Below, one piece after another: positions 1 through 64,000 of a DNA stretch of 64,000 nucleotides. The DNA is from Halorientalis sp. IM1011 (GTDB lineage: Archaea > Halobacteriota > Halobacteria > Halobacteriales > Haloarculaceae): NCBI RefSeq assembly GCF_001989615.1, contig NZ_CP019067.1, positions 682,001-746,000 on the forward strand. Direction: 5' to 3'. Positions within the stretch are counted from its first letter, which is position 1, and every line of letters starts with the position of its first letter. The notes below the pieces were generated by a model. It worked only from the letters and a program-made list of their open reading frames with translations, had not been told where the DNA came from and made no database searches. Position numbers and translations under genes: made by a program.

Positions 1-1317
1 CTCTACCAGCGACAGGTCGCCGCGATCCTCATCGCCGTGTTCGCCCCCTGGGTCGGAAACGCGCTGTTCCTGTTCGGGCCGGTCAGTTTCGACCTCACTC
101 CGGTCGCGTTCGCCGTTACGGGGCTCTCGCTCTGGTGGGCCATCTTCAGCCAGGACTTCCTGGAGCTCGTTCCCGTCGCCCGCAGCGTCGTCGTCGAAAA
201 CATCGGCGCCGGTGTGTTCGTCCTCGACAGGGACGACCGACTCGTGGACATCAATCCGAAAGGTCTGGAGATGCTCGACCTCGAGGCGACCGACGCCATC
301 GGAATGGACGCAACGGGACTGTTGGCTGGCATGCCGGCCGTCCGCGACCAGTTCGAGGACATCGCCGACGTCGACGACGAGGTCACAGGCGAGCTGTCGT
401 TCGGCGCGAACCACTACCAGGTCCGGGTGCGACCGCTCGAAGACAGCAGCGGGACCCTGATCGGTCGGCTGTTCCTGGTCAACGACGTCACCGAACAGAA
501 GCGTCGCCAGCGTGAACTCGAACGCCAGAACGACCAGCTCGAACAGTTCGCAAACGTGGTGAGCCACGATCTGCGTAACCCGCTCAACGTCGCGACGGCA
601 AAACTGGAACTCGGTCGCCTCCGGGACGACGACCAGGAGCTCAGGGAAGCCGAGGAAGCACTCGACCGCATCGACGTCATCATCGACGACGTGTTGACCC
701 TCGCCAGAGAGGGGAAACAGGTCGACGATCGGTCGCGGGTGTCCCTCCATTCGCTGGCCAACCGTGCGTGGGGAAACGTCGAGACGGTCGACGCCGAACT
801 CGTGCTCGGTGACGACCGCGAGTTCGAGGCCGACGAGCAGCGCCTCCTTCGGGCGCTCGAGAACCTGTTCCGCAACGCCCTCGATCACGGCCGCGGGGAC
901 GTTACCGTCACCGTGGGCGCGACCGAGGACGGCTTTTTCGTCGCCGACGACGGCCCCGGCATCCCCGCTGACCAGCACGACGAGGTGTTCGAGGACGGGT
1001 TCACCACCAGCGAGTCGGGAACCGGCTTCGGGCTCGCCATCGTCCGGAGCATCGTCGAGGCCCACGGCTGGGAGATCGCGGTGAGTGACAGCGAAGCGGG
1101 CGTCCCCGCGAGTAGCGCGGAACGGAGTTCCGCGGACAGTTCGAGCGGGCATGGCCCGCGAGAAGATGAAGTGAGTGGGCGGTCACAAGAGGACCACCGT
1201 TCGTCTTCCGGCGGCGCGCGGTTCGACGTGACGGACATCCCGCCGCTTGCGGACGACGAGCCGTCCGGGCGAGGGGACGGCGGGTCTCACTCATCGCCAA
1301 CCGAACCGTCCGAGTAG
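1..1317 (+). CDS. Membrane sensor histidine kinase, 5' end outside window
   Basis: The frame is open from base 1, so the start lies upstream. The visible part begins with the last hydrophobic segments of what looks like the 7TM histidine-kinase N-terminal region, then a PAS domain (about codons 65-160), a HisKA segment with SHDLRNPLN and the phospho-accepting His at bases 565-567, and a HATPase_c domain with an N-box (ENLFRNALDHG), G1 (DDGPGIP) and G2 (GTGFGLAIV). A cytoplasmic autokinase of a two-component system is therefore expected; no partner regulator is adjacent. Odd point: between SDSEAG and GGARFDVT, where haloarchaeal kinases normally run straight on, about 36 Ser/Arg-rich residues are inserted, encoded by palindromic DNA (bases 1100-1208). 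The frame remains open. The stop is at 1315-1317. Confidence 0.9.
   Translation, partial: LYQRQVAAILIAVFAPWVGNALFLFGPVSFDLTPVAFAVTGLSLWWAIFSQDFLELVPVARSVVVENIGAGVFVLDRDDRLVDINPKGLEMLDLEATDAIGMDATGLLAGMPAVRDQFEDIADVDDEVTGELSFGANHYQVRVRPLEDSSGTLIGRLFLVNDVTEQKRRQRELERQNDQLEQFANVVSHDLRNPLNVATAKLELGRLRDDDQELREAEEALDRIDVIIDDVLTLAREGKQVDDRSRVSLHSLANRAWGNVETVDAELVLGDDREFEADEQRLLRALENLFRNALDHGRGDVTVTVGATEDGFFVADDGPGIPADQHDEVFEDGFTTSESGTGFGLAIVRSIVEAHGWEIAVSDSEAGVPASSAERSSADSSSGHGPREDEVSGRSQEDHRSSSGGARFDVTDIPPLADDEPSGRGDGGSHSSPTEPSE
1100..1208. repeat. Palindromic repeat insertion inside the kinase gene
   Basis: This stretch interrupts the conserved end of the ATPase domain and holds two perfect hairpins: an 8-bp stem with a GGA loop (1116-1134) and a 6-bp stem with an ATG loop (1145-1159). 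A 7-base direct repeat, GTGAGTG, occurs at 1081 and again at 1171, exactly 90 bases (30 codons) apart. The insert keeps the frame and has no stop codon. Similar GGA-loop hairpins lie between genes at 25092-25199, which suggests a dispersed palindromic element. Confidence 0.6.
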
Positions 1318-1335
1318 ACGGTCGAAACCACCGGG

Positions 1336-1917
1336 TCACCGCCCGGTGTCATACTTGTAGGTCGCCTCGTCGGGATCGATCCCGAAGTCCTCTGGCCCCT
1401 CTTCGGGCTCGGCCTCGCCTTCGTCCGCAGCGGCCTGTTTGAAGGCCTCCCGGAACTTCCGGGGCATCCGGAACTCCGCGACCGACAGCGCCATCGGGAC
1501 TGCGTCGGGCGCGGTCGTCTCGCGTTTTTCCTCCAGCCGACCCTGAAGTTTCTCCGGGAGCGAACCAGCGTCGATCGGCTCGAACTCGAACTGTCGGAGG
1601 TAGTCCGGCTGGTCGGTCAGCGAGTAGACGGTCTCGAACCCTTCGTCGCCGGCCTTCTGGATGAGCCGCTCGACGACGTGTGCACCGACGCCCTGTCCGC
1701 GCCAGTCCTCGAGGACGCCGATAGAGGTGAGTTCACAGACGTCTTCGTCGTCGGTCTTGTGGACGCGGACCCGCCCGAAGCCCGCCTTCTCGTTCGTCTC
1801 CTCGTCGATGGCGATGACGTAGTCGCGCGAGCGAAACGCGGTCTCGTCCAGGCCCATGTCCTCGATGTGATCCAGAAGCCAGACCTCCTCACGGTTTTTC
1901 GCGTCCCGGACGTACAT
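1336..1917 (-). CDS. GNAT family N-acetyltransferase
   Basis: A 193-residue protein with the GNAT core: a beta-strand segment GFGRVRVHKTDD, then ELTSIGVLEDWRGQGVGAHVVERLI, whose RGQGVG is the acetyl-CoA pyrophosphate-binding loop. The C-terminal part is acidic and haloarchaea-specific. The substrate cannot be read from the sequence. I chose the ATG at 1917 (MYVRDAKNRE) over an upstream in-frame start at 1974 because an AT-rich box (1941-1950) sits 24-33 bases upstream of it, as expected for a leaderless transcript. It is convergent with the kinase gene and stands alone. Confidence 0.85.
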   Translation of the reverse strand: MYVRDAKNREEVWLLDHIEDMGLDETAFRSRDYVIAIDEETNEKAGFGRVRVHKTDDEDVCELTSIGVLEDWRGQGVGAHVVERLIQKAGDEGFETVYSLTDQPDYLRQFEFEPIDAGSLPEKLQGRLEEKRETTAPDAVPMALSVAEFRMPRKFREAFKQAAADEGEAEPEEGPEDFGIDPDEATYKYDTGR

Positions 1918-1988
1918 GGTGGCCCCTTGGCCACGCCCGGCTAAAAACGTTGGCAGCCCTTCTGCTGGAAACACCGACGGCGACGCGG

Positions 1989-2711
1989 TCAGTCCGCGTT
2001 TGCCTCCCCGACCGAGAGGTACTCGTCGAGGAGGTCCTCGCGCTGGCGCAGGTCGGCGATCGAGCCGTCCCAGGCGTTCTCACCGCTCTCGATGATGTAC
2101 GCCCGTTCGGAGAGGTCGAGCGCGAAGTCGACGTTCTGCTCGGTGATCACGACCGTCACGTCGCGGCTGACGATGTCTTCGAGCACGTCGGCCAGGTCCT
2201 CGACGATGACCGGGGCCAGCCCCTCGGTGGGTTCGTCGAGCAGGAGCAGGTCGGGGTTCTGGACCAGCGCCCGCGCGACCGAAAGCATCTGCTGTTCCCC
2301 GCCGCTGAGGTTGCGGCCCCGGTTCTCCCGGAGGTCGTCCAGCACGGGGAAGATCTCGAACATCTCCTCGATCGGCCGCGGTTCGGTTCCCCGACAGGCG
2401 CCGCGGGCGACCGAGAGGTTCTCCTGAACGGTCAGCGTCGGGAAGATCCGCCGTTCCTCCGGCACGAGTTTGATCCCCTTGTTGCTGATCGAGTCGACCG
2501 ATTCGTCGATGATCGACTCGCCGCGGAAGGTGATCGTCCCCTCTCGCCGGGGGACCGTGCCGGTAATCGCCCGCAGTGTGGTCGTCTTGCCCGCGCCGTT
2601 TCGGCCCAGCAGTGCGACGACCTCGTTTTCCTCGACGGACAGAGAGATGTCGAACAGGACGTGGCTGTTGCCGTAGTAGGCGTTCACGTCCGAGAGGTCG
2701 AGGAGCGTCAT
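1989..2711 (-). CDS. livF: Branched-chain amino acid ABC transporter ATPase, LivF type
   Basis: A cytoplasmic ATPase of 240 residues with Walker A GRNGAGKTT (36-44), signature LSGGEQQ (135-141), Walker B LLLLDEPTEGLAP (155-167) and the switch segment VVITEQN. The LLLDEPTEGLAP form and the short length are typical of LivF, the second ATPase of the hydrophobic amino acid uptake (HAAT) family. Its ATG overlaps the stop codon of livG by four bases, so the two are translationally coupled. It is the last gene of the minus-strand arm livH-livG-livF. The true substrate may be branched-chain amino acids or another small amide or amino acid. Confidence 0.93.
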   Translation of the reverse strand: MTLLDLSDVNAYYGNSHVLFDISLSVEENEVVALLGRNGAGKTTTLRAITGTVPRREGTITFRGESIIDESVDSISNKGIKLVPEERRIFPTLTVQENLSVARGACRGTEPRPIEEMFEIFPVLDDLRENRGRNLSGGEQQMLSVARALVQNPDLLLLDEPTEGLAPVIVEDLADVLEDIVSRDVTVVITEQNVDFALDLSERAYIIESGENAWDGSIADLRQREDLLDEYLSVGEANAD

Positions 2712-3478
2712 GGCTCACCTCCGAGGTAGGCCTCGCGAACGCGCTCGTCGGCCATGACCTCGTCGGGCGTCCCGTCGGCGATCAACTGGCCGTTATCGAG
2801 AACGAGGATCCGATCGGAGATCCCGAGGACGACGTCCATGTCGTGTTCGGTCAGGACGAAGGTGATGTCCGTCTGTTCGTCCAGATCCCGGACCAGTTCG
2901 ACCATCTTCTCGGTCTCCGTGGCGTTCATCCCCGCGGTGGGCTCGTCGAGCAGGACCACCGACGGATCCGTCCCCAGTGCGAGCGCGATCTCGACTTTCC
3001 GCTTGTCGCCGTGCGAGAGGTTTTCACACACCGTATCGGCGACGCCTTCGAGCTCGGCCATCTCGATGACCTCGTTCACTTCCGCCGTCAGCTCCGGGTC
3101 CTCACGGGCGACGGCGCGCAGGTCGAACGTGCGCCCGTTCTTGCTGATGCGAGCGATCCGGAGATTCTCCGAGACGGTCAGCCCCTCGAAGACGTTGTTG
3201 ATCTGGAACGCCCGGGAGAGGCCGAGGCGGTTGATTTCGTGCGGTTCGCGGCCGCTTACGGTGACGAGTTCGTCCCCGTCGCGGGGTCGGAGCCGGGCGA
3301 CCCCGTCGGTCGGGTCGAGCCGACCCGTCAACAGGTTGTAGAAGGTCGTCTTGCCCGCGCCGTTGGGGCCGATGATGCTCGTGATGTCGTCGCTGTCGAT
3401 CGAGACGGTCAGATCCTCGACGGCGAGCAGTTTGCCGAAGCGGCGTTCGAGCCCGTCGGTCTCCAGAACCGTCGTCAC
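2708..3478 (-). CDS. livG: Branched-chain amino acid ABC transporter ATPase, LivG type
   Basis: A 256-residue ATPase with Walker A GPNGAGKTT (37-45), the LivG-typical segment LGLSRAFQINNVFEGLTV, signature LSHGDKR (154-160) and Walker B VVLLDEPTAGMN (174-185). The H-loop reads FVLTEHDMDVV. LivG and LivF form the ATPase pair that drives LivH and LivM. The gene overlaps livH (upstream) and livF (downstream) by four bases each, so the three form a tight operon. The signature has H in place of the second Gly, which is common in LivG proteins. Confidence 0.93.
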   Translation of the reverse strand: MTTVLETDGLERRFGKLLAVEDLTVSIDSDDITSIIGPNGAGKTTFYNLLTGRLDPTDGVARLRPRDGDELVTVSGREPHEINRLGLSRAFQINNVFEGLTVSENLRIARISKNGRTFDLRAVAREDPELTAEVNEVIEMAELEGVADTVCENLSHGDKRKVEIALALGTDPSVVLLDEPTAGMNATETEKMVELVRDLDEQTDITFVLTEHDMDVVLGISDRILVLDNGQLIADGTPDEVMADERVREAYLGGEP

Positions 3479-4353
3479 GCTTCGGCACCTCCGACGATCC
3501 CCTCGGGTTTGAGAAGCAACACGGCGATCAGGGCGACGAACGGGAACAGCTGGCCGGCACCGGCGGCGAAGATGCTGCCGACCGCGATCATGATGCCGAT
3601 GATGTACGCGCCGATGAACGCCCCGGTGAAGGAGCCGAGGCCGCCGATGACCACGACGACGAAGGCGTTGATGATCACCTGGTTACCCAGTTCCGGCGTC
3701 ACGGACTGCAGTGGTGCAGCGAGCGCACCGCCGACACCGGCGAGCACCGCACCGATGAAGAAGACGCCGGTGTAGAGCCGGGGCACGTTGATCCCGAGCA
3801 ACAGCGCCATGTCCCGGTCACTGGAGGTGGCACGCACCACCCGTCCGAAGTTCGTGGTCCGCAAGGCGAGCAGGATCACCCCCATCACCGCGACCGAGGC
3901 CACGATGACGAACGCTCGGTAGGACGGGATCGAGATTCCCTCCGCCAGAACGACGTCGAACCGGAGGCTCGGCGGCGGGTTGATGATCCGGGACCCGGAG
4001 CCGAACACGTACCGCACGGCGTCGGTGATGATGAGGACGAACGCGAACGTCAGGAGCAACTGATCGAGTTCGTCCCGGTCGTACACGCGCCTGAGAAATC
4101 CCATCTCGATGAAGACCCCGACGAGGCCGACGACGAGCCCCGCGGCCACCACCCCCAGCCAGAAGTTCCCGGTCGAACTCTCTACGGCGACGATGCCCAC
4201 GTAGGCACCGATCATGTACAAGACACCGTGGGCGAAGTTCAGCACTTCGAGGACGCCGAAGATGAGACTCAATCCGACCGCGATGAGAAACAACCAACTC
4301 CCGATACTGAGGCCAGTGATCACCTGATCGATTAGCAGGCCGGTCGATACCAT
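3475..4353 (-). CDS. livH: Branched-chain amino acid ABC permease, LivH type
   Basis: A 292-residue integral membrane protein of about eight hydrophobic segments. It has the LivH pattern SLIFGVLEVLNFAHGVLYMIGAY near the N-terminus and the coupling-loop region LRTTNFGRVVRATSSDRDMALLLGIN, followed by FVVVVIGGLGSFTGAFIGA, a hallmark of this permease family. It is the first gene of the minus-strand arm and is read away from the binding-protein gene. An AT-rich stretch around 4376-4386 lies 25-30 bases upstream of the ATG and is a plausible promoter box. Confidence 0.93.
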   Translation of the reverse strand: MVSTGLLIDQVITGLSIGSWLFLIAVGLSLIFGVLEVLNFAHGVLYMIGAYVGIVAVESSTGNFWLGVVAAGLVVGLVGVFIEMGFLRRVYDRDELDQLLLTFAFVLIITDAVRYVFGSGSRIINPPPSLRFDVVLAEGISIPSYRAFVIVASVAVMGVILLALRTTNFGRVVRATSSDRDMALLLGINVPRLYTGVFFIGAVLAGVGGALAAPLQSVTPELGNQVIINAFVVVVIGGLGSFTGAFIGAYIIGIMIAVGSIFAAGAGQLFPFVALIAVLLLKPEGIVGGAEA

Positions 4354-4513
4354 GGGAAGACCTCTCTATCAGCTATCGGTTAATACTTTCGCCCCCTTTA
4401 TACACGTGTGTAGGACTCTATCCGCCTATTACCTTGAAAGAATATAATTGCGCTGACAATGGTTACATGTAAACCCTTGTCTATTAGCCGGGAATGGATG
4501 TAGATGGACTACC
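4354..4513. promoter_or_regulatory. Divergent promoter region between the two liv arms
   Basis: This 160-base AT-rich gap separates livH (minus) from the binding-protein gene (plus) and must hold both promoters. Visible elements are a TATA-like stretch at 4376-4386 for livH, a palindrome ACACGTGT at 4402-4409, and a perfect 10-bp palindrome TTACATGTAA at 4463-4472, about 40 bases before the plus-strand ATG. Either palindrome could be an operator that coordinates the two arms, but that is inference from position and symmetry. Confidence 0.55.
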
Positions 4514-5860
4514 ATGCTAGATGATGTCGATCGATCAGGGAGCGAGTCGAAGGACACTGGGACGCGGCTCGTAAGTCGGCGCGAGGTGCTGGCGGCCACC
4601 GGTGCGGGAACCGCCGCATCGGTCGCGGGCTGTCTGGGCGGCGGCGGCAGCGGAATCACCATCGGCGGCGTCTACCTGCTCTCCGGGCTGGCCGAGGCAC
4701 TGGGTGCCGGGTCGGCCGCGACGGCCGAGGTCGCCGTGGAGGCGATCAACGAGAACGGTGGGATCATGGACGAGGACGTCGAGATCGTCATCCGTGATCA
4801 CGGCAACGACCCGCAGGGGCAACTCCAGAGTCTCGTCCAGCAGGAGAATGCCGATGTCCTGCTCGGAATGACTTCCTCGGGTGTCACGCTCAACTCAGGC
4901 CCGACGGTCGAGCAGCTCGGGGTACCGTGGACGCTGACCGACATCGGGACGCCGTTCATCACCGAACCGGACGAGGAGAAATACGGGGACTATTACGATG
5001 ACGACGGGAAGGCGGCTGGCCTCCCGAACGTGTTCCGGACGAACTCGAACACGTCCCACATGACCTACGCGATCGCGAAGTACATCTCGGAGAACTTCGA
5101 CAACCCGCGGATCGCCAACATGGGACCGGACTACGCCTACGGGCAGCAGTGCTGGAACTACGTGCAGGCGTACATGGACGGCCTCGGTGCCGACTACGAG
5201 GTCGTCGCCTCGGAGTTCCCGGAACTGGGCGCGACCAACATGACGCCACAGATCAACTCCGTGCTGAGCGCGAACCCGGATATCGTGTTCACCAGCTTCT
5301 GGGCGAACGACACGGTCACGTTCACCAACCAGGCCGCCGAGCAGGGGCTGTTCGATCAGGTCGACGACGTGTTCGACACCATCGGCGCCGACCCCAACAA
5401 CTTCGAGGCGCTCGGCGACACGATGCCCGAGGGCGTCCACTACTCCGGCTGGTACTGGCCGGGCGCGTACGACACCGAGGCCGACCGGAACCTCATCGAG
5501 ACGTTCCGGAACGCCTACCAGAACGACAGTGAAGTGCTCGCGTACCCGCCCTTTACCGGCGGGAGTACCTGGGCCGCGGTCCAGATCTACAAGCAGGCCA
5601 TCGAGGCCGCGGGGAGCACGAACTCCGACGACATCATCGCGGAGATGGAAGGGTTGACCTACGAGGACGACCCGCGTGGCTCGATTACGATCGACGCAGA
5701 CACCCACCAGGCGACGGCCAACTGCGTGATCGGCGAGTCGTCGTTCGACGCCGACGTCCCCTACGACGGCGCGGGGCAGATCAACACGCAGACCTACTCG
5801 CTGGACCGGGACACGGCACTGGACCTGCTCGACGGGAGCGGCCTCCCACCGGGACTGTAA
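4514..5860 (+). CDS. Periplasmic-type amino acid-binding lipoprotein (LivJ/K-like)
   Basis: A 448-residue extracellular solute-binding protein. The N-terminus has a twin-arginine motif SRREVLAATG (residues 21-30) and a lipobox ending at Cys40 (SVAGC), so it is exported folded and lipid-anchored, as usual in haloarchaea. The rest follows type I binding proteins of the LivJ family: GVYLLSGLAEALGAGSAATA at the start of the fold, then AVEAINENGGI and DHGNDP, and a late segment YPPFTGGSTWAAVQIYKQAIE. It sits one base upstream of livM (stop 5858-5860, ATG 5862), so the two are co-transcribed. It gives the importer its specificity, which cannot be fixed from sequence alone. Confidence 0.9.
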   Translation: MLDDVDRSGSESKDTGTRLVSRREVLAATGAGTAASVAGCLGGGGSGITIGGVYLLSGLAEALGAGSAATAEVAVEAINENGGIMDEDVEIVIRDHGNDPQGQLQSLVQQENADVLLGMTSSGVTLNSGPTVEQLGVPWTLTDIGTPFITEPDEEKYGDYYDDDGKAAGLPNVFRTNSNTSHMTYAIAKYISENFDNPRIANMGPDYAYGQQCWNYVQAYMDGLGADYEVVASEFPELGATNMTPQINSVLSANPDIVFTSFWANDTVTFTNQAAEQGLFDQVDDVFDTIGADPNNFEALGDTMPEGVHYSGWYWPGAYDTEADRNLIETFRNAYQNDSEVLAYPPFTGGSTWAAVQIYKQAIEAAGSTNSDDIIAEMEGLTYEDDPRGSITIDADTHQATANCVIGESSFDADVPYDGAGQINTQTYSLDRDTALDLLDGSGLPPGL

Positions 5861-5861
5861 G

Positions 5862-7100
5862 ATGAGCTACGGATTCTCGGAACGGGTCCAGACGGTCGAG
5901 AACACGTCCTGGATCGTTTTGCTCGCGGCGATCCTGCTGGTTGCCGCGCCGTTCGTCCTCGGTGGCTATCAGACCTCGATCCTGACCCAGACGGTGATCC
6001 TCGCCCTGTTCGCGACGGCGTTCAACCTCCTGTACGGGTACACGGGCCTGCTCTCCTTCGGCCACGCGATGTTCGTCGCGGCCGCGGGCTACACGGCCGC
6101 GATAACCGTCGGACAGGTGTCGCCAGCACTGGGTATCCCGGAGACGTTCGGTGCCATCTCGCCGTTCGCGACGTGGGTGCTGGCCCTACTGCTGGGCGTC
6201 GTCGTCGCGACGCTCGTGGCGGTGTTCGTGGGCTTTCTCTCGGTGCGACTCGAGGAGATCTACTTCGCACTGATCACGCTCGCGTTCAGCATGGCGGTGT
6301 ACGTCATGGTCCTGCAGGACACCGTCGGCGTTATCTTCGAGGTCTTCGGCATCGGCGACGGGAACCTCACCAACGGCTCCGACGGTCTGACCTTCACCAT
6401 GGGAGAGATCGAACTGTTCGGCATGCAGTTCCGACTGGTCGACATCGTCGATCCGTTCGTGTACTACTTCCTGTCGCTCATCGTGGTCTCGGTCGCGATG
6501 TACATGCTCTGGCGGATCGTCCAGTCACCGTTCGGGATGGTCTGTCGGGCCATCCGGGAGAACCCCGAACGGGCCAGTGCACTCGGGATCGACGTCAACC
6601 GCCACCAGTGGGTGACGTTCATCATCTCCGGGGCGTTCAGTGGCCTGGCGGGTGCGTTGCTCATCCCGCTGGCGACGAACGTCAACCCCTCCTACGCTCA
6701 CTGGACGTTCTCCGCCGAACCCGTCATCATGACGGTCATCGGCGGCCCATACGCGTTCTTCGGGCCGATCGTGGGGGCGTTCACCTACGAGTACCTCCGC
6801 GAGTTCATCAGCCTGTTCCCGCTTCTGGAGCAGTACTGGCAGTTCAGCTTCGGTGTGTTGCTGTTGCTGGTCGTCCTCTTCTTCGACAACGGGGTCGCCG
6901 GCGGCATCAACAGGTTCCGTGCCTGGCTCGGCGTCGCCTGGCAGCGATACCAGACTGACGGCGTGGCCGGCGTTATCGCGTTCGTCAAGGAGACCGTCGT
7001 CGGCTACGCCGTGCTGGCGAAAGACGAGGTCGTCGCGTTCGTGCGTCGAGTGATAACCGGCGTCAGGTCGCTACCGCAACGGGTCGCCAACCGCTTCTAG
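5862..7100 (+). CDS. livM: Branched-chain amino acid ABC permease, LivM type
   Basis: A 412-residue permease with about ten membrane segments. It has the LivM hallmarks ATAFNLLYGYTGLLSFGHAMF near the N-terminus and a coupling region IVQSPFGMVCRAIRENPERASALGIDVNRHQW, then FSGLAGALL and VIGGPYAFFGPIVGAF. It pairs with LivH in the membrane. Its C-terminal 75 residues beyond the last membrane span form an extra basic/hydrophobic tail (GVAWQRYQTDGVAG and on), longer than usual. Its 3' end overlaps the convergent regulator gene by four bases. Confidence 0.92.
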   Translation: MSYGFSERVQTVENTSWIVLLAAILLVAAPFVLGGYQTSILTQTVILALFATAFNLLYGYTGLLSFGHAMFVAAAGYTAAITVGQVSPALGIPETFGAISPFATWVLALLLGVVVATLVAVFVGFLSVRLEEIYFALITLAFSMAVYVMVLQDTVGVIFEVFGIGDGNLTNGSDGLTFTMGEIELFGMQFRLVDIVDPFVYYFLSLIVVSVAMYMLWRIVQSPFGMVCRAIRENPERASALGIDVNRHQWVTFIISGAFSGLAGALLIPLATNVNPSYAHWTFSAEPVIMTVIGGPYAFFGPIVGAFTYEYLREFISLFPLLEQYWQFSFGVLLLLVVLFFDNGVAGGINRFRAWLGVAWQRYQTDGVAGVIAFVKETVVGYAVLAKDEVVAFVRRVITGVRSLPQRVANRF

Positions 7101-7819
7101 GGGTCCCCGTTCGCGGCCCCGTCGAGTTCGCCGATCGCGTCGACGATGCGCTCGAACAGTTTTCGCTCGCTGCGACGGAGGTTCTTCGAGACGGCCATCT
7201 TCGAGACGTCGAGTTCCTCGGCCAGCGTGGCGAGGGTCCCGTCTCGCGGGGTCCCGAAGTACCCCTCCGTCACCGCGGTCCGGAGGGTTCGGCGTTCGAC
7301 CTCGGAGAGTTCCCGACAGCCGTCGAGCAGTGACGCGGCCACGTCCGCGTTGTCCATCACCTCGTAGTAGTCCTGGAGGTCCATCGACTCCCGGGACTCG
7401 ACGGTGAAGTCGTTCTCCTTGTCGAGTTCCGACAGCGCACCCTCGGCCAGTTCGCTCCGGTCGAACCCGACGTGCCAGATCTCGCTCCCGCCTTCGATCT
7501 CGAAGGGGCCGGTGATGTACCCGTCGTGTTTCCGGATGGTCTCCATCGCGTCCGTCTGTCCGATCCGGGACCGCAGCAGCGCCACGTCCCGCTCCCGTTT
7601 CAGCAGATCGAACCCGCGAACGTTCTCGTGATTCCTGAACGTGGTCAACCCGTTATCCAGCGCTTCCGCGTCCGCACCGCTGACCGTGATCCGCGTCTCT
7701 AGCTCCTCTGCGGCCGGATTGAAGTCCCACTGCTTCGCGTGAAAGGACACGTCGTTTTCGACCGTCGTATCGATGTACGGACAGTCGTACTGGACCATGT
7801 CCATCTGCAGTGATATCAT
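7097..7819 (-). CDS. Bat-type HTH transcriptional regulator
   Basis: A 240-residue protein with the haloarchaeal HTH_10 (bacterio-opsin activator type) domain at residues 171-225: LSEVERRTLRTAVTEGYFGTPR, then TLATLAEELDVSKMAVSKNLRR. The N-terminal 160 residues are the usual sensor-like region of this family and start with a CPYIDTTVENDVSFHAKQW segment; no PAS domain is evident. It probably binds DNA as an activator. Its position, convergent with and overlapping livM, makes it a candidate regulator of the liv genes, but this is only context. ATGs at codons 6 and 8 are alternative starts. Confidence 0.85.
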   Translation of the reverse strand: MISLQMDMVQYDCPYIDTTVENDVSFHAKQWDFNPAAEELETRITVSGADAEALDNGLTTFRNHENVRGFDLLKRERDVALLRSRIGQTDAMETIRKHDGYITGPFEIEGGSEIWHVGFDRSELAEGALSELDKENDFTVESRESMDLQDYYEVMDNADVAASLLDGCRELSEVERRTLRTAVTEGYFGTPRDGTLATLAEELDVSKMAVSKNLRRSERKLFERIVDAIGELDGAANGDP

Positions 7820-7957
7820 TTAGCACACCTGCGGAACCGTTTGCTGGTCACAGGTATAAAGATAATGTTGACTTGAACGAAACGTTTTTATTTCAGAGAG
7901 GGAGGAAGCGACCGAAGCGACCGCCGACCCGGACCGTAATCTATTTTCGCCCAGTTG

Positions 7958-7975
7958 TTTTAGGTGTGCCTAAAA
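7958..7975. promoter_or_regulatory. DtxR-like palindromic operator over the start codon
   Basis: A perfect 7+7 inverted repeat with a 4-base spacer, TTTTAGG-tgtg-CCTAAAA. Its last A is the first base of the ATG at 7975. The half-site TTAGG/CCTAA matches the consensus of DtxR/IdeR-family metal regulators, several of which control iron uptake in haloarchaea. A TATA-like stretch at about 7936-7946 lies just upstream, so a bound repressor would cover the transcription start. The regulator itself is not in this window. Confidence 0.6.
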
Positions 7976-8832
7976 TGGTCGGCGACACGCTCTCGAAGAT
8001 CAGGGCCCGAATCGAGGAACTGGCAGACGACGGTGGGACGTACTGGGTGGTCTGCGGGCGGACGGGCGTCTGTCCGGTCCCGGTCGCGGGCAAGCGGTTC
8101 CCGGACCGCGAGGCAGCGGAGTCGGCCGCGGAAGCGGCGACCGCCTACCGGGCGGTGTTGCGCCGCTGGGACCCGCGAGCGCCCTGTTACGATTTCATCG
8201 CCTGCGAGGAGCCGGAGCGGGCGAACCGGACGGTGACACCGCCCGCGACGGGCGAGTCCACTTCGCTGACCGGCTTCTGTCACGACGTGGCCGCGGCCGT
8301 GTTCGAGACGCTGTCGGCCGAGGGGTACGCCGATCTGGAGTCGTCGATCATGGACGCCTACTGTGAGACCGCCGACGCCATCGACGACCCCGACGACCTC
8401 TGTCTGCACCTGCTACGGACCCTCTCTTTCGAGCTCGGGGCGCGACTCCCCGAACCCGAACAGGCCGCCGTCCTCCGCGGGGCAGCGGGGGAGCTCGCCG
8501 ACTCCGACGACACCGATCGGCCACTGGACGCGACCCTGCAACGGTTACAGCGGCTCGACCTCGTCGACGGGTACGCCGTCGACGCGAGGTCCGATTCCCC
8601 GGAGAGCGAGTCCTGGACGGTGACGATCACCGACTACGCACTCACCGACCGGTCGGCGTCGTTACCGACGCTGCCGATTGCGATCGACCTGCTCGGTCGG
8701 CTTCCCGGGCCGGCACTGGAACTCTCGGACCCCCGGCGACTCGACGACGACCGCTGGCAGTTCGACCTGACGGTGACCGAGGACGGCGACTCGACGGGAC
8801 TGGTCCGGGTGCGGGCCGACAGCCCGGCGTGA
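7975..8832 (+). CDS. Conserved haloarchaeal protein, DUF7551-like
   Basis: A 285-residue soluble protein without signal peptide. The start MVGDTLSKIRARIEELADDGGTYWVVCGRTG and the following VAGKRFPDREAAESAAEAATAYRAVLRRWDP recall a haloarchaeal family of unknown function (DUF7551, from memory). A central acidic helical part (about 95-180) holds several Cys residues, and the last 100 residues look like a small beta-rich domain. The ATG at 7975 fits a leaderless transcript and the family N-terminus better than the in-frame upstream start at 7810. A DtxR-like palindrome ends on this ATG, so metal-dependent control is likely. Confidence 0.75.
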   Translation: MVGDTLSKIRARIEELADDGGTYWVVCGRTGVCPVPVAGKRFPDREAAESAAEAATAYRAVLRRWDPRAPCYDFIACEEPERANRTVTPPATGESTSLTGFCHDVAAAVFETLSAEGYADLESSIMDAYCETADAIDDPDDLCLHLLRTLSFELGARLPEPEQAAVLRGAAGELADSDDTDRPLDATLQRLQRLDLVDGYAVDARSDSPESESWTVTITDYALTDRSASLPTLPIAIDLLGRLPGPALELSDPRRLDDDRWQFDLTVTEDGDSTGLVRVRADSPA

Positions 8833-8934
8833 CCGCCTGACCGGCTGGCTGTCCTAGTGCCGTCGACGTTCCCCAGTTCGACCAGTGATAATGCGGCCCA
8901 AGTGCTTATCAGCAATCTTATTCTATCCGGAGCT

Positions 8935-10710
8935 ATGGCTGCCATCGGGTCGGCATCGACGACCGTTCTGCACGTCGGGGCCGACGAGAGTGTCGTCGAA
9001 CGGGCGATCCCGTATCTCGACGGGAGTGACGACGAGACGACGGTCACGACCGTATCGGAAATCGGGGACACACTCACAGCGGTCGCGGAGACCGACGCCG
9101 ACTGCGTCGTCAGCGAGTTCGACCTTCGGGACGGGACAGCCGTCGCGCTCCTCGAGGCGCTTCGGGCGGAGTACCCCGCGATACCCGTGGTCGTCCTGGC
9201 CGACGACGCCGACGACGCCGCCGAGAGCGTCGAAGCGGGGGCGACCGACGCCCTCACGACGGCGCTCGCGACCGCCAGCGCGGAGCTGCTGGCCGAACGG
9301 ATCCGGGGCGCACTCCTGTTTGACGACGCGGCCGACGGAACGGCGATGTCCGGTCGACAGTACCGGACGCTCATCGAGCACTCGGCCGACATCGTGACGG
9401 TCATGGCACCCGACGGGACGATCGAGTACCAGAGCCCCTCCGTGGAGCGAGTACTCGGGTGGGAACCCGGGGAACTGGTCGGCGAGTACGCGTTCAACTA
9501 CGTCCACCCCGACGATCGCGAGGAGCTCCGCGAGCGGTTCATCGAACTCACCGATCGGGACGGGACCGTCGTCGACGAGGTCAGGTTCCGGTTCAAACGC
9601 GCCGACGGGTCCTGGGCCTGGTTCGAGGGCGTCGGGAGCAACCGGAAGGACACGACCGTCGGCGGCTACGTCTTCAACTCCCGGGAGATCACCGAGCGCA
9701 AAGCACGTGAACGGGAGCTACAGCGGGCCGAGACGACGTTCCAGAACGCACAGGACGGCATCGCACTCGTCGACGTCACCGACGACTGCCGGTTCGAGAT
9801 CGAGCGGATCAACCCCGCCTACGAGGAGATGTCGGGATTGTCGCTTCCGGAGATCCGCGGACGGACACCGCGGGAGATACTCGACGACGAGATCGGTCGC
9901 CGGATCGAAGGCCGGTTCCAGGAGTGTGTCGACCGGCAGACCCAGCTCTCCTACGAGGAGGCCTACGACATCCCCGGCATCCCGACCCACTGGCACACGC
10001 AGATCGCACCGGTCGTCGTCGACGGCGAGGTCGACCAGCTCGTCGTCTCGACCCGGGACATCACCGAACGCAAGGAGCGCGAACGGGAGCTGAAACTCCG
10101 AGATCGGGCGATTTCGGAAGCACCCATCGGCATCACGATCGCCGACCGGACGCGACCGAACACGCCCGTCGTCTACGCGAACGATGGGTTCCGGGAACTC
10201 ACCGGCTACGACGGGACGGCGATCGAGGGCCGACCGCTGACCCACCTCGTGAGCGAGGAGACCGACCGGGCGAAGCGGGCCGAACTCGAGGCCGCGATCG
10301 ACGGCGAGGACGACGCCACGGTCGAACTCCTGCTCGCCCGACGGGACGAGACGCCGTTCTGGGGCCGGGTCAGCGTCGCACCGGTCAAAGACGAGGACGG
10401 CGACGTGACACACACCGTCGGGTTCCTGCAGGACATCACCGAACCCAAAGAGTACGAGCAGTGGATCGAGCGGCGGTTCGACGAGTTCAGCGAGGTCCTC
10501 GCCGAGGACCTCCGGGACCCGCTCCGGGAGGCACAGGCCCAGCTATCGACCGCCCGTGACGCCGGCGACGAGCAGGCCCTAGACGCCGCCGAAGACTGGC
10601 TCGACCGTGCCGAGGACCTCCTCGACGACCTGACGACGGTCCACTCCTTCTCGGTCAAGTCACGCGACGTCTCCGAGGCAGCGCGGCGGGGCTCCCGCGG
10701 CAGCGAGTGA
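8935..10710 (+). CDS. Three-PAS sensor protein with degenerate receiver and no kinase core
   Basis: A 591-residue cytoplasmic signalling protein. Order of domains: a receiver-like domain (8-125), PAS 1 (142-257), PAS 2 (265-380), PAS 3 (388-505), and a short helical segment (515-570) that aligns with HisKA. The receiver has VGADE where acidic residues are normal and SEFDLRDG where the phospho-accepting Asp is expected (Glu61). The H-box reads AEDLRDPL instead of SHDLRNPL, so the His is replaced by Glu524, and no ATPase domain follows before the stop. It cannot act as a normal kinase. The ATG at 8935 is preferred over an in-frame GTG at 8857. The gene ends 112 bases before the HalX-type gene. 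Confidence 0.85.
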   Translation: MAAIGSASTTVLHVGADESVVERAIPYLDGSDDETTVTTVSEIGDTLTAVAETDADCVVSEFDLRDGTAVALLEALRAEYPAIPVVVLADDADDAAESVEAGATDALTTALATASAELLAERIRGALLFDDAADGTAMSGRQYRTLIEHSADIVTVMAPDGTIEYQSPSVERVLGWEPGELVGEYAFNYVHPDDREELRERFIELTDRDGTVVDEVRFRFKRADGSWAWFEGVGSNRKDTTVGGYVFNSREITERKARERELQRAETTFQNAQDGIALVDVTDDCRFEIERINPAYEEMSGLSLPEIRGRTPREILDDEIGRRIEGRFQECVDRQTQLSYEEAYDIPGIPTHWHTQIAPVVVDGEVDQLVVSTRDITERKERERELKLRDRAISEAPIGITIADRTRPNTPVVYANDGFRELTGYDGTAIEGRPLTHLVSEETDRAKRAELEAAIDGEDDATVELLLARRDETPFWGRVSVAPVKDEDGDVTHTVGFLQDITEPKEYEQWIERRFDEFSEVLAEDLRDPLREAQAQLSTARDAGDEQALDAAEDWLDRAEDLLDDLTTVHSFSVKSRDVSEAARRGSRGSE

Positions 10711-10822
10711 CGACCCCGGCCGCCACATTCCGATGTTATCACCCGTGATAGCGGCGAGCGAACGTATTTGTAGATCCACAACCAGAGACTAGTTGATATC
10801 AGTTTAATCGCTGTACGGAACC

Positions 10823-11587
10823 ATGAGGGAGACACAACCTGTCGTTCTCGTCGTCGAGAACAACGCGACTCGGGCGGAGCTCTACGAGCTGTGGCTCGCG
10901 GAGTGTACGGTCCGTATCGCGGTGACGAAGCGGCAGGTCGCCGAGACGTTCGACGACGACGTGGACGTCGTCGTTCTGGCCGAGGAGTTCGGGGACGGTG
11001 CAGCCGCGAACGTACTGGAGCTGGTCCGGGCCCGAGGCGGGTACTGTGAGGTCGTGACGACGACGGCCGACCGGAACAGATCGTTCCCGGAGCTCGACGT
11101 CGACCATCACCTCGCGAAACCCGTCTTCGAGGACGAACTCCGGTCGCTGGTCGACCGCCTCGCGCGCCGGACACGGTTCCGGGAGACGGTGATCGAGTAC
11201 TACAGACGGACGACACAGCTCGCCTCGGCCGAGGTCGGCGCGACGGCCGGCGAGAGCGACCTGCCGGACCGGGAGTCGCTCGAACGACGGGTTCGAAGGC
11301 TCAAAGAAAGGTTCGAGCGGCTCCGGGGAGCGATGGACGTCGACGACATCCACGCCGTCCTCGACACGATCCGCCAGACCCGGGGGCCGAGCCGAGAGCC
11401 CGACGGCGAGAGCAAGTACGCACCCAACAAGTGCGTCAACTGCGGCAACGAGTGGGGCATCGGTCCGGGCGATAACCCTGCACGCGGGTACAGGCGTCTC
11501 GGGTCGTACGTCTGGCGCTGTACCGACTGTGGTCACGTCCAGATGCAGACCGACCCCAGCCACCAGCGCCTCGCTCCGTACCACTGA
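10823..11587 (+). CDS. HalX-type protein with pseudo-receiver and zinc ribbon
   Basis: A 254-residue protein with a receiver-like domain (5-113), a HalX helical domain (about 116-172, RFRETVIEYYRRTTQLASAEV and on) and a C-terminal zinc ribbon with Cys204, Cys207, Cys233 and Cys236 (CVNC, CTDC). HalX response regulators are common in haloarchaea. Here the acidic pocket reads VEN instead of VDD and the acceptor Asp position reads VLAEEF (Ala53), while the conserved Lys99 (LAKP) remains. It is thus an unphosphorylatable receiver. The zinc ribbon may bind nucleic acid or protein. It lies just downstream of the equally degenerate PAS sensor. Confidence 0.82.
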   Translation: MRETQPVVLVVENNATRAELYELWLAECTVRIAVTKRQVAETFDDDVDVVVLAEEFGDGAAANVLELVRARGGYCEVVTTTADRNRSFPELDVDHHLAKPVFEDELRSLVDRLARRTRFRETVIEYYRRTTQLASAEVGATAGESDLPDRESLERRVRRLKERFERLRGAMDVDDIHAVLDTIRQTRGPSREPDGESKYAPNKCVNCGNEWGIGPGDNPARGYRRLGSYVWRCTDCGHVQMQTDPSHQRLAPYH

Positions 11588-11644
11588 CACCTCACCGTTC
11601 GGGGCGGGGGAAGCTACTTTAGCCGGTCGACTATATACCGGAGC

Positions 11645-13642
11645 ATGACATCCGAATCGCTCGCCGATCTGGACGAAGTGGTCCACGAACCGAGTCAGGA
11701 GTTCGTCGAGTCCACCAACGTGTGGGAGTTCATGCAGACCCACGGGATCGACGACTACGAGGCACTGATCGAGCGGACCACGACCGACATCGAGGGTGAA
11801 CCCGACTCCGGCGTCGACTGGTTCTGGGACGAACTCGTCGACTACCTCGACATCGAGTTCTACGAGGACTACGACACGGTTCGCGATGATACGGATGGCC
11901 CGCAGTTCACCGACTGGTACCCCGGCGGCGAACTCAACCTCGCCCACAACGTCGTCGACCGCCACGCCGCCGCCGACAACGAGCGCCGGAACAAGGTCGC
12001 GACCATCTGGGAGGGCGAAGACGGCGAGGTCCGGGAGGTCACCTACCACGAACTCCACCGGCAGGCCAATCAGGTGGCCAACGCCCTCGAAGAACGGGAT
12101 ATCGGGACCGGCGACACCGTGGGCCTCTACATGCCGATGGTCCCCGAGGTCGTCTCGATCCTCTACGGCTGTTTCAAGGCCGGCGCGATCGCCGTCCCCA
12201 TCTTCTCCGGGTTCGGCGTCGACGCCACCGCCACCCGCCTCGAGGACCCCGAGTGCTCGGTTCTCTTCACCGGCGACGGCTTCCTCCGCCGGGGCGACCC
12301 GGTGACGCTCAAGGAGACCGCCGACGAGGCCATCGAGCAGGCCGACACAGAGGTAGAGTCGGTGATCGTCTACGACCGACTGGGAGCAGACATACCGATC
12401 ACCGACGGCCGCGACGAGTGGTGGGCCGACGCCGTCGCCACCCAGTCCGACGAGTACGACACCAAGTCCCTTCCGAGCGACCAGGAGTCGATGCTGCTGT
12501 ACTCCTCGGGGACCACCGGCAAGCCCAAAGGGATCGTCCACACCCACGCCGGCGTCCAGACCCAGTGTGCCAAGGAACTGTACTTCGGGTTCGACCTGCA
12601 GCCCTCGGATCGGTTCTTCTGGGTTTCGGATATCGGCTGGATGATGGGGCCGTGGACGCTGATCGGCAACCACACCTTCGGCGGAACGATCTTCATGTAC
12701 GAGGGTGCACCGGACCACCCCGAACCCGACCGGTTCTGGGAGATGATCGACCGCCACTCCCTCACCCAGTTCGGTATCTCCCCGACTGCGATCCGGGCGC
12801 TCCGCAAGCAAGGCGACGAGTGGGTCGAGGGTCACGACCTCTCCTCGCTTCGACTCCTGGGGTCGACGGGCGAACCGTGGGATCCCGAGTCCTGGCTGTG
12901 GTTCCACGAGAACGTCGGCGGCGGCGACACGCCCATCATCAACATCAGCGGCGGCACCGAGATCTGTGGCTGTTTCCTGATGCCCCTGCCGATCAACGAC
13001 CTCAAACCCTGCACCCTCGGCGGGCCGGGACTGGGTATGGACATCGACATCGTCGACGCCACCGGCGAGTCGATCAAGGAGGACCACGAGCGGGGCTATC
13101 TGGTCGCGCGTGACTCCTGTCCCTCGATGACGAAATCCCTCTGGAGCGGCGACGAGCGCTACCTGAACGAGTACTGGTCGCGGTGGGACGACCTCTGGAA
13201 CCACGGCGACTGGGCCCAGAAGGACGAGGACGGTTTCTGGTTCCTCCACGGCCGGGCCGACGACACCCTCAACGTCGCCGGCCGCAAAGTGGGGCCGGCC
13301 GAGGTCGAGGGCGCATCGATGGACCACGAGGCCGTCAATCAGGCCGCCGCCATCGGTGCCGACGACGACACCACCGGTACCGCCGTCGTCCTCTACGTCA
13401 TCGTCGAGGACGGGATCGAGGAGACGGACGCCCTCCGCGAGGAGATCCGCACACAGGTGGGCGAGGAACTGGGCAAACCGTTCCGCCCCCGCGAGGTCCT
13501 GTTCGTCGAGGAGTTCCCCAAGACCCAGTCGGGCAAGATCATCCGCCGGGCCGTCCAGGCCACCTACGAGGACGAGGATCTGGGAGATCTCTCCTCGATC
13601 GAGAACCCCGACGCACTGGACGCCATCGAGGACGCCCGCTAG
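11645..13642 (+). CDS. AMP-forming acetyl/acyl-CoA synthetase
   Basis: A 665-residue ligase of the acetyl-CoA synthetase class, close to the usual length for that family. It has the N-terminal cap (TDWYPGGELNLAHNVVDRH), the AMP-binding signature YSSGTTGKPKG (286-296), the segment WVSDIGWMMGPW, a GSTGEPWDPESWLWF motif, the C-terminal hinge GRADDTLNVAGRKVGPAEVE, and the catalytic Lys loop PKTQSGKIIRR. It would activate acetate, propionate or a short acid to its CoA thioester. TGGTEI-type wording is ISGGTEICGCF here. It starts about 57 bases after the HalX gene. The exact acid is not determinable. Confidence 0.92.
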   Translation: MTSESLADLDEVVHEPSQEFVESTNVWEFMQTHGIDDYEALIERTTTDIEGEPDSGVDWFWDELVDYLDIEFYEDYDTVRDDTDGPQFTDWYPGGELNLAHNVVDRHAAADNERRNKVATIWEGEDGEVREVTYHELHRQANQVANALEERDIGTGDTVGLYMPMVPEVVSILYGCFKAGAIAVPIFSGFGVDATATRLEDPECSVLFTGDGFLRRGDPVTLKETADEAIEQADTEVESVIVYDRLGADIPITDGRDEWWADAVATQSDEYDTKSLPSDQESMLLYSSGTTGKPKGIVHTHAGVQTQCAKELYFGFDLQPSDRFFWVSDIGWMMGPWTLIGNHTFGGTIFMYEGAPDHPEPDRFWEMIDRHSLTQFGISPTAIRALRKQGDEWVEGHDLSSLRLLGSTGEPWDPESWLWFHENVGGGDTPIINISGGTEICGCFLMPLPINDLKPCTLGGPGLGMDIDIVDATGESIKEDHERGYLVARDSCPSMTKSLWSGDERYLNEYWSRWDDLWNHGDWAQKDEDGFWFLHGRADDTLNVAGRKVGPAEVEGASMDHEAVNQAAAIGADDDTTGTAVVLYVIVEDGIEETDALREEIRTQVGEELGKPFRPREVLFVEEFPKTQSGKIIRRAVQATYEDEDLGDLSSIENPDALDAIEDAR

Positions 13643-13654
13643 GTGATCGGCCCG

Positions 13655-14356
13655 TCAGAGCACCACGTCGTCTGGGTCGAGCGTCGGCGCGTCCCCCTCA
13701 GCACCGACCACGAGCGTCGGCTCGGGTCCGGTCTCTGCCAGCAGGATCGACGCGCCGACCTGCAAGGGCGCGAGCACGCCCGCGACGAGCGTTCCGGGTC
13801 GGGTGAGCGACGCACGGACCGCGACGGCGTCTCCGTCGGCCAGGTCCCGCTCGTCGACGACCCGTTCGGCGGCAGCGAGCAGGGCCTCGTGAGTGTAGGT
13901 TTCGTCGGCCGTCGACAGCGCCGACTGGTCCGGCCTCACCCTGTCCGGCGGCATCGTCGGGTTCTCGCTCCAGATGTCCCGCTCGAAGTGGATCACGTCC
14001 GGATCGGACGGTTCGTCCCCATAGCCCACGCGCTTGGTTCCCGGGTCGACCGTCAGCGATTCGACCGCCGCGACTGGACCGACGACGATCCGAGCGTCGG
14101 CTTCCGGCGGCAGGCCGAACCGTACGGGCGCACCCAGAAGCGCTGCACCGAAGAACGCGAGCAGCGACTGTGGCGTCGGGTCGGCCGCGACGCCGACGCC
14201 CCGGCCCGGACCCACGCCGTGGTAGCGGAACAGACTCGCCGCCTTCCAGGCGTCGGTACAGAACTTGTGTGCGGTGTAGGGCTGGGCCCCGTCGCCGTAC
14301 ACCAGCGGCTCTTTCACCCGACGCTCGCGCGCGACGAGATCGCCGATAACGTCCAT
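13655..14356 (-). CDS. Stand-alone acyl-CoA synthetase-like N-terminal domain protein
   Basis: A 233-residue protein that reads like the first half of an AMP-forming ligase: AHKFCTDAWKAASLFRYHGVGPGRGVGVAADPTPQSLLAFFGAALLGAP matches the N-terminal helix-strand pattern, and SADETYTHEALLAAAERVVDERDLADGDAVAVR resembles a second such unit. The phosphate-binding TSGTTGxPKG loop and the catalytic Lys loop are absent, so it is unlikely to activate acids. I recall comparable short proteins in other haloarchaea, so it may be a conserved derivative, not fresh decay. It is convergent with the full synthetase, 12 bases away. Confidence 0.7.
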   Translation of the reverse strand: MDVIGDLVARERRVKEPLVYGDGAQPYTAHKFCTDAWKAASLFRYHGVGPGRGVGVAADPTPQSLLAFFGAALLGAPVRFGLPPEADARIVVGPVAAVESLTVDPGTKRVGYGDEPSDPDVIHFERDIWSENPTMPPDRVRPDQSALSTADETYTHEALLAAAERVVDERDLADGDAVAVRASLTRPGTLVAGVLAPLQVGASILLAETGPEPTLVVGAEGDAPTLDPDDVVL

Positions 14357-14599
14357 ACCGATCGTTACCGCCGGGCCCGCTTAAGTCGTCTGTCACGGTT
14401 CGGCCGTTCGGAGCCACTCTCGAACGAATCACCCGGACCGAAAAGCGGCGCGAGGCCACCAGGGGGGAAGGGGTGGATACGAGTACGTTACCGGTACCGA
14501 CCCCGCGCCGATTTCACGTCCGTACTTGATAATAATAAATCTAATCGTACCAGAACTATCGGTCGATTGACTCCAGAAGGCCGGCTGTAGACTGGCGGC

Positions 14600-15751
14600 T
14601 CAGAAGCTGTTTTTCAGTCGCTCGAAAAAGCCCTGTTCGACGTCGACTTCCTCGCCGCCGGCTTCGGCGAACGCCTCCAGCGCCTCGCGTTGCTCGTCGT
14701 TCAGGCTGTCGGGCGTGACGACCCGGACCCGCACGAACATGTCGCCGTTCCCGCGGCCCCGGAGTTGGGGCATCCCCTTGCCGTCGAGTCTGAAGACTTC
14801 GCCGCTCTGGGTGTGTTTCGGCACGTCGAGTTCGACGGCCCCGTCGAGCGTCGACACCTCCACCGTGTCGCCGAACACCGCCTGCGGGAAGGAGATCGCG
14901 TACTCGTGATAGAGGTCGTCGCCCTCCCGGTCGAACTCGGGATGGTCCTCGATCGACACCTCGATCAGCAGGTCACCGCTTGGCCCACCGCCCTCGGCTG
15001 GCGCGCCCTCGCCCTCCATCCGGAGGGTCTGGCCGTCCCGGATCCCGGCGGGCACGTCCACGGAGAGGGTCACCTCGTTGCGGACCTGTCCCTTCCCGCG
15101 GCAGGTATCACAGGTCTCGCTGTAGAGCGTGCCCTCGCCCCCACAGCGCTGACAGGTCGTCGTCTGCTGGACCCGGCCCATCGGCGTCTGCTGAACGCGC
15201 GTCACCTGTCCGCGACCCTCACACTCCGGACAGGTGCGGGAGTCGCTGTCCGGCGGATGTCCGTCGCCGTGACAGTCGGGACAGTTCTCGGGTCGCGTGA
15301 TGACGAGTTGTTTCTCGACGCCGCTCGCGGCTTCTTCGAGCGTGATCGAGAGGTCGGTCCGGAGATCCGTGCCCTGTCGAGCACCGCCGCGACCGCCCCC
15401 GCCGCCGAAGAACTGCTCGAAGATGTCGCCCATATCGCCGAATGGACCGCCCTGTCCGAAGGGGTCGCCACCCGCGCCGCGCTGGCCGCGGGCACCGCCA
15501 CCACCGCTGAACCCACCCTGTTTCTGGGCCTGCTCGAACCGCTCGTGGCCCATGCGGTCGTAGGCCTGCCGTTTCTCCTCGTCCGTGAGGACCTCCTTGG
15601 CCGTCTTGGCTTTCTTGAACTTCTCTTCGGCGTTCGGATCGTCGCTCACGTCAGGATGGTACTCCCGTGCTTTCTCCCGGTAGGCCTGCTTGATCTCGTC
15701 CTCGCTGGCGTCTCGCGACACCCCGAGTACGTCGTAGAAATCCTCGCTCAT
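14600..15751 (-). CDS. dnaJ: Chaperone DnaJ (Hsp40)
   Basis: A 383-residue class I DnaJ: J-domain at residues 1-70 with HPD at 32-34, a Gly/Phe-rich linker (GGFSGGGGARG, EQFFGGGG), four CxxCxGxG zinc-binding repeats (CPDCHGDG, CPECEGRG, CQRCGGEG, CDTCRGKG), and the C-terminal substrate-binding domain. It stimulates the ATPase of DnaK and hands over unfolded clients. The ATG at 15751 (MSEDFYDVLGV) fits the family start better than the in-frame GTG at 15763. It is the last gene of the minus-strand chaperone set but is separated from dnaK by a small membrane-protein gene, so it probably has its own promoter. Confidence 0.97.
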   Translation of the reverse strand: MSEDFYDVLGVSRDASEDEIKQAYREKAREYHPDVSDDPNAEEKFKKAKTAKEVLTDEEKRQAYDRMGHERFEQAQKQGGFSGGGGARGQRGAGGDPFGQGGPFGDMGDIFEQFFGGGGGRGGARQGTDLRTDLSITLEEAASGVEKQLVITRPENCPDCHGDGHPPDSDSRTCPECEGRGQVTRVQQTPMGRVQQTTTCQRCGGEGTLYSETCDTCRGKGQVRNEVTLSVDVPAGIRDGQTLRMEGEGAPAEGGGPSGDLLIEVSIEDHPEFDREGDDLYHEYAISFPQAVFGDTVEVSTLDGAVELDVPKHTQSGEVFRLDGKGMPQLRGRGNGDMFVRVRVVTPDSLNDEQREALEAFAEAGGEEVDVEQGFFERLKNSF

Positions 15752-15821
15752 TCGTTGTCCCACCCTATTCGATTGAGATACTTGAAAAGAACGGGTCCGT
15801 CAACGCGGCAGCCAGTCCGCC

Positions 15822-16064
15822 CTACGACCGCAGGTCCGCGTCGAGAACCATCACGACCGCAGCGAACAACACCCCGACCGCCACGATCGACGGCGATACC
15901 GCACCGAACACCGGCGTCTCCCGGACCACCTTCTGCACCGGAACCCCGAGCCACGCCACCGCCAACACGAAGACGATTCCCCCACCGACAACCGCGACCC
16001 CACCGCAGTACACCAGCCACTTTGTGGTCGCTACAACCCCCACCAGCATCTCCCGACCGTCCAT
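15822..16064 (-). CDS. Small membrane protein with two transmembrane segments
   Basis: An 80-residue protein starting MDGREMLVGVV, with two hydrophobic segments (about 18-38 and 50-72) joined by a short loop WLGVPVQKVVRETP and ending in DADLRS. No known family is recognised. The ATG at 16064 is preferred over an upstream TTG at 16088 because an AT-rich box (about 16094-16104) lies 30-40 bases before it. It sits between dnaK and dnaJ on the same strand. Whether it is heat-regulated with them is not visible. Confidence 0.6.
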   Translation of the reverse strand: MDGREMLVGVVATTKWLVYCGGVAVVGGGIVFVLAVAWLGVPVQKVVRETPVFGAVSPSIVAVGVLFAAVVMVLDADLRS

Positions 16065-16197
16065 CGTTTCGAGTTCAGTTTCTGACAACCAAAAGTATTA
16101 TCCTGAATATATGTATGCCTTTATAGTCAGCCACAGCGCGACACGTTCCGCTCGACTTCCGAGCCGACGAAGACTCGTCATTTCAGTCCTCGTCCAC

Positions 16198-16259
16198 CTC
16201 GAAAAACTCCCTCCGGTCGTTTTTCGAGACACCGATAGACTCACTTCGTTCGTCTATCG
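16198..16259. terminator. Two tandem hairpins downstream of dnaK
   Basis: Just beyond the dnaK stop lie two perfect hairpins: an 8-bp stem (16233-16240 with 16252-16259) and a 10-bp stem (16198-16207 with 16219-16228), each with an 11-base loop. The second stem contains five A:T pairs next to the loop. In the dnaK direction they come 25 and 56 bases after the stop codon, so transcript termination or 3'-end protection is the likely role. Confidence 0.5.
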
Positions 16260-16283
16260 AGCCGACGAAAGCGACTCCTCGTG

Positions 16284-18224
16284 TTACTCGTCGTCGCTTT
16301 CGTCGACGTCCTCGAAGTCCGCATCGACGTACTCCTCGTCGCCGCCGTCCGCACCCGGACCAGCACCGCCCGGGCCGGGACCGGCTCCCGCACCGGGACC
16401 AGCACCCGCAGCGCCTGCGCCGCCGGGACCAGCACCGCCGGCAGCCTGCTGGGCCTGCTCCTGGTACATCTGCTTGCCGATCTCCTGCAGTTCCTCCGAG
16501 AGACTCTCGGTCGCCGATTCGAGGGCGTCCGACGCCGTCTCCAGTTCCTCACTGTCGACGTTTTCGTACTCGTCGAGGGCCTCCTGCACGCGGTCGATCT
16601 CGGCCTCGATATCGCTCTCGAGCTCCTCGTCGATCTCCTCTTCGTTCTCGTCGAGTAGCTTCTCCGCGCGCTGGATGGCCGACTCGGCCTCGTTACGTGC
16701 CTCCACGAAGTCGCGGCGCTTCTGGTCTTCCTCGGCGTGTTCCTCGGCTTCCTCCTGCATCTCCTCGATCTGCTCGTCGCTGAGGCCCGCGCCGCCCTCG
16801 ATGGTGATCGACTCGGCGTTGCCCGATCCCTTGTCCTCGGCCTCGACGTTGACGATACCGTTCTCGTCGATGTTGAAGCCGACCTCGATCTGGGGCGTTC
16901 CAGCCGGAGCCGGGGGGATGCCTGTCAGCTGGAACTCACCCAGCAACTCGTTCTCCTCGGCCATCTCGCGTTCGCCCTGGAACACCCGGACCTGCACGGA
17001 GGTCTGGTTGTCCGCGGCCGTGGTGAAGATCTTCGACTCCTCCGTGGGAATCGTTGTGTTCTTCTCGATCAGGCGCTCGAACAGGCCGCCCTTGACCTCG
17101 ATCCCGAGCGAGAGGGGCGTCACGTCCAGCAGGACGATGTCGTCCACGTCGCCGGAGAGGACACCACCCTGAATGGCCGCACCCAGCGCGACGGCCTCGT
17201 CCGGGTTGACGTTCTTCTTGGGCTCCTGGCCGGTCAGTTCCTCGACCTTGTCCTGGATCATCGGCATCCGGGTCGAGCCACCCACGAGCAGGACCTCGTC
17301 GATGTCGCCCTTGGCGTAGCCGGCGTCCTCGAGGGCCTGCTCGGTCGGGCCGACCGTTCGCTCCACGAGGTCCTCGGTCAGGGACTCGAACTTGGCGCGG
17401 GTGATCTTCTGTTCGAGGTCCTTCGGGCCGTCGTCGTCGGCCGCGATGAAGGGCAGGTTGACCGTGGTCTCTTTGCGGTTCGACAGTTCGATCTTCGCCT
17501 CCTCGGCGGCCTCGGTCAGCCGCTGGAGGGCCTGCCGGTCGTCACGGAGGTCGATCCCGTGTTCGGACTCGAACTCGTCGGCGAGGTAGTCGATGATGGC
17601 CTCGTCCCAGTCGTCCCCACCGAGGTCGTTGTCACCGTTGGTGGCGACGACCTCGTAGACGCCGCCGCCGAGATCCAGAATAGAGACGTCGAAGGTACCG
17701 CCACCGAGGTCGTACACCAGTACCGTCTGGTCGGACTCGTCGTCGAGGCCGTAGGCCATCGACGCGGCGGTCGGTTCGTTGATGATGCGTTCGACCTCGA
17801 AGCCGGCGATCTCGCCGGCGTCCTTCGTGGCCTGGCGCTGGCGGTCGCTGAAGTACGCGGGGACCGTGATGACGGCTTTCTCGATCTCGTCACCGAGATA
17901 CTCTTCCGCGTCGCGTTTGATCTTCTGGAGGGTCATCGCCGAGACCTGTTCGGGGGTGTACTCCTCCCCGTTCATCTCGACGGTGTAGTCGTCCTCGCCC
18001 ATGTGGCGCTTGATGGACTGGATCGTGTTCTCGGGGTTCTGGACGGCCTGGTTCTTGGCCGGCTTCCCGACGAGTTGCTCGCCGTCCTCGGTGAAGGCGA
18101 CGATCGACGGTGTCGTCCGCTCGCCTTCGCTGTTGACGATGATCTCCGGGTCGTCCCCCTCCATCACCGCGAAAGCGCTGTTGGTGGTACCGAGGTCGAT
18201 ACCGAGAATCTTGTTGCTCGCCAT
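16284..18224 (-). CDS. dnaK: Chaperone DnaK (Hsp70)
   Basis: A 646-residue Hsp70, the usual length. The ATPase domain opens with [13 protein letters not shown] and holds the phosphate-2 and adenosine motifs ([32 protein letters not shown]). The interdomain linker is the [15 protein letters not shown] region, then comes the peptide-binding domain and a helical lid rich in Asp/Glu. The tail is a long Gly/Ala/Pro low-complexity run ending in acidic residues. It refolds client proteins with DnaJ and GrpE. The ATG at 18224 ([12 protein letters not shown]) is chosen over an in-frame ATG/GTG start 12 bases upstream. An AT-rich box near 18253-18260 is a likely promoter element. Confidence 0.98.
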
Positions 18225-18366
18225 TGTTGTCCCCACCTACCGGTCTGAATCGGTTAAAAGTTGCTAGATTAGAGAGAGTCGAACCCGACCGCTCCCAACT
18301 GCTTCCGGCGTTTTAGTCCACGACGCCGGACAGTGACCGGGAGTTATATTACGTACCGCATTCAGC

Positions 18367-18392
18367 GCGGAGCGGGACGACCCCCGCTCCGC
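18367..18392. terminator. Hairpin between grpE and dnaK
   Basis: A perfect 10-bp GC-rich stem (18367-18376 with 18383-18392) and a 6-base loop, starting nine bases after the grpE stop codon on the minus strand. It may end or attenuate the grpE transcript, so that dnaK relies on its own promoter near 18253-18260. No T-run follows, so its efficiency as a terminator is uncertain. Confidence 0.45.
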
Positions 18393-18400
18393 TATCGGCG

Positions 18401-19108
18401 TCACTCTTCGCTGACGGTGATCTGTGCCGCCCGGATCACCTTCTCGGCCATCTCGTAGCCGGGACGGTGGACCTCCGCGATGGTACCGGCTGGCTGATCG
18501 GACTCGACACGGAGCAGAACCTCGTGGCGCTGAGGATCGACCTCCTCGCCCGGTTCTGGGTCGATCTCCTCGACGTTCTCCTGTCGCAGTTCCTCGTCGA
18601 ACTGGCGCAGCGTGGCCTCGATGCCGTCCCGGATGTCGGCGTCCTCGTCCTGTTCGAGCGCTCGTTTCAGATTGTCTCGCACGTCGAGCAGGCGCTCGAC
18701 CAGGTCCTCGGTGGCCCGCTGTTTCTCCTCCTCGCGGCGCTTTTTCATCCGCTTCTTGTAGTTCTGGAAGTCCGCTTTCGTCCGGGCGAGTTTCGACTCC
18801 AGTTCGTCGGCTTCTTCCTCGCGTTCCTGTACCTCCGATTCCAGTGAGTCGACGCGCATCCGGAGCGACGCGATCTCGTTGGCCAACTGTTCGTCGTCTG
18901 TGGACTCGACGCGGTCGAGCAGGTCGTCGCCGGCCTCGAACTCCGCGGTACCGTCGCTCTCGTCGTCGTCCTCGGCCACGTCGTCGAGCGTCTCCCACTC
19001 GTCGGCCGTGGTCTCGTCGGCGGACACCTCGTCGGGGGTTGCGTCCGCCGCGTCCTCGGGTGCCGACTCGTCGGCGTCGTCCGTGTCGGAGGCGTCCTGC
19101 TCGCTCAT
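18401..19108 (-). CDS. grpE: Nucleotide exchange factor GrpE
   Basis: A 235-residue GrpE. The first 75 residues are a very acidic disordered tail. A long coiled coil follows (about 75-135, LANEIASLRMRVDSLESEVQ and on, then ADFQNYKKRMKKRREEEK), then the conserved FDELRQ region and the C-terminal beta domain with HEVLLRV, GTIAEVHRPGYEMAEKVIRAAQITVSE. It releases ADP from DnaK. It is the upstream gene of the chaperone set, 176 bases before dnaK. Its length exceeds bacterial GrpE mainly because of the acidic tail, a halophile trait. Confidence 0.96.
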   Translation of the reverse strand: MSEQDASDTDDADESAPEDAADATPDEVSADETTADEWETLDDVAEDDDESDGTAEFEAGDDLLDRVESTDDEQLANEIASLRMRVDSLESEVQEREEEADELESKLARTKADFQNYKKRMKKRREEEKQRATEDLVERLLDVRDNLKRALEQDEDADIRDGIEATLRQFDEELRQENVEEIDPEPGEEVDPQRHEVLLRVESDQPAGTIAEVHRPGYEMAEKVIRAAQITVSEE

Positions 19109-19175
19109 GTCCGGACAGTGCCCACCGACGGGTAAAAGGGTTCAGAAATCCGTCCCGGCAACCGGACGCCACGGT

Positions 19176-19778
19176 TCACGGCCGGACTGCGAACGCGTCC
19201 GGATTGTACCGCAACGCGTCCTCGACGGCCCGCCAGTCGCCCCGATCACTGAGGGCGTACCGGGCGAGCGCCGGGTTGCGGATCAGTTCGAGTTCGGCCA
19301 GCCGCAACCTGTCGGGCGCGTACAGATCCGCCCAGTCGAGCCGTCGCATCCGTTCCTCCCGGTCGCTCTCGGCCTCGAACGTGAGCCGTCCGCCGTCGAC
19401 CTCGATGGTCCCGAACTGGTACCGCGTCCACGCGAGATACTCGTCGAACGGCACCGTCTCGGTCGGCTCGCCCTCACGCCGGTACTGGGCGCGAAACCGC
19501 TGGTGTGGCTCGTCGCCTCCCCAGAGGTGTCCGCGCGCGAGGAGTTTGACCCGCCCGTCGGTCTCGACCGCGAGGTGGTAGTCGATCCGTACCCGGTCGT
19601 ACTCCCGCGTCCGGAACGCCTCGGTCACCGACGGCCCCTGCAACAGCAGTTTGTCGGTCCGCTCGAACGGGCGGGGCGTGTCCAGCGCCCGCTCGTAGAC
19701 CGACGTACACGACCGCTCCGCCGTCGCGTCCCCGGCCCACGTCTCGGGGTCCGTCTCGTGCGGGTCGACCCAGGGCAT
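19176..19778 (-). CDS. Haloarchaeal protein of unknown function
   Basis: A 200-residue acidic soluble protein, MPWVDPHETDPETWAG at the start, with no signal peptide or membrane span. The middle part alternates beta-like strands (VRIDYHLAVETDGRVKLLARGHLWG, FGTIEVDGGRLTFEAE), and the last 60 residues look helical and Leu/Arg-rich. I do not recognise a named family. Codon use is like the neighbours and the frame is long and clean. It is divergent from the XPB helicase gene, with about 110 bases between the two starts. Confidence 0.6.
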   Translation of the reverse strand: MPWVDPHETDPETWAGDATAERSCTSVYERALDTPRPFERTDKLLLQGPSVTEAFRTREYDRVRIDYHLAVETDGRVKLLARGHLWGGDEPHQRFRAQYRREGEPTETVPFDEYLAWTRYQFGTIEVDGGRLTFEAESDREERMRRLDWADLYAPDRLRLAELELIRNPALARYALSDRGDWRAVEDALRYNPDAFAVRP

Positions 19779-19889
19779 ACCCGTGGCTACGAGTCGGCAA
19801 CATTTGTCGATTTCGGCGCATGTGGTCGACCACGGCGATCTCGGTCGGCAGACGGTGGGTTCTTTCGGACCCCCGACGTAGCCGCGGCC

Positions 19890-21323
19890 GTGCTGCGGTT
19901 GACCTTCGAGGACGGGACCGTTCGACTGGCCGGCGACGTACCGACGGGGCTGCCCGGCGTCGAACGCGACCCGCGCTCACAGACCGGGCGCGCACCGGCG
20001 GTCCGGTACCACGAACTCCGGCGGGCGCTCGACGACCGCGGCGTCGAGTACGAGGACCGCGTGCTCGACCGCCAGTCCCTCGATCTGTCCGCCACCTACG
20101 AACTCCGCGAGTACCAGCGGGACGCCCTCGACGCCTGGCTGGACACGGACGACGCGGTGAGCGAGGGAGCAGACGGTGGCGGCGACCGCCCCCCGGCACC
20201 GCGGGGCGTCCTCGAACTCCCGACGGGGAGCGGGAAGACCGTCATCGGCATCGAGGCCATCGAGACCCTGGGCGTGCCGACGCTCGTGGTGGTCCCGACC
20301 ATCGACCTGCTGGAGCAGTGGCGCGAGGAACTGAAGCGGGAGTTCGACGTACCGGTCGGGCAGTTCGGCGGCGGCGAACAGCGGGGCGAGACACTGACGG
20401 TGGCAACCTACGACTCGGCGTACCTCCGGGCCGACGACGTTGGCGACCGATTCGGCCTGCTCGTCTTCGACGAGGTGCACCACCTCGGGGGCGAGGGGTA
20501 TCGCGACATCGGTCGGCTGTTCGCCGCGCCCGCCCGCCTCGGTCTGACCGCGACTTTCGAGCGCCCCGACGGCGCACACGAGGTGATCGAAGACCTCGTC
20601 GGCCCGGTCGTCTACCGCCTCGACGCCGACGACCTCGCGGGCGACCACCTCGCGGAGTACGACCTGAAACGGATCGAAGTGGCGCTCACCTCCGAAGAGC
20701 GCGAGGCCTACGAGCGCGAGCAGGGAACCTTCACCGACTACCTCGCCCAGTCGAACATCCAGCTGCGGAGCGGGAGCGACTACCAGGAACTCGTCAAGCG
20801 GTCGGGAACCGACCCACGAGCCCGGGAGGCGCTACTGGCCAAACAGCGTGCCCGCGAGATCATGATGAACGCCGACCGCAAAGTCGAGGAACTGGCGGGC
20901 ATCCTCGACCGCCACCGCGAGGATCGGGTGATCGTCTTCACCGCCCACACCGACCTCGTCTATCGCCTCTCCGAGCGATTCCTCGTTCCGGCTATCACGG
21001 GAGAGACGGCCGCCGACGAACGCCGGGAGATCCTCTCACGGTTCCGGGAGGGGACGTACTCGACGGTCGTGACGGCGAACGTCCTCAACGAGGGGATCGA
21101 CGTACCCGACGCCAACGTCGCGGTCGTCCTCTCGGGGAGCGGGAGCGAACGGGAGTTCACCCAGCGACTCGGGCGGATCCTCCGGCCGAAGGAGAGCGAG
21201 GCCGGCGGCGACGGGGACGGTGACGACGGGGACGGAGACAGAGCGGGACCAGGACGCGCGCTCCTATACGAAATCGTCAGCGAGGAGACGGCGGAGGAAC
21301 GGGTCGCCCGGCGGCGGCGTTAG
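19890..21323 (+). CDS. XPB/Rad25-type DNA repair helicase
   Basis: A 477-residue SF2 helicase. An N-terminal damage-recognition-like domain (about 1-70) is followed by Walker A PTGSGKT (111-117), motif II DEVHH (194-198), motif III LGLTAT, then the second RecA domain with VFTAHTDLVYRLSERF, TANVLNEGIDVPDANV and the motif VI QRLGRILRPKE. The tail has an Asp/Gly-rich low-complexity stretch near 430-450. Archaeal XPB works with the nuclease Bax1, encoded just downstream at 21820. The start is a GTG at 19890, chosen because VLRLTFEDG begins the conserved region; the open frame extends further upstream but overlaps other genes there. Confidence 0.9.
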   Translation: MLRLTFEDGTVRLAGDVPTGLPGVERDPRSQTGRAPAVRYHELRRALDDRGVEYEDRVLDRQSLDLSATYELREYQRDALDAWLDTDDAVSEGADGGGDRPPAPRGVLELPTGSGKTVIGIEAIETLGVPTLVVVPTIDLLEQWREELKREFDVPVGQFGGGEQRGETLTVATYDSAYLRADDVGDRFGLLVFDEVHHLGGEGYRDIGRLFAAPARLGLTATFERPDGAHEVIEDLVGPVVYRLDADDLAGDHLAEYDLKRIEVALTSEEREAYEREQGTFTDYLAQSNIQLRSGSDYQELVKRSGTDPRAREALLAKQRAREIMMNADRKVEELAGILDRHREDRVIVFTAHTDLVYRLSERFLVPAITGETAADERREILSRFREGTYSTVVTANVLNEGIDVPDANVAVVLSGSGSEREFTQRLGRILRPKESEAGGDGDGDDGDGDRAGPGRALLYEIVSEETAEERVARRRR

Positions 21324-21736
21324 TCCTCGATCGGCCGTTCTTCGAGGTCGAAGTCCAGGTTCGAGCCCTCCCAGAACTCGTCGTATGGCACGTCGAGGGT
21401 AATCTCGGTCGTCGCGGTTTCGTTCGCGCCGAGGACGAGATCGGTCGATCCCGCGACGGACCGGTTGCCGATCTGCCGGGAGACTGACACCCGGACGCCC
21501 CGTTGCCGGTCGGCCTTGTTCCACACCTGCATGTCGACGACAGTGGTGTTGTCACCGGCCCGTGTGTCCCAGGATGGGACCGAAAATCGGTTCGGCTCCG
21601 GCGTCTCGACCGACTGGCCGTCGCCGGCGTCCAGATCGCCGGCAGGGGACTGGGGCGTGGGCCGCGGAGTGTTCATACAGCCCGCGGTGAGGGCGGCGAC
21701 CACCACGAGCGCACACAGGACATGTCGGCGATTCAT
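21320..21736 (-). CDS. Predicted secreted lipoprotein
   Basis: A 138-residue protein with a Sec-type signal peptide and a lipobox LTAGC, followed by a Pro/Thr/Ser-rich spacer, and then a beta-rich domain that includes DNTTVVDMQVWNKADRQRGVRVSVSRQIG. That suggests an Ig-like fold anchored at the cell surface. The ATG at 21736 (MNRRHVLCALVV) is preferred to an in-frame start at 21763 because it gives a normal signal peptide. It lies on the minus strand between the XPB and Bax1 genes, and its stop codon overlaps the helicase stop within the four bases TTAG (21320-21323). Confidence 0.75.
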   Translation of the reverse strand: MNRRHVLCALVVVAALTAGCMNTPRPTPQSPAGDLDAGDGQSVETPEPNRFSVPSWDTRAGDNTTVVDMQVWNKADRQRGVRVSVSRQIGNRSVAGSTDLVLGANETATTEITLDVPYDEFWEGSNLDFDLEERPIED

Positions 21737-21819
21737 AGAGGTCGGTCGACAGCGGCGGGGCATGAATCTTCTCTCTCGGACTCCCCGGGTTTTTGTCGCT
21801 GTGTTGCCTCCGACAAGCC

Positions 21820-23319
21820 GTGCTGACCAAGGACCTGCTCCGGGTGTCCCGGGCCGGCGGCGGCTACCAGCCCCGCTTCGCCGACGCCGACGACGAAGCG
21901 CTGTCGGCCCGCGTGATCGGCGTCTTTCAGGGCCACCTCGACCAGTCCCGCACGACTCTGGAGGACGCGCTCACCGACCTCGAACGCGAGGCCGACGACT
22001 TCAAACTGGTTCGGGGCTTCACGAAACTCCTCGAACGCGAGGCCACGTTCGAGACACGTGCGCCGGTCGACCCCGAGCGTGCCCGCAAAACCGCCTTCGA
22101 GGCTGCCACAGCGGTCGGTGTGGTTACCAGCGAGGAGCGCCAGCAGGCCCTCGCGACCGCGGCCGACCGCCTGGACTGTACCCCCGAGGAGGTCGAGACC
22201 TCGCTGTACGCAGACCGCGAGTGCGAGCAGGTCCTCGCCGATCTGCAGGCTCGCTGGGACCCCGCCGACCTCGTGACCCAGTACAACCTCTCGCTGGCCC
22301 AGACCGCGCTCTTCGACGCCACCGAGGTCCGGGTTCGATCGTCGGATCCCAAAACCGTCGTCTCGGCGGTCAAGCGACTCCGCCTGATGTACGAGATCAG
22401 GCGGACCGACGAGGGCCGGGAGGTGGTCGTGACGGGACCGGACGCCCTCTTCCGTGCGACTCGTCGCTACGGCACGCGCTTCGCCCGCCTGCTCCGGACG
22501 GTCGCCGGCACCGCCGAGTGGACCGTCTCCGCGACCGTCGACGACCGCGGGACCGACCGCGAGATGGTCCTGACCGACGCGGACGTGTCGGTGCCGGACG
22601 CCGAACCCGTGACCGAAATGACATTCGATAGCGGCGTCGAGGCCGATTTCGCCACCCGGTTCCAGTCGCTGGATCTGGACTGGGATCTCGTCCGGGAACC
22701 CGAACCGCTCGCGGCGGGTGCCCACGTCGTCATCCCCGATTTCGCCTTCGAGTACAAACACGCCGACTTCCGCGTGTTCTTCGAGATTATGGGGTTCTGG
22801 ACGCCCGAGTACGTCGAGAAGAAACTCGACCGCCTGGCCGACCTCGAATCCGTCGAGTTGCTCGTCGCCGTCGACGAGAGCCTGGGGGTGGGCGAGGAGA
22901 TCGAGGCCCGTGACCACCGCGCGATACCCTACTCCGGAACGGTCCGGATCAAGGACGTTCGGGACGCGCTCCGGCGCTACGAAGACGAACTCGCCGCCGA
23001 CGCTGCCGCCGACCTCCCCGACGAACTCACACCCGACGAGGACGCGATCACCCTCGCCGAACTGGCCGACCGCCACGGCGTCAGCGAATCTGCCCTCGAA
23101 GGCAAGATTTTTTCAGAGCACGAGCGGGTGGGACGGACGCTGGTGCGGCCCGCGGTGCTGGAGACGCTTGAGAAAGAGATCGAGGAGGGAATGGCGCTGT
23201 CGGAAGCCGAGGGGATTCTGGAAGAGTGCGGTATCGACGACGCCAGTGCGGTCCTCTCGCGGCTGGGATATCGCGTAGAGTGGGAAGGGCTCGGCGGCGG
23301 CACCGTGAGAGAGAAGTAA
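21820..23319 (+). CDS. Bax1-type nuclease, XPB partner (DUF790)
   Basis: A 499-residue protein that matches the Bax1 (binds archaeal XPB) family by its start VLTKDLLRVSRAGGGYQPRF, the central NLSLAQTALFDATEVRVR segment and the nuclease region YKHADFRVFFEIMGFWTPEYVEKKLDRL. Known Bax1 proteins are metal-dependent nucleases that form a helicase-nuclease machine with XPB for DNA repair. The GTG at 21820 starts the conserved sequence. It is on the same strand as XPB but separated from it by an oppositely oriented lipoprotein gene. Its last 100 residues form a helical, winged-helix-like tail. Confidence 0.9.
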   Translation: MLTKDLLRVSRAGGGYQPRFADADDEALSARVIGVFQGHLDQSRTTLEDALTDLEREADDFKLVRGFTKLLEREATFETRAPVDPERARKTAFEAATAVGVVTSEERQQALATAADRLDCTPEEVETSLYADRECEQVLADLQARWDPADLVTQYNLSLAQTALFDATEVRVRSSDPKTVVSAVKRLRLMYEIRRTDEGREVVVTGPDALFRATRRYGTRFARLLRTVAGTAEWTVSATVDDRGTDREMVLTDADVSVPDAEPVTEMTFDSGVEADFATRFQSLDLDWDLVREPEPLAAGAHVVIPDFAFEYKHADFRVFFEIMGFWTPEYVEKKLDRLADLESVELLVAVDESLGVGEEIEARDHRAIPYSGTVRIKDVRDALRRYEDELAADAAADLPDELTPDEDAITLAELADRHGVSESALEGKIFSEHERVGRTLVRPAVLETLEKEIEEGMALSEAEGILEECGIDDASAVLSRLGYRVEWEGLGGGTVREK

Positions 23320-23355
23320 CGAAGCGGTTTTGCCCCGCTCGGCGAATGGGGCGGT

Positions 23356-23775
23356 ATGCAGGACCTCACGGCGCACCACGTCGGACTCACGGTGTCGGAT
23401 CTTGACCGGGCGGTCGCGTTCTACCGGGACACGCTCGGCCTCGAACTGCTGTCGCGGTTCTCGGTCGGTGGCGACGAGTTCGCGAGCGGCGTCGGCATTC
23501 CCGGAGCGTCCGCCGACTTCGCGCATCTGGACGCCGACGGCGCGCGCGTCGAACTCGTCGAGTACGAGCCGAAAGGCGACGAGTCCGCCCACGCGCGACT
23601 GAATCAGCCCGGCGCGTCCCACTTCGGACTGGAAGTCGAGGATCTCGACGCCTTCTACGCCGACCTGCCTGCGGACGTGCCGACCATCAGCGAGCCACGA
23701 ACTACCGAGAGCGGGACGCGAATCTGTTTCCTGCAGGACCCCGACGGGCATCTGGTCGAAGTGCTGGAACTGTAG
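23356..23775 (+). CDS. VOC superfamily (glyoxalase-like) protein
   Basis: A 139-residue protein with two vicinal-oxygen-chelate halves. It has HHVGLTVSDLDRAVAFYRDTLGLELL at the start, then HFGLEVEDLDAFYADL, and the end FLQDPDGHLVEVLEL, which carries the usual metal-binding Glu. His8, His73-like and Glu residues suggest a divalent metal site. Members include glyoxalase I, methylmalonyl-CoA epimerase and dioxygenases; the substrate here is unknown. It begins 36 bases after the Bax1 stop and is on the same strand. Confidence 0.88.
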   Translation: MQDLTAHHVGLTVSDLDRAVAFYRDTLGLELLSRFSVGGDEFASGVGIPGASADFAHLDADGARVELVEYEPKGDESAHARLNQPGASHFGLEVEDLDAFYADLPADVPTISEPRTTESGTRICFLQDPDGHLVEVLEL

Positions 23776-23844
23776 TCGCTGGCGAACGATCACTCGGTCG
23801 AACGGACCACAAAACACGTACCGCCCCGGGTGAGAGGTGGCAGC

Positions 23845-24369
23845 ATGCAGCGCCGCGCACTGGTCGGAGTCCTCGCCATCCTGGGGATCGTCGCCGTCGG
23901 TGCGGGGGTCGCCGCCGTCGTGTTTCCTGCGCTGTCCGGTGGCCCACCGAGCGTATCGACGGTGTCGGACCCGAACCCCGACGGTGAAGTCGGCGGTCTC
24001 TACAGCGGGACCAGAACCGATCCGGAGAGCAGCGTCCGAATCGGCGACGGCGCGGGCGGTCTGCCGATCCTCCTCTGGAACGATGCGGCGACGAGGCGGA
24101 CACTGCTGGTGCGACTCGTCCACGAGGAGAGTGGCGAAACGCTCGTCGACAGGCAGGTCGCGCTCCCGCCCGACGGGACGTATCTGGTCCGGCTTCTCCA
24201 CCCGGACCGCTATACGCTGACGGTCGGTAGCGAGGCCGACGAACGAACGAGGACCCTACGAGTGACCGAGGCGGATTTCCGCTGTAGCGACCAGCGAACG
24301 ACGATCCGGGTCCGGGAGAACGGGACGGTGGCGTCGAGGACGCAATGGGAGGAGGTTGCCTGTGACTGA
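23845..24369 (+). CDS. Membrane-anchored extracellular protein, unknown function
   Basis: A 174-residue protein with one N-terminal hydrophobic segment (about 6-28, LVGVLAILGIVAVGAGVAAVVF) and an extracellular beta-rich domain with LLVRLVHEESGETLVDRQVALPPDGTYLVRLLHPDRYTLTV, which resembles a small Ig- or carboxypeptidase-regulatory-like fold. Two Cys near the C-terminus (FRCSDQ, EVACD) could form a disulfide. The ATG at 23845 (MQRRALVGV) gives a normal signal anchor. No family is recognised. It is convergent with the PP-loop paralogue gene, only 15 bases away. Confidence 0.65.
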   Translation: MQRRALVGVLAILGIVAVGAGVAAVVFPALSGGPPSVSTVSDPNPDGEVGGLYSGTRTDPESSVRIGDGAGGLPILLWNDAATRRTLLVRLVHEESGETLVDRQVALPPDGTYLVRLLHPDRYTLTVGSEADERTRTLRVTEADFRCSDQRTTIRVRENGTVASRTQWEEVACD

Positions 24370-24384
24370 GAGCACGACACGGCG

Positions 24385-25026
24385 TCACACCGGTCGGACC
24401 TCGAAGGAGATGAGACTGACTGGAATGTCAGCCAGTTCGACGCCGTCGGGCAGGTCGTCGGCGCTCTCGGGGACGTACCCAGCCGGAAACGCGTCGACGG
24501 TGTCGGGGACGACGAACCCCCAGGTCGCGTTCCGGGCGGCCGTCTCGTCGAAGGGAAGCAGCGGACGAATCCGATCGTACGTGACGGTGCCGTTCCGAGC
24601 GGGCGTGAAAAACGAGTCGTCGGTCGATACGTCGGACTGGTCCCCACGATCCGGCACGATCACGCCGTCGAAGCCGTGGTCGTCGATCACGGTCGCCACT
24701 CGGTCGTCGCCGGCGATCACGAGGTCGAGTTCCCAGCGGTCGACCCAGCGCGCGACGAAGGCGTCGTCGGCGACGGGATCGGCCAGCACGACCGGCGGGA
24801 GCGGGTGGTCGCGGTCGTCGGCCACCTCGCGGACGAGATAGAGTGCGAGCGTCGAGTCCCGGTCGCCGGACCAGACGACAGCGGGTGCGTCGTAGGTGGC
24901 GAGCGCCTCTCCGACCGTGTCGCTCGCGCGCTCGAACTTCGCCGCCAAGGTCGGGTAGTCCGCGGGTGTTTCGCCAGCCCCGTCGGTGTAGTCGATGCCG
25001 GAATCGTCGGCAACGCCCTCGGTCAT
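24385..25026 (-). CDS. Degenerate short paralogue of the adjacent PP-loop enzyme
   Basis: A 213-residue protein clearly homologous to the 322-residue PP-loop protein encoded next upstream (25221-26189). Shared landmarks are IDYTDGAGE-PADYPT (DYTDGEGEDPSDYPT in the neighbour), SGDRDSTLALYLVREVA (TGGKDSTLTLYFIKEVA) and FVVPDTVDAFPAGYVP (FVVPDTVDEYPDDGYVP). About 70 middle residues and the whole C-terminal 40 are missing. The PP-loop reads SGDRDS (53-58) instead of SGGKDS, so ATP-pyrophosphatase activity is doubtful. It could be a regulatory subunit or a decaying copy, but the frame is intact. Confidence 0.75.
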   Translation of the reverse strand: MTEGVADDSGIDYTDGAGETPADYPTLAAKFERASDTVGEALATYDAPAVVWSGDRDSTLALYLVREVADDRDHPLPPVVLADPVADDAFVARWVDRWELDLVIAGDDRVATVIDDHGFDGVIVPDRGDQSDVSTDDSFFTPARNGTVTYDRIRPLLPFDETAARNATWGFVVPDTVDAFPAGYVPESADDLPDGVELADIPVSLISFEVRPV

Positions 25027-25091
25027 TAGGGACGGCTGTGAGTGGCGGTACCGTCAGTGTTGCGGACGTGTGGTGCTGTAGAAATTAGCAT

Positions 25092-25199
25092 CCGCGGCGC
25101 GGAGCGCCGCGGTTCACTCGACGCTCGGCTTCGCCTCGCGTCGAGGTCGTTTTTATACTAAATTTTTGCGACGAGTGGTGACGCGCGGAGCGCGTCACC
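25092..25199. repeat. Cluster of three GC-rich hairpins
   Basis: The gap between the two PP-loop genes holds three perfect inverted repeats: a 9-bp stem with a GGA loop (25092-25112), an 8-bp stem with a 13-base loop (25117-25124 with 25138-25145), and a 10-bp stem with a GGA loop (25177-25199). An AT-rich stretch (25147-25167) between the second and third could be the promoter of the short paralogue. The GGA loops match the hairpin inserted in the kinase gene at 1116-1134. Confidence 0.6.
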
Positions 25200-25220
25200 C
25201 GAGGACGTAAAAAGTTAGGT

Positions 25221-26189
25221 TCACATGTAGCCGAGGTCGCGCAGGCGCTCCATCAGGTCCTCCTTGTCCTGGGCGCGGCCGGCGCGCTCGGTCGTGTTCT
25301 CCATGTCCTGCAGCCAGGCAGGCTCCTCGGCGGATTTGTCGGTGCTCACTTCGCTACCCAGCGAGCGGAAGCCGGCGAAGTACTTCGGGCTCACGGGCAG
25401 GTCGTCCTTGGTGAGGTCGCCGGGGATGTCGTCCTGACCCTGCGGGACGTAGCCGTCGTCGGGGTACTCGTCGACGGTGTCCGGGACGACGAAGTGCCAG
25501 TAGGCGTTCCACACGTCGGGTTCGGCGAACTGCAGGATCGTCTGGATCCGGTCGTGGGGCGGGTAGATGTCCGGGTCGTGACGCGCCGAGAAGAACGTCT
25601 CGTCGGCGCGGGCTTCCTGTTCGTCCCAGCGGACGCCGGAGAGGATACCGTCCACGTCGTACTCCTCGATGGCGTCGTTGAGGGCGACGGTCTTGAGCAG
25701 GTGGTTGCCGACGTAGGTGTCGAGCAGGAACGGGAAGGTGTCCTCCTCGTACTCCAGAATGTTCCGGATGTGGTGCTGGTTGTGCTCGGAGAGTTCCTCG
25801 ACCGGGATGTCGTCACCGGGAGTCAGGCCGTTCTCCTCGACGTACTCGCCCACGTCCTCGTTGCGGGCGTAGATGAGTTCCAGATCCCACTCGTCGGCCC
25901 ACTTCTCGACGAAGTCGAACAGCTCGTCGAAGTGCTGGTAGTGGTCGATGAACACCGCCGGGGGCACCTCCAGGTCGTACTTCTCGGCGACTTCCTTGAT
26001 GAAGTAGAGGGTCAGCGTCGAGTCCTTCCCACCGGTCCACATCACGACGGGGTTCTCGTACTGTTCGAGACCCTCGCGAGTGACCTCGATGGCCTTCTCG
26101 ATCTTGTCCTCGATGGTCGGGTAATCCGACGGATCTTCGCCTTCACCGTCCGTGTAATCGACGTCCAGGTAGTCGGGGAATTCCGCCAT
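25221..26189 (-). CDS. PP-loop ATP pyrophosphatase, PAPS reductase/CysD-like
   Basis: A 322-residue protein of the phosphoadenosine-phosphosulfate reductase/sulfate adenylyltransferase-subunit-2 superfamily. The PP-loop is WTGGKDSTL (51-59). The C-terminal ERAGRAQDKEDLMERLRDLGYM is like the end of CysD-type proteins. The Cys motif of true PAPS reductases is absent, so sulfate activation or a sulfur-transfer role is more likely than reduction. The ATG at 26189 (MAEFPDYLDVDYTDG) fits the homology with the paralogue downstream; the frame is open further upstream. An AT-rich box lies near 26220-26229. Confidence 0.8.
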   Translation of the reverse strand: MAEFPDYLDVDYTDGEGEDPSDYPTIEDKIEKAIEVTREGLEQYENPVVMWTGGKDSTLTLYFIKEVAEKYDLEVPPAVFIDHYQHFDELFDFVEKWADEWDLELIYARNEDVGEYVEENGLTPGDDIPVEELSEHNQHHIRNILEYEEDTFPFLLDTYVGNHLLKTVALNDAIEEYDVDGILSGVRWDEQEARADETFFSARHDPDIYPPHDRIQTILQFAEPDVWNAYWHFVVPDTVDEYPDDGYVPQGQDDIPGDLTKDDLPVSPKYFAGFRSLGSEVSTDKSAEEPAWLQDMENTTERAGRAQDKEDLMERLRDLGYM

Positions 26190-26329
26190 GGTGTAATGAG
26201 ATGTAATTAGCCCCCGGTAAGTGTTTTTCGGGATGCCAGCAGCATGGGGTGGAGTACCAAAACCGAACGGCCGGCAGGAAGCCACTCGCGGGCCCCTGAA
26301 TTTTAAAGGCGGCCGCCGTAGGCCGAGGC

Positions 26330-26575
26330 ATGAGTGAGTTGCAAGCGGAGTTGCGAGCGGCGTTCGAGGACGAAGGATACGACGTGGACGACGTGACGGT
26401 CAACCGCGATCAGGTACGGATCGTTCTGCTGACCGAGGGGGAAAGCGCGAACGATCTCGAAGCGATCGCCTACGGCGTCGTCGACGAGGACGACGTGCTC
26501 ACGATGAACGTGACGACCGAACAGGTCGACGGGCAGGGACTGAGTACGGTCGTGTCGTTCCGCCACCGGAACTGA
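26330..26575 (+). CDS. Small conserved-looking haloarchaeal protein
   Basis: An 81-residue acidic protein, MSELQAELRAAFEDEGYDVDDVTVNRDQVRIVLL at the start. It has an alpha-beta-beta pattern of the kind seen in small stand-alone regulatory or ligand-binding domains, and no Cys or signal peptide. Family unknown. It is divergent from the PP-loop gene; the starts are about 140 bases apart. The short length, ATG start and halophile-type codon bias make it a credible gene. Confidence 0.6.
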   Translation: MSELQAELRAAFEDEGYDVDDVTVNRDQVRIVLLTEGESANDLEAIAYGVVDEDDVLTMNVTTEQVDGQGLSTVVSFRHRN

Positions 26576-26700
26576 GCGGCCGCGGATCGCGGCGGCCACC
26601 CGCGACCACCGACGGATCCGGGCGTGACAGGAACCGCCGGACAGTGTTCACGTTTCGAGAGAATAGCAGGTATTTTACGATAGTTCGTTGACGTGTACGC

Positions 26701-27819
26701 ATGCGACGATCGTCGCTGCTACTGGTAGTTGCAGGATTGGTACTGTTGGCAGGCTGTTCCGGGCTCACTGGCACCGAGACACCGGTGAATACGGGGGAAA
26801 CGGAAAGCGGTGCCGCCGCTGTCGACGTGTCGACGACGCTCGACGACGAGGCCGTCGCCGGGGTCGGCTACGCCGTCACGGTGGAAGCGGTAAACGAGGG
26901 TGACGCGGCCGGGAACCACACGGTCGATCTCAGCGTCGACGGAGAACAGACCGTCTCGAAGACGGTCCGCGTGGACGCGAACGCCCAGCGGAGTGTCACC
27001 CTTCGTCACGTCTTCGAGGAACCCGGCGAGTACACGGTCGAAGTCGCCGGCGAGTCGACGACGGTGACGGCCATCGAGAATCCGCTACCGCCCGCTCGCG
27101 AGCGGATGCAAAACGTCGATACCATCGTGACGGAGGAACGCCAGTCGATGAACCTCACACTCCAGGGTCAGCAGAGCGGTCGGATGACCATGCGAGGTGA
27201 GGGGACCGGGAGGTACGACATGGTTCGCAATCGGTCCTACACCAGCATGGAGAACGACATCGAGTTCGGCGGGTTCAGTTTCGCCCAGCAGGTCGACACG
27301 TGGTACGCGAACGGGACCGAGTACGAGCGGAGCAAGAACGAAAACGAGATCGAGTACGAGTACGAGACCGAAGAGACGACGTTCGACGACGTGGCACCGG
27401 ACTTCGACATCCCGCTCGAGATGACCAATCAGTCGCGGGCGAGAGTCACCGACGACACCGTGATCGTCAGCGGGAACCTCGACAGTCTCCTGGGACTTGC
27501 AAGCATCTTCGGCAACGCCAGTGACGGGCCGGGCGAGAACGCACTCGAGAAGTTCGAGTCGATGCGCGTCGAGATCGGCGTCGACAGGGAGACAGAGCGG
27601 ATCTCCTACGTCGAATTGGACGTACAGGTGAACGGACTCGAGGTCACCGGCTCCACCGGCAGCGGGAACGTCACGATGCACACCGAATTCGTCGAGTTCG
27701 ATACACAGGTCGACACGGCAATCCCACAGAGCGTCCGCGAGAATACCGTCGGGGGCGGAGAGACGCCCGACACCAGTACAGGGCAGGCGAGTTCGACGAC
27801 CGCATCGCTGGCGGACTGA
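26701..27819 (+). CDS. Secreted lipoprotein with N-terminal CARDB-like domain
   Basis: A 372-residue protein with signal peptide MRRSSLLLVVAGLVLLAGC (lipobox Cys19) and a Thr/Gly-rich spacer. A CARDB-like beta domain (about 40-130) follows, with GYAVTVEAVNEGDAAGNHTVDLSVDGEQTVSKTVRVD. The larger domain after it (135-330) has a strand pattern reminiscent of outer-surface lipoprotein carriers (LolA/LppX type), with MTMRGEGTGRYDMVRNRSY. The C-terminus is Thr/Ser-rich. It is probably anchored to the outside of the membrane. No ligand can be named. Confidence 0.8.
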   Translation: MRRSSLLLVVAGLVLLAGCSGLTGTETPVNTGETESGAAAVDVSTTLDDEAVAGVGYAVTVEAVNEGDAAGNHTVDLSVDGEQTVSKTVRVDANAQRSVTLRHVFEEPGEYTVEVAGESTTVTAIENPLPPARERMQNVDTIVTEERQSMNLTLQGQQSGRMTMRGEGTGRYDMVRNRSYTSMENDIEFGGFSFAQQVDTWYANGTEYERSKNENEIEYEYETEETTFDDVAPDFDIPLEMTNQSRARVTDDTVIVSGNLDSLLGLASIFGNASDGPGENALEKFESMRVEIGVDRETERISYVELDVQVNGLEVTGSTGSGNVTMHTEFVEFDTQVDTAIPQSVRENTVGGGETPDTSTGQASSTTASLAD

Positions 27820-27852
27820 GTTCACGAAGAAATCCCAGCATCGAACGCGGCG

Positions 27853-28003
27853 TCAGCTACTGAACGTGTTGTCCCGCCAGGTGACGCCGGTTGCCCCGTC
27901 GTCCGATGTGGGCTCTTCGACGCCGGTGACGGATGCGGGCCGGTCGCACCGTCGACGATGCATGTCGCGTGGCGTTCGCCGTCGATCGGCGGGACGTAGT
28001 TCG
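27853..28003 (-). pseudogene. Frameshifted 3' fragment of a homologue of the 35.1-35.7 kb gene
   Basis: On the minus strand this stretch encodes RPASVTGVEEPTSDDGATGVTWRDNTFSS and stop, which aligns with the C-terminus of the intact gene at 35086-35679 (RPASVNVVEEPKEDEGANGVNWRDNKFIS). Just upstream another frame reads GERHATCIVDG, matching GELHATRIVDG, so one base is missing near 27940. By hand about four of five bases match over the first 87. Only the last 45 or so codons remain, with no start. It marks the left edge of the polysaccharide locus. Confidence 0.75.
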
Positions 28004-28093
28004 GCCGCGGAGAGGGGCGTTCCGTCCGGAAGGCGTTTCGTTCCGGGCCGGTAAAAGGCCAATAACTACCCCTCAGTCCTACGGATTTCGCTC

Positions 28094-29605
28094 GTGGCAC
28101 CGAGGCCGTCGACACTCCTGCGTCGAGCGCGTCGCCTGCTCAGCCCGGGGGATACCCTGCGCGACCGGACCGTCACCGGTGGTGTGTGGATGACGCTCGT
28201 GACCGGAATCGACCGTGTCGCCCAGCTGGGGCTGTTGATCGTCCTCGCTCGTTTCCTCTCGCCGCACTCGTTCGGACTCATCGGTCTCGGGCTGCTCTCG
28301 CTCGCCGTCCTCCAGAAGGGACTGCGGTTTGGGGTCGACGCCGCGCTCATTCAGCACGAGTCAGACGACATCGACGAGTACCTCGACACGGCGTTGTGGC
28401 TGGGACTGGCACGGGGGACGCTGATCGCGGGGGCGGCGTACCTGCTCGCGCCGGTCGCCGCGACGGCCTTCGATAGCGGCGGGTTAACCGACGTGATCCG
28501 TATACTGGCGCTTTCGCCCTTGTTGACCGGGATGGCGAACCCAGGCGCGGTATACTTTCGGAAGGACCTCGCGTTCGACAAGCAGTTCGTCTACCGCTCC
28601 AGCGGAACCGCCGCGTACGTCTGTGTCGCCCTGGGGGCTGTCCTCGTCGCGGCCAACGTCTGGGCGCTGGTGGCCGGAATCGTGGCCCGGTCGGCGGCAC
28701 GGAGCGTCGTCTCCTATGTGATCCACCCGTATCGTCCGGGATTCGGGTTCGACGGTGCGGCCGCGCGGGAACTGCTGGAATTCGGCAAGTGGATCTTCGG
28801 CTCCGGGCTCGTCTTGCTCGTGCTCAACTGGGGCGACGACGCCGTCGTCGGCTTGCTACTGGGCGCGTCGAGCGTCGGGCTGTACCAGCTCGCCTTCCGC
28901 CTCTCGAACGCTCCGGCGACCGAAGTGAGCCAGGTGGTTTCGACTGTGACCTTCCCCGCGTTCTCCAAGCTCCAAGACGATCCCGACCGGCTCCGCGAGA
29001 CGTACCTCCGCACTCTTCGCGTCCTCGCGTACGTCTCCCTGCCAGTCGCTGTCGGCATCGCTGCCGTCGCCGATGCGTTCGTCAGGGCCTTCTTCGGCCC
29101 GGAGTGGTTTCCGATGATCGACGCCCTGCGCGTGCTGGCAGTCTGGGGCGCGATGCGATCGATCGTCGCCACCATCGGTCCGCTGTTTCGCGCCATCGGC
29201 CGTCCGGCGTACAACACCGCCCTCCAGTCGCTCCGGATGATCGTCTTCCTCGCTGTCCTCCTCCCGGCGACGGCAGCCTGGGGGATCACGGGAACCGCCG
29301 TCGCACTCGTCGTCAGCGCGGCCGTCGAGAACCCGGTCGCGGTGGTCGTGGTCGGACGGACCCTCGACGCCCGGCTCTCCCGGTTTCCCCGTTCGCTCGC
29401 GGTCCCACTGGGGGCGAGTCTGTCCATGGGCGCAGTCGTGGTCGCCGTCGACCGGATCGGCGTGGTCCCCTCGGGTCCTACCGGGGTCGCCGTCCTCGTG
29501 ACGATCGGCGTCGCCTGGTACGCCAGCGTGCTCGGTGCCGTGTACCGCACGAGCGGACTGGACGTGCTGGAGGACGTCGCCCAGGTCCGTGCGGGCCTGG
29601 AGTGA
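28094..29605 (+). CDS. Polysaccharide/oligosaccharide flippase, Wzx-like
   Basis: A 503-residue integral membrane protein of the MOP (multidrug/oligosaccharidyl-lipid/polysaccharide) superfamily, with about 12-14 hydrophobic segments. Typical features are RTVTGGVWMTLVTGIDRVAQLGLLIVLARFLSP at the start, the region DDAVVGLLLGASSVGLYQLAFRL, and LVSTVTFPAFSKLQDDPDRLRETYLRTLRV-like sequence in the middle. It would flip lipid-linked glycans across the membrane. The start is a GTG at 28094. It is the first gene of the polysaccharide locus and faces a glycosyltransferase gene tail to tail. Confidence 0.88.
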   Translation: MAPRPSTLLRRARRLLSPGDTLRDRTVTGGVWMTLVTGIDRVAQLGLLIVLARFLSPHSFGLIGLGLLSLAVLQKGLRFGVDAALIQHESDDIDEYLDTALWLGLARGTLIAGAAYLLAPVAATAFDSGGLTDVIRILALSPLLTGMANPGAVYFRKDLAFDKQFVYRSSGTAAYVCVALGAVLVAANVWALVAGIVARSAARSVVSYVIHPYRPGFGFDGAAARELLEFGKWIFGSGLVLLVLNWGDDAVVGLLLGASSVGLYQLAFRLSNAPATEVSQVVSTVTFPAFSKLQDDPDRLRETYLRTLRVLAYVSLPVAVGIAAVADAFVRAFFGPEWFPMIDALRVLAVWGAMRSIVATIGPLFRAIGRPAYNTALQSLRMIVFLAVLLPATAAWGITGTAVALVVSAAVENPVAVVVVGRTLDARLSRFPRSLAVPLGASLSMGAVVVAVDRIGVVPSGPTGVAVLVTIGVAWYASVLGAVYRTSGLDVLEDVAQVRAGLE

Positions 29606-29637
29606 CTCCGGCGGCCGGGACACCGGCGCGGGTCGAC

Positions 29638-30618
29638 CTACGTCGGCCGGGCCCGGACGGTCGATACGTAGTGTGAAACGCGCTCGAACAGTCGTCGACA
29701 CACTCGCGCAGGCTCGTAGGTGTAGCGCCCACCGACGGCGACGAGAAGATACAGGTAGGTCGCGGCGGCCGTCGGGTCGTACCGGAGCGCCCGCAGGAGG
29801 TACCGGACGCCGTCGAAGTACCGCTGACTCCGGAGAGCGGCGAGGCCGACGTACCGGTTCAGCGTCGCGAGGAACGTCCGCTCGTAGCCGGGGTCGACCG
29901 CTGCGATCCGGTCGCGGTGCTTCTGAACCAGTAGCGGGTAAGCCACGTCGCGGCGAGCTTCGTAGTCGTCCGATATCTGCCGGTCGTCGTGATACCGCCG
30001 GACCGTCAGTGGCTCCGGGATCGAGACGTAGTCGTAGTCGGCCGCGACGGAGAAGTACCACTCCCGGTCCTGCCAGCAGGGGAACCGCTCGTCCGTGAGT
30101 CCGGCGCTGTCGAACACGTCCGCCCGGGCCATGACGGCCGAAAAGGTCCCGAAGGTCGCACCACGGACGAGCTGTTCGAGGAAGTCGCCGTCCGTGACGG
30201 GACTGGTCGTCGCCGTCGTCGTCCCGTTCTCGTCGACGTACACCAGCCCGGTGAACGCGACGCCGACGGCCTCGTCCGCACCGCGGAGCGCCGAGACCTG
30301 TCGCGCCAGCTTGCCGGGCCGCCAGTAGTCGTCGTCGTCGAGGAACGCGACGAACTCACCGCGAGCCGCCTCGATCCCCGTATTTCTGGCGGCGTTCGCG
30401 CCGCGGTTCTCCTCGTGGCGCAGCACGCGGAGATCGGTGTCGGCCGGCGGGGTGACCTCGGCCAGCGCCTGCTCCGCCGGCAACTCCGAGGCATCGTCGA
30501 CGACGAGTAGCTCGACGTTCCCGTACGTCTGCCTAAAGACGCTCTCGACCGCCTCGACGAGCATGGCCGAGCGCTCGTAGGTCGGCACCACGACGCTCAC
30601 CAGTGGGACATCACACAT
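29638..30618 (-). CDS. GT2 family glycosyltransferase
   Basis: A 326-residue GT-A fold transferase: VSVVVPTYERSAMLVEAVESVFRQTY at the start, LLVVDDASE, GANAARNTGIEAARGEFVAFLDDDDYW with the metal-binding DDD, and a C-terminal helical part. It adds a sugar from a nucleotide-sugar donor, probably on a lipid-linked intermediate at the cytoplasmic face. The ATG at 30618 (MCDVPLVSVVVPTYE) is preferred to a GTG five codons upstream. It precedes nothing on its strand except the tail-to-tail flippase, and follows the hydrolase gene. Confidence 0.88.
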   Translation of the reverse strand: MCDVPLVSVVVPTYERSAMLVEAVESVFRQTYGNVELLVVDDASELPAEQALAEVTPPADTDLRVLRHEENRGANAARNTGIEAARGEFVAFLDDDDYWRPGKLARQVSALRGADEAVGVAFTGLVYVDENGTTTATTSPVTDGDFLEQLVRGATFGTFSAVMARADVFDSAGLTDERFPCWQDREWYFSVAADYDYVSIPEPLTVRRYHDDRQISDDYEARRDVAYPLLVQKHRDRIAAVDPGYERTFLATLNRYVGLAALRSQRYFDGVRYLLRALRYDPTAAATYLYLLVAVGGRYTYEPARVCRRLFERVSHYVSTVRARPT

Positions 30619-30738
30619 ATTTTCTGCATCCACGTTCGGTGAAATATTCAGTTAGTTATCTGCTTCTTTCGGCGTGTTTCGGGCCGTATACCGTCGGCGA
30701 ACGAGTCGGCTACCGCTCGCCCGTTCGCTCCGGGCCCC

Positions 30739-31857
30739 TCAGAACGCCCCCTGGAACTCCTCGTCGGTCAGTCGACGGGCGTGGTCGGGGTGAGCTGGCA
30801 GGACCTGATCCGCGACCACCGCTTTCCGGTAGGCCTCGTACACGTCGTACGTCTCGCCGTCGTGGGTCCAGGTGTGGGTCCCCCGCTCACCGTCGAACAC
30901 GCCCCAGTCGGTCTCGTCCTCGACGTTGAACCAGCAGGCCATCCGCACGTCGCGGGTCCGGAAGTACTCGAAAACACGTTCGATCCACTCCGCCTTCCGA
31001 TCGGGGTGGTACTCGTCTTCGATGCGCGAGGAACAGCCGTACTCGGAGATGGCGATGGGCTTGTCGGCGATCGACCGAAGCGCGTCGATCACCCCGTCGT
31101 AGAGGGTAGCGGGATCGTTCCAGCCGCCCCACTGATACCGGTTGTACCCGTGAAATGCCAGCCAGTCGACCGCGTCGTCACCCGGGTAGTGCGCCGAGAG
31201 GGGGTTATCGTCGCGGCTGACCATGTTCGGGGCCCAGATCCACTGGACGTGGTGGCTCTCGACCTCGTCACTGGTGAGTCGGTCCTGGAGGGAGTCCCAC
31301 ATCGCGACGAAGTCCGACGGCGTCGTGTCGCCAGTGGCCGCCCCCCAGGGGACCCAGTCACCGTTCATCTCCGGGGCGAGGTTGATGTAGAGTCGTCTGT
31401 CGTTCCCGTGCCGGTCACCGCCGGTGAGCCAATCCGTCAGCTCGGTCCGCCAGACGGCGAGACGATCGTCGTAGTCCCCCGCGGTGATCGCGGATGCCAC
31501 GTCGGCGTCAGTCTCCTCAGCCGTCGAGAAAAACGGCTGCAGTGTTACCTGCGGCACGATTCCGAAGCCCCACAGTTGCGTGAGTCGATCGTGGAACGTC
31601 TCGATCCGGTCGGGCGACCAGCCGAGGTTGGCGTAGACGACCACGGTTGCCGGCGGCGCGTCCAGCCACGCGGCGAGCGTCTCCATCCGATCGCGGTCGG
31701 TCGCGGCCGGCGATATGCCGTGGAGTACCTGCCCGTCGCGGGTCGGCGCGGACCGTGACCGGCCAGAGGAATGGTTCAGCCGTTGGTACAGTCCCCAGCT
31801 GCCGACCGTCACCCCGAGACCCGAACCGAGAGCCATCAGCGCGCGTCGCCGGTTCAT
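30739..31857 (-). CDS. Secreted GH26-like glycoside hydrolase
   Basis: A 372-residue protein with a twin-arginine-type N-terminus (MNRRRALMALGSGLGVTVG) that probably directs export. The rest has a TIM-barrel pattern of GH26-type mannanases and related enzymes: YINLAPEMNGDWVPWG with the acid/base Glu163 next to Asn, HVQWIWAPN, HGYNRYQWGGW, and the nucleophile candidate Glu272 in IAISEYGCSS. Both Glu residues needed for a retaining mechanism are present. It would trim or turn over a cell-surface or environmental polysaccharide; in this locus, the product of the synthase is the natural candidate. Confidence 0.8.
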   Translation of the reverse strand: MNRRRALMALGSGLGVTVGSWGLYQRLNHSSGRSRSAPTRDGQVLHGISPAATDRDRMETLAAWLDAPPATVVVYANLGWSPDRIETFHDRLTQLWGFGIVPQVTLQPFFSTAEETDADVASAITAGDYDDRLAVWRTELTDWLTGGDRHGNDRRLYINLAPEMNGDWVPWGAATGDTTPSDFVAMWDSLQDRLTSDEVESHHVQWIWAPNMVSRDDNPLSAHYPGDDAVDWLAFHGYNRYQWGGWNDPATLYDGVIDALRSIADKPIAISEYGCSSRIEDEYHPDRKAEWIERVFEYFRTRDVRMACWFNVEDETDWGVFDGERGTHTWTHDGETYDVYEAYRKAVVADQVLPAHPDHARRLTDEEFQGAF

Positions 31858-31927
31858 GGGTACCCGTCCGCCCAGGCTTCGGATTGTTATGACGTGTGTA
31901 CTGGCGGCGCTGTTTCAGCGCCGGGGC

Positions 31928-32659
31928 TCACCGTACCATCCCCCTCAGCCTGCCGAGTGTCTTGGCGACGCTCCCGCCGAATCGGGCGGCTGCGTGCGGA
32001 GGCGACAGCCCCGCGTAGTTCGTTGGATCGAGCGCGTACTGGACGATCCGCAGCCACTGTCGCCGCCGGCTGACGCCCCGACACTCCCAGTAGTACGGCG
32101 TCTGGGTCTCCAACCGGTACATCTTGTGCCAGTAGTCCGGGATCGAGTCCGCGTAGCTGTGGGCGACCACCAGATCGGGATCGTAGTAGATCGGGAACGA
32201 CTCTCGGACCCGATCGGCCAGTTCCTTTTCTTCGTGTCCCCAGCTGAACCCTTCGTTCCACGTCCCGACCGTGTCGAATACGTCTGCCCGCACGGCCATG
32301 TTGCAACCCCAAAATCGATCGACGTACCTGCTCTCCGGGCCGAAATCGTAGTGGCCCGTCAGGCGACGGGCAAAGACATCGTCGCGGGGATGGACGGTCC
32401 GCCCCGCGACCGCCGCCTCTCGGTCCAGGACCGACGCGGCGCGGGACAGATACCCCTCACAGGGACGTGAATCGTCGTCGAGGAACACGAGTTTGTCGGC
32501 GGAGGCCCGCCGAATCCCCGCGTTGCGCGCCGCCGTCACGGTCTGGTCGTCGCGGACGAGCAGCTCGAAGTCGGCTGACGCCGTCCGGTCGAGTCGCTGG
32601 ACGACCGGCAGCTCCGACGGCGGGGAGAGCGACGGGACGATTACGCTCAGTTCCGGCAT
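31928..32659 (-). CDS. GT2 family glycosyltransferase
   Basis: A 243-residue GT-A transferase with MPELSVIVPSLSPPSELPVV at the start, FELLVRDDQTVTAARNAGIRRASADKLVFLDDDSRPCEGYL with the DDD metal site, and a motif FSWGHEEKELADRVR that resembles the acceptor-side ED/EE region of GT2 enzymes. It lacks membrane spans. The ATG at 32659 is preferred over one ten codons earlier because MPELSVIVPSL matches the family start. It runs toward the hydrolase gene (70-base gap), so the two and the next transferase may form a unit. Confidence 0.86.
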   Translation of the reverse strand: MPELSVIVPSLSPPSELPVVQRLDRTASADFELLVRDDQTVTAARNAGIRRASADKLVFLDDDSRPCEGYLSRAASVLDREAAVAGRTVHPRDDVFARRLTGHYDFGPESRYVDRFWGCNMAVRADVFDTVGTWNEGFSWGHEEKELADRVRESFPIYYDPDLVVAHSYADSIPDYWHKMYRLETQTPYYWECRGVSRRRQWLRIVQYALDPTNYAGLSPPHAAARFGGSVAKTLGRLRGMVR

Positions 32660-32946
32660 CCGTTCACCCTCGTTCACGGACAGGACCAATTGTTACCCGC
32701 GTCGTACCCGTGTCTTTCGACGGCAGTAGGAGTACCCTGCAATCGAATTGGGGGTAGCTGGGACGAACCGTCTGCCCCGTGACCCGCCGATCCCCGTCAG
32801 ACTGTGCCAGATTTGCGACCGATCGCCTGGATCGGTGTGATGCCCGAGCGGGCACAGACCCTACGTGGTCGATACCCGTTAGAAGCTATCACCTTTAAAC
32901 CCAGTTTGACGCGAATAACTTTATTTTCATTCCATCCACCTCGTGT
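32660..32946. promoter_or_regulatory. Divergent intergenic region with tandem hairpins
   Basis: This 287-base gap lies between the leftward transferase and the rightward zinc-ribbon/synthase pair. It holds a 7-bp inverted repeat (32818-32824 with 32830-32836) and a 6-bp one (32841-32846 with 32849-32854), side by side. A clear TATA-like box, CTTTATTTT at 32919-32927, lies 20-28 bases before the ATG at 32947. The hairpins could be operator sites for the locus. Confidence 0.5.
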
Positions 32947-33285
32947 ATGGAACTTAGTGACGCTCGCCACGAAGAACGGCGAGTCGACACGACGGTCGCC
33001 GACGGTCCGGTTCAGACGACAGATGACCGTGTCGAAGCGCGCGAGCCGTTGTGGTGCCCAGGCTGTGAGACGGAACTGGTTCGATCGGAGACGGTCTACG
33101 AACACGAGTCCTGTGGCCACGTGGACCTTCAGCGAGCGTTCGAGTGCGACGAGGGGGTCCAATGTCCCGCCTGCGAGGGACCCGGCCAGTTGGAGTTCCT
33201 GCGTCGGGTCGCCTCGGTCCTCCGCTGTGACGACTGCGGGCAGTTGTTCGACGCACCGCCTCGTCCGGGTGGTCGGGGACAGTAA
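32947..33285 (+). CDS. Double zinc-ribbon protein ahead of the polysaccharide synthase
   Basis: A 112-residue protein. The first 33 residues are charged and without motif. Then come CPGC (37-40) with a distant Cys-Gly-His (ESCGHVDL) and a second pair, CPAC and CDDC, consistent with one or two zinc ribbons. No catalytic motif is seen. It ends two bases before the synthase ATG, so it is translated with it. A regulatory subunit or an RNA/DNA-binding control protein are equally possible. Confidence 0.7.
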   Translation: MELSDARHEERRVDTTVADGPVQTTDDRVEAREPLWCPGCETELVRSETVYEHESCGHVDLQRAFECDEGVQCPACEGPGQLEFLRRVASVLRCDDCGQLFDAPPRPGGRGQ

Positions 33286-33287
33286 CG

Positions 33288-34952
33288 ATGACACGGTTTC
33301 CTGGCCGTCCATCGGTCGACGTCGCCACGATAGCGCTCGCGCTGGTCTTCATCTTCCCGGCACTGACGCTCGTGGTTCCGGGGTGGGTGACGGCCATTCC
33401 GGCGGTCGCGGCGATCTGCTTCGTGTTCGCGCTGATCGGCTCACACCTCCGGTCCGGAAAGTCCGGGGACGGGTGGAGCCTCCCGCTCCCGGTCTGGATA
33501 CTCGTCTCGATGCCGATATTCTGGCTGGTGTCGCTCCTCGTGGCGGCCACGGGGTCGCTCTCGCCGGCATCGGTGGCGCTCGGGGCGGTGATCGCTGTCG
33601 CGGGAGTCCACCTCATCGGCGCGCTCGGGAGCGCCGACCTCCGCCAGTGGCTCGCCGCCCGGCGGGACGTCACCGGCTGGCTGCTCGGCTACCTCGCGCT
33701 CTGTTCGACCGTCGTGTTCGGGGTGGCGTACTTCACTACCGCCTCACCCTTCCGGTTGGGCGTCTTTGCCGGATTCGTGGTCCTCGCGATCTACCTCTGG
33801 CTCGTCGTCCCGCTCGCGACGATCGAACACTGTCGCCGACGGTCGCTCCCCGACCCCGAGCCACCGTACCCGACCGTCAGCGTCATCGTCCCGGCCTACA
33901 ACGAGGAGGGCTACGTCGGCGAGTGCATCGAGAGCATCCTCGACACGACCTACCCGACCGATCGACTGGAGGTCGTCGTCGTCGACGACGGGAGCGAGGA
34001 CGGAACCTTTCAGGAAGCCACACAGCACCGGAGCGAGACGGTCTCGGTCTACCACAAGGACAACGGCGGGAAGTACTCGGCTCTGAACTTCGGGCTGCTG
34101 TGTTCCTCCGGAGATATCGTCGTCTGCGTCGATGCCGACAGCCGACTGCTACCCGACTCCCTGTCGTCGGTCGTCGCGGAGTTTCAGGCCGACCCCGATG
34201 TGGGTGCGATCGCGGGCAACGTCAAGGTGGAAAACCGCTCGGGGCTGCTCACCCGATTACAGGCCATCGAGTACCTCGTCGGTATCAACACCTACCGCCG
34301 TGCGTTCTCCTGGTTCGGAGCCGTGCCGATCGTGCCCGGTTGTCTCTCCGGGTTCCGGCGCGAAGCCCTCGAGGGAGCCAGCGGCTACGATCCCGACACC
34401 GTCACCGAGGACTTCGACCTCACCGTGAAGGTGCTCAAGTGTGGGTGGACGGTCCGTCAGAGCGAGGCGGCGGTCCTGACCGAAGCACCGTTCACCCTCC
34501 GGGACCTCTACCGTCAGCGTCGTCGCTGGTTCACCGGGGCCGTGGAGACGCTGCTGAAACACCGGGGCGTGCTCTTCGACGGTACCACTGGGAACCTCCA
34601 CCGGTTTTCGTTTCCCTTCTACGTGCTCCGGGTCTTCCTGACGCCCGTCATCGCCGTCCTGATGTACGTCGGAGTGGCACTGGCCGTGCTCGCCCGTCCG
34701 TACGAGACGCTGCTGTTGACGGTCCTTCCGCTGCTGGGGATCGCCAGCCTCTATGCCCTGCTGGTCATCCGGATGGAAGACGAGAGCCTGTGGTTGCTGC
34801 CCTACGTCGTCGTTTACGTAGTCGGGTTCAAGCAGTTCCTCGAAGGGACGCTCGTCGTCAGCCTCGTCCGCGCGTTCGTCAGCGAGGACTACGAGTGGGG
34901 CGACGTCAGGAGAGCGGCTCAGCTCGACGAGTTCGCCACCGACGGGGACTGA
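33288..34952 (+). CDS. Membrane-embedded processive GT2 polysaccharide synthase
   Basis: A 554-residue protein like cellulose, hyaluronan and NodC synthases. About five or six hydrophobic segments (10-180) precede the GT2 domain with VSVIVPAYNEEGYV, DDGS (233-236), DADS (282-285), TEDFD (373-377) and QRRRW (410-414), the D,D,D-QxxRW signature of processive enzymes. A further membrane bundle (about 425-525) follows. It would polymerise a sugar nucleotide and extrude the chain through the membrane. The identity of the sugar is not visible. It is co-transcribed with the zinc-ribbon gene. Confidence 0.9.
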   Translation: MTRFPGRPSVDVATIALALVFIFPALTLVVPGWVTAIPAVAAICFVFALIGSHLRSGKSGDGWSLPLPVWILVSMPIFWLVSLLVAATGSLSPASVALGAVIAVAGVHLIGALGSADLRQWLAARRDVTGWLLGYLALCSTVVFGVAYFTTASPFRLGVFAGFVVLAIYLWLVVPLATIEHCRRRSLPDPEPPYPTVSVIVPAYNEEGYVGECIESILDTTYPTDRLEVVVVDDGSEDGTFQEATQHRSETVSVYHKDNGGKYSALNFGLLCSSGDIVVCVDADSRLLPDSLSSVVAEFQADPDVGAIAGNVKVENRSGLLTRLQAIEYLVGINTYRRAFSWFGAVPIVPGCLSGFRREALEGASGYDPDTVTEDFDLTVKVLKCGWTVRQSEAAVLTEAPFTLRDLYRQRRRWFTGAVETLLKHRGVLFDGTTGNLHRFSFPFYVLRVFLTPVIAVLMYVGVALAVLARPYETLLLTVLPLLGIASLYALLVIRMEDESLWLLPYVVVYVVGFKQFLEGTLVVSLVRAFVSEDYEWGDVRRAAQLDEFATDGD

Positions 34953-35085
34953 GCCTGGCAGGCGCTCTCGAGGGAGTATCTCCCGGGAGCGTCGGACGGT
35001 GAACGAGCGCCGACGCTGGGGCTGCTACGAGAGCACGAGAAACGGCTGCGGTGATCGCGCGTTGCGTAATCGGGGTCGGCGTGAC

Positions 35086-35679
35086 TCAGGAGATGAACTT
35101 GTTGTCGCGCCAGTTGACGCCGTTTGCCCCTTCGTCTTCCTTGGGCTCCTCGACGACGTTGACGGAGGCGGGGCGTTCCTCGCCGTCGACGATACGGGTG
35201 GCGTGGAGTTCGCCGTCGACCGCGACGACGGCGGTCAACGTGCCTTTCTCGGCGATCGAGGCGATGCCACAGAGGACTTCGAACATCGGGTACTGGAGCG
35301 CCGTGTTCTGGAGAACGGTTTCGCGGTCGCCCTTGAAACAGGCGTACTCGACGAGTTCGGACTCGATCTCCTCCTCTTCCTCTTCGAGCGTCCCCCACTG
35401 CGGGCCGCCGCCACTGCCACCGCCTGGGCCGCCTGGTCGGTCCTCGGGTTCTTCCTCGTACACCCTGTTTTCAGTGATGCTTGCTTTCAGTTGTGCCGTC
35501 GGCGTGTACTTGCTCATGCTCTCGTCGGCGGCCACGGCACTGATGATCAGTGTGTTGTTCCGCCGAGTGATGTCGATGTCCTCCATCTCCACCGGGAGAT
35601 CGGGGTCTTCGAAATACTCGTACACGTCTTCGAGCGGCAATTCGAGTGTCGAATGGAGTCTGAATACATGGCTTGTCAT
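35086..35679 (-). CDS. Haloarchaeal conserved protein, DUF7110-like
   Basis: A 197-residue soluble protein: MTSHVFRLHSTLELPLEDVYEYFEDPDLPVEMEDIDITRRNNTLIISAVAADES, a Gly/Pro-rich linker with an acidic run (GGPGGGSGGGPQWG, EEEEEEIESE), and a C-terminal strand-rich part ending NWRDNKFIS. I recall it as a family of unknown function in haloarchaea (DUF7110, from memory). A 3' fragment of a homologue lies at 27853-28003 on the same strand, on the other side of the polysaccharide genes. Confidence 0.7.
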   Translation of the reverse strand: MTSHVFRLHSTLELPLEDVYEYFEDPDLPVEMEDIDITRRNNTLIISAVAADESMSKYTPTAQLKASITENRVYEEEPEDRPGGPGGGSGGGPQWGTLEEEEEEIESELVEYACFKGDRETVLQNTALQYPMFEVLCGIASIAEKGTLTAVVAVDGELHATRIVDGEERPASVNVVEEPKEDEGANGVNWRDNKFIS

Positions 35680-35911
35680 GATTTGAATGAGTGGCGGTCG
35701 GCTGACACCGGGTCTGTTCGTCGGGATATACGCACCCCAGTCATATATGGCCTGTCCTTCGTGTGACCCATTCTAACTGTGACCCGTGGTAACTGCCACC
35801 ACGACACTGCTGTGGGTGGTTTCGGCAATGCGGCTCATCGTGTCACGGGGACTCGATAACCGGTGGGTAACCAGACAGTTTTGTGTCGCGCTATCCTACG
35901 CGTGGATACCA

Positions 35912-36943
35912 ATGAGTGAGGAACACGAGTACGGAGTCGTCGTCGTGGGCGGCGGACCGGCGGGGCTAACAGCGGCGCTGTACACGACGCGACTGGGCCA
36001 CGACACCGCCGTCATCAACCGCGGCGGCGGCCGCGCGGCGATGATGCAGGAGACCCACAACGTCATCGGGACTACCGAAGAGGTATCGGGCAACGAGTTG
36101 CTCCAGACGGCCATCGAGCAGATCGAGGGCTACGGCGCGGACTACCACCGCGACTTCGTGACCGACGCCGAACGACTCGACGACGGTCGGATCCGGCTCG
36201 AAGCCGGCGATATCACCGCCGTCGCCGACCGCGTCGTCCTCGCGACCGGATTCTCGGACGGCCGGCCCGACCCGCCAGCGCCCCGGACGGGTCGGGGGCT
36301 CCACTACTGTCTGCACTGTGACGCCTACATGTTCGTCGACGAGTCGGTGTACGTGATGGGCCACGGGGACAGCACTGCCCACGTCGCGATGATCATGCTC
36401 AACTTCACCGACGAGGTGGACGTGCTGCTGAACGGCGACGAGCCAACCTGGAGCGAGGAGACCGACGAACTGGTCCGCGCGCACCCGGTCGACATCGTCG
36501 AAGAAGAAGTGACGGGCGTCGAGAACGGCGAGGACGGCTGGCTCGAAGCCCTCGAGTTCGCGGATGGCACGCGCCGGGAGTACCGCGGCGGTTTCGCCAT
36601 GTACGGATCCGACTACAACACCGACCTCGCCGAACAGTTGGGCGTCGAGTTGAACGACGACGGGACCATCGCGGTCGACGATCACGGCAACACGAGCGCC
36701 GACGGCGTCTACGCGGTCGGCGACGTGGTGCCCGGCCACAACCAGATCCCCGTCGCGATGGGACAAGGGGCCAAGGCCGGCATCGACATCCACTACGAGC
36801 TGCGGACCTACCCGATGTCGAAAGAAGAGATCGAGGCGGCGGGCGGGATCGACGCCGACGACGTACCGGCGGTCTCCGACGACCTCCGTGCGTCCGCGCA
36901 GGCCCACCGCGAGGACGGCGGGAAAGCGAGCGCGGACGACTGA
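35912..36943 (+). CDS. Thioredoxin-reductase-like FAD/NAD(P) flavoprotein
   Basis: A 343-residue class II oxidoreductase. The FAD-binding motif is VVVGGGPAGLTAALYTTRLG (10-29), followed by VVLATGFSDGRPD, the redox-active CLHC (Cys133, Cys136) where thioredoxin reductases have CATC, a pyridine-nucleotide-binding region VMGHGDSTAH (modified GxGxxx), and the C-terminal GVYAVGDVVPGHNQIPVAMGQG. It probably passes electrons to a thioredoxin- or glutaredoxin-like partner. The ATG at 35912 (MSEEHEYGVVVVGGG) is the sensible start; the open frame upstream lacks motifs. Confidence 0.9.
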   Translation: MSEEHEYGVVVVGGGPAGLTAALYTTRLGHDTAVINRGGGRAAMMQETHNVIGTTEEVSGNELLQTAIEQIEGYGADYHRDFVTDAERLDDGRIRLEAGDITAVADRVVLATGFSDGRPDPPAPRTGRGLHYCLHCDAYMFVDESVYVMGHGDSTAHVAMIMLNFTDEVDVLLNGDEPTWSEETDELVRAHPVDIVEEEVTGVENGEDGWLEALEFADGTRREYRGGFAMYGSDYNTDLAEQLGVELNDDGTIAVDDHGNTSADGVYAVGDVVPGHNQIPVAMGQGAKAGIDIHYELRTYPMSKEEIEAAGGIDADDVPAVSDDLRASAQAHREDGGKASADD

Positions 36944-37075
36944 CGGTCGGCCGACCGCAGGGAGACGCGACTGGAAGGAGCGTCTCCGAACGAGCAAGCA
37001 GTGGCGGCGGTACCGCGAGCCGAGAGCCAACCACTAGGCGAAGCTATTATTCGGGTTCCGGACGGCTCTCGGAGC

Positions 37076-38524
37076 ATGTCCACAGGGTTCCGATCAGCGA
37101 CCGATCTCGCGGACGCGATCCGGGCGGGCGACGTATCACCGGTCGAAGTGGTCGAGACGTACCTCGACCGCATCGACGAACACAACGACGAGTTGAACGC
37201 CTACGTGAACGTCCTGAAACAACGCGCACGGGAACAGGCCAGGGAAGCTGAGGAGGCGGTGGAAACGGGGGGAGACCTCGGTCCGCTCCACGGGGTCCCC
37301 GTCGCGATCAAGGACCTCCACATGGAGATCGAGGGGGTCCCGCACACGATGGGGCTCGCGCCACTCGCCGACAACGTCGCCGAGGAGTCGAGCGTGATCG
37401 TCGAGCGACTGGAAGAGGCGGGGGCGATCCCGATCGGAACGACCAACACGCCCGAACTGGGGCACACGATGCAGACGTACAACGAGTTGCTGGGGTCGAC
37501 GTCGACGCCGTTCGATCTCGACTACAACGCGGGCGGCTCCTCGGGCGGGTCGGCGGCGGCACTGGCCGCCGATCTGGCGCCGCTGGCGACCGGCTCTGAC
37601 GTGGGCGGGTCGCTCCGGAACCCGGCGTCGTGCTGTCACGTCGTCTCGGTGAAGCCGACCTTCGGCCTCGTCCCGATGGACCACCGCCCGGACGCGTTCA
37701 GCTCCCACACGCCGGTCGGCGTCGTCGGGCCGATGGCCCGGACCGTCGACGACCTCGCGCTCATGCTGTCGGTGCTGGTTGGCCAGGACGACAGCGACCC
37801 GTTCAGCGTCGCCGCGCCCCAGACCGATTACACGGACACGACCGACCGCGACGCGAGCGAGTTCGACGTCGCGTTCACCCCCGATCTGGACACCTTCCCG
37901 GTGGCCGAAACCGTCGCGTCGATCTGTCGGGACGCCGTCGACGCGCTGGCCGACGCGGGCGCGACGGTCTCGGAGGCGGAGATCGACGGCCCGGACAAAG
38001 GGACCCTGAACTACGCCTACGGCACCGAGGCGACGCCGCTGTTCGCCGTCATGGCACAGTACCTCGAGGCGGAGCACGGCATCGACGTGGCCGGCGAAGA
38101 CGCCGAGGACCTTTCGAGTAGCTTCGTCCAGACCGTCGGGATGGGCGAGGGGTACGACGCCGTCGACTACCTGAAGACCAACGAAGTGCGGACGGAACTG
38201 TACGACGCCGTCGAGGCCGTCCTCGACGACCACGACGCGCTGGTGATGCCGACGCTGTCGACACCGCCGCTGACCCACGACGAACCGTACCCCTCGGAGA
38301 TCGACGGCCAGCGGGCCGGCGGCCTCCCGATGGACTGGGGGCTCACCTGGCCGTTCAACATGACCGGGCACCCGGTCGTGGCCGCGCCAGCCGGCCTGAC
38401 GGACGACGGACTGCCCGTCGGCCTCCAGATCGTCGGCTCGCGCTACGACGAGGCCGACCTGCTGGGCATCGCGGCGGCGCTCGAAGACGCCAATCCGTGG
38501 GCCGGAGACTACCCCGAGGCCTGA
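37076..38524 (+). CDS. Amidase signature family hydrolase
   Basis: A 482-residue amidase with the Ser-cisSer-Lys triad readable as Lys79 (VPVAIKDLH), Ser155 (NAGGSSGGSA) and Ser179 (GSDVGGSLRNPA). The rest, including TFGLVPMDHRPDAFSSHTPVGVVGPMARTVDDLALML, follows the family closely. It hydrolyses an amide bond; members range from GatA to indoleacetamide and aliphatic amide hydrolases. There is no gatB or gatC next to it, so it is not the tRNA amidotransferase subunit by context. The ATG at 37076 (MSTGFRSATDLADAIRAG) fits the family N-terminus. Confidence 0.92.
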   Translation: MSTGFRSATDLADAIRAGDVSPVEVVETYLDRIDEHNDELNAYVNVLKQRAREQAREAEEAVETGGDLGPLHGVPVAIKDLHMEIEGVPHTMGLAPLADNVAEESSVIVERLEEAGAIPIGTTNTPELGHTMQTYNELLGSTSTPFDLDYNAGGSSGGSAAALAADLAPLATGSDVGGSLRNPASCCHVVSVKPTFGLVPMDHRPDAFSSHTPVGVVGPMARTVDDLALMLSVLVGQDDSDPFSVAAPQTDYTDTTDRDASEFDVAFTPDLDTFPVAETVASICRDAVDALADAGATVSEAEIDGPDKGTLNYAYGTEATPLFAVMAQYLEAEHGIDVAGEDAEDLSSSFVQTVGMGEGYDAVDYLKTNEVRTELYDAVEAVLDDHDALVMPTLSTPPLTHDEPYPSEIDGQRAGGLPMDWGLTWPFNMTGHPVVAAPAGLTDDGLPVGLQIVGSRYDEADLLGIAAALEDANPWAGDYPEA

Positions 38525-38584
38525 GACGGCCGTCACTGTCGATTTCGGCGCTCGAAAAATGGATGTCGAACCGCGGTCCGCCGA

Positions 38585-39520
38585 TCAGTCGGCTGCAGTC
38601 CCTTCGTCGGTATCGAGTTTGACGAGTTCGTCCACATCGGGAATCTCGGCGTCGGCGTCGGTGATGATCTCGATCCTGCGGGTGAGCTTGTCGCGGGAGT
38701 ACTCCACGAGTGGCGCAGGGTTGATCCCGACGGTCAGGTCGCTGAAGGTGCCCGCGACGTGGGGCATGAGGTCCTGGAGCGTGTCCTGAACGACGGACTC
38801 GTCGACCTCGCCGTTCTGGACGTAGCCCCGGACTTTCTGCATGCCGAAGCCGACGTGGCGGCCCTCGTCTGACCGGATCTTGCCGACACCTTCGACCAGC
38901 CCCTCGGCGTCTGGCCAGTCCTTGACGGCGACCTCGTCGCTCCCCTTGTCACTGAACGCCGACTGGAAGCCGTAGTAGCCGGTCTGTGCCAGCACCGACT
39001 CGACGACGAGGTGGTAGTGACAGTACGCTTTCACGCGATTCTCGGGCGAATCGTCGGTCAGGAGCCGTTCCATGGCGTCTTCGGTCTTGTCGAACAGCGC
39101 GATGTAGTGGTCGTTGAAGAAGCGCTGATCGGTCGGCTCAGTAACCTCGAACCCGAGCGCCTCCTCCGCCGGGTTGACGACCTCTCGCCAGTAGCGGTCG
39201 AAAAACTGCGTGTGTTTGGCCTCCTCGTAGATCTGGCTGGAGAGGAACATCTGGTCGTTGATGTCCTCAAGGACCATCCCGAGCGGCATCAGGTCCTCCG
39301 TGACGGCCTCCTCACCCGCGCCGAAGCGGGCGATCGACTTCCGGAGCGTGTTGAACTCGTCTTCCGCTGGTGCCGTCTCGACCACCTTCTCCTTGTCGTC
39401 CTCCAGCCCCTCGATGTCGTACGGGTCCCAGTGTCGGTAGACGGCGTTTTTGAAGTACCCCTGTGCGAACGAATCCGGGTCGAGCCGCATCTCGCGGCTC
39501 GTGTCCTCCACCTGCGTCAT
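38585..39520 (-). CDS. R2lox-type (R2-like ligand-binding) oxidase
   Basis: A 311-residue ferritin-fold protein of the ribonucleotide-reductase R2/R2lox group. Metal ligands can be read as Glu70, Glu100 and His103 (EEAKH), Glu174, and Glu219 and His222 (DEGRH). Val73, three after Glu70, and Tyr169, five before Glu174, match the positions of the Val-Tyr ether crosslink known in R2lox, which sets it apart from true R2. It would hold a Mn/Fe cofactor and bind a fatty-acid-like ligand. No R1 gene is near. The ATG at 39520 follows the in-frame GTG at 39541. Confidence 0.82.
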   Translation of the reverse strand: MTQVEDTSREMRLDPDSFAQGYFKNAVYRHWDPYDIEGLEDDKEKVVETAPAEDEFNTLRKSIARFGAGEEAVTEDLMPLGMVLEDINDQMFLSSQIYEEAKHTQFFDRYWREVVNPAEEALGFEVTEPTDQRFFNDHYIALFDKTEDAMERLLTDDSPENRVKAYCHYHLVVESVLAQTGYYGFQSAFSDKGSDEVAVKDWPDAEGLVEGVGKIRSDEGRHVGFGMQKVRGYVQNGEVDESVVQDTLQDLMPHVAGTFSDLTVGINPAPLVEYSRDKLTRRIEIITDADAEIPDVDELVKLDTDEGTAAD

Positions 39521-39605
39521 GATCCATTGTATGCTAGGCACTCCCCCACATAGTCCCGTCGCACGAGACGTTAGGCTATTTAAAACGGGTTGGTATTACG
39601 GGTGT

Positions 39606-40361
39606 TTAAATACCCTCGGCGGGACTCCGTTCCGCGGCGAGGGTGCGAGCCACGTAGAGGTCCTGTATGGAGTCGTGGTCGCCGAGGTCGATGTCACGCC
39701 GGCGCTCGTCGAGCAGGACCGCGCCGTCGTGGAGGACGGTGAGGTGGTCGATAACGTCCGCGAACGCGCCGAGACGGTGGGTCGAGACCACGACGGCGTG
39801 GCCCGCGTCGCGGTAGTCGCCCAGCAGATCGAGCAGGTTCGCCTTCGAGACGTCGTCTAAGTCCCCCATCGGTTCGTCGAGACAGACCACCGGCGGGCGG
39901 TTCAGCAAGGCCAGCGCGAGGTCGAGTTTCTTCTCGAACCCGCCCGAGAGCTCACCGGCCCGCCGGTCGAGGACGCGGTCGAGGCGGAGCGCCGAGAGGA
40001 GTCTCTCGCGCCAGGCGTCGTCGTCCGCGCCGGTCAGCGCCGCGAACACGTCCAGGTTCTCCGCCACAGTCAAATCGCGGTAGACGTTGGCCCGCTGGAA
40101 CCCCGGGCCGATCCCCTCGGCGGGTGCGTCGACCGTCCCGCTCGACGGTCGGGTCAGTCCCAGCGCGACCCGAAGGAGTGTGGTCTTCCCGGAGCCGTTC
40201 GGACCGACCAGCGCGTGGATGGTCCCCCGCGCGACAGACAGGTCCACGCCCGAAAGTGCCGTCACGCCGCCGTAGGATTTCTGTATGTCCCGGAGTTCCA
40301 GAACCGGGTCCTGGGCATTTGCACCGTCGCCTGCACGATCATCGCGTTCGTTCCCGGTCAT
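39606..40361 (-). CDS. ABC transporter ATPase, ABC-2 exporter type
   Basis: A 251-residue ATPase. A disordered acidic N-terminus (1-18) precedes LELRDIQKSYGGVTALSGVDL, Walker A GPNGSGKTT (53-61), the signature LSGGFEKKLDLA, Walker B VVCLDEP and the H-loop VVVSTHRLG. The sequence is of the CcmA/NosF type that pairs with ABC-2 membrane proteins. Its ATG overlaps the stop of the permease gene by four bases, so they form one exporter. The substrate is unknown. Confidence 0.9.
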   Translation of the reverse strand: MTGNERDDRAGDGANAQDPVLELRDIQKSYGGVTALSGVDLSVARGTIHALVGPNGSGKTTLLRVALGLTRPSSGTVDAPAEGIGPGFQRANVYRDLTVAENLDVFAALTGADDDAWRERLLSALRLDRVLDRRAGELSGGFEKKLDLALALLNRPPVVCLDEPMGDLDDVSKANLLDLLGDYRDAGHAVVVSTHRLGAFADVIDHLTVLHDGAVLLDERRRDIDLGDHDSIQDLYVARTLAAERSPAEGI

Positions 40362-41428
40362 AGCGTTCGTTCGTAGCGCACGATGGACAGTTTCAGCACG
40401 ATCAGCGTCAGGACAGTGAATCCGAGCAGGCCGAGGACGTAGTCGCCGTACAGCGACGCCGAGCCGTCTTTGAGCGTCAGGCTCCGGGTTATGATCGTCG
40501 AGTAGTGCAGCGGGATCCAGCGGGCGACCTCGCGGCGCAACGGCGAGAAGAAACCCGCCGGGTAGATCAGGCTGGAGAAGGTGACGGCCGCGAGCAGGAC
40601 TGCGACGTTGAGGAACCGACCGAGCGTCCCGAAGTTCGTGAGGAGCATGATCGAGGTGCTGATCGCCGCCAGGTAGACGAAGGTGAGCAGGAGGACGGCG
40701 ATGGCACCGGGCGCGAACAGTGTCGCCGAATAATCCAGCGCCGCGGCCACTGCGCCGAAGGCGACGGTCGGGACCAGCACGAGCGCCGCGAAGTAGCCGA
40801 TCTTGGTCGCGACGACGGTCTCAAGCGAAGACTCGACGAGCAACCGATCCAGCACGGCTTCCTCCCGCGCGAGGTTGTAGGGGAGGTAGGTGAAGGCGAT
40901 CAGCGCGACGATCCCGAGCAGGAAGACGGGGAGCAGATACTCCGAGAGGGAGTGACTCTCCCCCACGACCTCGCGCTCGACGGTCACGTCGGTGTCGAAC
41001 TGTGCGTTCAGGTAGGCGCTGGCGATCGATCGAATTGCCTTCGAGGGTTCCTCGTAGGGAACCACGCTCCCGTCGACGGTCAGCGTGAACGTGGCGTTCG
41101 CTGTTTGGTCGTCGAACAGACCGGGCGGAACCGTCAGCACGGCGTACACCTGTTCGCGCCGGAGCGCGTCCCGGGCGGCAGCGGCGCTCTCGTAGCGGCG
41201 CGGTTCGGAGAAGACTGTCAGGCCGCCCTCGACGACCGCGAGTTCGTCGTCGGTGACCGACTCGTCCTCCGCGACGATGGCGACCGGCGCGTCCTCGGGG
41301 ATCACGGTTCCGAACGCGACCGTCGTCGCCGCGAAGAAGGCCGGCAGCAACAGGAGCAAAAAGAGTAGCGTCACCAGCCGGTGACGCGACCAGAGCAGTT
41401 CCTTCTTCAGAAGTGACGGGATCGTCAT
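40358..41428 (-). CDS. ABC-2 family permease
   Basis: A 356-residue membrane protein. One N-terminal hydrophobic segment (about 16-40) is followed by a large extracytoplasmic domain (50-160: VPEDAPVAIVAEDESVTDDELAVVEGG and on), and then five to six membrane spans from about 165 to 350. That is the normal topology of ABC-2 exporters. It pairs with the ATPase encoded downstream with a four-base overlap. The gene upstream on the same strand is a surface protein, 42 bases away, so the three may form one unit. Confidence 0.87.
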   Translation of the reverse strand: MTIPSLLKKELLWSRHRLVTLLFLLLLLPAFFAATTVAFGTVIPEDAPVAIVAEDESVTDDELAVVEGGLTVFSEPRRYESAAAARDALRREQVYAVLTVPPGLFDDQTANATFTLTVDGSVVPYEEPSKAIRSIASAYLNAQFDTDVTVEREVVGESHSLSEYLLPVFLLGIVALIAFTYLPYNLAREEAVLDRLLVESSLETVVATKIGYFAALVLVPTVAFGAVAAALDYSATLFAPGAIAVLLLTFVYLAAISTSIMLLTNFGTLGRFLNVAVLLAAVTFSSLIYPAGFFSPLRREVARWIPLHYSTIITRSLTLKDGSASLYGDYVLGLLGFTVLTLIVLKLSIVRYERTL

Positions 41429-41470
41429 CGACGCCGGGGTATCGAATCCGTGGGTCTTGAGCCTGTGGGG

Positions 41471-42916
41471 TCAGGGAGTAACCGGCCTCGACTCGCCCGC
41501 ACGCTCGACGCTGGCGGACTCACCGTAGTCGAACTCGCTGTCGTCCTCGCCGAACGAGTCATCGCCATCCTCGACGGAGCCGTCGTCCTCGCCCCACGAG
41601 TCCTCTTCGCCCCACGAGTCATCCTCGGACCAGTTTTCGCCGTAGCTATCGCCGTATCCCTCGCCGTATCCGGTTCCGGACCCGAGGAACGCGCCGGTCG
41701 CGTTCTCGGCGAAGTCGATCAGCGCCCGGTAGCCGTCGGCGACGCCTGCGGGGGAACTCTCGAAGGTCACCACCACGTCGGCCCCGTCGCGCGAGATGGT
41801 CGTATTGTCCAGCAGCGCCGCTGTCTCGTTGGGCGGGACGGTGTACTCCATCGCCGTGAGGGTCCCGCCGAGCAGGTCCCGGAGGTCCGCGGCAGTGTCG
41901 CCGTTGCGTGCGGTCAGTCGGAACTCGTACCCGACGACGCCGTCGGAGCCACTCCCGTCCGTGTAGTACGCGCCCGCGTAGGATTCGACGTCGAGGAGGT
42001 TCCGGAGGCGGTCGATGTTGTCCAGCCCCGGGATGCCGGTCATCGCCGCCGTCTCGTTGGCCGCCGAGAGGTTGGCCTCGTCGGCGTCCTCCGGGACCGT
42101 CCCGGCGAAGCGAACGTGGCCGTCCGGCGACGATTCGTAGGCGTTCCGGAGGTCGTCGTCGATGGCCTCACCTGCGCCGCGATCCACGTCGACGGCGTCC
42201 TTCACGGCCGCCTCGGTCCCGGTGGCGAACTCGCCGTCGTCGAGGACCGCGATCCACGTCGGCCCGCTGTCGACGGGATCCGTCTCTGACTCGACGTCTA
42301 TCTCGCCGAACCCGCCCGCCTCGGTTTCGGACTCGAACCCGCCAGCCTCGGTTTCGGACTCGAACTCGCCGCCCGTGGTTGCGCTGTCGGACTCCCGGTC
42401 CTCCCCGTCGGTGGACTCGTTGTTCTCGACGACGTAGACGGTATAGCCCTGATAGGTCCGCTGTTCGTAGTCGGAGCCGTTGGCGGTGGCCTCGACGAAC
42501 GCGTCGGTTTCCCAGTCGGAGTCGACGACAGCGCCGCTGTAGTTCGACTCGCCCTCGTCACCGTACGCGGAGAAGGCGGTCATGCCGTGGAACCCATCGA
42601 GGGACAGTTCGCTGTCGTTCTCCGCCTCCTCGACGGCCGCCTCGAAGTCGTCGGGGCCGTCGTAGCTCTCGTTCGCCGACGCGGTCACGTCGATGAACTC
42701 GTCGACCAGCGCGCGGGTCGTCTCGTCCTCGGTGATGTCGCCGTCGACGTGCATCACCGTGTCGGCCTCCGCGGGGACGGCCCCGAGCATGTCCTCGCTG
42801 GCCAACAACCCACCGGTCAGCGCCATGTACGTCGCGGCACCGCCGACCGCGACGACCACGACGCTCGTCAGCGCCACCTGGAGTTTGTTCGCCGCCAGCA
42901 CCTCCGACAGCGCCAT
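41471..42916 (-). CDS. Membrane-anchored surface protein with tandem repeats
   Basis: A 481-residue acidic protein. A hydrophobic signal anchor (about 12-36, LQVALTSVVVVAVGGAATYMAL) is followed by a domain that may belong to the DUF3352-like class (VPAEADTVMHVDGDITED, FHGMTAFSAYGDEGESNY). In the middle FESETEAGG occurs twice in tandem (DNA 42311-42364), and near the C-terminus DSWGEEDSWGEDDGS forms another tandem repeat in a Gly/Asp/Glu-rich tail. It is first in a minus-strand set with an ABC-2 exporter. It may be a cargo or accessory of that exporter; function unknown. Confidence 0.75.
   Translation of the reverse strand: MALSEVLAANKLQVALTSVVVVAVGGAATYMALTGGLLASEDMLGAVPAEADTVMHVDGDITEDETTRALVDEFIDVTASANESYDGPDDFEAAVEEAENDSELSLDGFHGMTAFSAYGDEGESNYSGAVVDSDWETDAFVEATANGSDYEQRTYQGYTVYVVENNESTDGEDRESDSATTGGEFESETEAGGFESETEAGGFGEIDVESETDPVDSGPTWIAVLDDGEFATGTEAAVKDAVDVDRGAGEAIDDDLRNAYESSPDGHVRFAGTVPEDADEANLSAANETAAMTGIPGLDNIDRLRNLLDVESYAGAYYTDGSGSDGVVGYEFRLTARNGDTAADLRDLLGGTLTAMEYTVPPNETAALLDNTTISRDGADVVVTFESSPAGVADGYRALIDFAENATGAFLGSGTGYGEGYGDSYGENWSEDDSWGEEDSWGEDDGSVEDGDDSFGEDDSEFDYGESASVERAGESRPVTP
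42311..42364. repeat. Two tandem 27-base units inside the surface-protein gene
   Basis: Units at 42311-42337 and 42338-42364 differ at one base only and encode two copies of FESETEAGG. A shorter 18-base tandem with two mismatches, units 41591-41608 and 41609-41626, encodes the DSWGEE repeats near the 3' end of the same gene. Both lengths are multiples of three, so copy-number change would keep the frame. Confidence 0.8.
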
Positions 42917-43060
42917 CAGCGACCCTCCCGCACAAGCGTCGATTCCGTGTCCGAACTATCGCTCCGGCTCCGATACTGTCCGCTCATATTTGTGAAGATT
43001 CCATCACGATGGGATAAAGAAGTTCCCCTCGAAACGGAGCGTGTTACCGCCCGCGGCGAC

Positions 43061-44749
43061 TCACTCGTGGCGACCTTTGAGCGTCTGTTTGTCGGTCTTG
43101 CCCACGTCGGTCAGCGGAATCTCGTCGACGACGTGAACCTCCTCGGGCATGGCCTGCTTCGGAACCTTGCCCGCGAGGTGGTCACGAACGTCTTCCTCGG
43201 TGAGATCACCGTCGTAGTCGGGGTCCTCCTGGACGTAGACGATGACGACCTCGCTGCCGGGGCGGTCCGGGTCCGGCGCGCCGATGGTCGCCGGGCGGTG
43301 GACGCCGGGGTGGGAGAACAGGACCTCGTCTACCTCCTCGGAGTAGACCTTCAGCCCCGAGACGTTGATCATGTTCTTCACGCGGTCGACGATGTAGAAG
43401 CGACCCTTGGCGTCGATCTTCGCCACGTCACCGGTCGCGACGAACCCCTCGTCGTCGAACGGGTCCTTGCTCTCGTCGAGGTAGCCCTTCATCCGCTGGG
43501 GGCCGTTCAGCAACATCTCGCCTTCGAGTTCCTCGTCGATGGCCTTCTGGAGGGGAATCTCCTCGCCGGAGTCCACGTCGACGAGTTTGACCTCCGTGTC
43601 CGGGACCGGCACGCCGATTGTCGGCATGTCGAAGCCCTCCTCGCGAGTGTCCTCGCCCAGCAGCATGTCCTGCAGGCCGCGGGTGTTGAAGTGGGTGACC
43701 GGGGACATCTCCGAGAGGCCGTAGCCCTGGGAGACGCCCTTCGATTTCTCCTCGAACTGCTCTTTGGTCTCGGTGGCAAGCGGCGCGGACCCGGAGAGGC
43801 CGACGACGTCCTGATCGAGGTCCTCGTTGACGATCTCCATGAACTGCGTCGGGACGCCCATCATGATCAGGGGCTCGCGCTCCTCGATCAGATCGACCAT
43901 CATCTCCGTGTCCCGGGCGTCGGGCACCATCAGGATCTCCAGGCCGAGTTCGATCAGCGAGTGCTGGACCGAGTAGCCGTAGGCGTGGTACATCGGCAGC
44001 GCCATCACTGCCCCCTCGTCGCCCCGCATCATGTCCGCCATCCGCGACTGGGCGGCGTTTGCCTGCAGGGCGTTGGCCACCAGATTCCGGTGGGTGAGCT
44101 GACAGCCCTTCGGTAGGCCGGTCGTCCCACCCGTAAAGAGGAGCGTGTGCACGTCCTCTTCCACGTCGAACTCGACTTCGGGCGGGTTCGGCTCGGTGGA
44201 CTCGATCACGTCGGTGAGCCACTCGACGCCCTCGACGGCCTCGTGGTCCTCGGGGGGGTCCTCGCTGTAATCGTCGACGGTGGTAAGGATGACGTCGTCG
44301 AGGTCCAGTTCCTCCTGGAGGCTCTCGATGAGATCACGGTGTTTGTCCTGTCCGATGAGGACCTCGGGCTGGCCCTGTTCGAGCCGGTAGATCAGGTCCT
44401 CCTCGGCGTCGAGGAAGTCGTTCGGGATGTGGACCCCACCGGCCCGGGAGATGGCGTTCTCAGCGACGACGAACTGGATCGAGGTCGGCAACACCGTCGC
44501 GACGCGACTCCCCTTCTCGACCCCCCGGTCGCGAAGCGCCGTCGCCAGCCGGTCGACCTGCTCGACCAGTTCCGGATACGTGTACATCTGCCCCAGCTGG
44601 ACGAGTCCCTGTTCGGGGTGCTCGTCTGCCGAATCGTAGAGGAACTGGTGAACCGGCTGGTCGGGATACGGTTCGAGCGACTCCGGCACGCCGAACTGCT
44701 CGTACTCGGCGAACCACGGTTTCTCGGGTAGCTCGGTTGCGTCTGACAT
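43061..44749 (-). CDS. Long-chain-type fatty-acyl-CoA ligase (AMP-forming)
   Basis: A 562-residue ligase with the AMP-binding signature FTGGTTGLPKG, the A4/A5 region QGYGLSEMSPVTHFN, the A8 motif GDVAKIDAKGRFYIVDRVKNMINVSGLKVYSEEVD and the catalytic Lys in DVGKTDKQTLKGR. It converts a carboxylic acid, CoA and ATP to acyl-CoA. The end of the sequence, LKGRHE, is normal. A TATA-like box (44775-44784) lies 26-35 bases upstream of the ATG. It is not part of an operon; the long gap upstream (44750-45102) separates it from the ferredoxin gene. Confidence 0.92.
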   Translation of the reverse strand: MSDATELPEKPWFAEYEQFGVPESLEPYPDQPVHQFLYDSADEHPEQGLVQLGQMYTYPELVEQVDRLATALRDRGVEKGSRVATVLPTSIQFVVAENAISRAGGVHIPNDFLDAEEDLIYRLEQGQPEVLIGQDKHRDLIESLQEELDLDDVILTTVDDYSEDPPEDHEAVEGVEWLTDVIESTEPNPPEVEFDVEEDVHTLLFTGGTTGLPKGCQLTHRNLVANALQANAAQSRMADMMRGDEGAVMALPMYHAYGYSVQHSLIELGLEILMVPDARDTEMMVDLIEEREPLIMMGVPTQFMEIVNEDLDQDVVGLSGSAPLATETKEQFEEKSKGVSQGYGLSEMSPVTHFNTRGLQDMLLGEDTREEGFDMPTIGVPVPDTEVKLVDVDSGEEIPLQKAIDEELEGEMLLNGPQRMKGYLDESKDPFDDEGFVATGDVAKIDAKGRFYIVDRVKNMINVSGLKVYSEEVDEVLFSHPGVHRPATIGAPDPDRPGSEVVIVYVQEDPDYDGDLTEEDVRDHLAGKVPKQAMPEEVHVVDEIPLTDVGKTDKQTLKGRHE

Positions 44750-45102
44750 CTACATTTATTTCCCATCCCCCGTGGCTTAAATCCGCATGATTAGCCATCA
44801 GCGACCGCCCATATACCGGATGCGCCGGAAAACTTCGGCCCTATAATACGCGCAGTATCGGATGAACGCAACAAACCGACTGAAAGCGGTAGATCCGGTG
44901 TGAGTCAGGTTATTCGGTCGCCGTCCTGTTCGTCTTCGCTCCACCACCACGCCGGTGCAGGTGACGTCGACCTGCGTCTCGGTATCGGCCGAGACCGAGT
45001 CGCCGCTCGCCCATCCGGAGACGCTCGCTTCGCTCCCGTCTCCCGGCTCGCTTCGCTCACCGTTCGTACATTCGGAGACGCTCCTTTCAGTCGCGTCTCC
45101 CG
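44750..45102. other. 353-base intergenic region with two hairpins
   Basis: No credible gene is seen here; open frames lack start signals and motif content. The left part carries the promoter of the acyl-CoA ligase (TATA-like 44775-44784). Near the ferredoxin stop lie two inverted repeats that share a GGAGACG half: 45017-45023 with 45037-45043 (7 bp, 13-base loop) and 45074-45081 with 45093-45100 (8 bp, 11-base loop), both suited as 3' structures for the ferredoxin transcript. Short runs like GCTTCGCT recur between them. Confidence 0.5.
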
Positions 45103-45429
45103 TCAATCGTCGGCAGCCGCCCCAGCCGTCTCCTCGGCGTCGGCCTCGATACTGGGCGGGTACTTCCCGCGATCCAGCACGAGGTCGGATTGCGGCCGCG
45201 CCATACAGGTCAGCGCGTACTCCTCGCGCTCGGCATCGGTGAGTCCGTGCGCCGCGGGCTGGGTGACTTCGCCCTCGACGACCTTCGCCGAGCAGGCAAG
45301 ACACATCCCGACCCGACAGGAGTACTCCTGGGCGATCCCCTCCTCGATGCACCGGCGGAGGATCGTCTCCGTCTCCGAGACCGTGATCTGTTCCCCCGTC
45401 CCCGCGAATTCGACGGTGTAGTCGGTCAT
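45103..45429 (-). CDS. 2Fe-2S plant-type ferredoxin
   Basis: A 108-residue ferredoxin with Cys38, Cys43, Cys46 and Cys75 in YSCRVGMCLACSAKVVEG and LTCMARP, the CX4CX2CX(n)C pattern of plant/cyanobacterial-type 2Fe-2S proteins. Acidic residues are frequent at the ends, as usual in halophiles. It transfers single electrons; partners are not evident here, though the geranylgeranyl reductase divergent from it may use a ferredoxin as reductant. The ATG at 45429 (MTDYTVEFAGTGEQ) is preferred over an upstream in-frame start at 45456. Confidence 0.93.
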   Translation of the reverse strand: MTDYTVEFAGTGEQITVSETETILRRCIEEGIAQEYSCRVGMCLACSAKVVEGEVTQPAAHGLTDAEREEYALTCMARPQSDLVLDRGKYPPSIEADAEETAGAAADD

Positions 45430-45539
45430 ACCCTCGGATTGGGCACCACCTGTCAAAGGTCTTTATCCCGGAACTCGTCCCCGCCGCGAGGACAGGACGG
45501 GAATAAAGAGTTTTCTCGATGGGGCAATCAGGGGCGAAT

Positions 45540-46952
45540 ATGGCTACACAGGAGGCCGACACCGGTGATTCGACCGCCGGTGGCGGGACCCGGTCGTACG
45601 ACATCGTCGTCGTGGGGGCGGGGACGGCAGGGTGTTACGCGGCCGCGACCGCCGCACGCGAAGGACTCGACGTCGTCATCGTCGAGCGCAAGTCCGAGCA
45701 GGAGGCCGGACACATCGCCTGCGGGGACGCGCTGAAGGGCGCCGACAACTTCCCGGACAGCATCCCCAAATCGCAGATCGAACCGGCCTTCACGAACACC
45801 GTCGTGGATCACGGGCGCTTCGAGATTCCCTCCGAGGACGCGGTGCTCGACATCCCGGTCCCGGGCGAACTCGCCGTCATCGACCGCTGGGAGTACGGCC
45901 GCCTGCTGATCGAGGGCGCGGAGAAAGCCGGCGTCGAGTTCCACTACGACACGGTCGTCCAGGACGTGAACCAGACCGCGGACGGTCGCGTGACCGGCGT
46001 CGACGCCGTGCGGCAGGGCGAACCGATCACCTACGAGGCCGACGTGACCATCGACGCCGCGGGCGCGCTGTCGATCCTGCAGGACAACGCCGACCTCTCG
46101 GATGCGACCTTCGACACCAACGTCAACTACTCGCAGTTCTCCTCGGGCTACCGGGAGATCATCGAGGTCGACGAGCCAGTGGACTGGTCCGACGCGCTGG
46201 TCTTCAAGCCGACCAAGCGGGCCTCGGGCTACCTCTGGTACTTCCCGCGGACTTCGACGGAGATCAACGTCGGCCTCGGCTTCCAGATGAACGAGGAGCC
46301 GATGCAACTGGTCGAGGACCTCAAGGAGGACGTGCGCAACCGGCCTGAGTTCGAGAACGCACGCGTCACGGACAAACTCGGCGCGGCGCTGCCGACCCGG
46401 CGGCCCTACGACTCGGCGGTCGCACCCGGCTTCCTCGCGGTCGGCGACGCCGCCGGCCACGTCAACCCGACGACCGGCGGCGGCATCGCCGGCGCGGCCT
46501 ACGCCGGCCAGTACGCCGCAGAGGAGGCCATCGACGCCCTCGGCACTGGTGACCTCGGTGAGGGCGCACTCTGGGAGTACAACCGCCGGATCATGGACCA
46601 CTTCGGCGGGCGCTACGCCGCGCTGGACGTGTACAACATCTTCACGATGGCCTACGATCTGGACGACCTGATGGCATTGCTGGCCGCGATGCCGGGCGAA
46701 CAGCTCGCGGAAGCCCTCTACGAGGGGTCGACCGACATCAGCCTCCCCCTGAAGGTGAAGACGGCGATCAAGACCTTCGGCCACTGGAAGACGATCTACG
46801 ACCTCTACCAGACGAAGAACCTGGCCGACCGCCTGCTCGACCACTACGGGAGCTACCCGACGTCCCCCGACGGGTTCGAGTCCTGGCGTGCCGACCGCGA
46901 CGCCGTGATGGACGAGATCTACGAGACGACCGGCGCCGAACCGAAGTACTGA
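45540..46952 (+). CDS. Geranylgeranyl reductase family flavoprotein
   Basis: A 470-residue FAD protein: VVVGAGTAGCYAAATAAREGLDVVIVER is the dinucleotide-binding start, IACGDALKGAD and the DRWEYGRLLIEGAEKAG segment follow the family, and FLAVGDAAGHVNPTTGGGIAGAAYAGQ is the C-terminal FAD-binding part. In archaea such enzymes saturate the isoprenoid chains of membrane lipids or quinones. A TATA-like GAATAAAGAG at 45501-45510 lies about 34 bases before the ATG at 45540, which supports this start over the one at 45519. The 2Fe-2S ferredoxin gene is divergent and adjacent. Confidence 0.9.
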   Translation: MATQEADTGDSTAGGGTRSYDIVVVGAGTAGCYAAATAAREGLDVVIVERKSEQEAGHIACGDALKGADNFPDSIPKSQIEPAFTNTVVDHGRFEIPSEDAVLDIPVPGELAVIDRWEYGRLLIEGAEKAGVEFHYDTVVQDVNQTADGRVTGVDAVRQGEPITYEADVTIDAAGALSILQDNADLSDATFDTNVNYSQFSSGYREIIEVDEPVDWSDALVFKPTKRASGYLWYFPRTSTEINVGLGFQMNEEPMQLVEDLKEDVRNRPEFENARVTDKLGAALPTRRPYDSAVAPGFLAVGDAAGHVNPTTGGGIAGAAYAGQYAAEEAIDALGTGDLGEGALWEYNRRIMDHFGGRYAALDVYNIFTMAYDLDDLMALLAAMPGEQLAEALYEGSTDISLPLKVKTAIKTFGHWKTIYDLYQTKNLADRLLDHYGSYPTSPDGFESWRADRDAVMDEIYETTGAEPKY

Positions 46953-47121
46953 CGGCCGCGAGAACCGCTCTTTCCCCGTTTGACTTAAACCCCCGGCGAT
47001 CAATCGCTCAAGATTTATCAGGTATAACTACAAACAATGTTACACGACGGGGGCGGTACCTTCGTGGGCATGTGGTGCTGTGCGGGCGTGACAGTAGGTG
47101 ACCGTCCCGGTGGGGGCAACC

Positions 47122-47646
47122 ATGAACGTGAAACGACTATTCACAGACGATTCGGCAGTGTCACCGGTCATCGGCGTCGTGCTGATGGTCGCGATCACAG
47201 TGTTGCTGGCCGCGACGGCAGCGACATTCTTCCTCGGTATCGGGCAGGACAACAGCAACAGTACGCCACAGGTAGCGACGAGTTTCGACTACGATCAGGA
47301 CACCAATGCAGCCGGCCACCGTGCCGATAGGCTGAAGGTCAGCCACGACAGCGGCGATACGATCACAGCGAAGAACCTCGACATCGTGGTCTCGGATGCA
47401 GCCAAGTACGATACCGGAAAGGCCACCTGGACGGACCTGAACAACAGGTTCCAGTGGAACGACTTCGACGGAGTCGACAGCGACGACCAGATTTCCGGGG
47501 GCGACAGCGTGACGCTGAACGCCACCGACAAACCGCTAGACCACTCGAATATCAAGGGGCTCAACCTCGACGGCGCGACGGTCAAACTCGTCTGGGACGA
47601 TCCGGGTAGCAGTTCGACGTTCACACTGAACACCTGGCAGGACTGA
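47122..47646 (+). CDS. Archaeal type IV pilin
   Basis: A 174-residue pilin. The prepilin signal MNVKRLFTDDSAVSPVIGVVLMVAITVLLAA carries the haloarchaeal H-domain with the SAVSPVIG processing site and is followed by a beta-rich, Asp/Asn/Thr-rich domain suited to N-glycosylation (several NxS/T sites). Pilins of this type are processed by PibD and used in adhesion or as archaellum-related filaments. The ATG at 47122 gives a normal short N-terminus. It stands alone here; assembly genes pilB/pilC are not in the window. Confidence 0.88.
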   Translation: MNVKRLFTDDSAVSPVIGVVLMVAITVLLAATAATFFLGIGQDNSNSTPQVATSFDYDQDTNAAGHRADRLKVSHDSGDTITAKNLDIVVSDAAKYDTGKATWTDLNNRFQWNDFDGVDSDDQISGGDSVTLNATDKPLDHSNIKGLNLDGATVKLVWDDPGSSSTFTLNTWQD

Positions 47647-47677
47647 GGCTGCGAACCGATTTTCCGCTTTTTCCTTA

Positions 47678-48958
47678 TCAGGGAGCCTCGCGTCCGAGGT
47701 GTGTGATGGTGTCTGCGAGCACCGCGACACCGACGGGCAGGGAGTCCTCGTCCACGTCGAACGTGTCTGTGTGGTGACCGCCGGGGTGGTCGGTGCCGAC
47801 GCAGACGAAGGCGGCGTTGCCGCCGTGGTCCTGCACGCGTCGCATCAGGTAGGTCGCGTCCTCGCTGCCGCCGAGGTCGTCGTGGCGCAGGACCGTCTCG
47901 ACGCCGTCGGTCCGCCCGGCGACGACTTCGACCACGTCGACCAGTTCCGGGTCGCTCTCGGCGCTTGGGGCCTGTCCCGCGGTTTCGATCTCGACCTCGC
48001 AGTCGTGCATGGCTGCGGCATTGTCCATGACGCGGTCGGCACGCTCGCGCATGTACTCCATCAGGTCGGTCGTCTCCCCGCGGACCTCGCCCTCGATGTA
48101 CGCCTGTTCGGGGATGATGTTCGAGGCAGTGCCGCCACCCACGTCACCGGCGTTGACCCGCGTCGCGCCGGCCTCGTTCCGGGGGATCGAATAGAGGTTC
48201 TGCACAGCGGCCGCCATCGCCTGCACAGCGTTGCGGCCCTCGCTCGGGTGGCCGCCGGCGTGCGCGGACTCGCCGGCGAAGTCCGCGCGGAACTGACTCA
48301 CCGCGAGGAAGCCCTCGACCCCCGCGACGACCTCGCCGGTGGGATGATCGAGACCGATGTGCAGCGCCAGCAGGTAGTCGACGTCGTCGAGGTGACCGCT
48401 CTCGGCCATCGGGGCTGCGCCGCCGACGACCTCCTCGGCGGGCTGGAAGAGGACTTTCAGCCGGCCGGCGAAATCACGATCCGAGAGGGCGTCGAGGACG
48501 CCGAGTCCGATGGTCGCGTGGGCGTCGTGCCCGCAGGCGTGCATCGCGCCGGTCTCGGAGCGAAATCCCTCGGCCGCGGGAACGTGGCCGGGGTCGTCGG
48601 ACTCGACCAGCGGGAGGCCGTCGATGTCGACCCGGAGGGCGATCGTCGGACCGTCCCTCTCCCCGTCGAGGACGGCGATCGCGCCGGTGTGGCCGCCGTC
48701 GAGGCGGTCGAGCAGGTCGGGATCGACCCCGGCCTCGCGGGCGCGGTCGCGCCACGCGGTCAGTTCGTCGGGGTCGGGCACGCCCATCCGGGCGTCGGCG
48801 TCGAGTACCTCGGGGCCGACCAGCAGGTCGTCGACGCCGATGGCTTCGAGTTCGTCGATCACGCGGGCGGTGGTCCGGAACTCCCGCCAGGCGGGTTCCG
48901 GGTGGCGGTGGAACTCGCGGCGCAGGGAGACGAGGCGGTCGCGGTCGACGTGGTGCAT
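47678..48958 (-). CDS. M20 family amidohydrolase
   Basis: A 426-residue metallopeptidase-fold amidohydrolase of the M20D type (N-acyl-amino-acid or p-aminobenzoyl-glutamate hydrolases). It has the start LRREFHRHPEPAWREFRTTARVI, the metal-binding HACGHDAHATIG, the catalytic Glu pair in FQPAEEVVGGA, and GSEDATYLMRRVQDHGG near the C-terminus. It hydrolyses an amide bond with two bound metal ions. An insertion after LVGPEVLDADARMGVPDPDELTAWRDRARE lengthens the N-terminal half relative to simple M20D members. The substrate cannot be told. Confidence 0.9.
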   Translation of the reverse strand: MHHVDRDRLVSLRREFHRHPEPAWREFRTTARVIDELEAIGVDDLLVGPEVLDADARMGVPDPDELTAWRDRAREAGVDPDLLDRLDGGHTGAIAVLDGERDGPTIALRVDIDGLPLVESDDPGHVPAAEGFRSETGAMHACGHDAHATIGLGVLDALSDRDFAGRLKVLFQPAEEVVGGAAPMAESGHLDDVDYLLALHIGLDHPTGEVVAGVEGFLAVSQFRADFAGESAHAGGHPSEGRNAVQAMAAAVQNLYSIPRNEAGATRVNAGDVGGGTASNIIPEQAYIEGEVRGETTDLMEYMRERADRVMDNAAAMHDCEVEIETAGQAPSAESDPELVDVVEVVAGRTDGVETVLRHDDLGGSEDATYLMRRVQDHGGNAAFVCVGTDHPGGHHTDTFDVDEDSLPVGVAVLADTITHLGREAP

Positions 48959-48991
48959 GCCGCTCCCGAGGAGTGCAGGAGACTTAAGAAA

Positions 48992-49315
48992 TCAGGTCGT
49001 CTGGCGGCGCTGCTCGATCTCGGCGGAGACGTGGACGCCGTCGGGGAAGTCCCGTTCGGCAACGGAGCGGGCGAACCCGTCGTGGCCGACGATCTCGATG
49101 GTCCGGGTGTAGACGGTGTAGTTCCAGGGCTGGAAGCGGTCGCCGTCGTCGACGAGGCGTTTGCACTGGGGGACGCGCAACTCCTCGGGCGGGTGCGGGT
49201 GGGGACCCTTCAGTTCGACGCCCTTGCGCGCGGCGGTCTCCTTGATCGTGGTGACCACGTCCTCGAGGCGGTGGCGATCGCCGCTTTCGAGCGTGAGCTT
49301 CGTGACGAACGGCAT
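48992..49315 (-). CDS. uS10 family protein, paralogue of ribosomal S10
   Basis: A 107-residue protein that resembles ribosomal protein uS10: a strand MPFVTKLTLESGDRHRLEDVVTTIKETAARKGVELKGPHPHPPEELRVPQCK, where S10 has GVDLSGPVPLPTKTLEVP, and then YTVYTRTIEIVGHDGFA. It lacks the usual last strand of S10 and has its own C-terminus (EIEQRRQTT). The genomic rpsJ normally lies in the ribosomal operon with elongation-factor genes, absent here. The ATG at 49315 is chosen since the frame upstream lacks motifs. It runs in the same direction as the amidohydrolase, 33 bases upstream of it. Confidence 0.75.
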   Translation of the reverse strand: MPFVTKLTLESGDRHRLEDVVTTIKETAARKGVELKGPHPHPPEELRVPQCKRLVDDGDRFQPWNYTVYTRTIEIVGHDGFARSVAERDFPDGVHVSAEIEQRRQTT

Positions 49316-49428
49316 ATAGGGAGCGGATGAGGGCGACGGGCAAAAACCCATCTCTCCGCAGTCGCCGCCGACTGCGTGTCGTGATCCCTCCGATATTCTC
49401 TTAAGTACTGGTTGAATATCGTAGGGTA

Positions 49429-49854
49429 ATGATAGAGGCCACGAGCGCGGGAGCCATCCTCTTTCGCGATACGCGTGGCCGCAGGGAGTACCTCCTGCTC
49501 AAGAGCCGCCCCGGCGACTGGGAGTTTCCCAAGGGCGGCGTCGAGGGCGAGGAAGAACTCCAGCAGACTGCGATTCGCGAAGTGAAAGAGGAGGCCGGAA
49601 TCGCTGATTTCCGGCTCTTGGACGGCTTCCGGGAAGATTACGACTACGTGTTCGAGGCGAACGGGAACACGATTCACAAGACCGTGCACCTGTTCATCGC
49701 CAAATCGTTCGAGGCGAGCGCAGAGCTGTCGAACGAACACCGCGACATGCAGTGGCGCGACTACGAACAGGCGGTAAACACCGTCACGCAGGACGGCCCC
49801 CGCGAGATACTGGAACAGGCCCACGAGTTTCTGAACGAGGAAACCGAGTTCTGA
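49429..49854 (+). CDS. Nudix hydrolase, Ap4A hydrolase-like
   Basis: A 141-residue Nudix protein with the complete box (about 37-58: GVEGEEELQQTAIREVKEEAGI). The start MIEATSAGAILFRDTRGRREYLLLKSRPGDWEFPKGG is like bis(5'-nucleosyl)-tetraphosphatases. The box residues REVKEE coordinate Mg2+. It likely cleaves diadenosine polyphosphates or a similar nucleoside diphosphate-linked compound. The ATG at 49429 is preceded by an AT-rich stretch near 49398-49407. It is co-oriented with the DUF5787-like gene that follows 56 bases on. Confidence 0.9.
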   Translation: MIEATSAGAILFRDTRGRREYLLLKSRPGDWEFPKGGVEGEEELQQTAIREVKEEAGIADFRLLDGFREDYDYVFEANGNTIHKTVHLFIAKSFEASAELSNEHRDMQWRDYEQAVNTVTQDGPREILEQAHEFLNEETEF

Positions 49855-49909
49855 GGCGCGGGCCGGCGCGGGCGACAACGGTTTGAGCCCCGGGTGTGGA
49901 GAGAGCCGT

Positions 49910-50974
49910 GTGTCGAGCGAACCCGAGTTCGTCTTCGAGTTACGGGTCTGCCAGTGGGCCGAGCGCTTCTGGCCCCCCGGCGGCGAGCGTCGCGACGACA
50001 CCGCCGTCCTCGTCGCGCGCCAGCTCGGGACGAAGTACCGCCGCTGGGACACCATCGTCGTCGAGGCCGATCGGTCGGCGCTCCGAGAACGGGCCGCGTT
50101 CGGGGCCGAAGAACTGAACTCCGACCTGCTTGGCGTCGTCCGGCACGCTCCCGCCGAGTGGGCCTGGTACCGCGACACCCTCCCCGAGCCGAGCTACCCC
50201 TGGCGGTACGTCCGCGAGGCGGTCCACGAAGCTGGCGACCGCGACCTGATCGAGACGCGACGGGGCGCGAACGGCCGGATCGAGTTGCGACGCCACCAGC
50301 CCTACCCCGAGTGGGTCGACCGGATCGTCGCCATCGAGAACAAGCCCGACCTCGACCGCGCGGCGGCGCGGAATCTGGCCCCCCAGCTCGAACGCGACGT
50401 GGCGCTGGGGCTGGCCGACGAGGTGTGGGTGGCCACGGCCCGCGAGGGTGGCACCGTCGAACCGGCACTGCTGGAGGACCTGCCCGTCGAGGCCGGCATC
50501 CTGACGGTCGATCCCACGGCCAACGCCACGGCGGGCGAGGCGGCGGTCGACGTGGCCTGGCACCCCCGGACGCTCGCGCCAGCGGACCCGGGGACCCGAA
50601 TCACCGAGCGCCCGACGGGGAGCGGTCGGGACGCCTCGGCCGCTCGCTTCGAGTACGCCGACCCCGAGTGGAAGGCCGGCAAGCGCCGCGAGATCGCCGA
50701 GCGAGCCTACGGACGGGGCTGGCGGGCCTACGCGGACACGATGCGCCCGGACTGCCGACACTTCCGGCTCCGCACCGAGACGGGCGATGCGCTCCCGTGG
50801 TGTGCGGCGAAGGGGTGTCACCCGACCGCCGGCGAGTGTTCGGGGTCCTGCCCTGACTTCGCCCCGGAACCGCCGAGCTGGCGACAGCGGGACTGGCCCA
50901 TCGACGGCGGGCCCGGGAAGGCGATCAAGCGATTGCTCGACGCCCAGCGACGACGGCGACGGCCGGGACTGTAA
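49910..50974 (+). CDS. Haloarchaeal protein, DUF5787-like
   Basis: A 354-residue acidic protein that starts VSSEPEFVFELRVCQWAERFWPPGGERRDDTAVLVARQLGTKYRRWDTIVVEAD. It contains a YPEWVDRIVAIENKPDLDRAAARNLAPQLERDVALGLADEVWVAT segment, whose Glu-Xaa-Lys (ENK) and spacing are reminiscent of the PD-(D/E)XK nuclease fold. Two Cys clusters near the C-terminus (WCAAKGCHPTAGECSGSCPDF) could hold zinc or iron. I recall this as the DUF5787 family. The GTG at 49910 is preferred over an upstream TTG because the homology seems to start there. The nuclease idea is inference. Confidence 0.7.
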   Translation: MSSEPEFVFELRVCQWAERFWPPGGERRDDTAVLVARQLGTKYRRWDTIVVEADRSALRERAAFGAEELNSDLLGVVRHAPAEWAWYRDTLPEPSYPWRYVREAVHEAGDRDLIETRRGANGRIELRRHQPYPEWVDRIVAIENKPDLDRAAARNLAPQLERDVALGLADEVWVATAREGGTVEPALLEDLPVEAGILTVDPTANATAGEAAVDVAWHPRTLAPADPGTRITERPTGSGRDASAARFEYADPEWKAGKRREIAERAYGRGWRAYADTMRPDCRHFRLRTETGDALPWCAAKGCHPTAGECSGSCPDFAPEPPSWRQRDWPIDGGPGKAIKRLLDAQRRRRRPGL

Positions 50975-51082
50975 CGGAGTCGAACACGACAGCGAACCGT
51001 CGCGTGCGGGACTTTATCACACTGGGCGGCGTACTCGTCGCATCTCGCTCGTCGGCGCGGGTCGGCGTGTCGGGAGGTGACC

Positions 51083-51208
51083 ATGAAAATCGAATGCGAG
51101 AACTGTGGCCGGAAGGTGACGGTCGGCAGAGAGGGACAGGAGTCACGCGCGCCGATGCGATACTGTCGGCGATGCGGGGACGAACTCCCACAGCACGACG
51201 ACCTATGA
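51083..51208 (+). CDS. 41-residue zinc-ribbon protein
   Basis: A short gene that reads MKIECENCGRKVTVGREGQ and then ends with YCRRCGDELPQHDDL. It has Cys5/Cys8 and Cys28/Cys31, two CxxC knuckles of a zinc ribbon. A strong Shine-Dalgarno site, GGAGGTGA at 51073-51080, precedes the ATG, which decides this start. Its stop codon (51206-51208) lies at the very edge of the tnpB element, so the original 3' end of the gene may have been changed by the insertion. Zinc ribbons of this size bind nucleic acids or mediate protein contacts; function unknown. Confidence 0.65.
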   Translation: MKIECENCGRKVTVGREGQESRAPMRYCRRCGDELPQHDDL

Positions 51209-51214
51209 CATCCT

Positions 51215-51234
51215 CCGCGCCGTAAACGGCGCGG
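51215..51234 (-). ncRNA. Right-end hairpin of the tnpB guide RNA
   Basis: TnpB proteins use an omega RNA that overlaps the 3' end of tnpB and ends in a hairpin at the right end of the element; the guide follows just outside it. The perfect 8-bp stem with a TTTA loop here fits that end, and the guide would be read from the neighbouring DNA, about 51208 downward on the minus strand, within the zinc-ribbon gene. The full RNA would start inside tnpB; its 5' end cannot be set from sequence. Confidence 0.5.
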
Positions 51235-51260
51235 TTTCCTCCGTGGGAGTCTCAGCCGGT

Positions 51261-52598
51261 CTACGACTCCCCGGAGGCAACATTCCCGTTGTAGTGGACG
51301 GTACTCGGGTCTGTGCGCTGTTCTTTGGGACGGTGAGAGCGTGGTAACTCCGACCAGTTGTGGTCGTCCCACTCGAACCGCACGGGCCGTGCCATCGGCC
51401 TGACTGTCTTCTCTGAATGCCGCTTCAGGAACGTTTCTGACGCTGTGAGGTCGGCGTGCCCTTCGAACCCACACGGACAGGTAAGCGTGTCCTGATGCCG
51501 TGTCGTTCGGTCTATGCCGCCACACTGCGGGCACTCTTGGCTCGTCCACGCCTCTGACCGGACCTCGACGGAGATACCGTATTCCTCGGCGGTACACGCC
51601 AGTCGTTCGGTGAATTGCTTGAACGCCCAGAAGTTGTGGGTCTTGGCGTTGGTTTCGACCGACCAGTGTGTATCCAGCACGTCGGTCAGACCACCGATAT
51701 ACACGGTATCGACACCTTCGGTGTACAGTCGGTCCAGCAGGTCACGACACAGTGCTTTTTGTGCGTGGTCGCGGCGGCGTGTCCGCTTGCGGTACAACTG
51801 CCGGATACGATTACTACTGTATCGGCCGTCTTCGAGTTTCGACTGTAACCGGGCGATTTCTCGCGTTGTCTTGTGGAATCGCTGGAACAACTCGCGGCCC
51901 CCGTACAGATATTGCTCGCCGGTCGTGGTGGTACAGGCGACGAGATTGTTTGCACCAATGTCCAGAGCGGCCGTCTCTGAGGCCAGTGGAGTGTCCCGTG
52001 CATCAGTAATAGTCACGGGTTGCGAAGCTCGGAAGGTGCTGTCAGTCTCGTCGTACCATAATTCCAACCGGCTCTGGTCTTCGTAGTCAGGCCAGTTCGG
52101 GTCGCCAACGACTTCCAGCCGGAGACGGCTTTTCGGGCTGTTGTGCCTGTCTCGGAGTTGTTCTCCGACGACTATCTCAAGTCGGGACCGTTCACCCCAT
52201 TCGACAGTGTACGCATCTTTGCGAATGACGCCTTTGAGAACACGTCCGTCGTCTTCGTTCCCACGGAATCCCGGTGGTTCGGGGTGTTCCGTGACCGACG
52301 TGTTTGACTCGTCGTGATACTGGTCTTTGAGCGTGAAAAACGACCCCCACGCTTCGGTGTTTTTCCCAATTACTTGTTGGGCGGTGGACGCACCGAGAAC
52401 GCCTTTGTACTTACCTTCGAGTCGGCCTGTATCGGCGTCCCACACGTCACCCTTGAAGCCGTCTTCGTCGTTGTACCGCATGAGGCGCTGGTAATTGACT
52501 TCGTTCCAGAGAGCGGCGGAAGCGTCCAACAGGTCCCGTAGCACTTGCTCCTCTTCGTTGGAGAGCGGTCGCACGGCAAACGTGTTGGTACGCTTCAT
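51261..52598 (-). CDS. tnpB: TnpB RNA-guided nuclease of an IS605-family element
   Basis: A 445-residue TnpB of the haloarchaeal type, [20 protein letters not shown] at the start, an HTH-like N-terminus, the RuvC-I Asp213 (ALDIGANN) and the RuvC-III Asp383 ([12 protein letters not shown]). The zinc ribbon is CPQC (356-359) with CPC (374-376). At the RuvC-II position, where a Glu is expected, it has Gly302-Gly303 ([10 protein letters not shown]). Glu349, just before the zinc ribbon, could be an alternative acid. TnpB cuts DNA guided by the omega RNA from its own 3' region. The ATG at 52598 is chosen; earlier in-frame starts exist at 52643 and 52685. Confidence 0.88.
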
Positions 52599-52930
52599 CA
52601 GCCAATCCTTTATACGTCTGTTCCGGGTTTGAATGTAAGCCATCCGCAGTGGAAGTGAAACTCGTCCGTCTTGTTGGAGACTCATGGCCAGCGATCTCTC
52701 GGCAGAATCTCACTAGAGCTTACGCGCTTCACGCCCGTCCTCGAAAATCGAAGATTTTCGGGTGCAGCAAGACCTCCGGTCTTGCCATGCCCCTGTTCGG
52801 TCTTCGGGTCCGACCGCATGTCGGAACACTCGTCCCTCACTGGAAGGGCGGGACTCTCGCGCTGTTACAGGTAGCGGAGGAGCCCGGACGCAGGCGACGT
52901 GGCGGAGCCGCGCGCGGACCGTGTGGTCCG
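52599..52930. other. Left flank of the tnpB element, 332 bases
   Basis: This region holds the upstream part of tnpB and the left end of the element with its two hairpins (52742-52760 and 52767-52785). No clear promoter for tnpB stands out apart from CCTTTATACG at 52607-52616. From about 52800 to the stop of the next gene at 52931 the sequence is GC-rich and without signals. No tnpA remnant could be identified. Confidence 0.45.
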
Positions 52931-53407
52931 TCAGTCGAGTTCTTCGACGGTGAACTCTTCGCGAGCCATCGCCAGCCGGAAGGTGGGGACGGTCCGCCGG
53001 ATCCGCTCGGCGATACCCTTATCGGAGAGACTCCGGAGCGCGGACCGAACGTCGTCGATCTCGGGGTCGCGGCCGGTATCCCTGAGATCGTGCAGGACGG
53101 ACACGACGCTCTGTGAGCGCTCCTCGGGGCCGGCCAGCACCTCGATCACGGCCGCCTGGAGGGGCGGGACGCGGAGGACCCGCTCGCCCTCGGGGTCGTC
53201 GACACCGACGAGCGCGGCGGCGTCCTCGGTGGCGCAGATGAGGCTGTTCTCGTCGCGGTAGTAGTACTCTTTCAGTTCGTCTTCGAGGTACCCGTGGACC
53301 TCGCTGCCGCTGTCCAGGTCCCACCGATCCTGGAGTTCGGCGTTTTTCGTCGGCTGGAGCGCGACGACGTCCGCGAGTCGCTCGCGGGCCTCCTCCGAAA
53401 GCGTCAT
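52931..53407 (-). CDS. Haloarchaeal protein, DUF5797-like
   Basis: A 158-residue acidic protein: MTLSEEARERLADVVALQPTKNAELQDRWDLDSGSEVHGYLEDELKEYYYRDENSLICATEDA. The first part has the look of a winged helix-turn-helix, and the second half (LRVPPLQAAVIEVLAGPEERSQSVVSVLHDLRDTG, DVRSALRSLSDKGIAERIRRTVPTFRLA) reads like a second winged helix, so DNA binding is a fair guess. I recall it as DUF5797. It is divergent from the enoyl-CoA hydratase gene. Confidence 0.72.
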   Translation of the reverse strand: MTLSEEARERLADVVALQPTKNAELQDRWDLDSGSEVHGYLEDELKEYYYRDENSLICATEDAAALVGVDDPEGERVLRVPPLQAAVIEVLAGPEERSQSVVSVLHDLRDTGRDPEIDDVRSALRSLSDKGIAERIRRTVPTFRLAMAREEFTVEELD

Positions 53408-53496
53408 CGACCGTCGCTACACCGAGGACGTATTTTGATGTTCTGCATCGGCCCCGCCAGGCCAGCGCTTATCTTCCCGGTGGCCGGAGAGGGTGC

Positions 53497-54270
53497 ATGG
53501 ACTGGGACACAGTCACGCTGGACCACGAGGACGGCATCACCACCCTCACCGTCGACCGCCCCGACCGCCTGAACGCGCTCAACGTCGAGACCCTCGACGC
53601 GCTGGACGAGGCGCTCGACGAGGCCGAGGACCTGGACACGCGCGTCCTGATCGTCACCGGCGCGGGCGACGACGCCTTCGTCGCCGGCGCGGACATCGCC
53701 TACATGAAGGACATGGGCGTCGAGGCGGCCAAGGCCTACGCCGAGCAGGGCCACCACGTCATCGACCGCGTCGAGACCTTCCCCGCGCCGGTCATCGCGG
53801 CCGTCAACGGCTACGCCTTCGGCGGCGGCTGTGAACTCGCTCTCGCCGCGGACCTGCGCGTCGCCAGCGAACGCGCAGTGATCGGCCAGACCGAGATCGA
53901 CCTCGGCATCGTCCCCGGCTGGGGCGGCACACAGCGGCTCGCCCGCCTCGTCGACGACGAGACAGCCCGGCGGATGGTCTTCTTCGGCGACCGCGTCGAC
54001 GCCGAGGACGCCGACCGCCTCGGCCTCGTCGGGGACGTGGTCGCCCACGACCAGCTCGAGGAGTTCGTCCGCGACATGGCCGAGGATCTCGCCGAGAAAC
54101 CCGCCTTCGCGCTCCAGTCGGCCAAGGAGGCGCTCAACCAGGTCCACCGGATGCACTTGGACGCCGGCCTCCAGTACGAACAGCGCGTCTGGAGCGGCCT
54201 GTTCGGACACCCCGACCAGCGCGAGGGCATGGAGGCCTTCGTCGAGGACCGCGACCCGGACTTCGAGTAA
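53497..54270 (+). CDS. Enoyl-CoA hydratase/isomerase family protein
   Basis: A 257-residue crotonase-fold protein: VDRPDRLNALNVETLDALDEAL, the oxyanion-hole segments AGADIAYMK and NGYAFGGGCELALAADLRVA, then QTEIDLGIVPGWGGTQRLARLVD. Both Glu residues used by hydratases are present (in GCELAL and QTEIDLG). It hydrates trans-2-enoyl-CoA in beta-oxidation or a related pathway. The C-terminus is normal. An ATG at 53497 starts the family sequence. Confidence 0.93.
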   Translation: MDWDTVTLDHEDGITTLTVDRPDRLNALNVETLDALDEALDEAEDLDTRVLIVTGAGDDAFVAGADIAYMKDMGVEAAKAYAEQGHHVIDRVETFPAPVIAAVNGYAFGGGCELALAADLRVASERAVIGQTEIDLGIVPGWGGTQRLARLVDDETARRMVFFGDRVDAEDADRLGLVGDVVAHDQLEEFVRDMAEDLAEKPAFALQSAKEALNQVHRMHLDAGLQYEQRVWSGLFGHPDQREGMEAFVEDRDPDFE

Positions 54271-54376
54271 TGGACGACCCCCGGATCCGACCCAGCGGGC
54301 CCGGGCCAGCCCGGAACCACTTCCCGGGTCGACGCACCCGGCAAAGCTAACTGATAGGGATTCTAGATTTCGGTCG

Positions 54377-54751
54377 ATGACCGACGAGCAGTATCAGAAA
54401 CTCCTCCAACTGGTCCGCGGCCGGGCAGGTGACGCGGTCCGTGCAGTCCTGCAGTACGACGCCCACGACTGGACGATGCTGTACATCCGGGACGACGTGG
54501 CGACCGAGGGTCTCCGTGACGCGCTCGACGATCTCGTCGATCGGGTTCGGGACCGTGACCCGGTCGTCACGCGGGAATCCTACGGCGGAATCGGCGAGAC
54601 GCAGGCGACCGTGGAACTGCACGCGGCGGCGGCGCTAGTCCACCTCAGAGAGAGTGACACGGCCGGCGTGGTCGTCTCGCTGGACCGCGACATCGCACAG
54701 GGACTCGGCCAGTTCGTCAACCGCTGTAACGTCGTTCTACACGAGGAGTGA
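54377..54751 (+). CDS. Haloarchaeal protein, DUF7522-like
   Basis: A 124-residue protein: MTDEQYQKLLQLVRGRAGDAVRAVLQYDAHDWTMLYIRDDVATEGL, RDPVVTRESYGGIGETQATVELHAAAALVHL, and an end LDRDIAQGLGQFVNRCNVVL. It is like a family of small haloarchaeal proteins that often occur near signalling genes (DUF7522, from memory). No catalytic motif is visible. A beta-rich centre is framed by two helices. It lies alone between the hydratase and the convergent Mut7-C gene. Confidence 0.68.
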   Translation: MTDEQYQKLLQLVRGRAGDAVRAVLQYDAHDWTMLYIRDDVATEGLRDALDDLVDRVRDRDPVVTRESYGGIGETQATVELHAAAALVHLRESDTAGVVVSLDRDIAQGLGQFVNRCNVVLHEE

Positions 54752-54803
54752 AGCGAGGCGAGCGGGTCGTTGACGACCCATCGCCAGTGCGTCACCACGG
54801 CCC

Positions 54804-55283
54804 TCACAGTTCTGCCAGCGTCGCGGCCACGTCCGCCCAGTGACTCCCTTTCCAGAAATACTGCCCGCAGTCACGACAGCGCCAGACGTTCGTCCCAGCC
54901 GGAGCTGGCGCGTACTCCGGCGTCGACTCGTCCCCGTCGACCGCTTCGACCACACCGTTGCAGTGGCTACACCGCATCGGCCGATCGGGCAGTTCGAGGC
55001 GGAAGCCGGCCTCGCGGAGTTCCCGCAACTGCTCGGTGGGCTCGCGGGCCGAAAGCAGGACGGAATCGTCGGTCCGGGCGGCCAGCCCGCGGTCGCGGGT
55101 CAGAAGGGTACGTCCTTCCGCGCGGGCCAGCGCGAGGATCGGATCGTCGTGCTCCAGCCCCCGATCCATCGCGTAGGCGGCGTCGTACCCACACATCCGC
55201 AGGTACGTGGCGAGTTTCCCGAGCATCACGTCCAGCAGGAGGCCGTCGCGGGGGCGCTCCCGGTCGGGTGAGTGAGTCGTCAC
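54804..55283 (-). CDS. Mut7-C RNAse domain protein with zinc ribbon
   Basis: A 159-residue protein: a PIN-like Mut7-C domain (LLLDVMLGKLATYLRMCGYDAAYAMD, DDPILALARAEGRTLLTRDRGLAAR) with Asp residues suited to bind Mg2+, then a C-terminal zinc ribbon (CSHC and CRDC). The fold is that of small RNases, so RNA cleavage is expected. The GTG start at 55283 overlaps the polX stop (bases 55280-55283, GTGA), so the two are translated together. Confidence 0.83.
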   Translation of the reverse strand: MTTHSPDRERPRDGLLLDVMLGKLATYLRMCGYDAAYAMDRGLEHDDPILALARAEGRTLLTRDRGLAARTDDSVLLSAREPTEQLRELREAGFRLELPDRPMRCSHCNGVVEAVDGDESTPEYAPAPAGTNVWRCRDCGQYFWKGSHWADVAATLAEL

Positions 55284-57022
55284 AGCCCCAGGAACTCGCC
55301 CAGACCGTCGGCGCCTCGGGTGTTCAACACGTCGTCGGCCTCTGCCCAGCCCCGGCGGGCGGTGTGGACGCCGTAGCGGACGTAGGAAAGCGTCCCGGGC
55401 TGATGGGCGTCGGTGTCGATGGCGACGGTCGCGCCGGACTCGATGGCCGGCTTGACGAGACTCCCGTCGATGTCCAGCCGCCGCGGGTCGCTGTTGATCT
55501 CCAGTGCGACGCCCGCGTCCGCAGCCGCCTCGGCGAGTCGCTCGATGTCCACGTCCAGCCCCCCGCGCTGGTTGAGCATCCGGCCGGTCGGGTGGCCGAG
55601 TACGTTCACTTCGGGGTGTTCGACGGCGCTCACGAGCCGGTCGGTTCCGTCGCCGTCGAGACCGGCGTGGGGCGAGGCGACTACCAGATCCAGCGCTTCG
55701 AGCACGTCGTCGGCCACCGAAATCGACCCGTCGGCCCCGATGTTGGCCTCGACGCCCGCGAACAGGTCGACTTCCACCTCGTCGTCGACGGCCCGGATCT
55801 CGTCGATCTGCTCGCGTAGTTCGTCGTCTTCCAGGCCGACACCGCCGACCATCCCCGGACCGGTGGCGTGGTCGGTGATGGCGAGGTAGTCGTGGCCGAA
55901 CGCGGCCGCGGCCTCGGCCATCTCCCGGATCGTGTTGCCCCCGTCTGACCACGCCGTGTGGATGTGGAGGTCGCCGCGAACGTCGTCTTCGGACAGGAGA
56001 TCCGGCAACTCGCCGTCGGCGGCAGCCGCGATCTCACCGCGGTCTTCCCTGAGTTCCGGCGGAATCCACGGGAGGTCGAGCGCGTCGTACATCTCTTCCT
56101 CCGTCTCGCCGCCGACGCGGTCGCCGGCCCGCTGGTCGGCATCGGGATCGTCGACCTCCGAGACGTCGAAGATACCGTACTCGTTCATCTTCAGGTCGCG
56201 GTCGATGGCGCGGTTGCGCAGGCGGACGTTGTGGTCCTTGCTGCCGGTGAAGTACTGGAGGGCCGAGCCGAACTCCCCGGCGTCGACCACCCGAAGGTCG
56301 ACCCGGAAGTCGTCGATCCGGAGGCTGGCCTTGCTCTCGCCGGCCTCGATCACGGTCTCGGCGGCGTCCCAGTCCGTGAACGCGGAGATCACCGCATCGG
56401 CGTCGTCGCTGCCGACGAGCACGTCCACGTCGCCGATGGTCGGCCGCCAGCGCCGGATCGAGCCCGCGAGTTCGACCGACTCGACCGCATCCACACCGGA
56501 CAGAAAGTCCCGCACGCGGTCGCCGTAGGGTCGGGCCTCCCCGAGCAGTTCCCGCTCGTGGGCCTCGCGAGCGAACGCGACGCCGTCGAGGATGTTCAGT
56601 TCGGTCTTCTCGCCGAATCCCGAGATCTCCTGTATCTCGCCGTTCTCGGCCGCGTCTTCCAGTTCGTCCAGTGTGGTGATCCCCAGCGCGTCGTAGAGCG
56701 TGCCCACGGTCTTGGGGCCGACGCCCTCGACGCTCGTGAGTGCGGCCATGTCGACGGGGAGGTCGTTCCGGAGTTCGTCGAGTTCCTCGATCCCGCCCGT
56801 CTCGACGTACTCGACGACCTTCGAGGCGATGGCGTCGCCGACGCCCTCGATCTCCTTGACGCCGTCCTCGCCGTCGGCCGCGAGGTGTTCGATCGCGGCG
56901 GGGTGGCCCCGGATGTTCTCGGCCGCGCGGCGGTACGCGCGGGGTTTGTACTCGACGTCCTTGGCTTCGAGCAGGTCGGCGAACTCCTCCAGAAGGCTGG
57001 CGACCTCCGCGTTGCGGCTCAT
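55280..57022 (-). CDS. polX: DNA polymerase X with PHP domain
   Basis: A 580-residue family X polymerase, close to bacterial PolX. Order: helix-hairpin-helix units (about 45-130, VGDAIASKVVEYV, VEGVGPKTVGTLYDALG), the nucleotidyltransferase site with SIRRWRPTIGDVDVLV (two catalytic Asp) and RVDLRVV, then the C-terminal PHP domain DLHIHTAWSDGGNTIREM, YLAITDHATG, GVEANIGADG, which in known PolX holds a Mn/Zn-dependent 3'-5' exonuclease. It fills short gaps in base excision repair. It overlaps the Mut7-C gene downstream by four bases. Confidence 0.95.
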   Translation of the reverse strand: MSRNAEVASLLEEFADLLEAKDVEYKPRAYRRAAENIRGHPAAIEHLAADGEDGVKEIEGVGDAIASKVVEYVETGGIEELDELRNDLPVDMAALTSVEGVGPKTVGTLYDALGITTLDELEDAAENGEIQEISGFGEKTELNILDGVAFAREAHERELLGEARPYGDRVRDFLSGVDAVESVELAGSIRRWRPTIGDVDVLVGSDDADAVISAFTDWDAAETVIEAGESKASLRIDDFRVDLRVVDAGEFGSALQYFTGSKDHNVRLRNRAIDRDLKMNEYGIFDVSEVDDPDADQRAGDRVGGETEEEMYDALDLPWIPPELREDRGEIAAAADGELPDLLSEDDVRGDLHIHTAWSDGGNTIREMAEAAAAFGHDYLAITDHATGPGMVGGVGLEDDELREQIDEIRAVDDEVEVDLFAGVEANIGADGSISVADDVLEALDLVVASPHAGLDGDGTDRLVSAVEHPEVNVLGHPTGRMLNQRGGLDVDIERLAEAAADAGVALEINSDPRRLDIDGSLVKPAIESGATVAIDTDAHQPGTLSYVRYGVHTARRGWAEADDVLNTRGADGLGEFLGL

Positions 57023-57059
57023 TGCCGGACCCTTGGGCGGCCCGGGGTATCAAAGTGTT

Positions 57060-57509
57060 TCAGCGACCGCGACCGACGCCGACGCCGCTGTCGTCGTCCT
57101 CGTGGCCCAGCGCCTTCTTGAGGAACTTCGTCCAGCGCTTCTTGTCCTGGGTGGCCTGCAGTTCGGCCTCCCGTTCGAGGTTCGTCGGGCCGAGGTTCTC
57201 CAGCGCGTTCAGCGCGCGGTCGATGCCGATGATCGCCCGGGCGAGGTCCTCGCCCTCCTCGTAGGTGACATCGCCCTCTTCGATCAGTTCCTTGCGCTGG
57301 AGGCGTTCCCGCCGGAGGTTCTTCTTCGCCTGTTCGACCCGCTCGCGCTCGCCCTCCGGGACGGTGTCGCGGCGCTTGATCTCGAAGACGAAGGTCCGGA
57401 GGTCGATGGACTCCCCCTGCACCTCGATCTCGTCGGGGATGTCCGCCCCGACGGTCGCGCCCTCCCGCTGGATCCGTTCGAGGAGCTGTTTGCGCTGGAA
57501 CTCCTGCAC
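57060..57509 (-). CDS. Haloarchaeal protein, DUF5788-like
   Basis: A 149-residue charged protein: VQEFQRKQLLERIQREGATVGADIPDEIEVQGESIDLRTFVFEIKRRDTVPEGERERVEQAKKNLRRERLQRKELIEEGDVTYEEGEDLARAIIGIDRALNALENLG. Much of it is a coiled-coil-like helix pair. I recall it as DUF5788, present in most haloarchaea. The GTG at 57509 is supported by a TATA-like CGTTTTG around 57533-57541 at the right distance; an in-frame TTG at 57536 is the alternative. It lies 37 bases upstream of polX. Confidence 0.7.
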   Translation of the reverse strand: MQEFQRKQLLERIQREGATVGADIPDEIEVQGESIDLRTFVFEIKRRDTVPEGERERVEQAKKNLRRERLQRKELIEEGDVTYEEGEDLARAIIGIDRALNALENLGPTNLEREAELQATQDKKRWTKFLKKALGHEDDDSGVGVGRGR

Positions 57510-57624
57510 GCTCGCGTGTGGGGCCGCGACCGACAAAACGTTCTCGGACCCGCCCGGATCGGCCGCGTGCGGCCATCGGGGCGGTGGGGAAGACCTTTCC
57601 GGGGGCGTACCCTACCCCGGCACA

Positions 57625-58569
57625 ATGGCGAAGTGCGACGAGTGTGGGCGAGAGGAAAACATGCCGTATCAGTGTCGCCACTGCGGGGGGACGTACTGCG
57701 GCGACCACCGCCTCCCCGAGAACCACAGCTGTCCGGGGCTAGAGAACTGGGACGACCCCGGCGGCGTCTTCGACAGCGGCTTCGACGACACCGTCGACGG
57801 AAGCGGCGGCGGGGGCTGGGGGAGTTCGTCGGGCAGTAGCGGTGGCGTGCTGTCGAAGGTCGGGATCGACACCGGCCCCGGCGGGCTGATGGCCTACTTC
57901 CGGGGGAACATGACCTACCTCTTCCTGGGGATCATCTGGGTCGTGTTTCTACTCGAACACGTCGTCTTGCTTACGCTCGGCAGGGACGCCTTCAGGACGC
58001 TGTTCGTAATCTCACCGACACATCCCGAATACGTCTGGACCTGGGTCACGTCGATCTTCTCCCATCAGCCGTTGAGCTTCTTCCACATCGCTGGCAACAG
58101 CATCATCATCTACTTCTTCGGCCGGATCGTCGAGCAGTACGTCGGCTCCCGGGATTTCGCGTTACTCTTTCTCGGGAGCGGCATCCTCGCGGGTCTGGGC
58201 CAGATCGCCATCCAGGCCTATCAGGGGAACCCGGCCGGAGCGCTCGGGGCCAGCGGCGCGGCGCTGGCCATCATGGCGGTGTTGACGGTGCTGAACCCGA
58301 ACCTCAAGGTGTACCTCTACTTCCTGCTTCCCGTCCCGATCTGGGTGATCACCATCGGCTACGCCGCACTGAGCGCGCTGGGAATGGTCGGCGGCCTCGG
58401 CGGCGGGATCGCCCACGCCGCTCACGCGGTCGGCCTCGTGATCGGGTTCGTCTACGGTCAGCGGGTCAAAGACAAGATCAGCGCGCCCGGGCAGCTCCAG
58501 TTCGGCGGTGGCGGTGGCGGCATGCGCCGCGGACCGGGCGGTCCAGGCGGTCCCGGCGGCCGGTTCTGA
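57625..58569 (+). CDS. Rhomboid-family protease with AN1-type zinc finger
   Basis: A 314-residue protein. The first 40 residues form an AN1-type finger with Cys4, Cys7, Cys17, Cys20, Cys25, His28, His34 and Cys36. A Gly/Ser-rich linker leads to about six membrane spans of the rhomboid fold, with Ser210 (GASGAALA) and His267 (AHAAHAVGL) as the catalytic dyad. It cleaves proteins within or next to the membrane. Its fusion with an AN1 finger is common in haloarchaea. The C-terminus is Gly/Arg/Pro-rich. Four bases separate its stop from the endonuclease V start. Confidence 0.9.
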   Translation: MAKCDECGREENMPYQCRHCGGTYCGDHRLPENHSCPGLENWDDPGGVFDSGFDDTVDGSGGGGWGSSSGSSGGVLSKVGIDTGPGGLMAYFRGNMTYLFLGIIWVVFLLEHVVLLTLGRDAFRTLFVISPTHPEYVWTWVTSIFSHQPLSFFHIAGNSIIIYFFGRIVEQYVGSRDFALLFLGSGILAGLGQIAIQAYQGNPAGALGASGAALAIMAVLTVLNPNLKVYLYFLLPVPIWVITIGYAALSALGMVGGLGGGIAHAAHAVGLVIGFVYGQRVKDKISAPGQLQFGGGGGGMRRGPGGPGGPGGRF

Positions 58570-58572
58570 CCC

Positions 58573-59382
58573 ATGGAGCCCGTCCACCCCGAATTCGCGC
58601 CCGACGCGAGTCTCGACCGCGACGAGATGGAAGCCCTCCAGCGCGAAATCGCCGAGAGAGCAGTCTTCAGGGACGACTTCGAGTTCGATTCGGAGCGAGT
58701 CTGGCCCGTCAGCGAGAGCGGCCAGCGGGAACTGGGTGATACCGCCGGCGGGGACTCAGACGCCGGCGATTCGCCGGTCGTCGTCGGCGTCGATCAGGCC
58801 TTTCTCGACGACGAGCGCGCGGTGTCAGCGCTGGTCGCCCTGCGGGACGGCGAGGTGATCGAGCGCGCCCACGCTGTCGCGCCGACCGAGATCCCGTACA
58901 TCCCCGGCCTGCTGTCCTTCCGCGAGGGCGGCGCGATCCTGTCGGGGTTCCGTGAGCTCTCGGTCGAACCCGACCTCGCCGTCTTCGACGGGAGCGGCCG
59001 CATCCACTTCCGCGAGGCGGGGATCGCGACGCACGTCGGCGTGATGCTCGATCTGCCGAGCATCGGCGTGGCGAAGAACCTGCTCTGTGGCCGGCCCGCC
59101 GCGTCGACCGACGGACTGGTCGAGGGCGAGCGGGTGGCAATCGAGGCCGACGGCGACGTGACCGCGCCCGACGGGACGGTGATCGGCTACGCCGTCCAGT
59201 CGCGGCAGTACGACTCGCCGAACCGCTACATCAACCCGCTGATCGTCAGTCCGGGGCACCGCGTGAGCGCCGCGACGGCCGCCGATCTGACCCTCTCGTG
59301 TTCGGCCGGCTACAAGCTCCCGGAACCGACGCGGCTGGCCGACAAATACGCCGACGATCTGAAATCGGAGATCGGGGACTGA
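58573..59382 (+). CDS. nfi: Endonuclease V
   Basis: A 269-residue enzyme with VVVGVDQAFLDD (catalytic Asp74), YIPGLLSFREG and VFDGSGRIHFREAGIATHVGVML. This is the pattern of EndoV, which nicks DNA (or RNA) next to deaminated bases such as inosine. The usual HPR triplet is HFR here. The acidic insertion between codons 50 and 68 (ELGDTAGGDSDAGDS) lengthens the N-terminal part relative to bacterial EndoV. It is tightly linked to the rhomboid gene (gap of three bases). Confidence 0.93.
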   Translation: MEPVHPEFAPDASLDRDEMEALQREIAERAVFRDDFEFDSERVWPVSESGQRELGDTAGGDSDAGDSPVVVGVDQAFLDDERAVSALVALRDGEVIERAHAVAPTEIPYIPGLLSFREGGAILSGFRELSVEPDLAVFDGSGRIHFREAGIATHVGVMLDLPSIGVAKNLLCGRPAASTDGLVEGERVAIEADGDVTAPDGTVIGYAVQSRQYDSPNRYINPLIVSPGHRVSAATAADLTLSCSAGYKLPEPTRLADKYADDLKSEIGD

Positions 59383-59396
59383 GAAGGACGGGCTGC

Positions 59397-60182
59397 TTAC
59401 TGCTCGCGCTCGCGAACGTGCGGTTCCGGCATCAGCTCCTCGAAGGGCTGGTCGTCGATCCACTCACAGAGTTGCACCAGCTGGTCGCTGGCGGCCTCGA
59501 ACAGTTCTGCTCCCTTCTCGGGGGTGGCGTCGGTCTGGTCGCCGAGCACGCCGTTGCCGGTGTTGTCCGCGGCGTCGTAGAAGGTGCGCGCGCCGTGTTT
59601 CATCGTCCCGGCCTCGTCGACGCTCGGGACGCCGCCGTCGCGGGCGTCTTCGAGGCGGTCGTCGTGGACGAGTTCGTTCGCGATGTGCATGATCATCGCG
59701 GTCTCCTTGGGGCCGCCGTGGGGGCCGTTCTGTGCGAACAGGTCGTCGACGAGGTCGGGGATGGACTCGTCCCACATCCACTCGACGGCGAAGGCGGTCT
59801 CGGTCTCGTGGAGGCGGCGGCCGACCTCCTGGAGGTGCTGGACGTTGCCGCCGTGGGCGTTGACGTAGACGATGCGGTCGATGCCCTGGTAGGTGAGGTT
59901 CCGGGAGAAGCTCTCGACGTAGTCACGGAAGACGGGTGCGTCGACCCACATCGTGCCGTGGAACTGGCGGTGGTGGGGCGAGACGCCGACGTTGATCGTC
60001 GGGGTACAGAGGTAACCGGTCCGGTCGGCGACCTCGCGGGCCAGCGCCTCGGCGATCATGTGGTCGGTCCCCTCGGGGAGGTGGGGGCCGTGCTGTTCGG
60101 TCGAGCCGAGGGGAACGATGGCCAGCGACTCTTCCTCGAAGTACGTGCCCAGATCGGGCCACGCCTCGTCTGCGAGATACAT
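59397..60182 (-). CDS. Creatininase family amidohydrolase
   Basis: A 261-residue protein: LAIVPLGSTEQHGPHLPEGTD (metal-binding Glu and His), NVGVSPHHRQFHGTM, IVYVNAHGGNVQHLQ and a HGGPKETAMIMH segment with another metal ligand. This is the creatininase/mycofactocin-MftE fold, which hydrolyses amide bonds with Zn or Mn. The role is unknown; members include creatininase and formamide hydrolases of riboflavin/F420 synthesis (ArfB type). The ATG at 60182 (MYLADEAWPDLGTYF) is taken, since the open frame upstream lacks homology. Confidence 0.88.
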   Translation of the reverse strand: MYLADEAWPDLGTYFEEESLAIVPLGSTEQHGPHLPEGTDHMIAEALAREVADRTGYLCTPTINVGVSPHHRQFHGTMWVDAPVFRDYVESFSRNLTYQGIDRIVYVNAHGGNVQHLQEVGRRLHETETAFAVEWMWDESIPDLVDDLFAQNGPHGGPKETAMIMHIANELVHDDRLEDARDGGVPSVDEAGTMKHGARTFYDAADNTGNGVLGDQTDATPEKGAELFEAASDQLVQLCEWIDDQPFEELMPEPHVREREQ

Positions 60183-60309
60183 TCGGTGGGTTTCAGGAGT
60201 CCAGAACCCAATAGCCTGCCCATTCCGGTCGAGCAGCCGGCGGGGTGACCGGCGAGTGATCCGTTGGAAATACTGGCAATTTAACAGCGACCCGGGCGAG
60301 GCGACGGGT

Positions 60310-61137
60310 ATGGAAGACAAGACGGTGCTGATCACGGGGGCGTCGTCCGGCATCGGTCGCGCGACGGCACAGGCGTTCAACGACGAGGGATGGACGGTCT
60401 ACGCCACTGCGCGGGACACTGACGACATCGAAGATCTCGCCGACGCCGGGTGTGAGACACAGGAACTCGACGTGACCGAGGCCGAACACGTCGAGGCGGC
60501 CGTCGAACGCGTCATCGAGGACGAGGGGCGACTCGACTGTCTCGTCAACAACGCCGGCTACGCGCAGTTCGGGCCGCTGGAGGACGTACCGACCGAGCGC
60601 GTCCACGACCAGTTCGACGTCAACGTCTACGGTCCGCACCGGCTGATCCGCGAGGCCCTGCCCCACATGCGCGAGCAGGGCGAGGGGACCATCGTCAACG
60701 TCTCCTCGGTGGCGGGCCGCCTCGCCACGCCGGGGATGGGCGTCTACAACGGCTCGAAGTTCGCGCTCGAAGGGCTGACCGACGCGCTCCGAGGTGAGAT
60801 CGAGGAGTACGGGATCGACGCGGTCCTCGTCGAACCCGGGCCGGTCGACACGAACTTCGACGACCGCGCGGACGAGGAGCTGGAGGACGGTACCAAGCGC
60901 TCGGGGGCCTACGAGTCGCTCTACGTGTTCTACGAGGAGGGCCAGACCTTCGGCGGCGCGAGCGCCCTGTCGGTCCCGCCGACGGACGTCTCCGAGACGA
61001 TCCTCGAAGCAGCCTGCTCGCCCGACCCCGATCCGCGCTACCCGGTCGGCCAGGTCGCGAAATACGGCCTGCTCGCCCGGTTCGTCCCCGACCGCATCCG
61101 CGACCGGCTCTACGGACTGGCGAGCAAACTGGCGTGA
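60310..61137 (+). CDS. Short-chain dehydrogenase/reductase
   Basis: A 275-residue SDR: TGASSGIG (9-16) for NAD(P) binding, NNAG, the catalytic Ser in NVSSVAG and YNGSK with Tyr and Lys, plus GPVDTNF. It is of the classical type. A longer C-terminal part (TFGGASALSVPPTDVSETILEAACS and on) is as in retinol-dehydrogenase-like members. It oxidises or reduces an alcohol/ketone. Its stop overlaps the GTG start of the next gene (GTGA at 61134-61137), so it is coupled to the glycerate kinase. Confidence 0.92.
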   Translation: MEDKTVLITGASSGIGRATAQAFNDEGWTVYATARDTDDIEDLADAGCETQELDVTEAEHVEAAVERVIEDEGRLDCLVNNAGYAQFGPLEDVPTERVHDQFDVNVYGPHRLIREALPHMREQGEGTIVNVSSVAGRLATPGMGVYNGSKFALEGLTDALRGEIEEYGIDAVLVEPGPVDTNFDDRADEELEDGTKRSGAYESLYVFYEEGQTFGGASALSVPPTDVSETILEAACSPDPDPRYPVGQVAKYGLLARFVPDRIRDRLYGLASKLA

Positions 61138-62462
61138 TCGACGCCCGCGACGATCTCGCCCGGACCCCCGCCCACGACCTCGCGCTGTCCTGCGTCGAGG
61201 CGGGGATCGGCGCAGCGCATCCGGAGCGGGTCGTCCGCGACCGCGTCGACGTGGCGGGCGAGCAATTGCGGATCGCCGACGAGGTTATCGACCTCGACGG
61301 GTTCGACGAGGTGGTCGTCCTCGGCGGCGGGAAGGCCGCGGCACACGCTGCGGTTGCGCTCGAAGCCGTCCTCGGCGACCGCCTCGACGGCGGCGTGGTG
61401 GTCACCGACGACCCCGTCGAGACGGAACGCGTCACCGTCCGCGAGGGCGACCATCCGGTTCCGAGCGGACGCGGCGTCGAGAGTGCGCGAGCGGTCCAGG
61501 AGGCTGCCGAAGACGCCGACGACGACACGCTCGTGCTGGCGGTTCTGACCGGCGGCGGGAGCGCACTGTTGCCCGCGCCGGCCGAGGGGCTCGAACTCTC
61601 GGATCTGCAGTCCGTGACCGAGTCGTTGCTGGCGGCTGGCGCACCAATCGAGGCGGTCAACGCCGTCCGGAAGCACTGCTCGGCGATCAAGGGTGGCCAG
61701 CTGGCGCGGGCGGCCGCGCCGGTGACGATCGTCACGCTGCTGTTCTCGGACGTGGTCGGCGACGATCCGGCGGTGATCGCTAGCGGCCCGACCGTGCCGG
61801 ACCCGACGACGTTCGCCGACGCTCGGCGGACCCTCGACGAGTTCGACATCGACGCGCCCGAAGCAGTCCGCGAGCGGATCGAGCGCGGCGCGGACGGCGA
61901 GGTCGAGGAGACGCCGGACGCCGACCATCCGGTCTTCGAGCGGACGAGTACACACGTCCTCGCGAACGGGCGGACGGCCATCGACGCGGCCCGCGACGTG
62001 GCCGCCGACGCCGGGTTCACCCCACTGGTGCTCGCCGCGGGCATCGAGGGGGAAGCCCGCGAGGTAGCGAAGACCCACGCGGCGGTGGCCCGGGAGATTC
62101 GCGAGACCGGGAATCCCGTCGAGCCGCCCGCGGTCGTCCTCTCGGGCGGGGAGACGACGGTGACAGTCGAGGGCGACGGGCGGGGCGGACCCAACTGCGA
62201 GTTCGCGCTGAGTGCGGCCCGCTCGCTCCCCTCCAGTACTGTTCTCGCCGCGGTCGACACGGACGGCCGGGACGGAGCCAGCGGCGCGGCGGGCGCGCTG
62301 GTCGACGCCGAGACGGTCGACGACGACGCGGCTTCGGGGCGAGCACTTTCGGACAACGACGCGGCGACGTACCTCGACGAGCAGGACGCCCTGCTCCGGA
62401 CGGGACCGACGGGAACGAACGTCAACGACCTGCACGTGCTGATCGTCAGCGACGAGGAGTGA
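61134..62462 (+). CDS. Glycerate 2-kinase (GckA/TtuD family)
   Basis: A 442-residue kinase of the MOFRL/GckA family: GFDEVVVLGGGKAAAHAAVALEAVLGDRL, VTDDPVE, EGDHPVPSGRGVESARAV, LAVLTGGGSALLPAPAEG and the C-terminal MOFRL domain with VVLSGGETTVTVEGDGRGGPNCEFAL. These are hallmarks of glycerate kinase type 2, which phosphorylates glycerate with ATP. The start is GTG, overlapping the stop of the SDR gene, so the dehydrogenase may supply glycerate or act on a related hydroxyacid. The product would enter central metabolism. Confidence 0.92.
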   Translation: MIDARDDLARTPAHDLALSCVEAGIGAAHPERVVRDRVDVAGEQLRIADEVIDLDGFDEVVVLGGGKAAAHAAVALEAVLGDRLDGGVVVTDDPVETERVTVREGDHPVPSGRGVESARAVQEAAEDADDDTLVLAVLTGGGSALLPAPAEGLELSDLQSVTESLLAAGAPIEAVNAVRKHCSAIKGGQLARAAAPVTIVTLLFSDVVGDDPAVIASGPTVPDPTTFADARRTLDEFDIDAPEAVRERIERGADGEVEETPDADHPVFERTSTHVLANGRTAIDAARDVAADAGFTPLVLAAGIEGEAREVAKTHAAVAREIRETGNPVEPPAVVLSGGETTVTVEGDGRGGPNCEFALSAARSLPSSTVLAAVDTDGRDGASGAAGALVDAETVDDDAASGRALSDNDAATYLDEQDALLRTGPTGTNVNDLHVLIVSDEE

Positions 62463-62519
62463 GCGGAGCGCGGAGCGGGTTTCGGGCGACTTTTCCCGGA
62501 CCGAGGCCAAGGTCGGCGT

Positions 62520-62696
62520 ATGGACGTCGACTTACCCGAGATCTTGCTCGCGGTTCACGTTCTCGTGGGGATGGTGTTCGTCGGGCTGGGGATCCAGAAC
62601 TTCGTCGGCGGCCGTCAGGTCGGCCTCGTGTTGAACGGCCTGCTCGGCCTGCTGATCATCGGGATGGGCGTCGGAATCCAGCAACTGCTCGACTAG
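62520..62696 (+). CDS. 58-residue membrane protein
   Basis: A short gene starting MDVDLPEILLAVHVLVGMVF and ending GMGVGIQQLLD, with two hydrophobic segments (about 8-26 and 36-53) linked by QNFVGGRQVGL. Its size and halophile-typical acidic N-terminus are like small haloarchaeal membrane proteins of unknown function. It is convergent with the Get3/ArsA-like gene and overlaps it by four bases at the stop codons (62693-62696). Confidence 0.6.
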   Translation: MDVDLPEILLAVHVLVGMVFVGLGIQNFVGGRQVGLVLNGLLGLLIIGMGVGIQQLLD

Positions 62697-63838
62697 TCGA
62701 GACAGGCCGCGACGACCCGCAACAGGTTCTCTCCGCGCACTTCGTCGGCGAACAGCGGGACGCGTTTCACGTCGTGGCCCCGGAACAGGTCCTGTGCTTC
62801 CTTGAGCGCTTGCTGTTGAACCTGCCACCGGCGCTGGCAGAACTCACAGTCGTCCAGATCCGGGGAGACGAACCAGTCGCCCTCCACGTCCGCCACGTCG
62901 GTCAGGTCCTGCATGACGCGGTTGACGACGACGGTCTCGACGGGCACGCCGAAGGAGTCCAGTCGGTCGAGCAACCGCTGGGATTCCATCACGCTCAGCC
63001 CCTCTGGTACCATCACGATCCGGAAGTCCGTCTTCGCCGGGTCGCGCAATACGGCCCGAAGCCGCTCGATGCGCTCGCGCAGCACCTCCAGGTCCTCCAC
63101 GTCCGCGCCCTGATCACCGTCACCGCCGCCGAACGGCAGCGAGTCGAAGAGGCCGCTCAGCCGCTGGCGGAGTTTCAGCAACCGGCCCATCATCGAGTCG
63201 AGCAGTTCCGGGAGTTCGAGCAAGCGAAGGGTGTGGCCCGTCGGCGCGGTGTCGACGATCACCCGGTCGAAGCGCTCGTCGTCCATGTACTCGAGCAGGA
63301 GTCGCATCGCGGCCGCCTCGTCCATCCCGGGCATCGGCCCTGCCAGGGGGTCCGCGGCCGCGGCGTCGTCGTCGGCTCCGGGATCGGTCCCCGACCCGGT
63401 ACCGGCAGCGCCCGCACCGGTGCCGCCGGCCTGTCCAGCACCGCCGGGCTGTGCGCCCTGCCCGCCCATCGGGCCGCCACCGCCGAGTAGCTGGCCGAGC
63501 CCGCCCATGCCGCCGAGGCCGCCCTCGGCGTCGAAGGGGCCGTCGCCGACCGCCTCTTCGGGGTCGATCTCGGCGGCGTAGAGGGGGATATCCTCCCGGA
63601 TGCGCTCGGGTTCCGCCGGAATCGTCGTTTCGAGGGTGTCCGACAGCGAGTGGGCGGGGTCGGTCGAGACGACGAGCGTGGCGGTGCCGTCGCGGGCGCT
63701 GGCCAGCGCGGTCGCGGCCGCCATCGTCGTCTTGCCGACGCCGCCTTTCCCGCCGTAGAGGACGTACTCGGCCGCGTCGACGCCTGTCGGGACGGCCGCC
63801 TCGTCGATCTCCTCGACGGCCTCGACCTCGAGATCCAT
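62693..63838 (-). CDS. Get3/ArsA-type ATPase
   Basis: A 381-residue P-loop ATPase of the deviant Walker A class: GGKGGVGKTT (29-38) and the switch I region VVSTDPAHSLSDTLE, then VDTAPTGHTLRLLELPELLD. A CxxC pair (DDCEFCQRR) is like that of Get3. A Gly/Met/Pro-rich stretch of about 65 residues (107-170) occupies the place of the substrate-binding helical subdomain. The eukaryotic homologue delivers tail-anchored proteins; ArsA drives arsenite export. No ArsB is nearby, so a Get3-like targeting role is more likely. The ATG at 63838 (MDLEVEAVEEIDEAA) is used. Confidence 0.88.
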   Translation of the reverse strand: MDLEVEAVEEIDEAAVPTGVDAAEYVLYGGKGGVGKTTMAAATALASARDGTATLVVSTDPAHSLSDTLETTIPAEPERIREDIPLYAAEIDPEEAVGDGPFDAEGGLGGMGGLGQLLGGGGPMGGQGAQPGGAGQAGGTGAGAAGTGSGTDPGADDDAAAADPLAGPMPGMDEAAAMRLLLEYMDDERFDRVIVDTAPTGHTLRLLELPELLDSMMGRLLKLRQRLSGLFDSLPFGGGDGDQGADVEDLEVLRERIERLRAVLRDPAKTDFRIVMVPEGLSVMESQRLLDRLDSFGVPVETVVVNRVMQDLTDVADVEGDWFVSPDLDDCEFCQRRWQVQQQALKEAQDLFRGHDVKRVPLFADEVRGENLLRVVAACLD

Positions 63839-63928
63839 ATCTACGGGTTCGTCGCGGGACTTGTGTACCCGTCGGTCCACCGACGCCCTCCCCGTGGATA
63901 CTTCGCACTCACACTCCTAGGATCGGCC

Positions 63929-64000
63929 ATGACCGCTCGAACAGGGACGCTCCCCGCGGACACGCACGTCGGTCGTGTGACGCTCGCAGTCGGCGACCTC
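63929..64000 (+). CDS. VOC superfamily protein, 3' end outside window
   Basis: Only the first 24 codons are visible: MTARTGTLPADTHVGRVTLAVGDL. The segment THVGRVTLAVGDL, with a likely metal-binding His, is the start of a VOC (glyoxalase/dioxygenase-like) domain, as in haloarchaeal catechol-2,3-dioxygenase-type proteins. The ATG at 63929 follows the divergent Get3-like gene by 90 bases. The function cannot be told from this part. Confidence 0.65.
   Translation, partial: MTARTGTLPADTHVGRVTLAVGDL

Follow-up and report, generated by a model that had tools for sequence, protein, structure and literature searches.

A polysaccharide gene block at the 3′ end of a DUF7110 gene in Halorientalis sp. 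IM1011, a candidate integration site in haloarchaea

How did a set of polysaccharide genes come to stand between a whole gene and a broken piece of the same gene? The question is raised by a 64,000-nucleotide stretch of DNA (hereafter the window) from Halorientalis sp. IM1011 (contig NZ_CP019067.1, positions 682,001 to 746,000), in which an intact DUF7110 gene lies at one end of a polysaccharide block and a displaced fragment of its 3′ end lies at the other, both on the minus strand (Table 1).

The repeat and the block between its copies

The intact DUF7110 gene matched its Pfam family over the full length. The fragment was found to be a frameshifted, decayed copy of the final ∼139 bases of this gene, and was the top BLASTN match within the window (the runner-up had an E-value of 0.05). 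Self-comparison of the 64-kb window detected no other repeat at E ≤ 1e-10. The DUF7110 homology of the fragment ran from the stop codon, the position of which was retained (27851–27853), up to about 27989 and ended there; no homology above chance was detected in the ∼100 bases upstream of this limit. The preliminary description of this DNA had reported a whole gene and a frameshifted 3′ fragment of its homologue on the same strand. This repeat was recovered by BLASTN (80.6% identity over 129 bases, with one 1-base deletion), close to the earlier hand alignment (about 80% over 87 bases plus a one-base deletion), although the limits given for the fragment, 27853–28003, were slightly off. The 11-base sequence AACAAGTTCAT (hereafter the core) occurred in a single copy in the window when up to one mismatch was allowed, inside the intact gene. 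Its equivalent in the fragment, AACACGTTCAG, carried two differences, and the fragment homology reached ∼120 bases beyond it.

Table 1. Features of the locus, with window coordinates
Feature	Position	Strand	Evidence
PAPS-reductase-family gene, left flank	25221..26285	-	PF01507 E 3.6e-16; adjoins DUF7110 in most block-free relatives
Lipoprotein gene, left neighbour of insertion	26701..27819	+	Adjoins intact DUF7110 in H. regularis, displaced 18-base tail in H. persicus
Displaced decayed DUF7110 3′ end	27851..27989	-	80.6% over 129 b, E 1.25e-28; pseudogene-like substitutions
Fragment's equivalent of the core, AACACGTTCAG	27858..27868	-	Alignment; 2 differences
Inserted unique DNA, ∼7.1 kb	27990..35085	.	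Absent from H. regularis empty site; joined flanks align 3295 b, 83.8%
Polysaccharide flippase, MOP family	28094..29605	+	PF13440 E 4.3e-75; NCBIfam MOP flippase E 7e-72, below cut-off
GT2 glycosyltransferase	29638..30633	-	PF00535 E 4.8e-32
Glycoside hydrolase family 26-like protein (GH26)	30739..31857	-	PF02156 E 2.2e-7
Second GT2-like glycosyltransferase	31928..32689	-	71% to G352, 57% to G186; PF00535 E 5e-7
Small zinc-ribbon-like frame (weak)	32899..33282	+	Conserved upstream of synthase-like GT2 in other haloarchaea; PF18551 below cut-off
Membrane GT2, synthase-like (PgaC/chitin-synthase type)	33288..34952	+	PF00535 E 2.1e-35, PF03142 E 2.2e-23; TIGR03937 E 2.8e-53, below cut-off
Intact DUF7110 gene, 197 aa	35086..35679	-	PF23422 E 1.8e-99; match in 37/39 relatives
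Core AACAAGTTCAT in intact gene	35093..35103	-	Bounds inserts in H. persicus and G090
Thioredoxin-reductase-like gene, right flank	35912..36943	+	PF07992 E 1.7e-34; same neighbour in congeners

The flippase, transferase, hydrolase and synthase genes named earlier were all found in the block; the second GT2-like gene and the small frame upstream of the synthase-like gene had been left unnamed. The GC content of the block was about that of the host. Neither an integrase nor a remnant of one was found within it by tblastn with the recombinase of H. persicus or by domain searches, and the Phage_integrase matches of this genome all lay outside the window; the block was therefore not classed as a complete integrative element. 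There were no tRNA genes in the window.

The GH26 gene was present in 38 of 392 genomes of the order, and in only one of eight members of the genus, that of the window. Its relatives in other haloarchaea were 34–57% identical. GH26 and synthase-like GT2 genes recurred as neighbours in several haloarchaeal genomes with differing surroundings, so that the module appears to move as a unit, and the copy in the window was probably acquired. The closest block found was that of G352 (probably Natrinema), with GH26 50%, GT2 53% and the second GT2 71% identical, in a different gene order. No plasmid donor was found; plasmid matches were only 60–80% identical and covered at most 16% of the block. In Halomarina rubra (L131 3844–11737) and Halomarina oriensis (L127 3844–11732), a diverged GH26/synthase-like GT2 pair was seen beyond the thioredoxin-reductase gene; because its GH26 was only ∼41% identical to that of the window, this pair probably arrived independently. 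A homologue of window positions 45109–46958 (up to 79% identical) was also seen in Halomarina oriensis (L201), directly beside the GH26/synthase/thioredoxin-reductase/DUF7110 group.

The empty site and the decay of the fragment

In a tree of the rpoB region, the species of the window grouped with H. regularis (G002), H. persicus (G004), G005 and G007. In H. regularis a gap of ∼100 bases, free of polysaccharide genes, separates the lipoprotein gene from the stop codon of a complete DUF7110 gene. When the flanks of the window were joined without positions 27851–35085, they gave one alignment to H. regularis, 3295 bases at 83.8% identity, which passed through the junction. In G001, H. salina (G003), G005 and G007, DUF7110 adjoins the PAPS-reductase gene and the block is absent there; remnants of the lipoprotein gene lie between the two genes in G007. 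Each of the seven other members of the genus had one DUF7110 C-terminus. The preliminary description had suggested looking for a relative without the polysaccharide genes in which DUF7110 and the lipoprotein gene are direct neighbours, which is the arrangement of H. regularis, and had named two copies in block-free relatives as an outcome that would speak against its proposal; no such second copy was found in the seven congeners.

Two further observations were made in these genomes. At window positions 24385–25026 the PAPS-reductase gene has a further, diverged relative as its neighbour, and similar second copies are present in G001, G002, G004 and G007. In G006 (L037 5115–19901; L088), pilin and Mrp-antiporter genes lie on the 3′ side of DUF7110 and the PAPS-reductase gene is ∼120 kb away, a gene order which implies a rearrangement breakpoint at the same place.

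The fragment carried 14 private substitutions, distributed as 3, 8 and 3 over codon positions 1, 2 and 3, whereas the lineage-unique changes in functional DUF7110 copies over the same stretch were distributed as 1, 2 and 8 (Fisher p 0.017). The fragment was therefore regarded as a pseudogene free of protein selection. By raw differences, it had changed at 11 of about 89 first and second codon positions (∼12%), while the third-position divergence between the DUF7110 gene of the window and those of G002, G004 and G005 was ∼21%, or ∼10% per lineage. A decay of about half the interspecies divergence suggests that it is roughly as old as the species split, which agrees with the earlier impression of an old event.

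Where the intact copy departs from the group formed by G002, G004, G005 and G007, the fragment usually shows the state of the group; for instance, the last serine codon is AGC in the fragment and the group, and TCC in the intact copy. No private states common to the fragment and the intact copy were found in the alignment. In these states the fragment resembles a distinct Halorientalis allele, and the simplest reading is that it was the tail of the resident gene. The alignment available for placing it in a tree was short (144 columns), and the fragment as sister to the intact copy was not rejected (p-AU 0.25). Comparison of the 5′ part of the intact gene with its last 137 bases gave no sign of differing origin. 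Across the family, the last serine codon of DUF7110 was seen to switch between AGY and TCN, a two-base change, among close relatives; such switching could reflect repeated replacement of the gene end by insertions.

Other DNA at the same gene end, and how the block may have arrived

The same gene end was found to be occupied in two other genomes. In H. persicus, contig 25 carries the lipoprotein gene, next to it AACAAGTTCATCAGCTGA with native flank, and then a small protein gene and a gene for a 326-aa tyrosine recombinase (Phage_integrase, E 4e-23). The recombinase gene thus sits by a displaced DUF7110 tail, the final 18 bases of the gene. The intact DUF7110 gene, on contig 51, reads AACAAGTTCAT-ATCGGATTAA, with a protein ending in NKFISD, indicating that its stop-codon end was replaced. 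Beyond it lie low-GC genes with Mrr-, PLD- and PQQ-domains. A recombinase beside one att copy, an att repeat and a replaced gene end were thus all present, with the two junctions on separate contigs. The regions L087 1834–3344 (the recombinase and the small upstream gene) and L033 1–13190 were seen as the two ends of an integrative element, the latter with Mrr/PQQ, PLD-nuclease and Mrr genes that gave weak matches to anti-phage defence models.

In G090 (probably Halomarina; its genus code, g12, includes Halomarina genomes), the insert was 14.3 kb long with ∼57% GC (L090 4300–18620). It is limited by DUF7110 AACAAGTTCAT-TAGTTAG at one side and by AACAAGTTCATCAGCTAG at the other, followed by the PAPS-reductase gene. 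It contains mostly lipoprotein-like and unknown frames together with an HTH_10 regulator, and no integrase was found in it. The junctions of H. persicus and G090 had the 11-base core in common, and the stop-codon end was replaced in both. As the core was expected by chance 0.0017 times in the G090 stretch, it was concluded that these 11 bases delimit the inserts of both genera, which are unrelated to each other. A home-made integrase profile, applied to 80 DUF7110 loci up to 10 kb downstream and to the other fetched loci, gave a match in H. persicus only, and core-bounded inserts were limited to these two genomes among the loci reaching up to 10 kb downstream. The H. persicus integrase and DUF7110 were both absent from viral contigs, and relatives of this integrase elsewhere in the order were only 30–37% identical.

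The preliminary description had proposed either an island that integrated at the 3′ end of a gene or recombination between copies. Measured against the H. regularis empty site, the block is an insertion at the DUF7110 3′ end, and one route or the other, integrase-type or recombinational import, very probably accounts for it. Of the two routes we favour, with modest confidence, site-specific insertion of the kind known for e14 in icd, by an integrase that was later lost. The ancestral order would have been PAPS-reductase, lipoprotein, DUF7110 and thioredoxin-reductase genes. A mobile element would then have integrated into the DUF7110 3′ end, bringing the polysaccharide block; the intact gene would have retained its functional 3′ end or been given one, and what is presumably the original tail would have ended up across the block and decayed there without selection, while the integrase disappeared after integration. 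This reading gains strength from H. persicus and G090, in which the same gene end holds unrelated insertions. The element need not be of the H. persicus lineage, since the repeat of the window (∼139 bases) is longer than the 11-base core. This repeat puts the crossover at least ∼137 bases upstream of the stop codon. Only an element that brought additional DUF7110 sequence with it could have used the point seen in H. persicus and G090, and room must therefore be left for another recombinase or for a donor allele imported with the block by homologous recombination. The missing integrase, the repeat of ∼139 rather than 11 bases, the lack of a signal of separate origin at the 3′ end, the host-like GC and the location of the H. 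persicus junctions on two contigs all count against an integrase-type route.

The import route, which we consider possible although the less probable of the two, supposes that homologous recombination brought in the DUF7110 gene of a donor Halorientalis with the block downstream of it, without any site-specific recombinase. The right joint would have formed by homology in or beyond DUF7110, and the left one within the resident copy, ∼137 bases upstream of the stop codon, so that the resident tail was left behind. Import accounts for the long repeat and the missing integrase, and it fits the several sites at which the intact copy differs from G002, G004, G005 and G007 while the fragment matches them; the flanking genes, moreover, give conflicting relationships within the genus, suggesting that recombination is common there. 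However, a donor in which DUF7110 adjoins this block was not found, the other congeners all lack the block, the left joint requires an illegitimate junction, and the use of the same gene end by the unrelated inserts of H. persicus and G090 is left unexplained.

A tandem duplication of DUF7110, with the block arriving later between the copies and the left copy lost except for its 3′ end, would likewise leave one complete copy and a 3′ remnant in the same orientation, and the p-AU given above does not reject the fragment as sister to the intact copy. We regard it as improbable: it requires two events, the two copies have no private state in common, and no tandem DUF7110 pair was present in 146 genomes of the family. 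The extra copies in the family were diverged paralogues in G019 and G159 and an assembly overlap in G048, in which the apparent second DUF7110, with identical genes at both ends of contig C1, was rejected as a contig-end overlap of 99.96% identity over 18.2 kb. It is least probable that the block was ancestral at the locus and lost in the other species, with the fragment unconnected with its arrival: the two Halomarina species do have their GH26/synthase pair near DUF7110, across the thioredoxin-reductase gene, but that GH26 is less similar to the one in the window than those of G352 (50%) and G090 (49%) at unrelated places, and DUF7110 beside the PAPS-reductase gene without a block was the usual order among the loci surveyed.

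A possible docking site and its known counterparts

Integration sites in archaea are known mostly in tRNA genes. With unrelated DNA beside it in two relatives of the window's species, the DUF7110 tail appears to have served mobile DNA as a docking site more than once. Whether integration recurs at this tail in two or more genera of the family, with the integrase-bearing element, the low-GC insert and the polysaccharide block as its users and with the last codons and stop replaced time and again, is in our judgement evenly balanced. If it is, DUF7110, a conserved gene of unknown function, would be a protein-coding counterpart of the attB sites in tRNA genes. With the end of one protein-coding gene in use in more than one genus of haloarchaea, islands could be sought there, and displaced DUF7110 tails would be a marker for dating them. 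The locus would also illustrate how genes for a surface polysaccharide can be added to a haloarchaeal chromosome while a conserved gene stays whole. DUF7110 was not named in the literature searched, and its use as a target in more than one haloarchaeal genus appears to be unreported there.

Integration into the 3′ ends of protein-coding genes, including stop-codon replacement, is known in archaea and bacteria (PMC6563490; PMC8371274). Like the block, e14 of E. coli K-12 is inserted in the 3′ portion of a protein-coding gene, icd, with the whole gene at one end and a displaced same-strand 3′ fragment at the other, of 163 bp compared with ∼139 bases here (PMC6379469). In contrast to the block, which has no integrase and carries polysaccharide genes only, e14 excises and is recognised as an element of prophage type. 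Genomic islands in tRNA genes, as in the Islander concept (PMC4383910), are likewise marked at their two ends by a regenerated target and a displaced fragment; the target in the window is instead a protein-coding gene. NitEve-E2 of Nitrososphaera (PMC6563490) has a different target gene and host group, and the much longer repeat of the window would point to a degenerate element or one of another kind. NitEve-E2 nevertheless has a short att near the 3′ end, of 13 bp compared with the 11 bp in H. persicus and G090, and it replaces the stop-codon end of its target and supplies a new stop, exactly as the inserts in these two genomes do.
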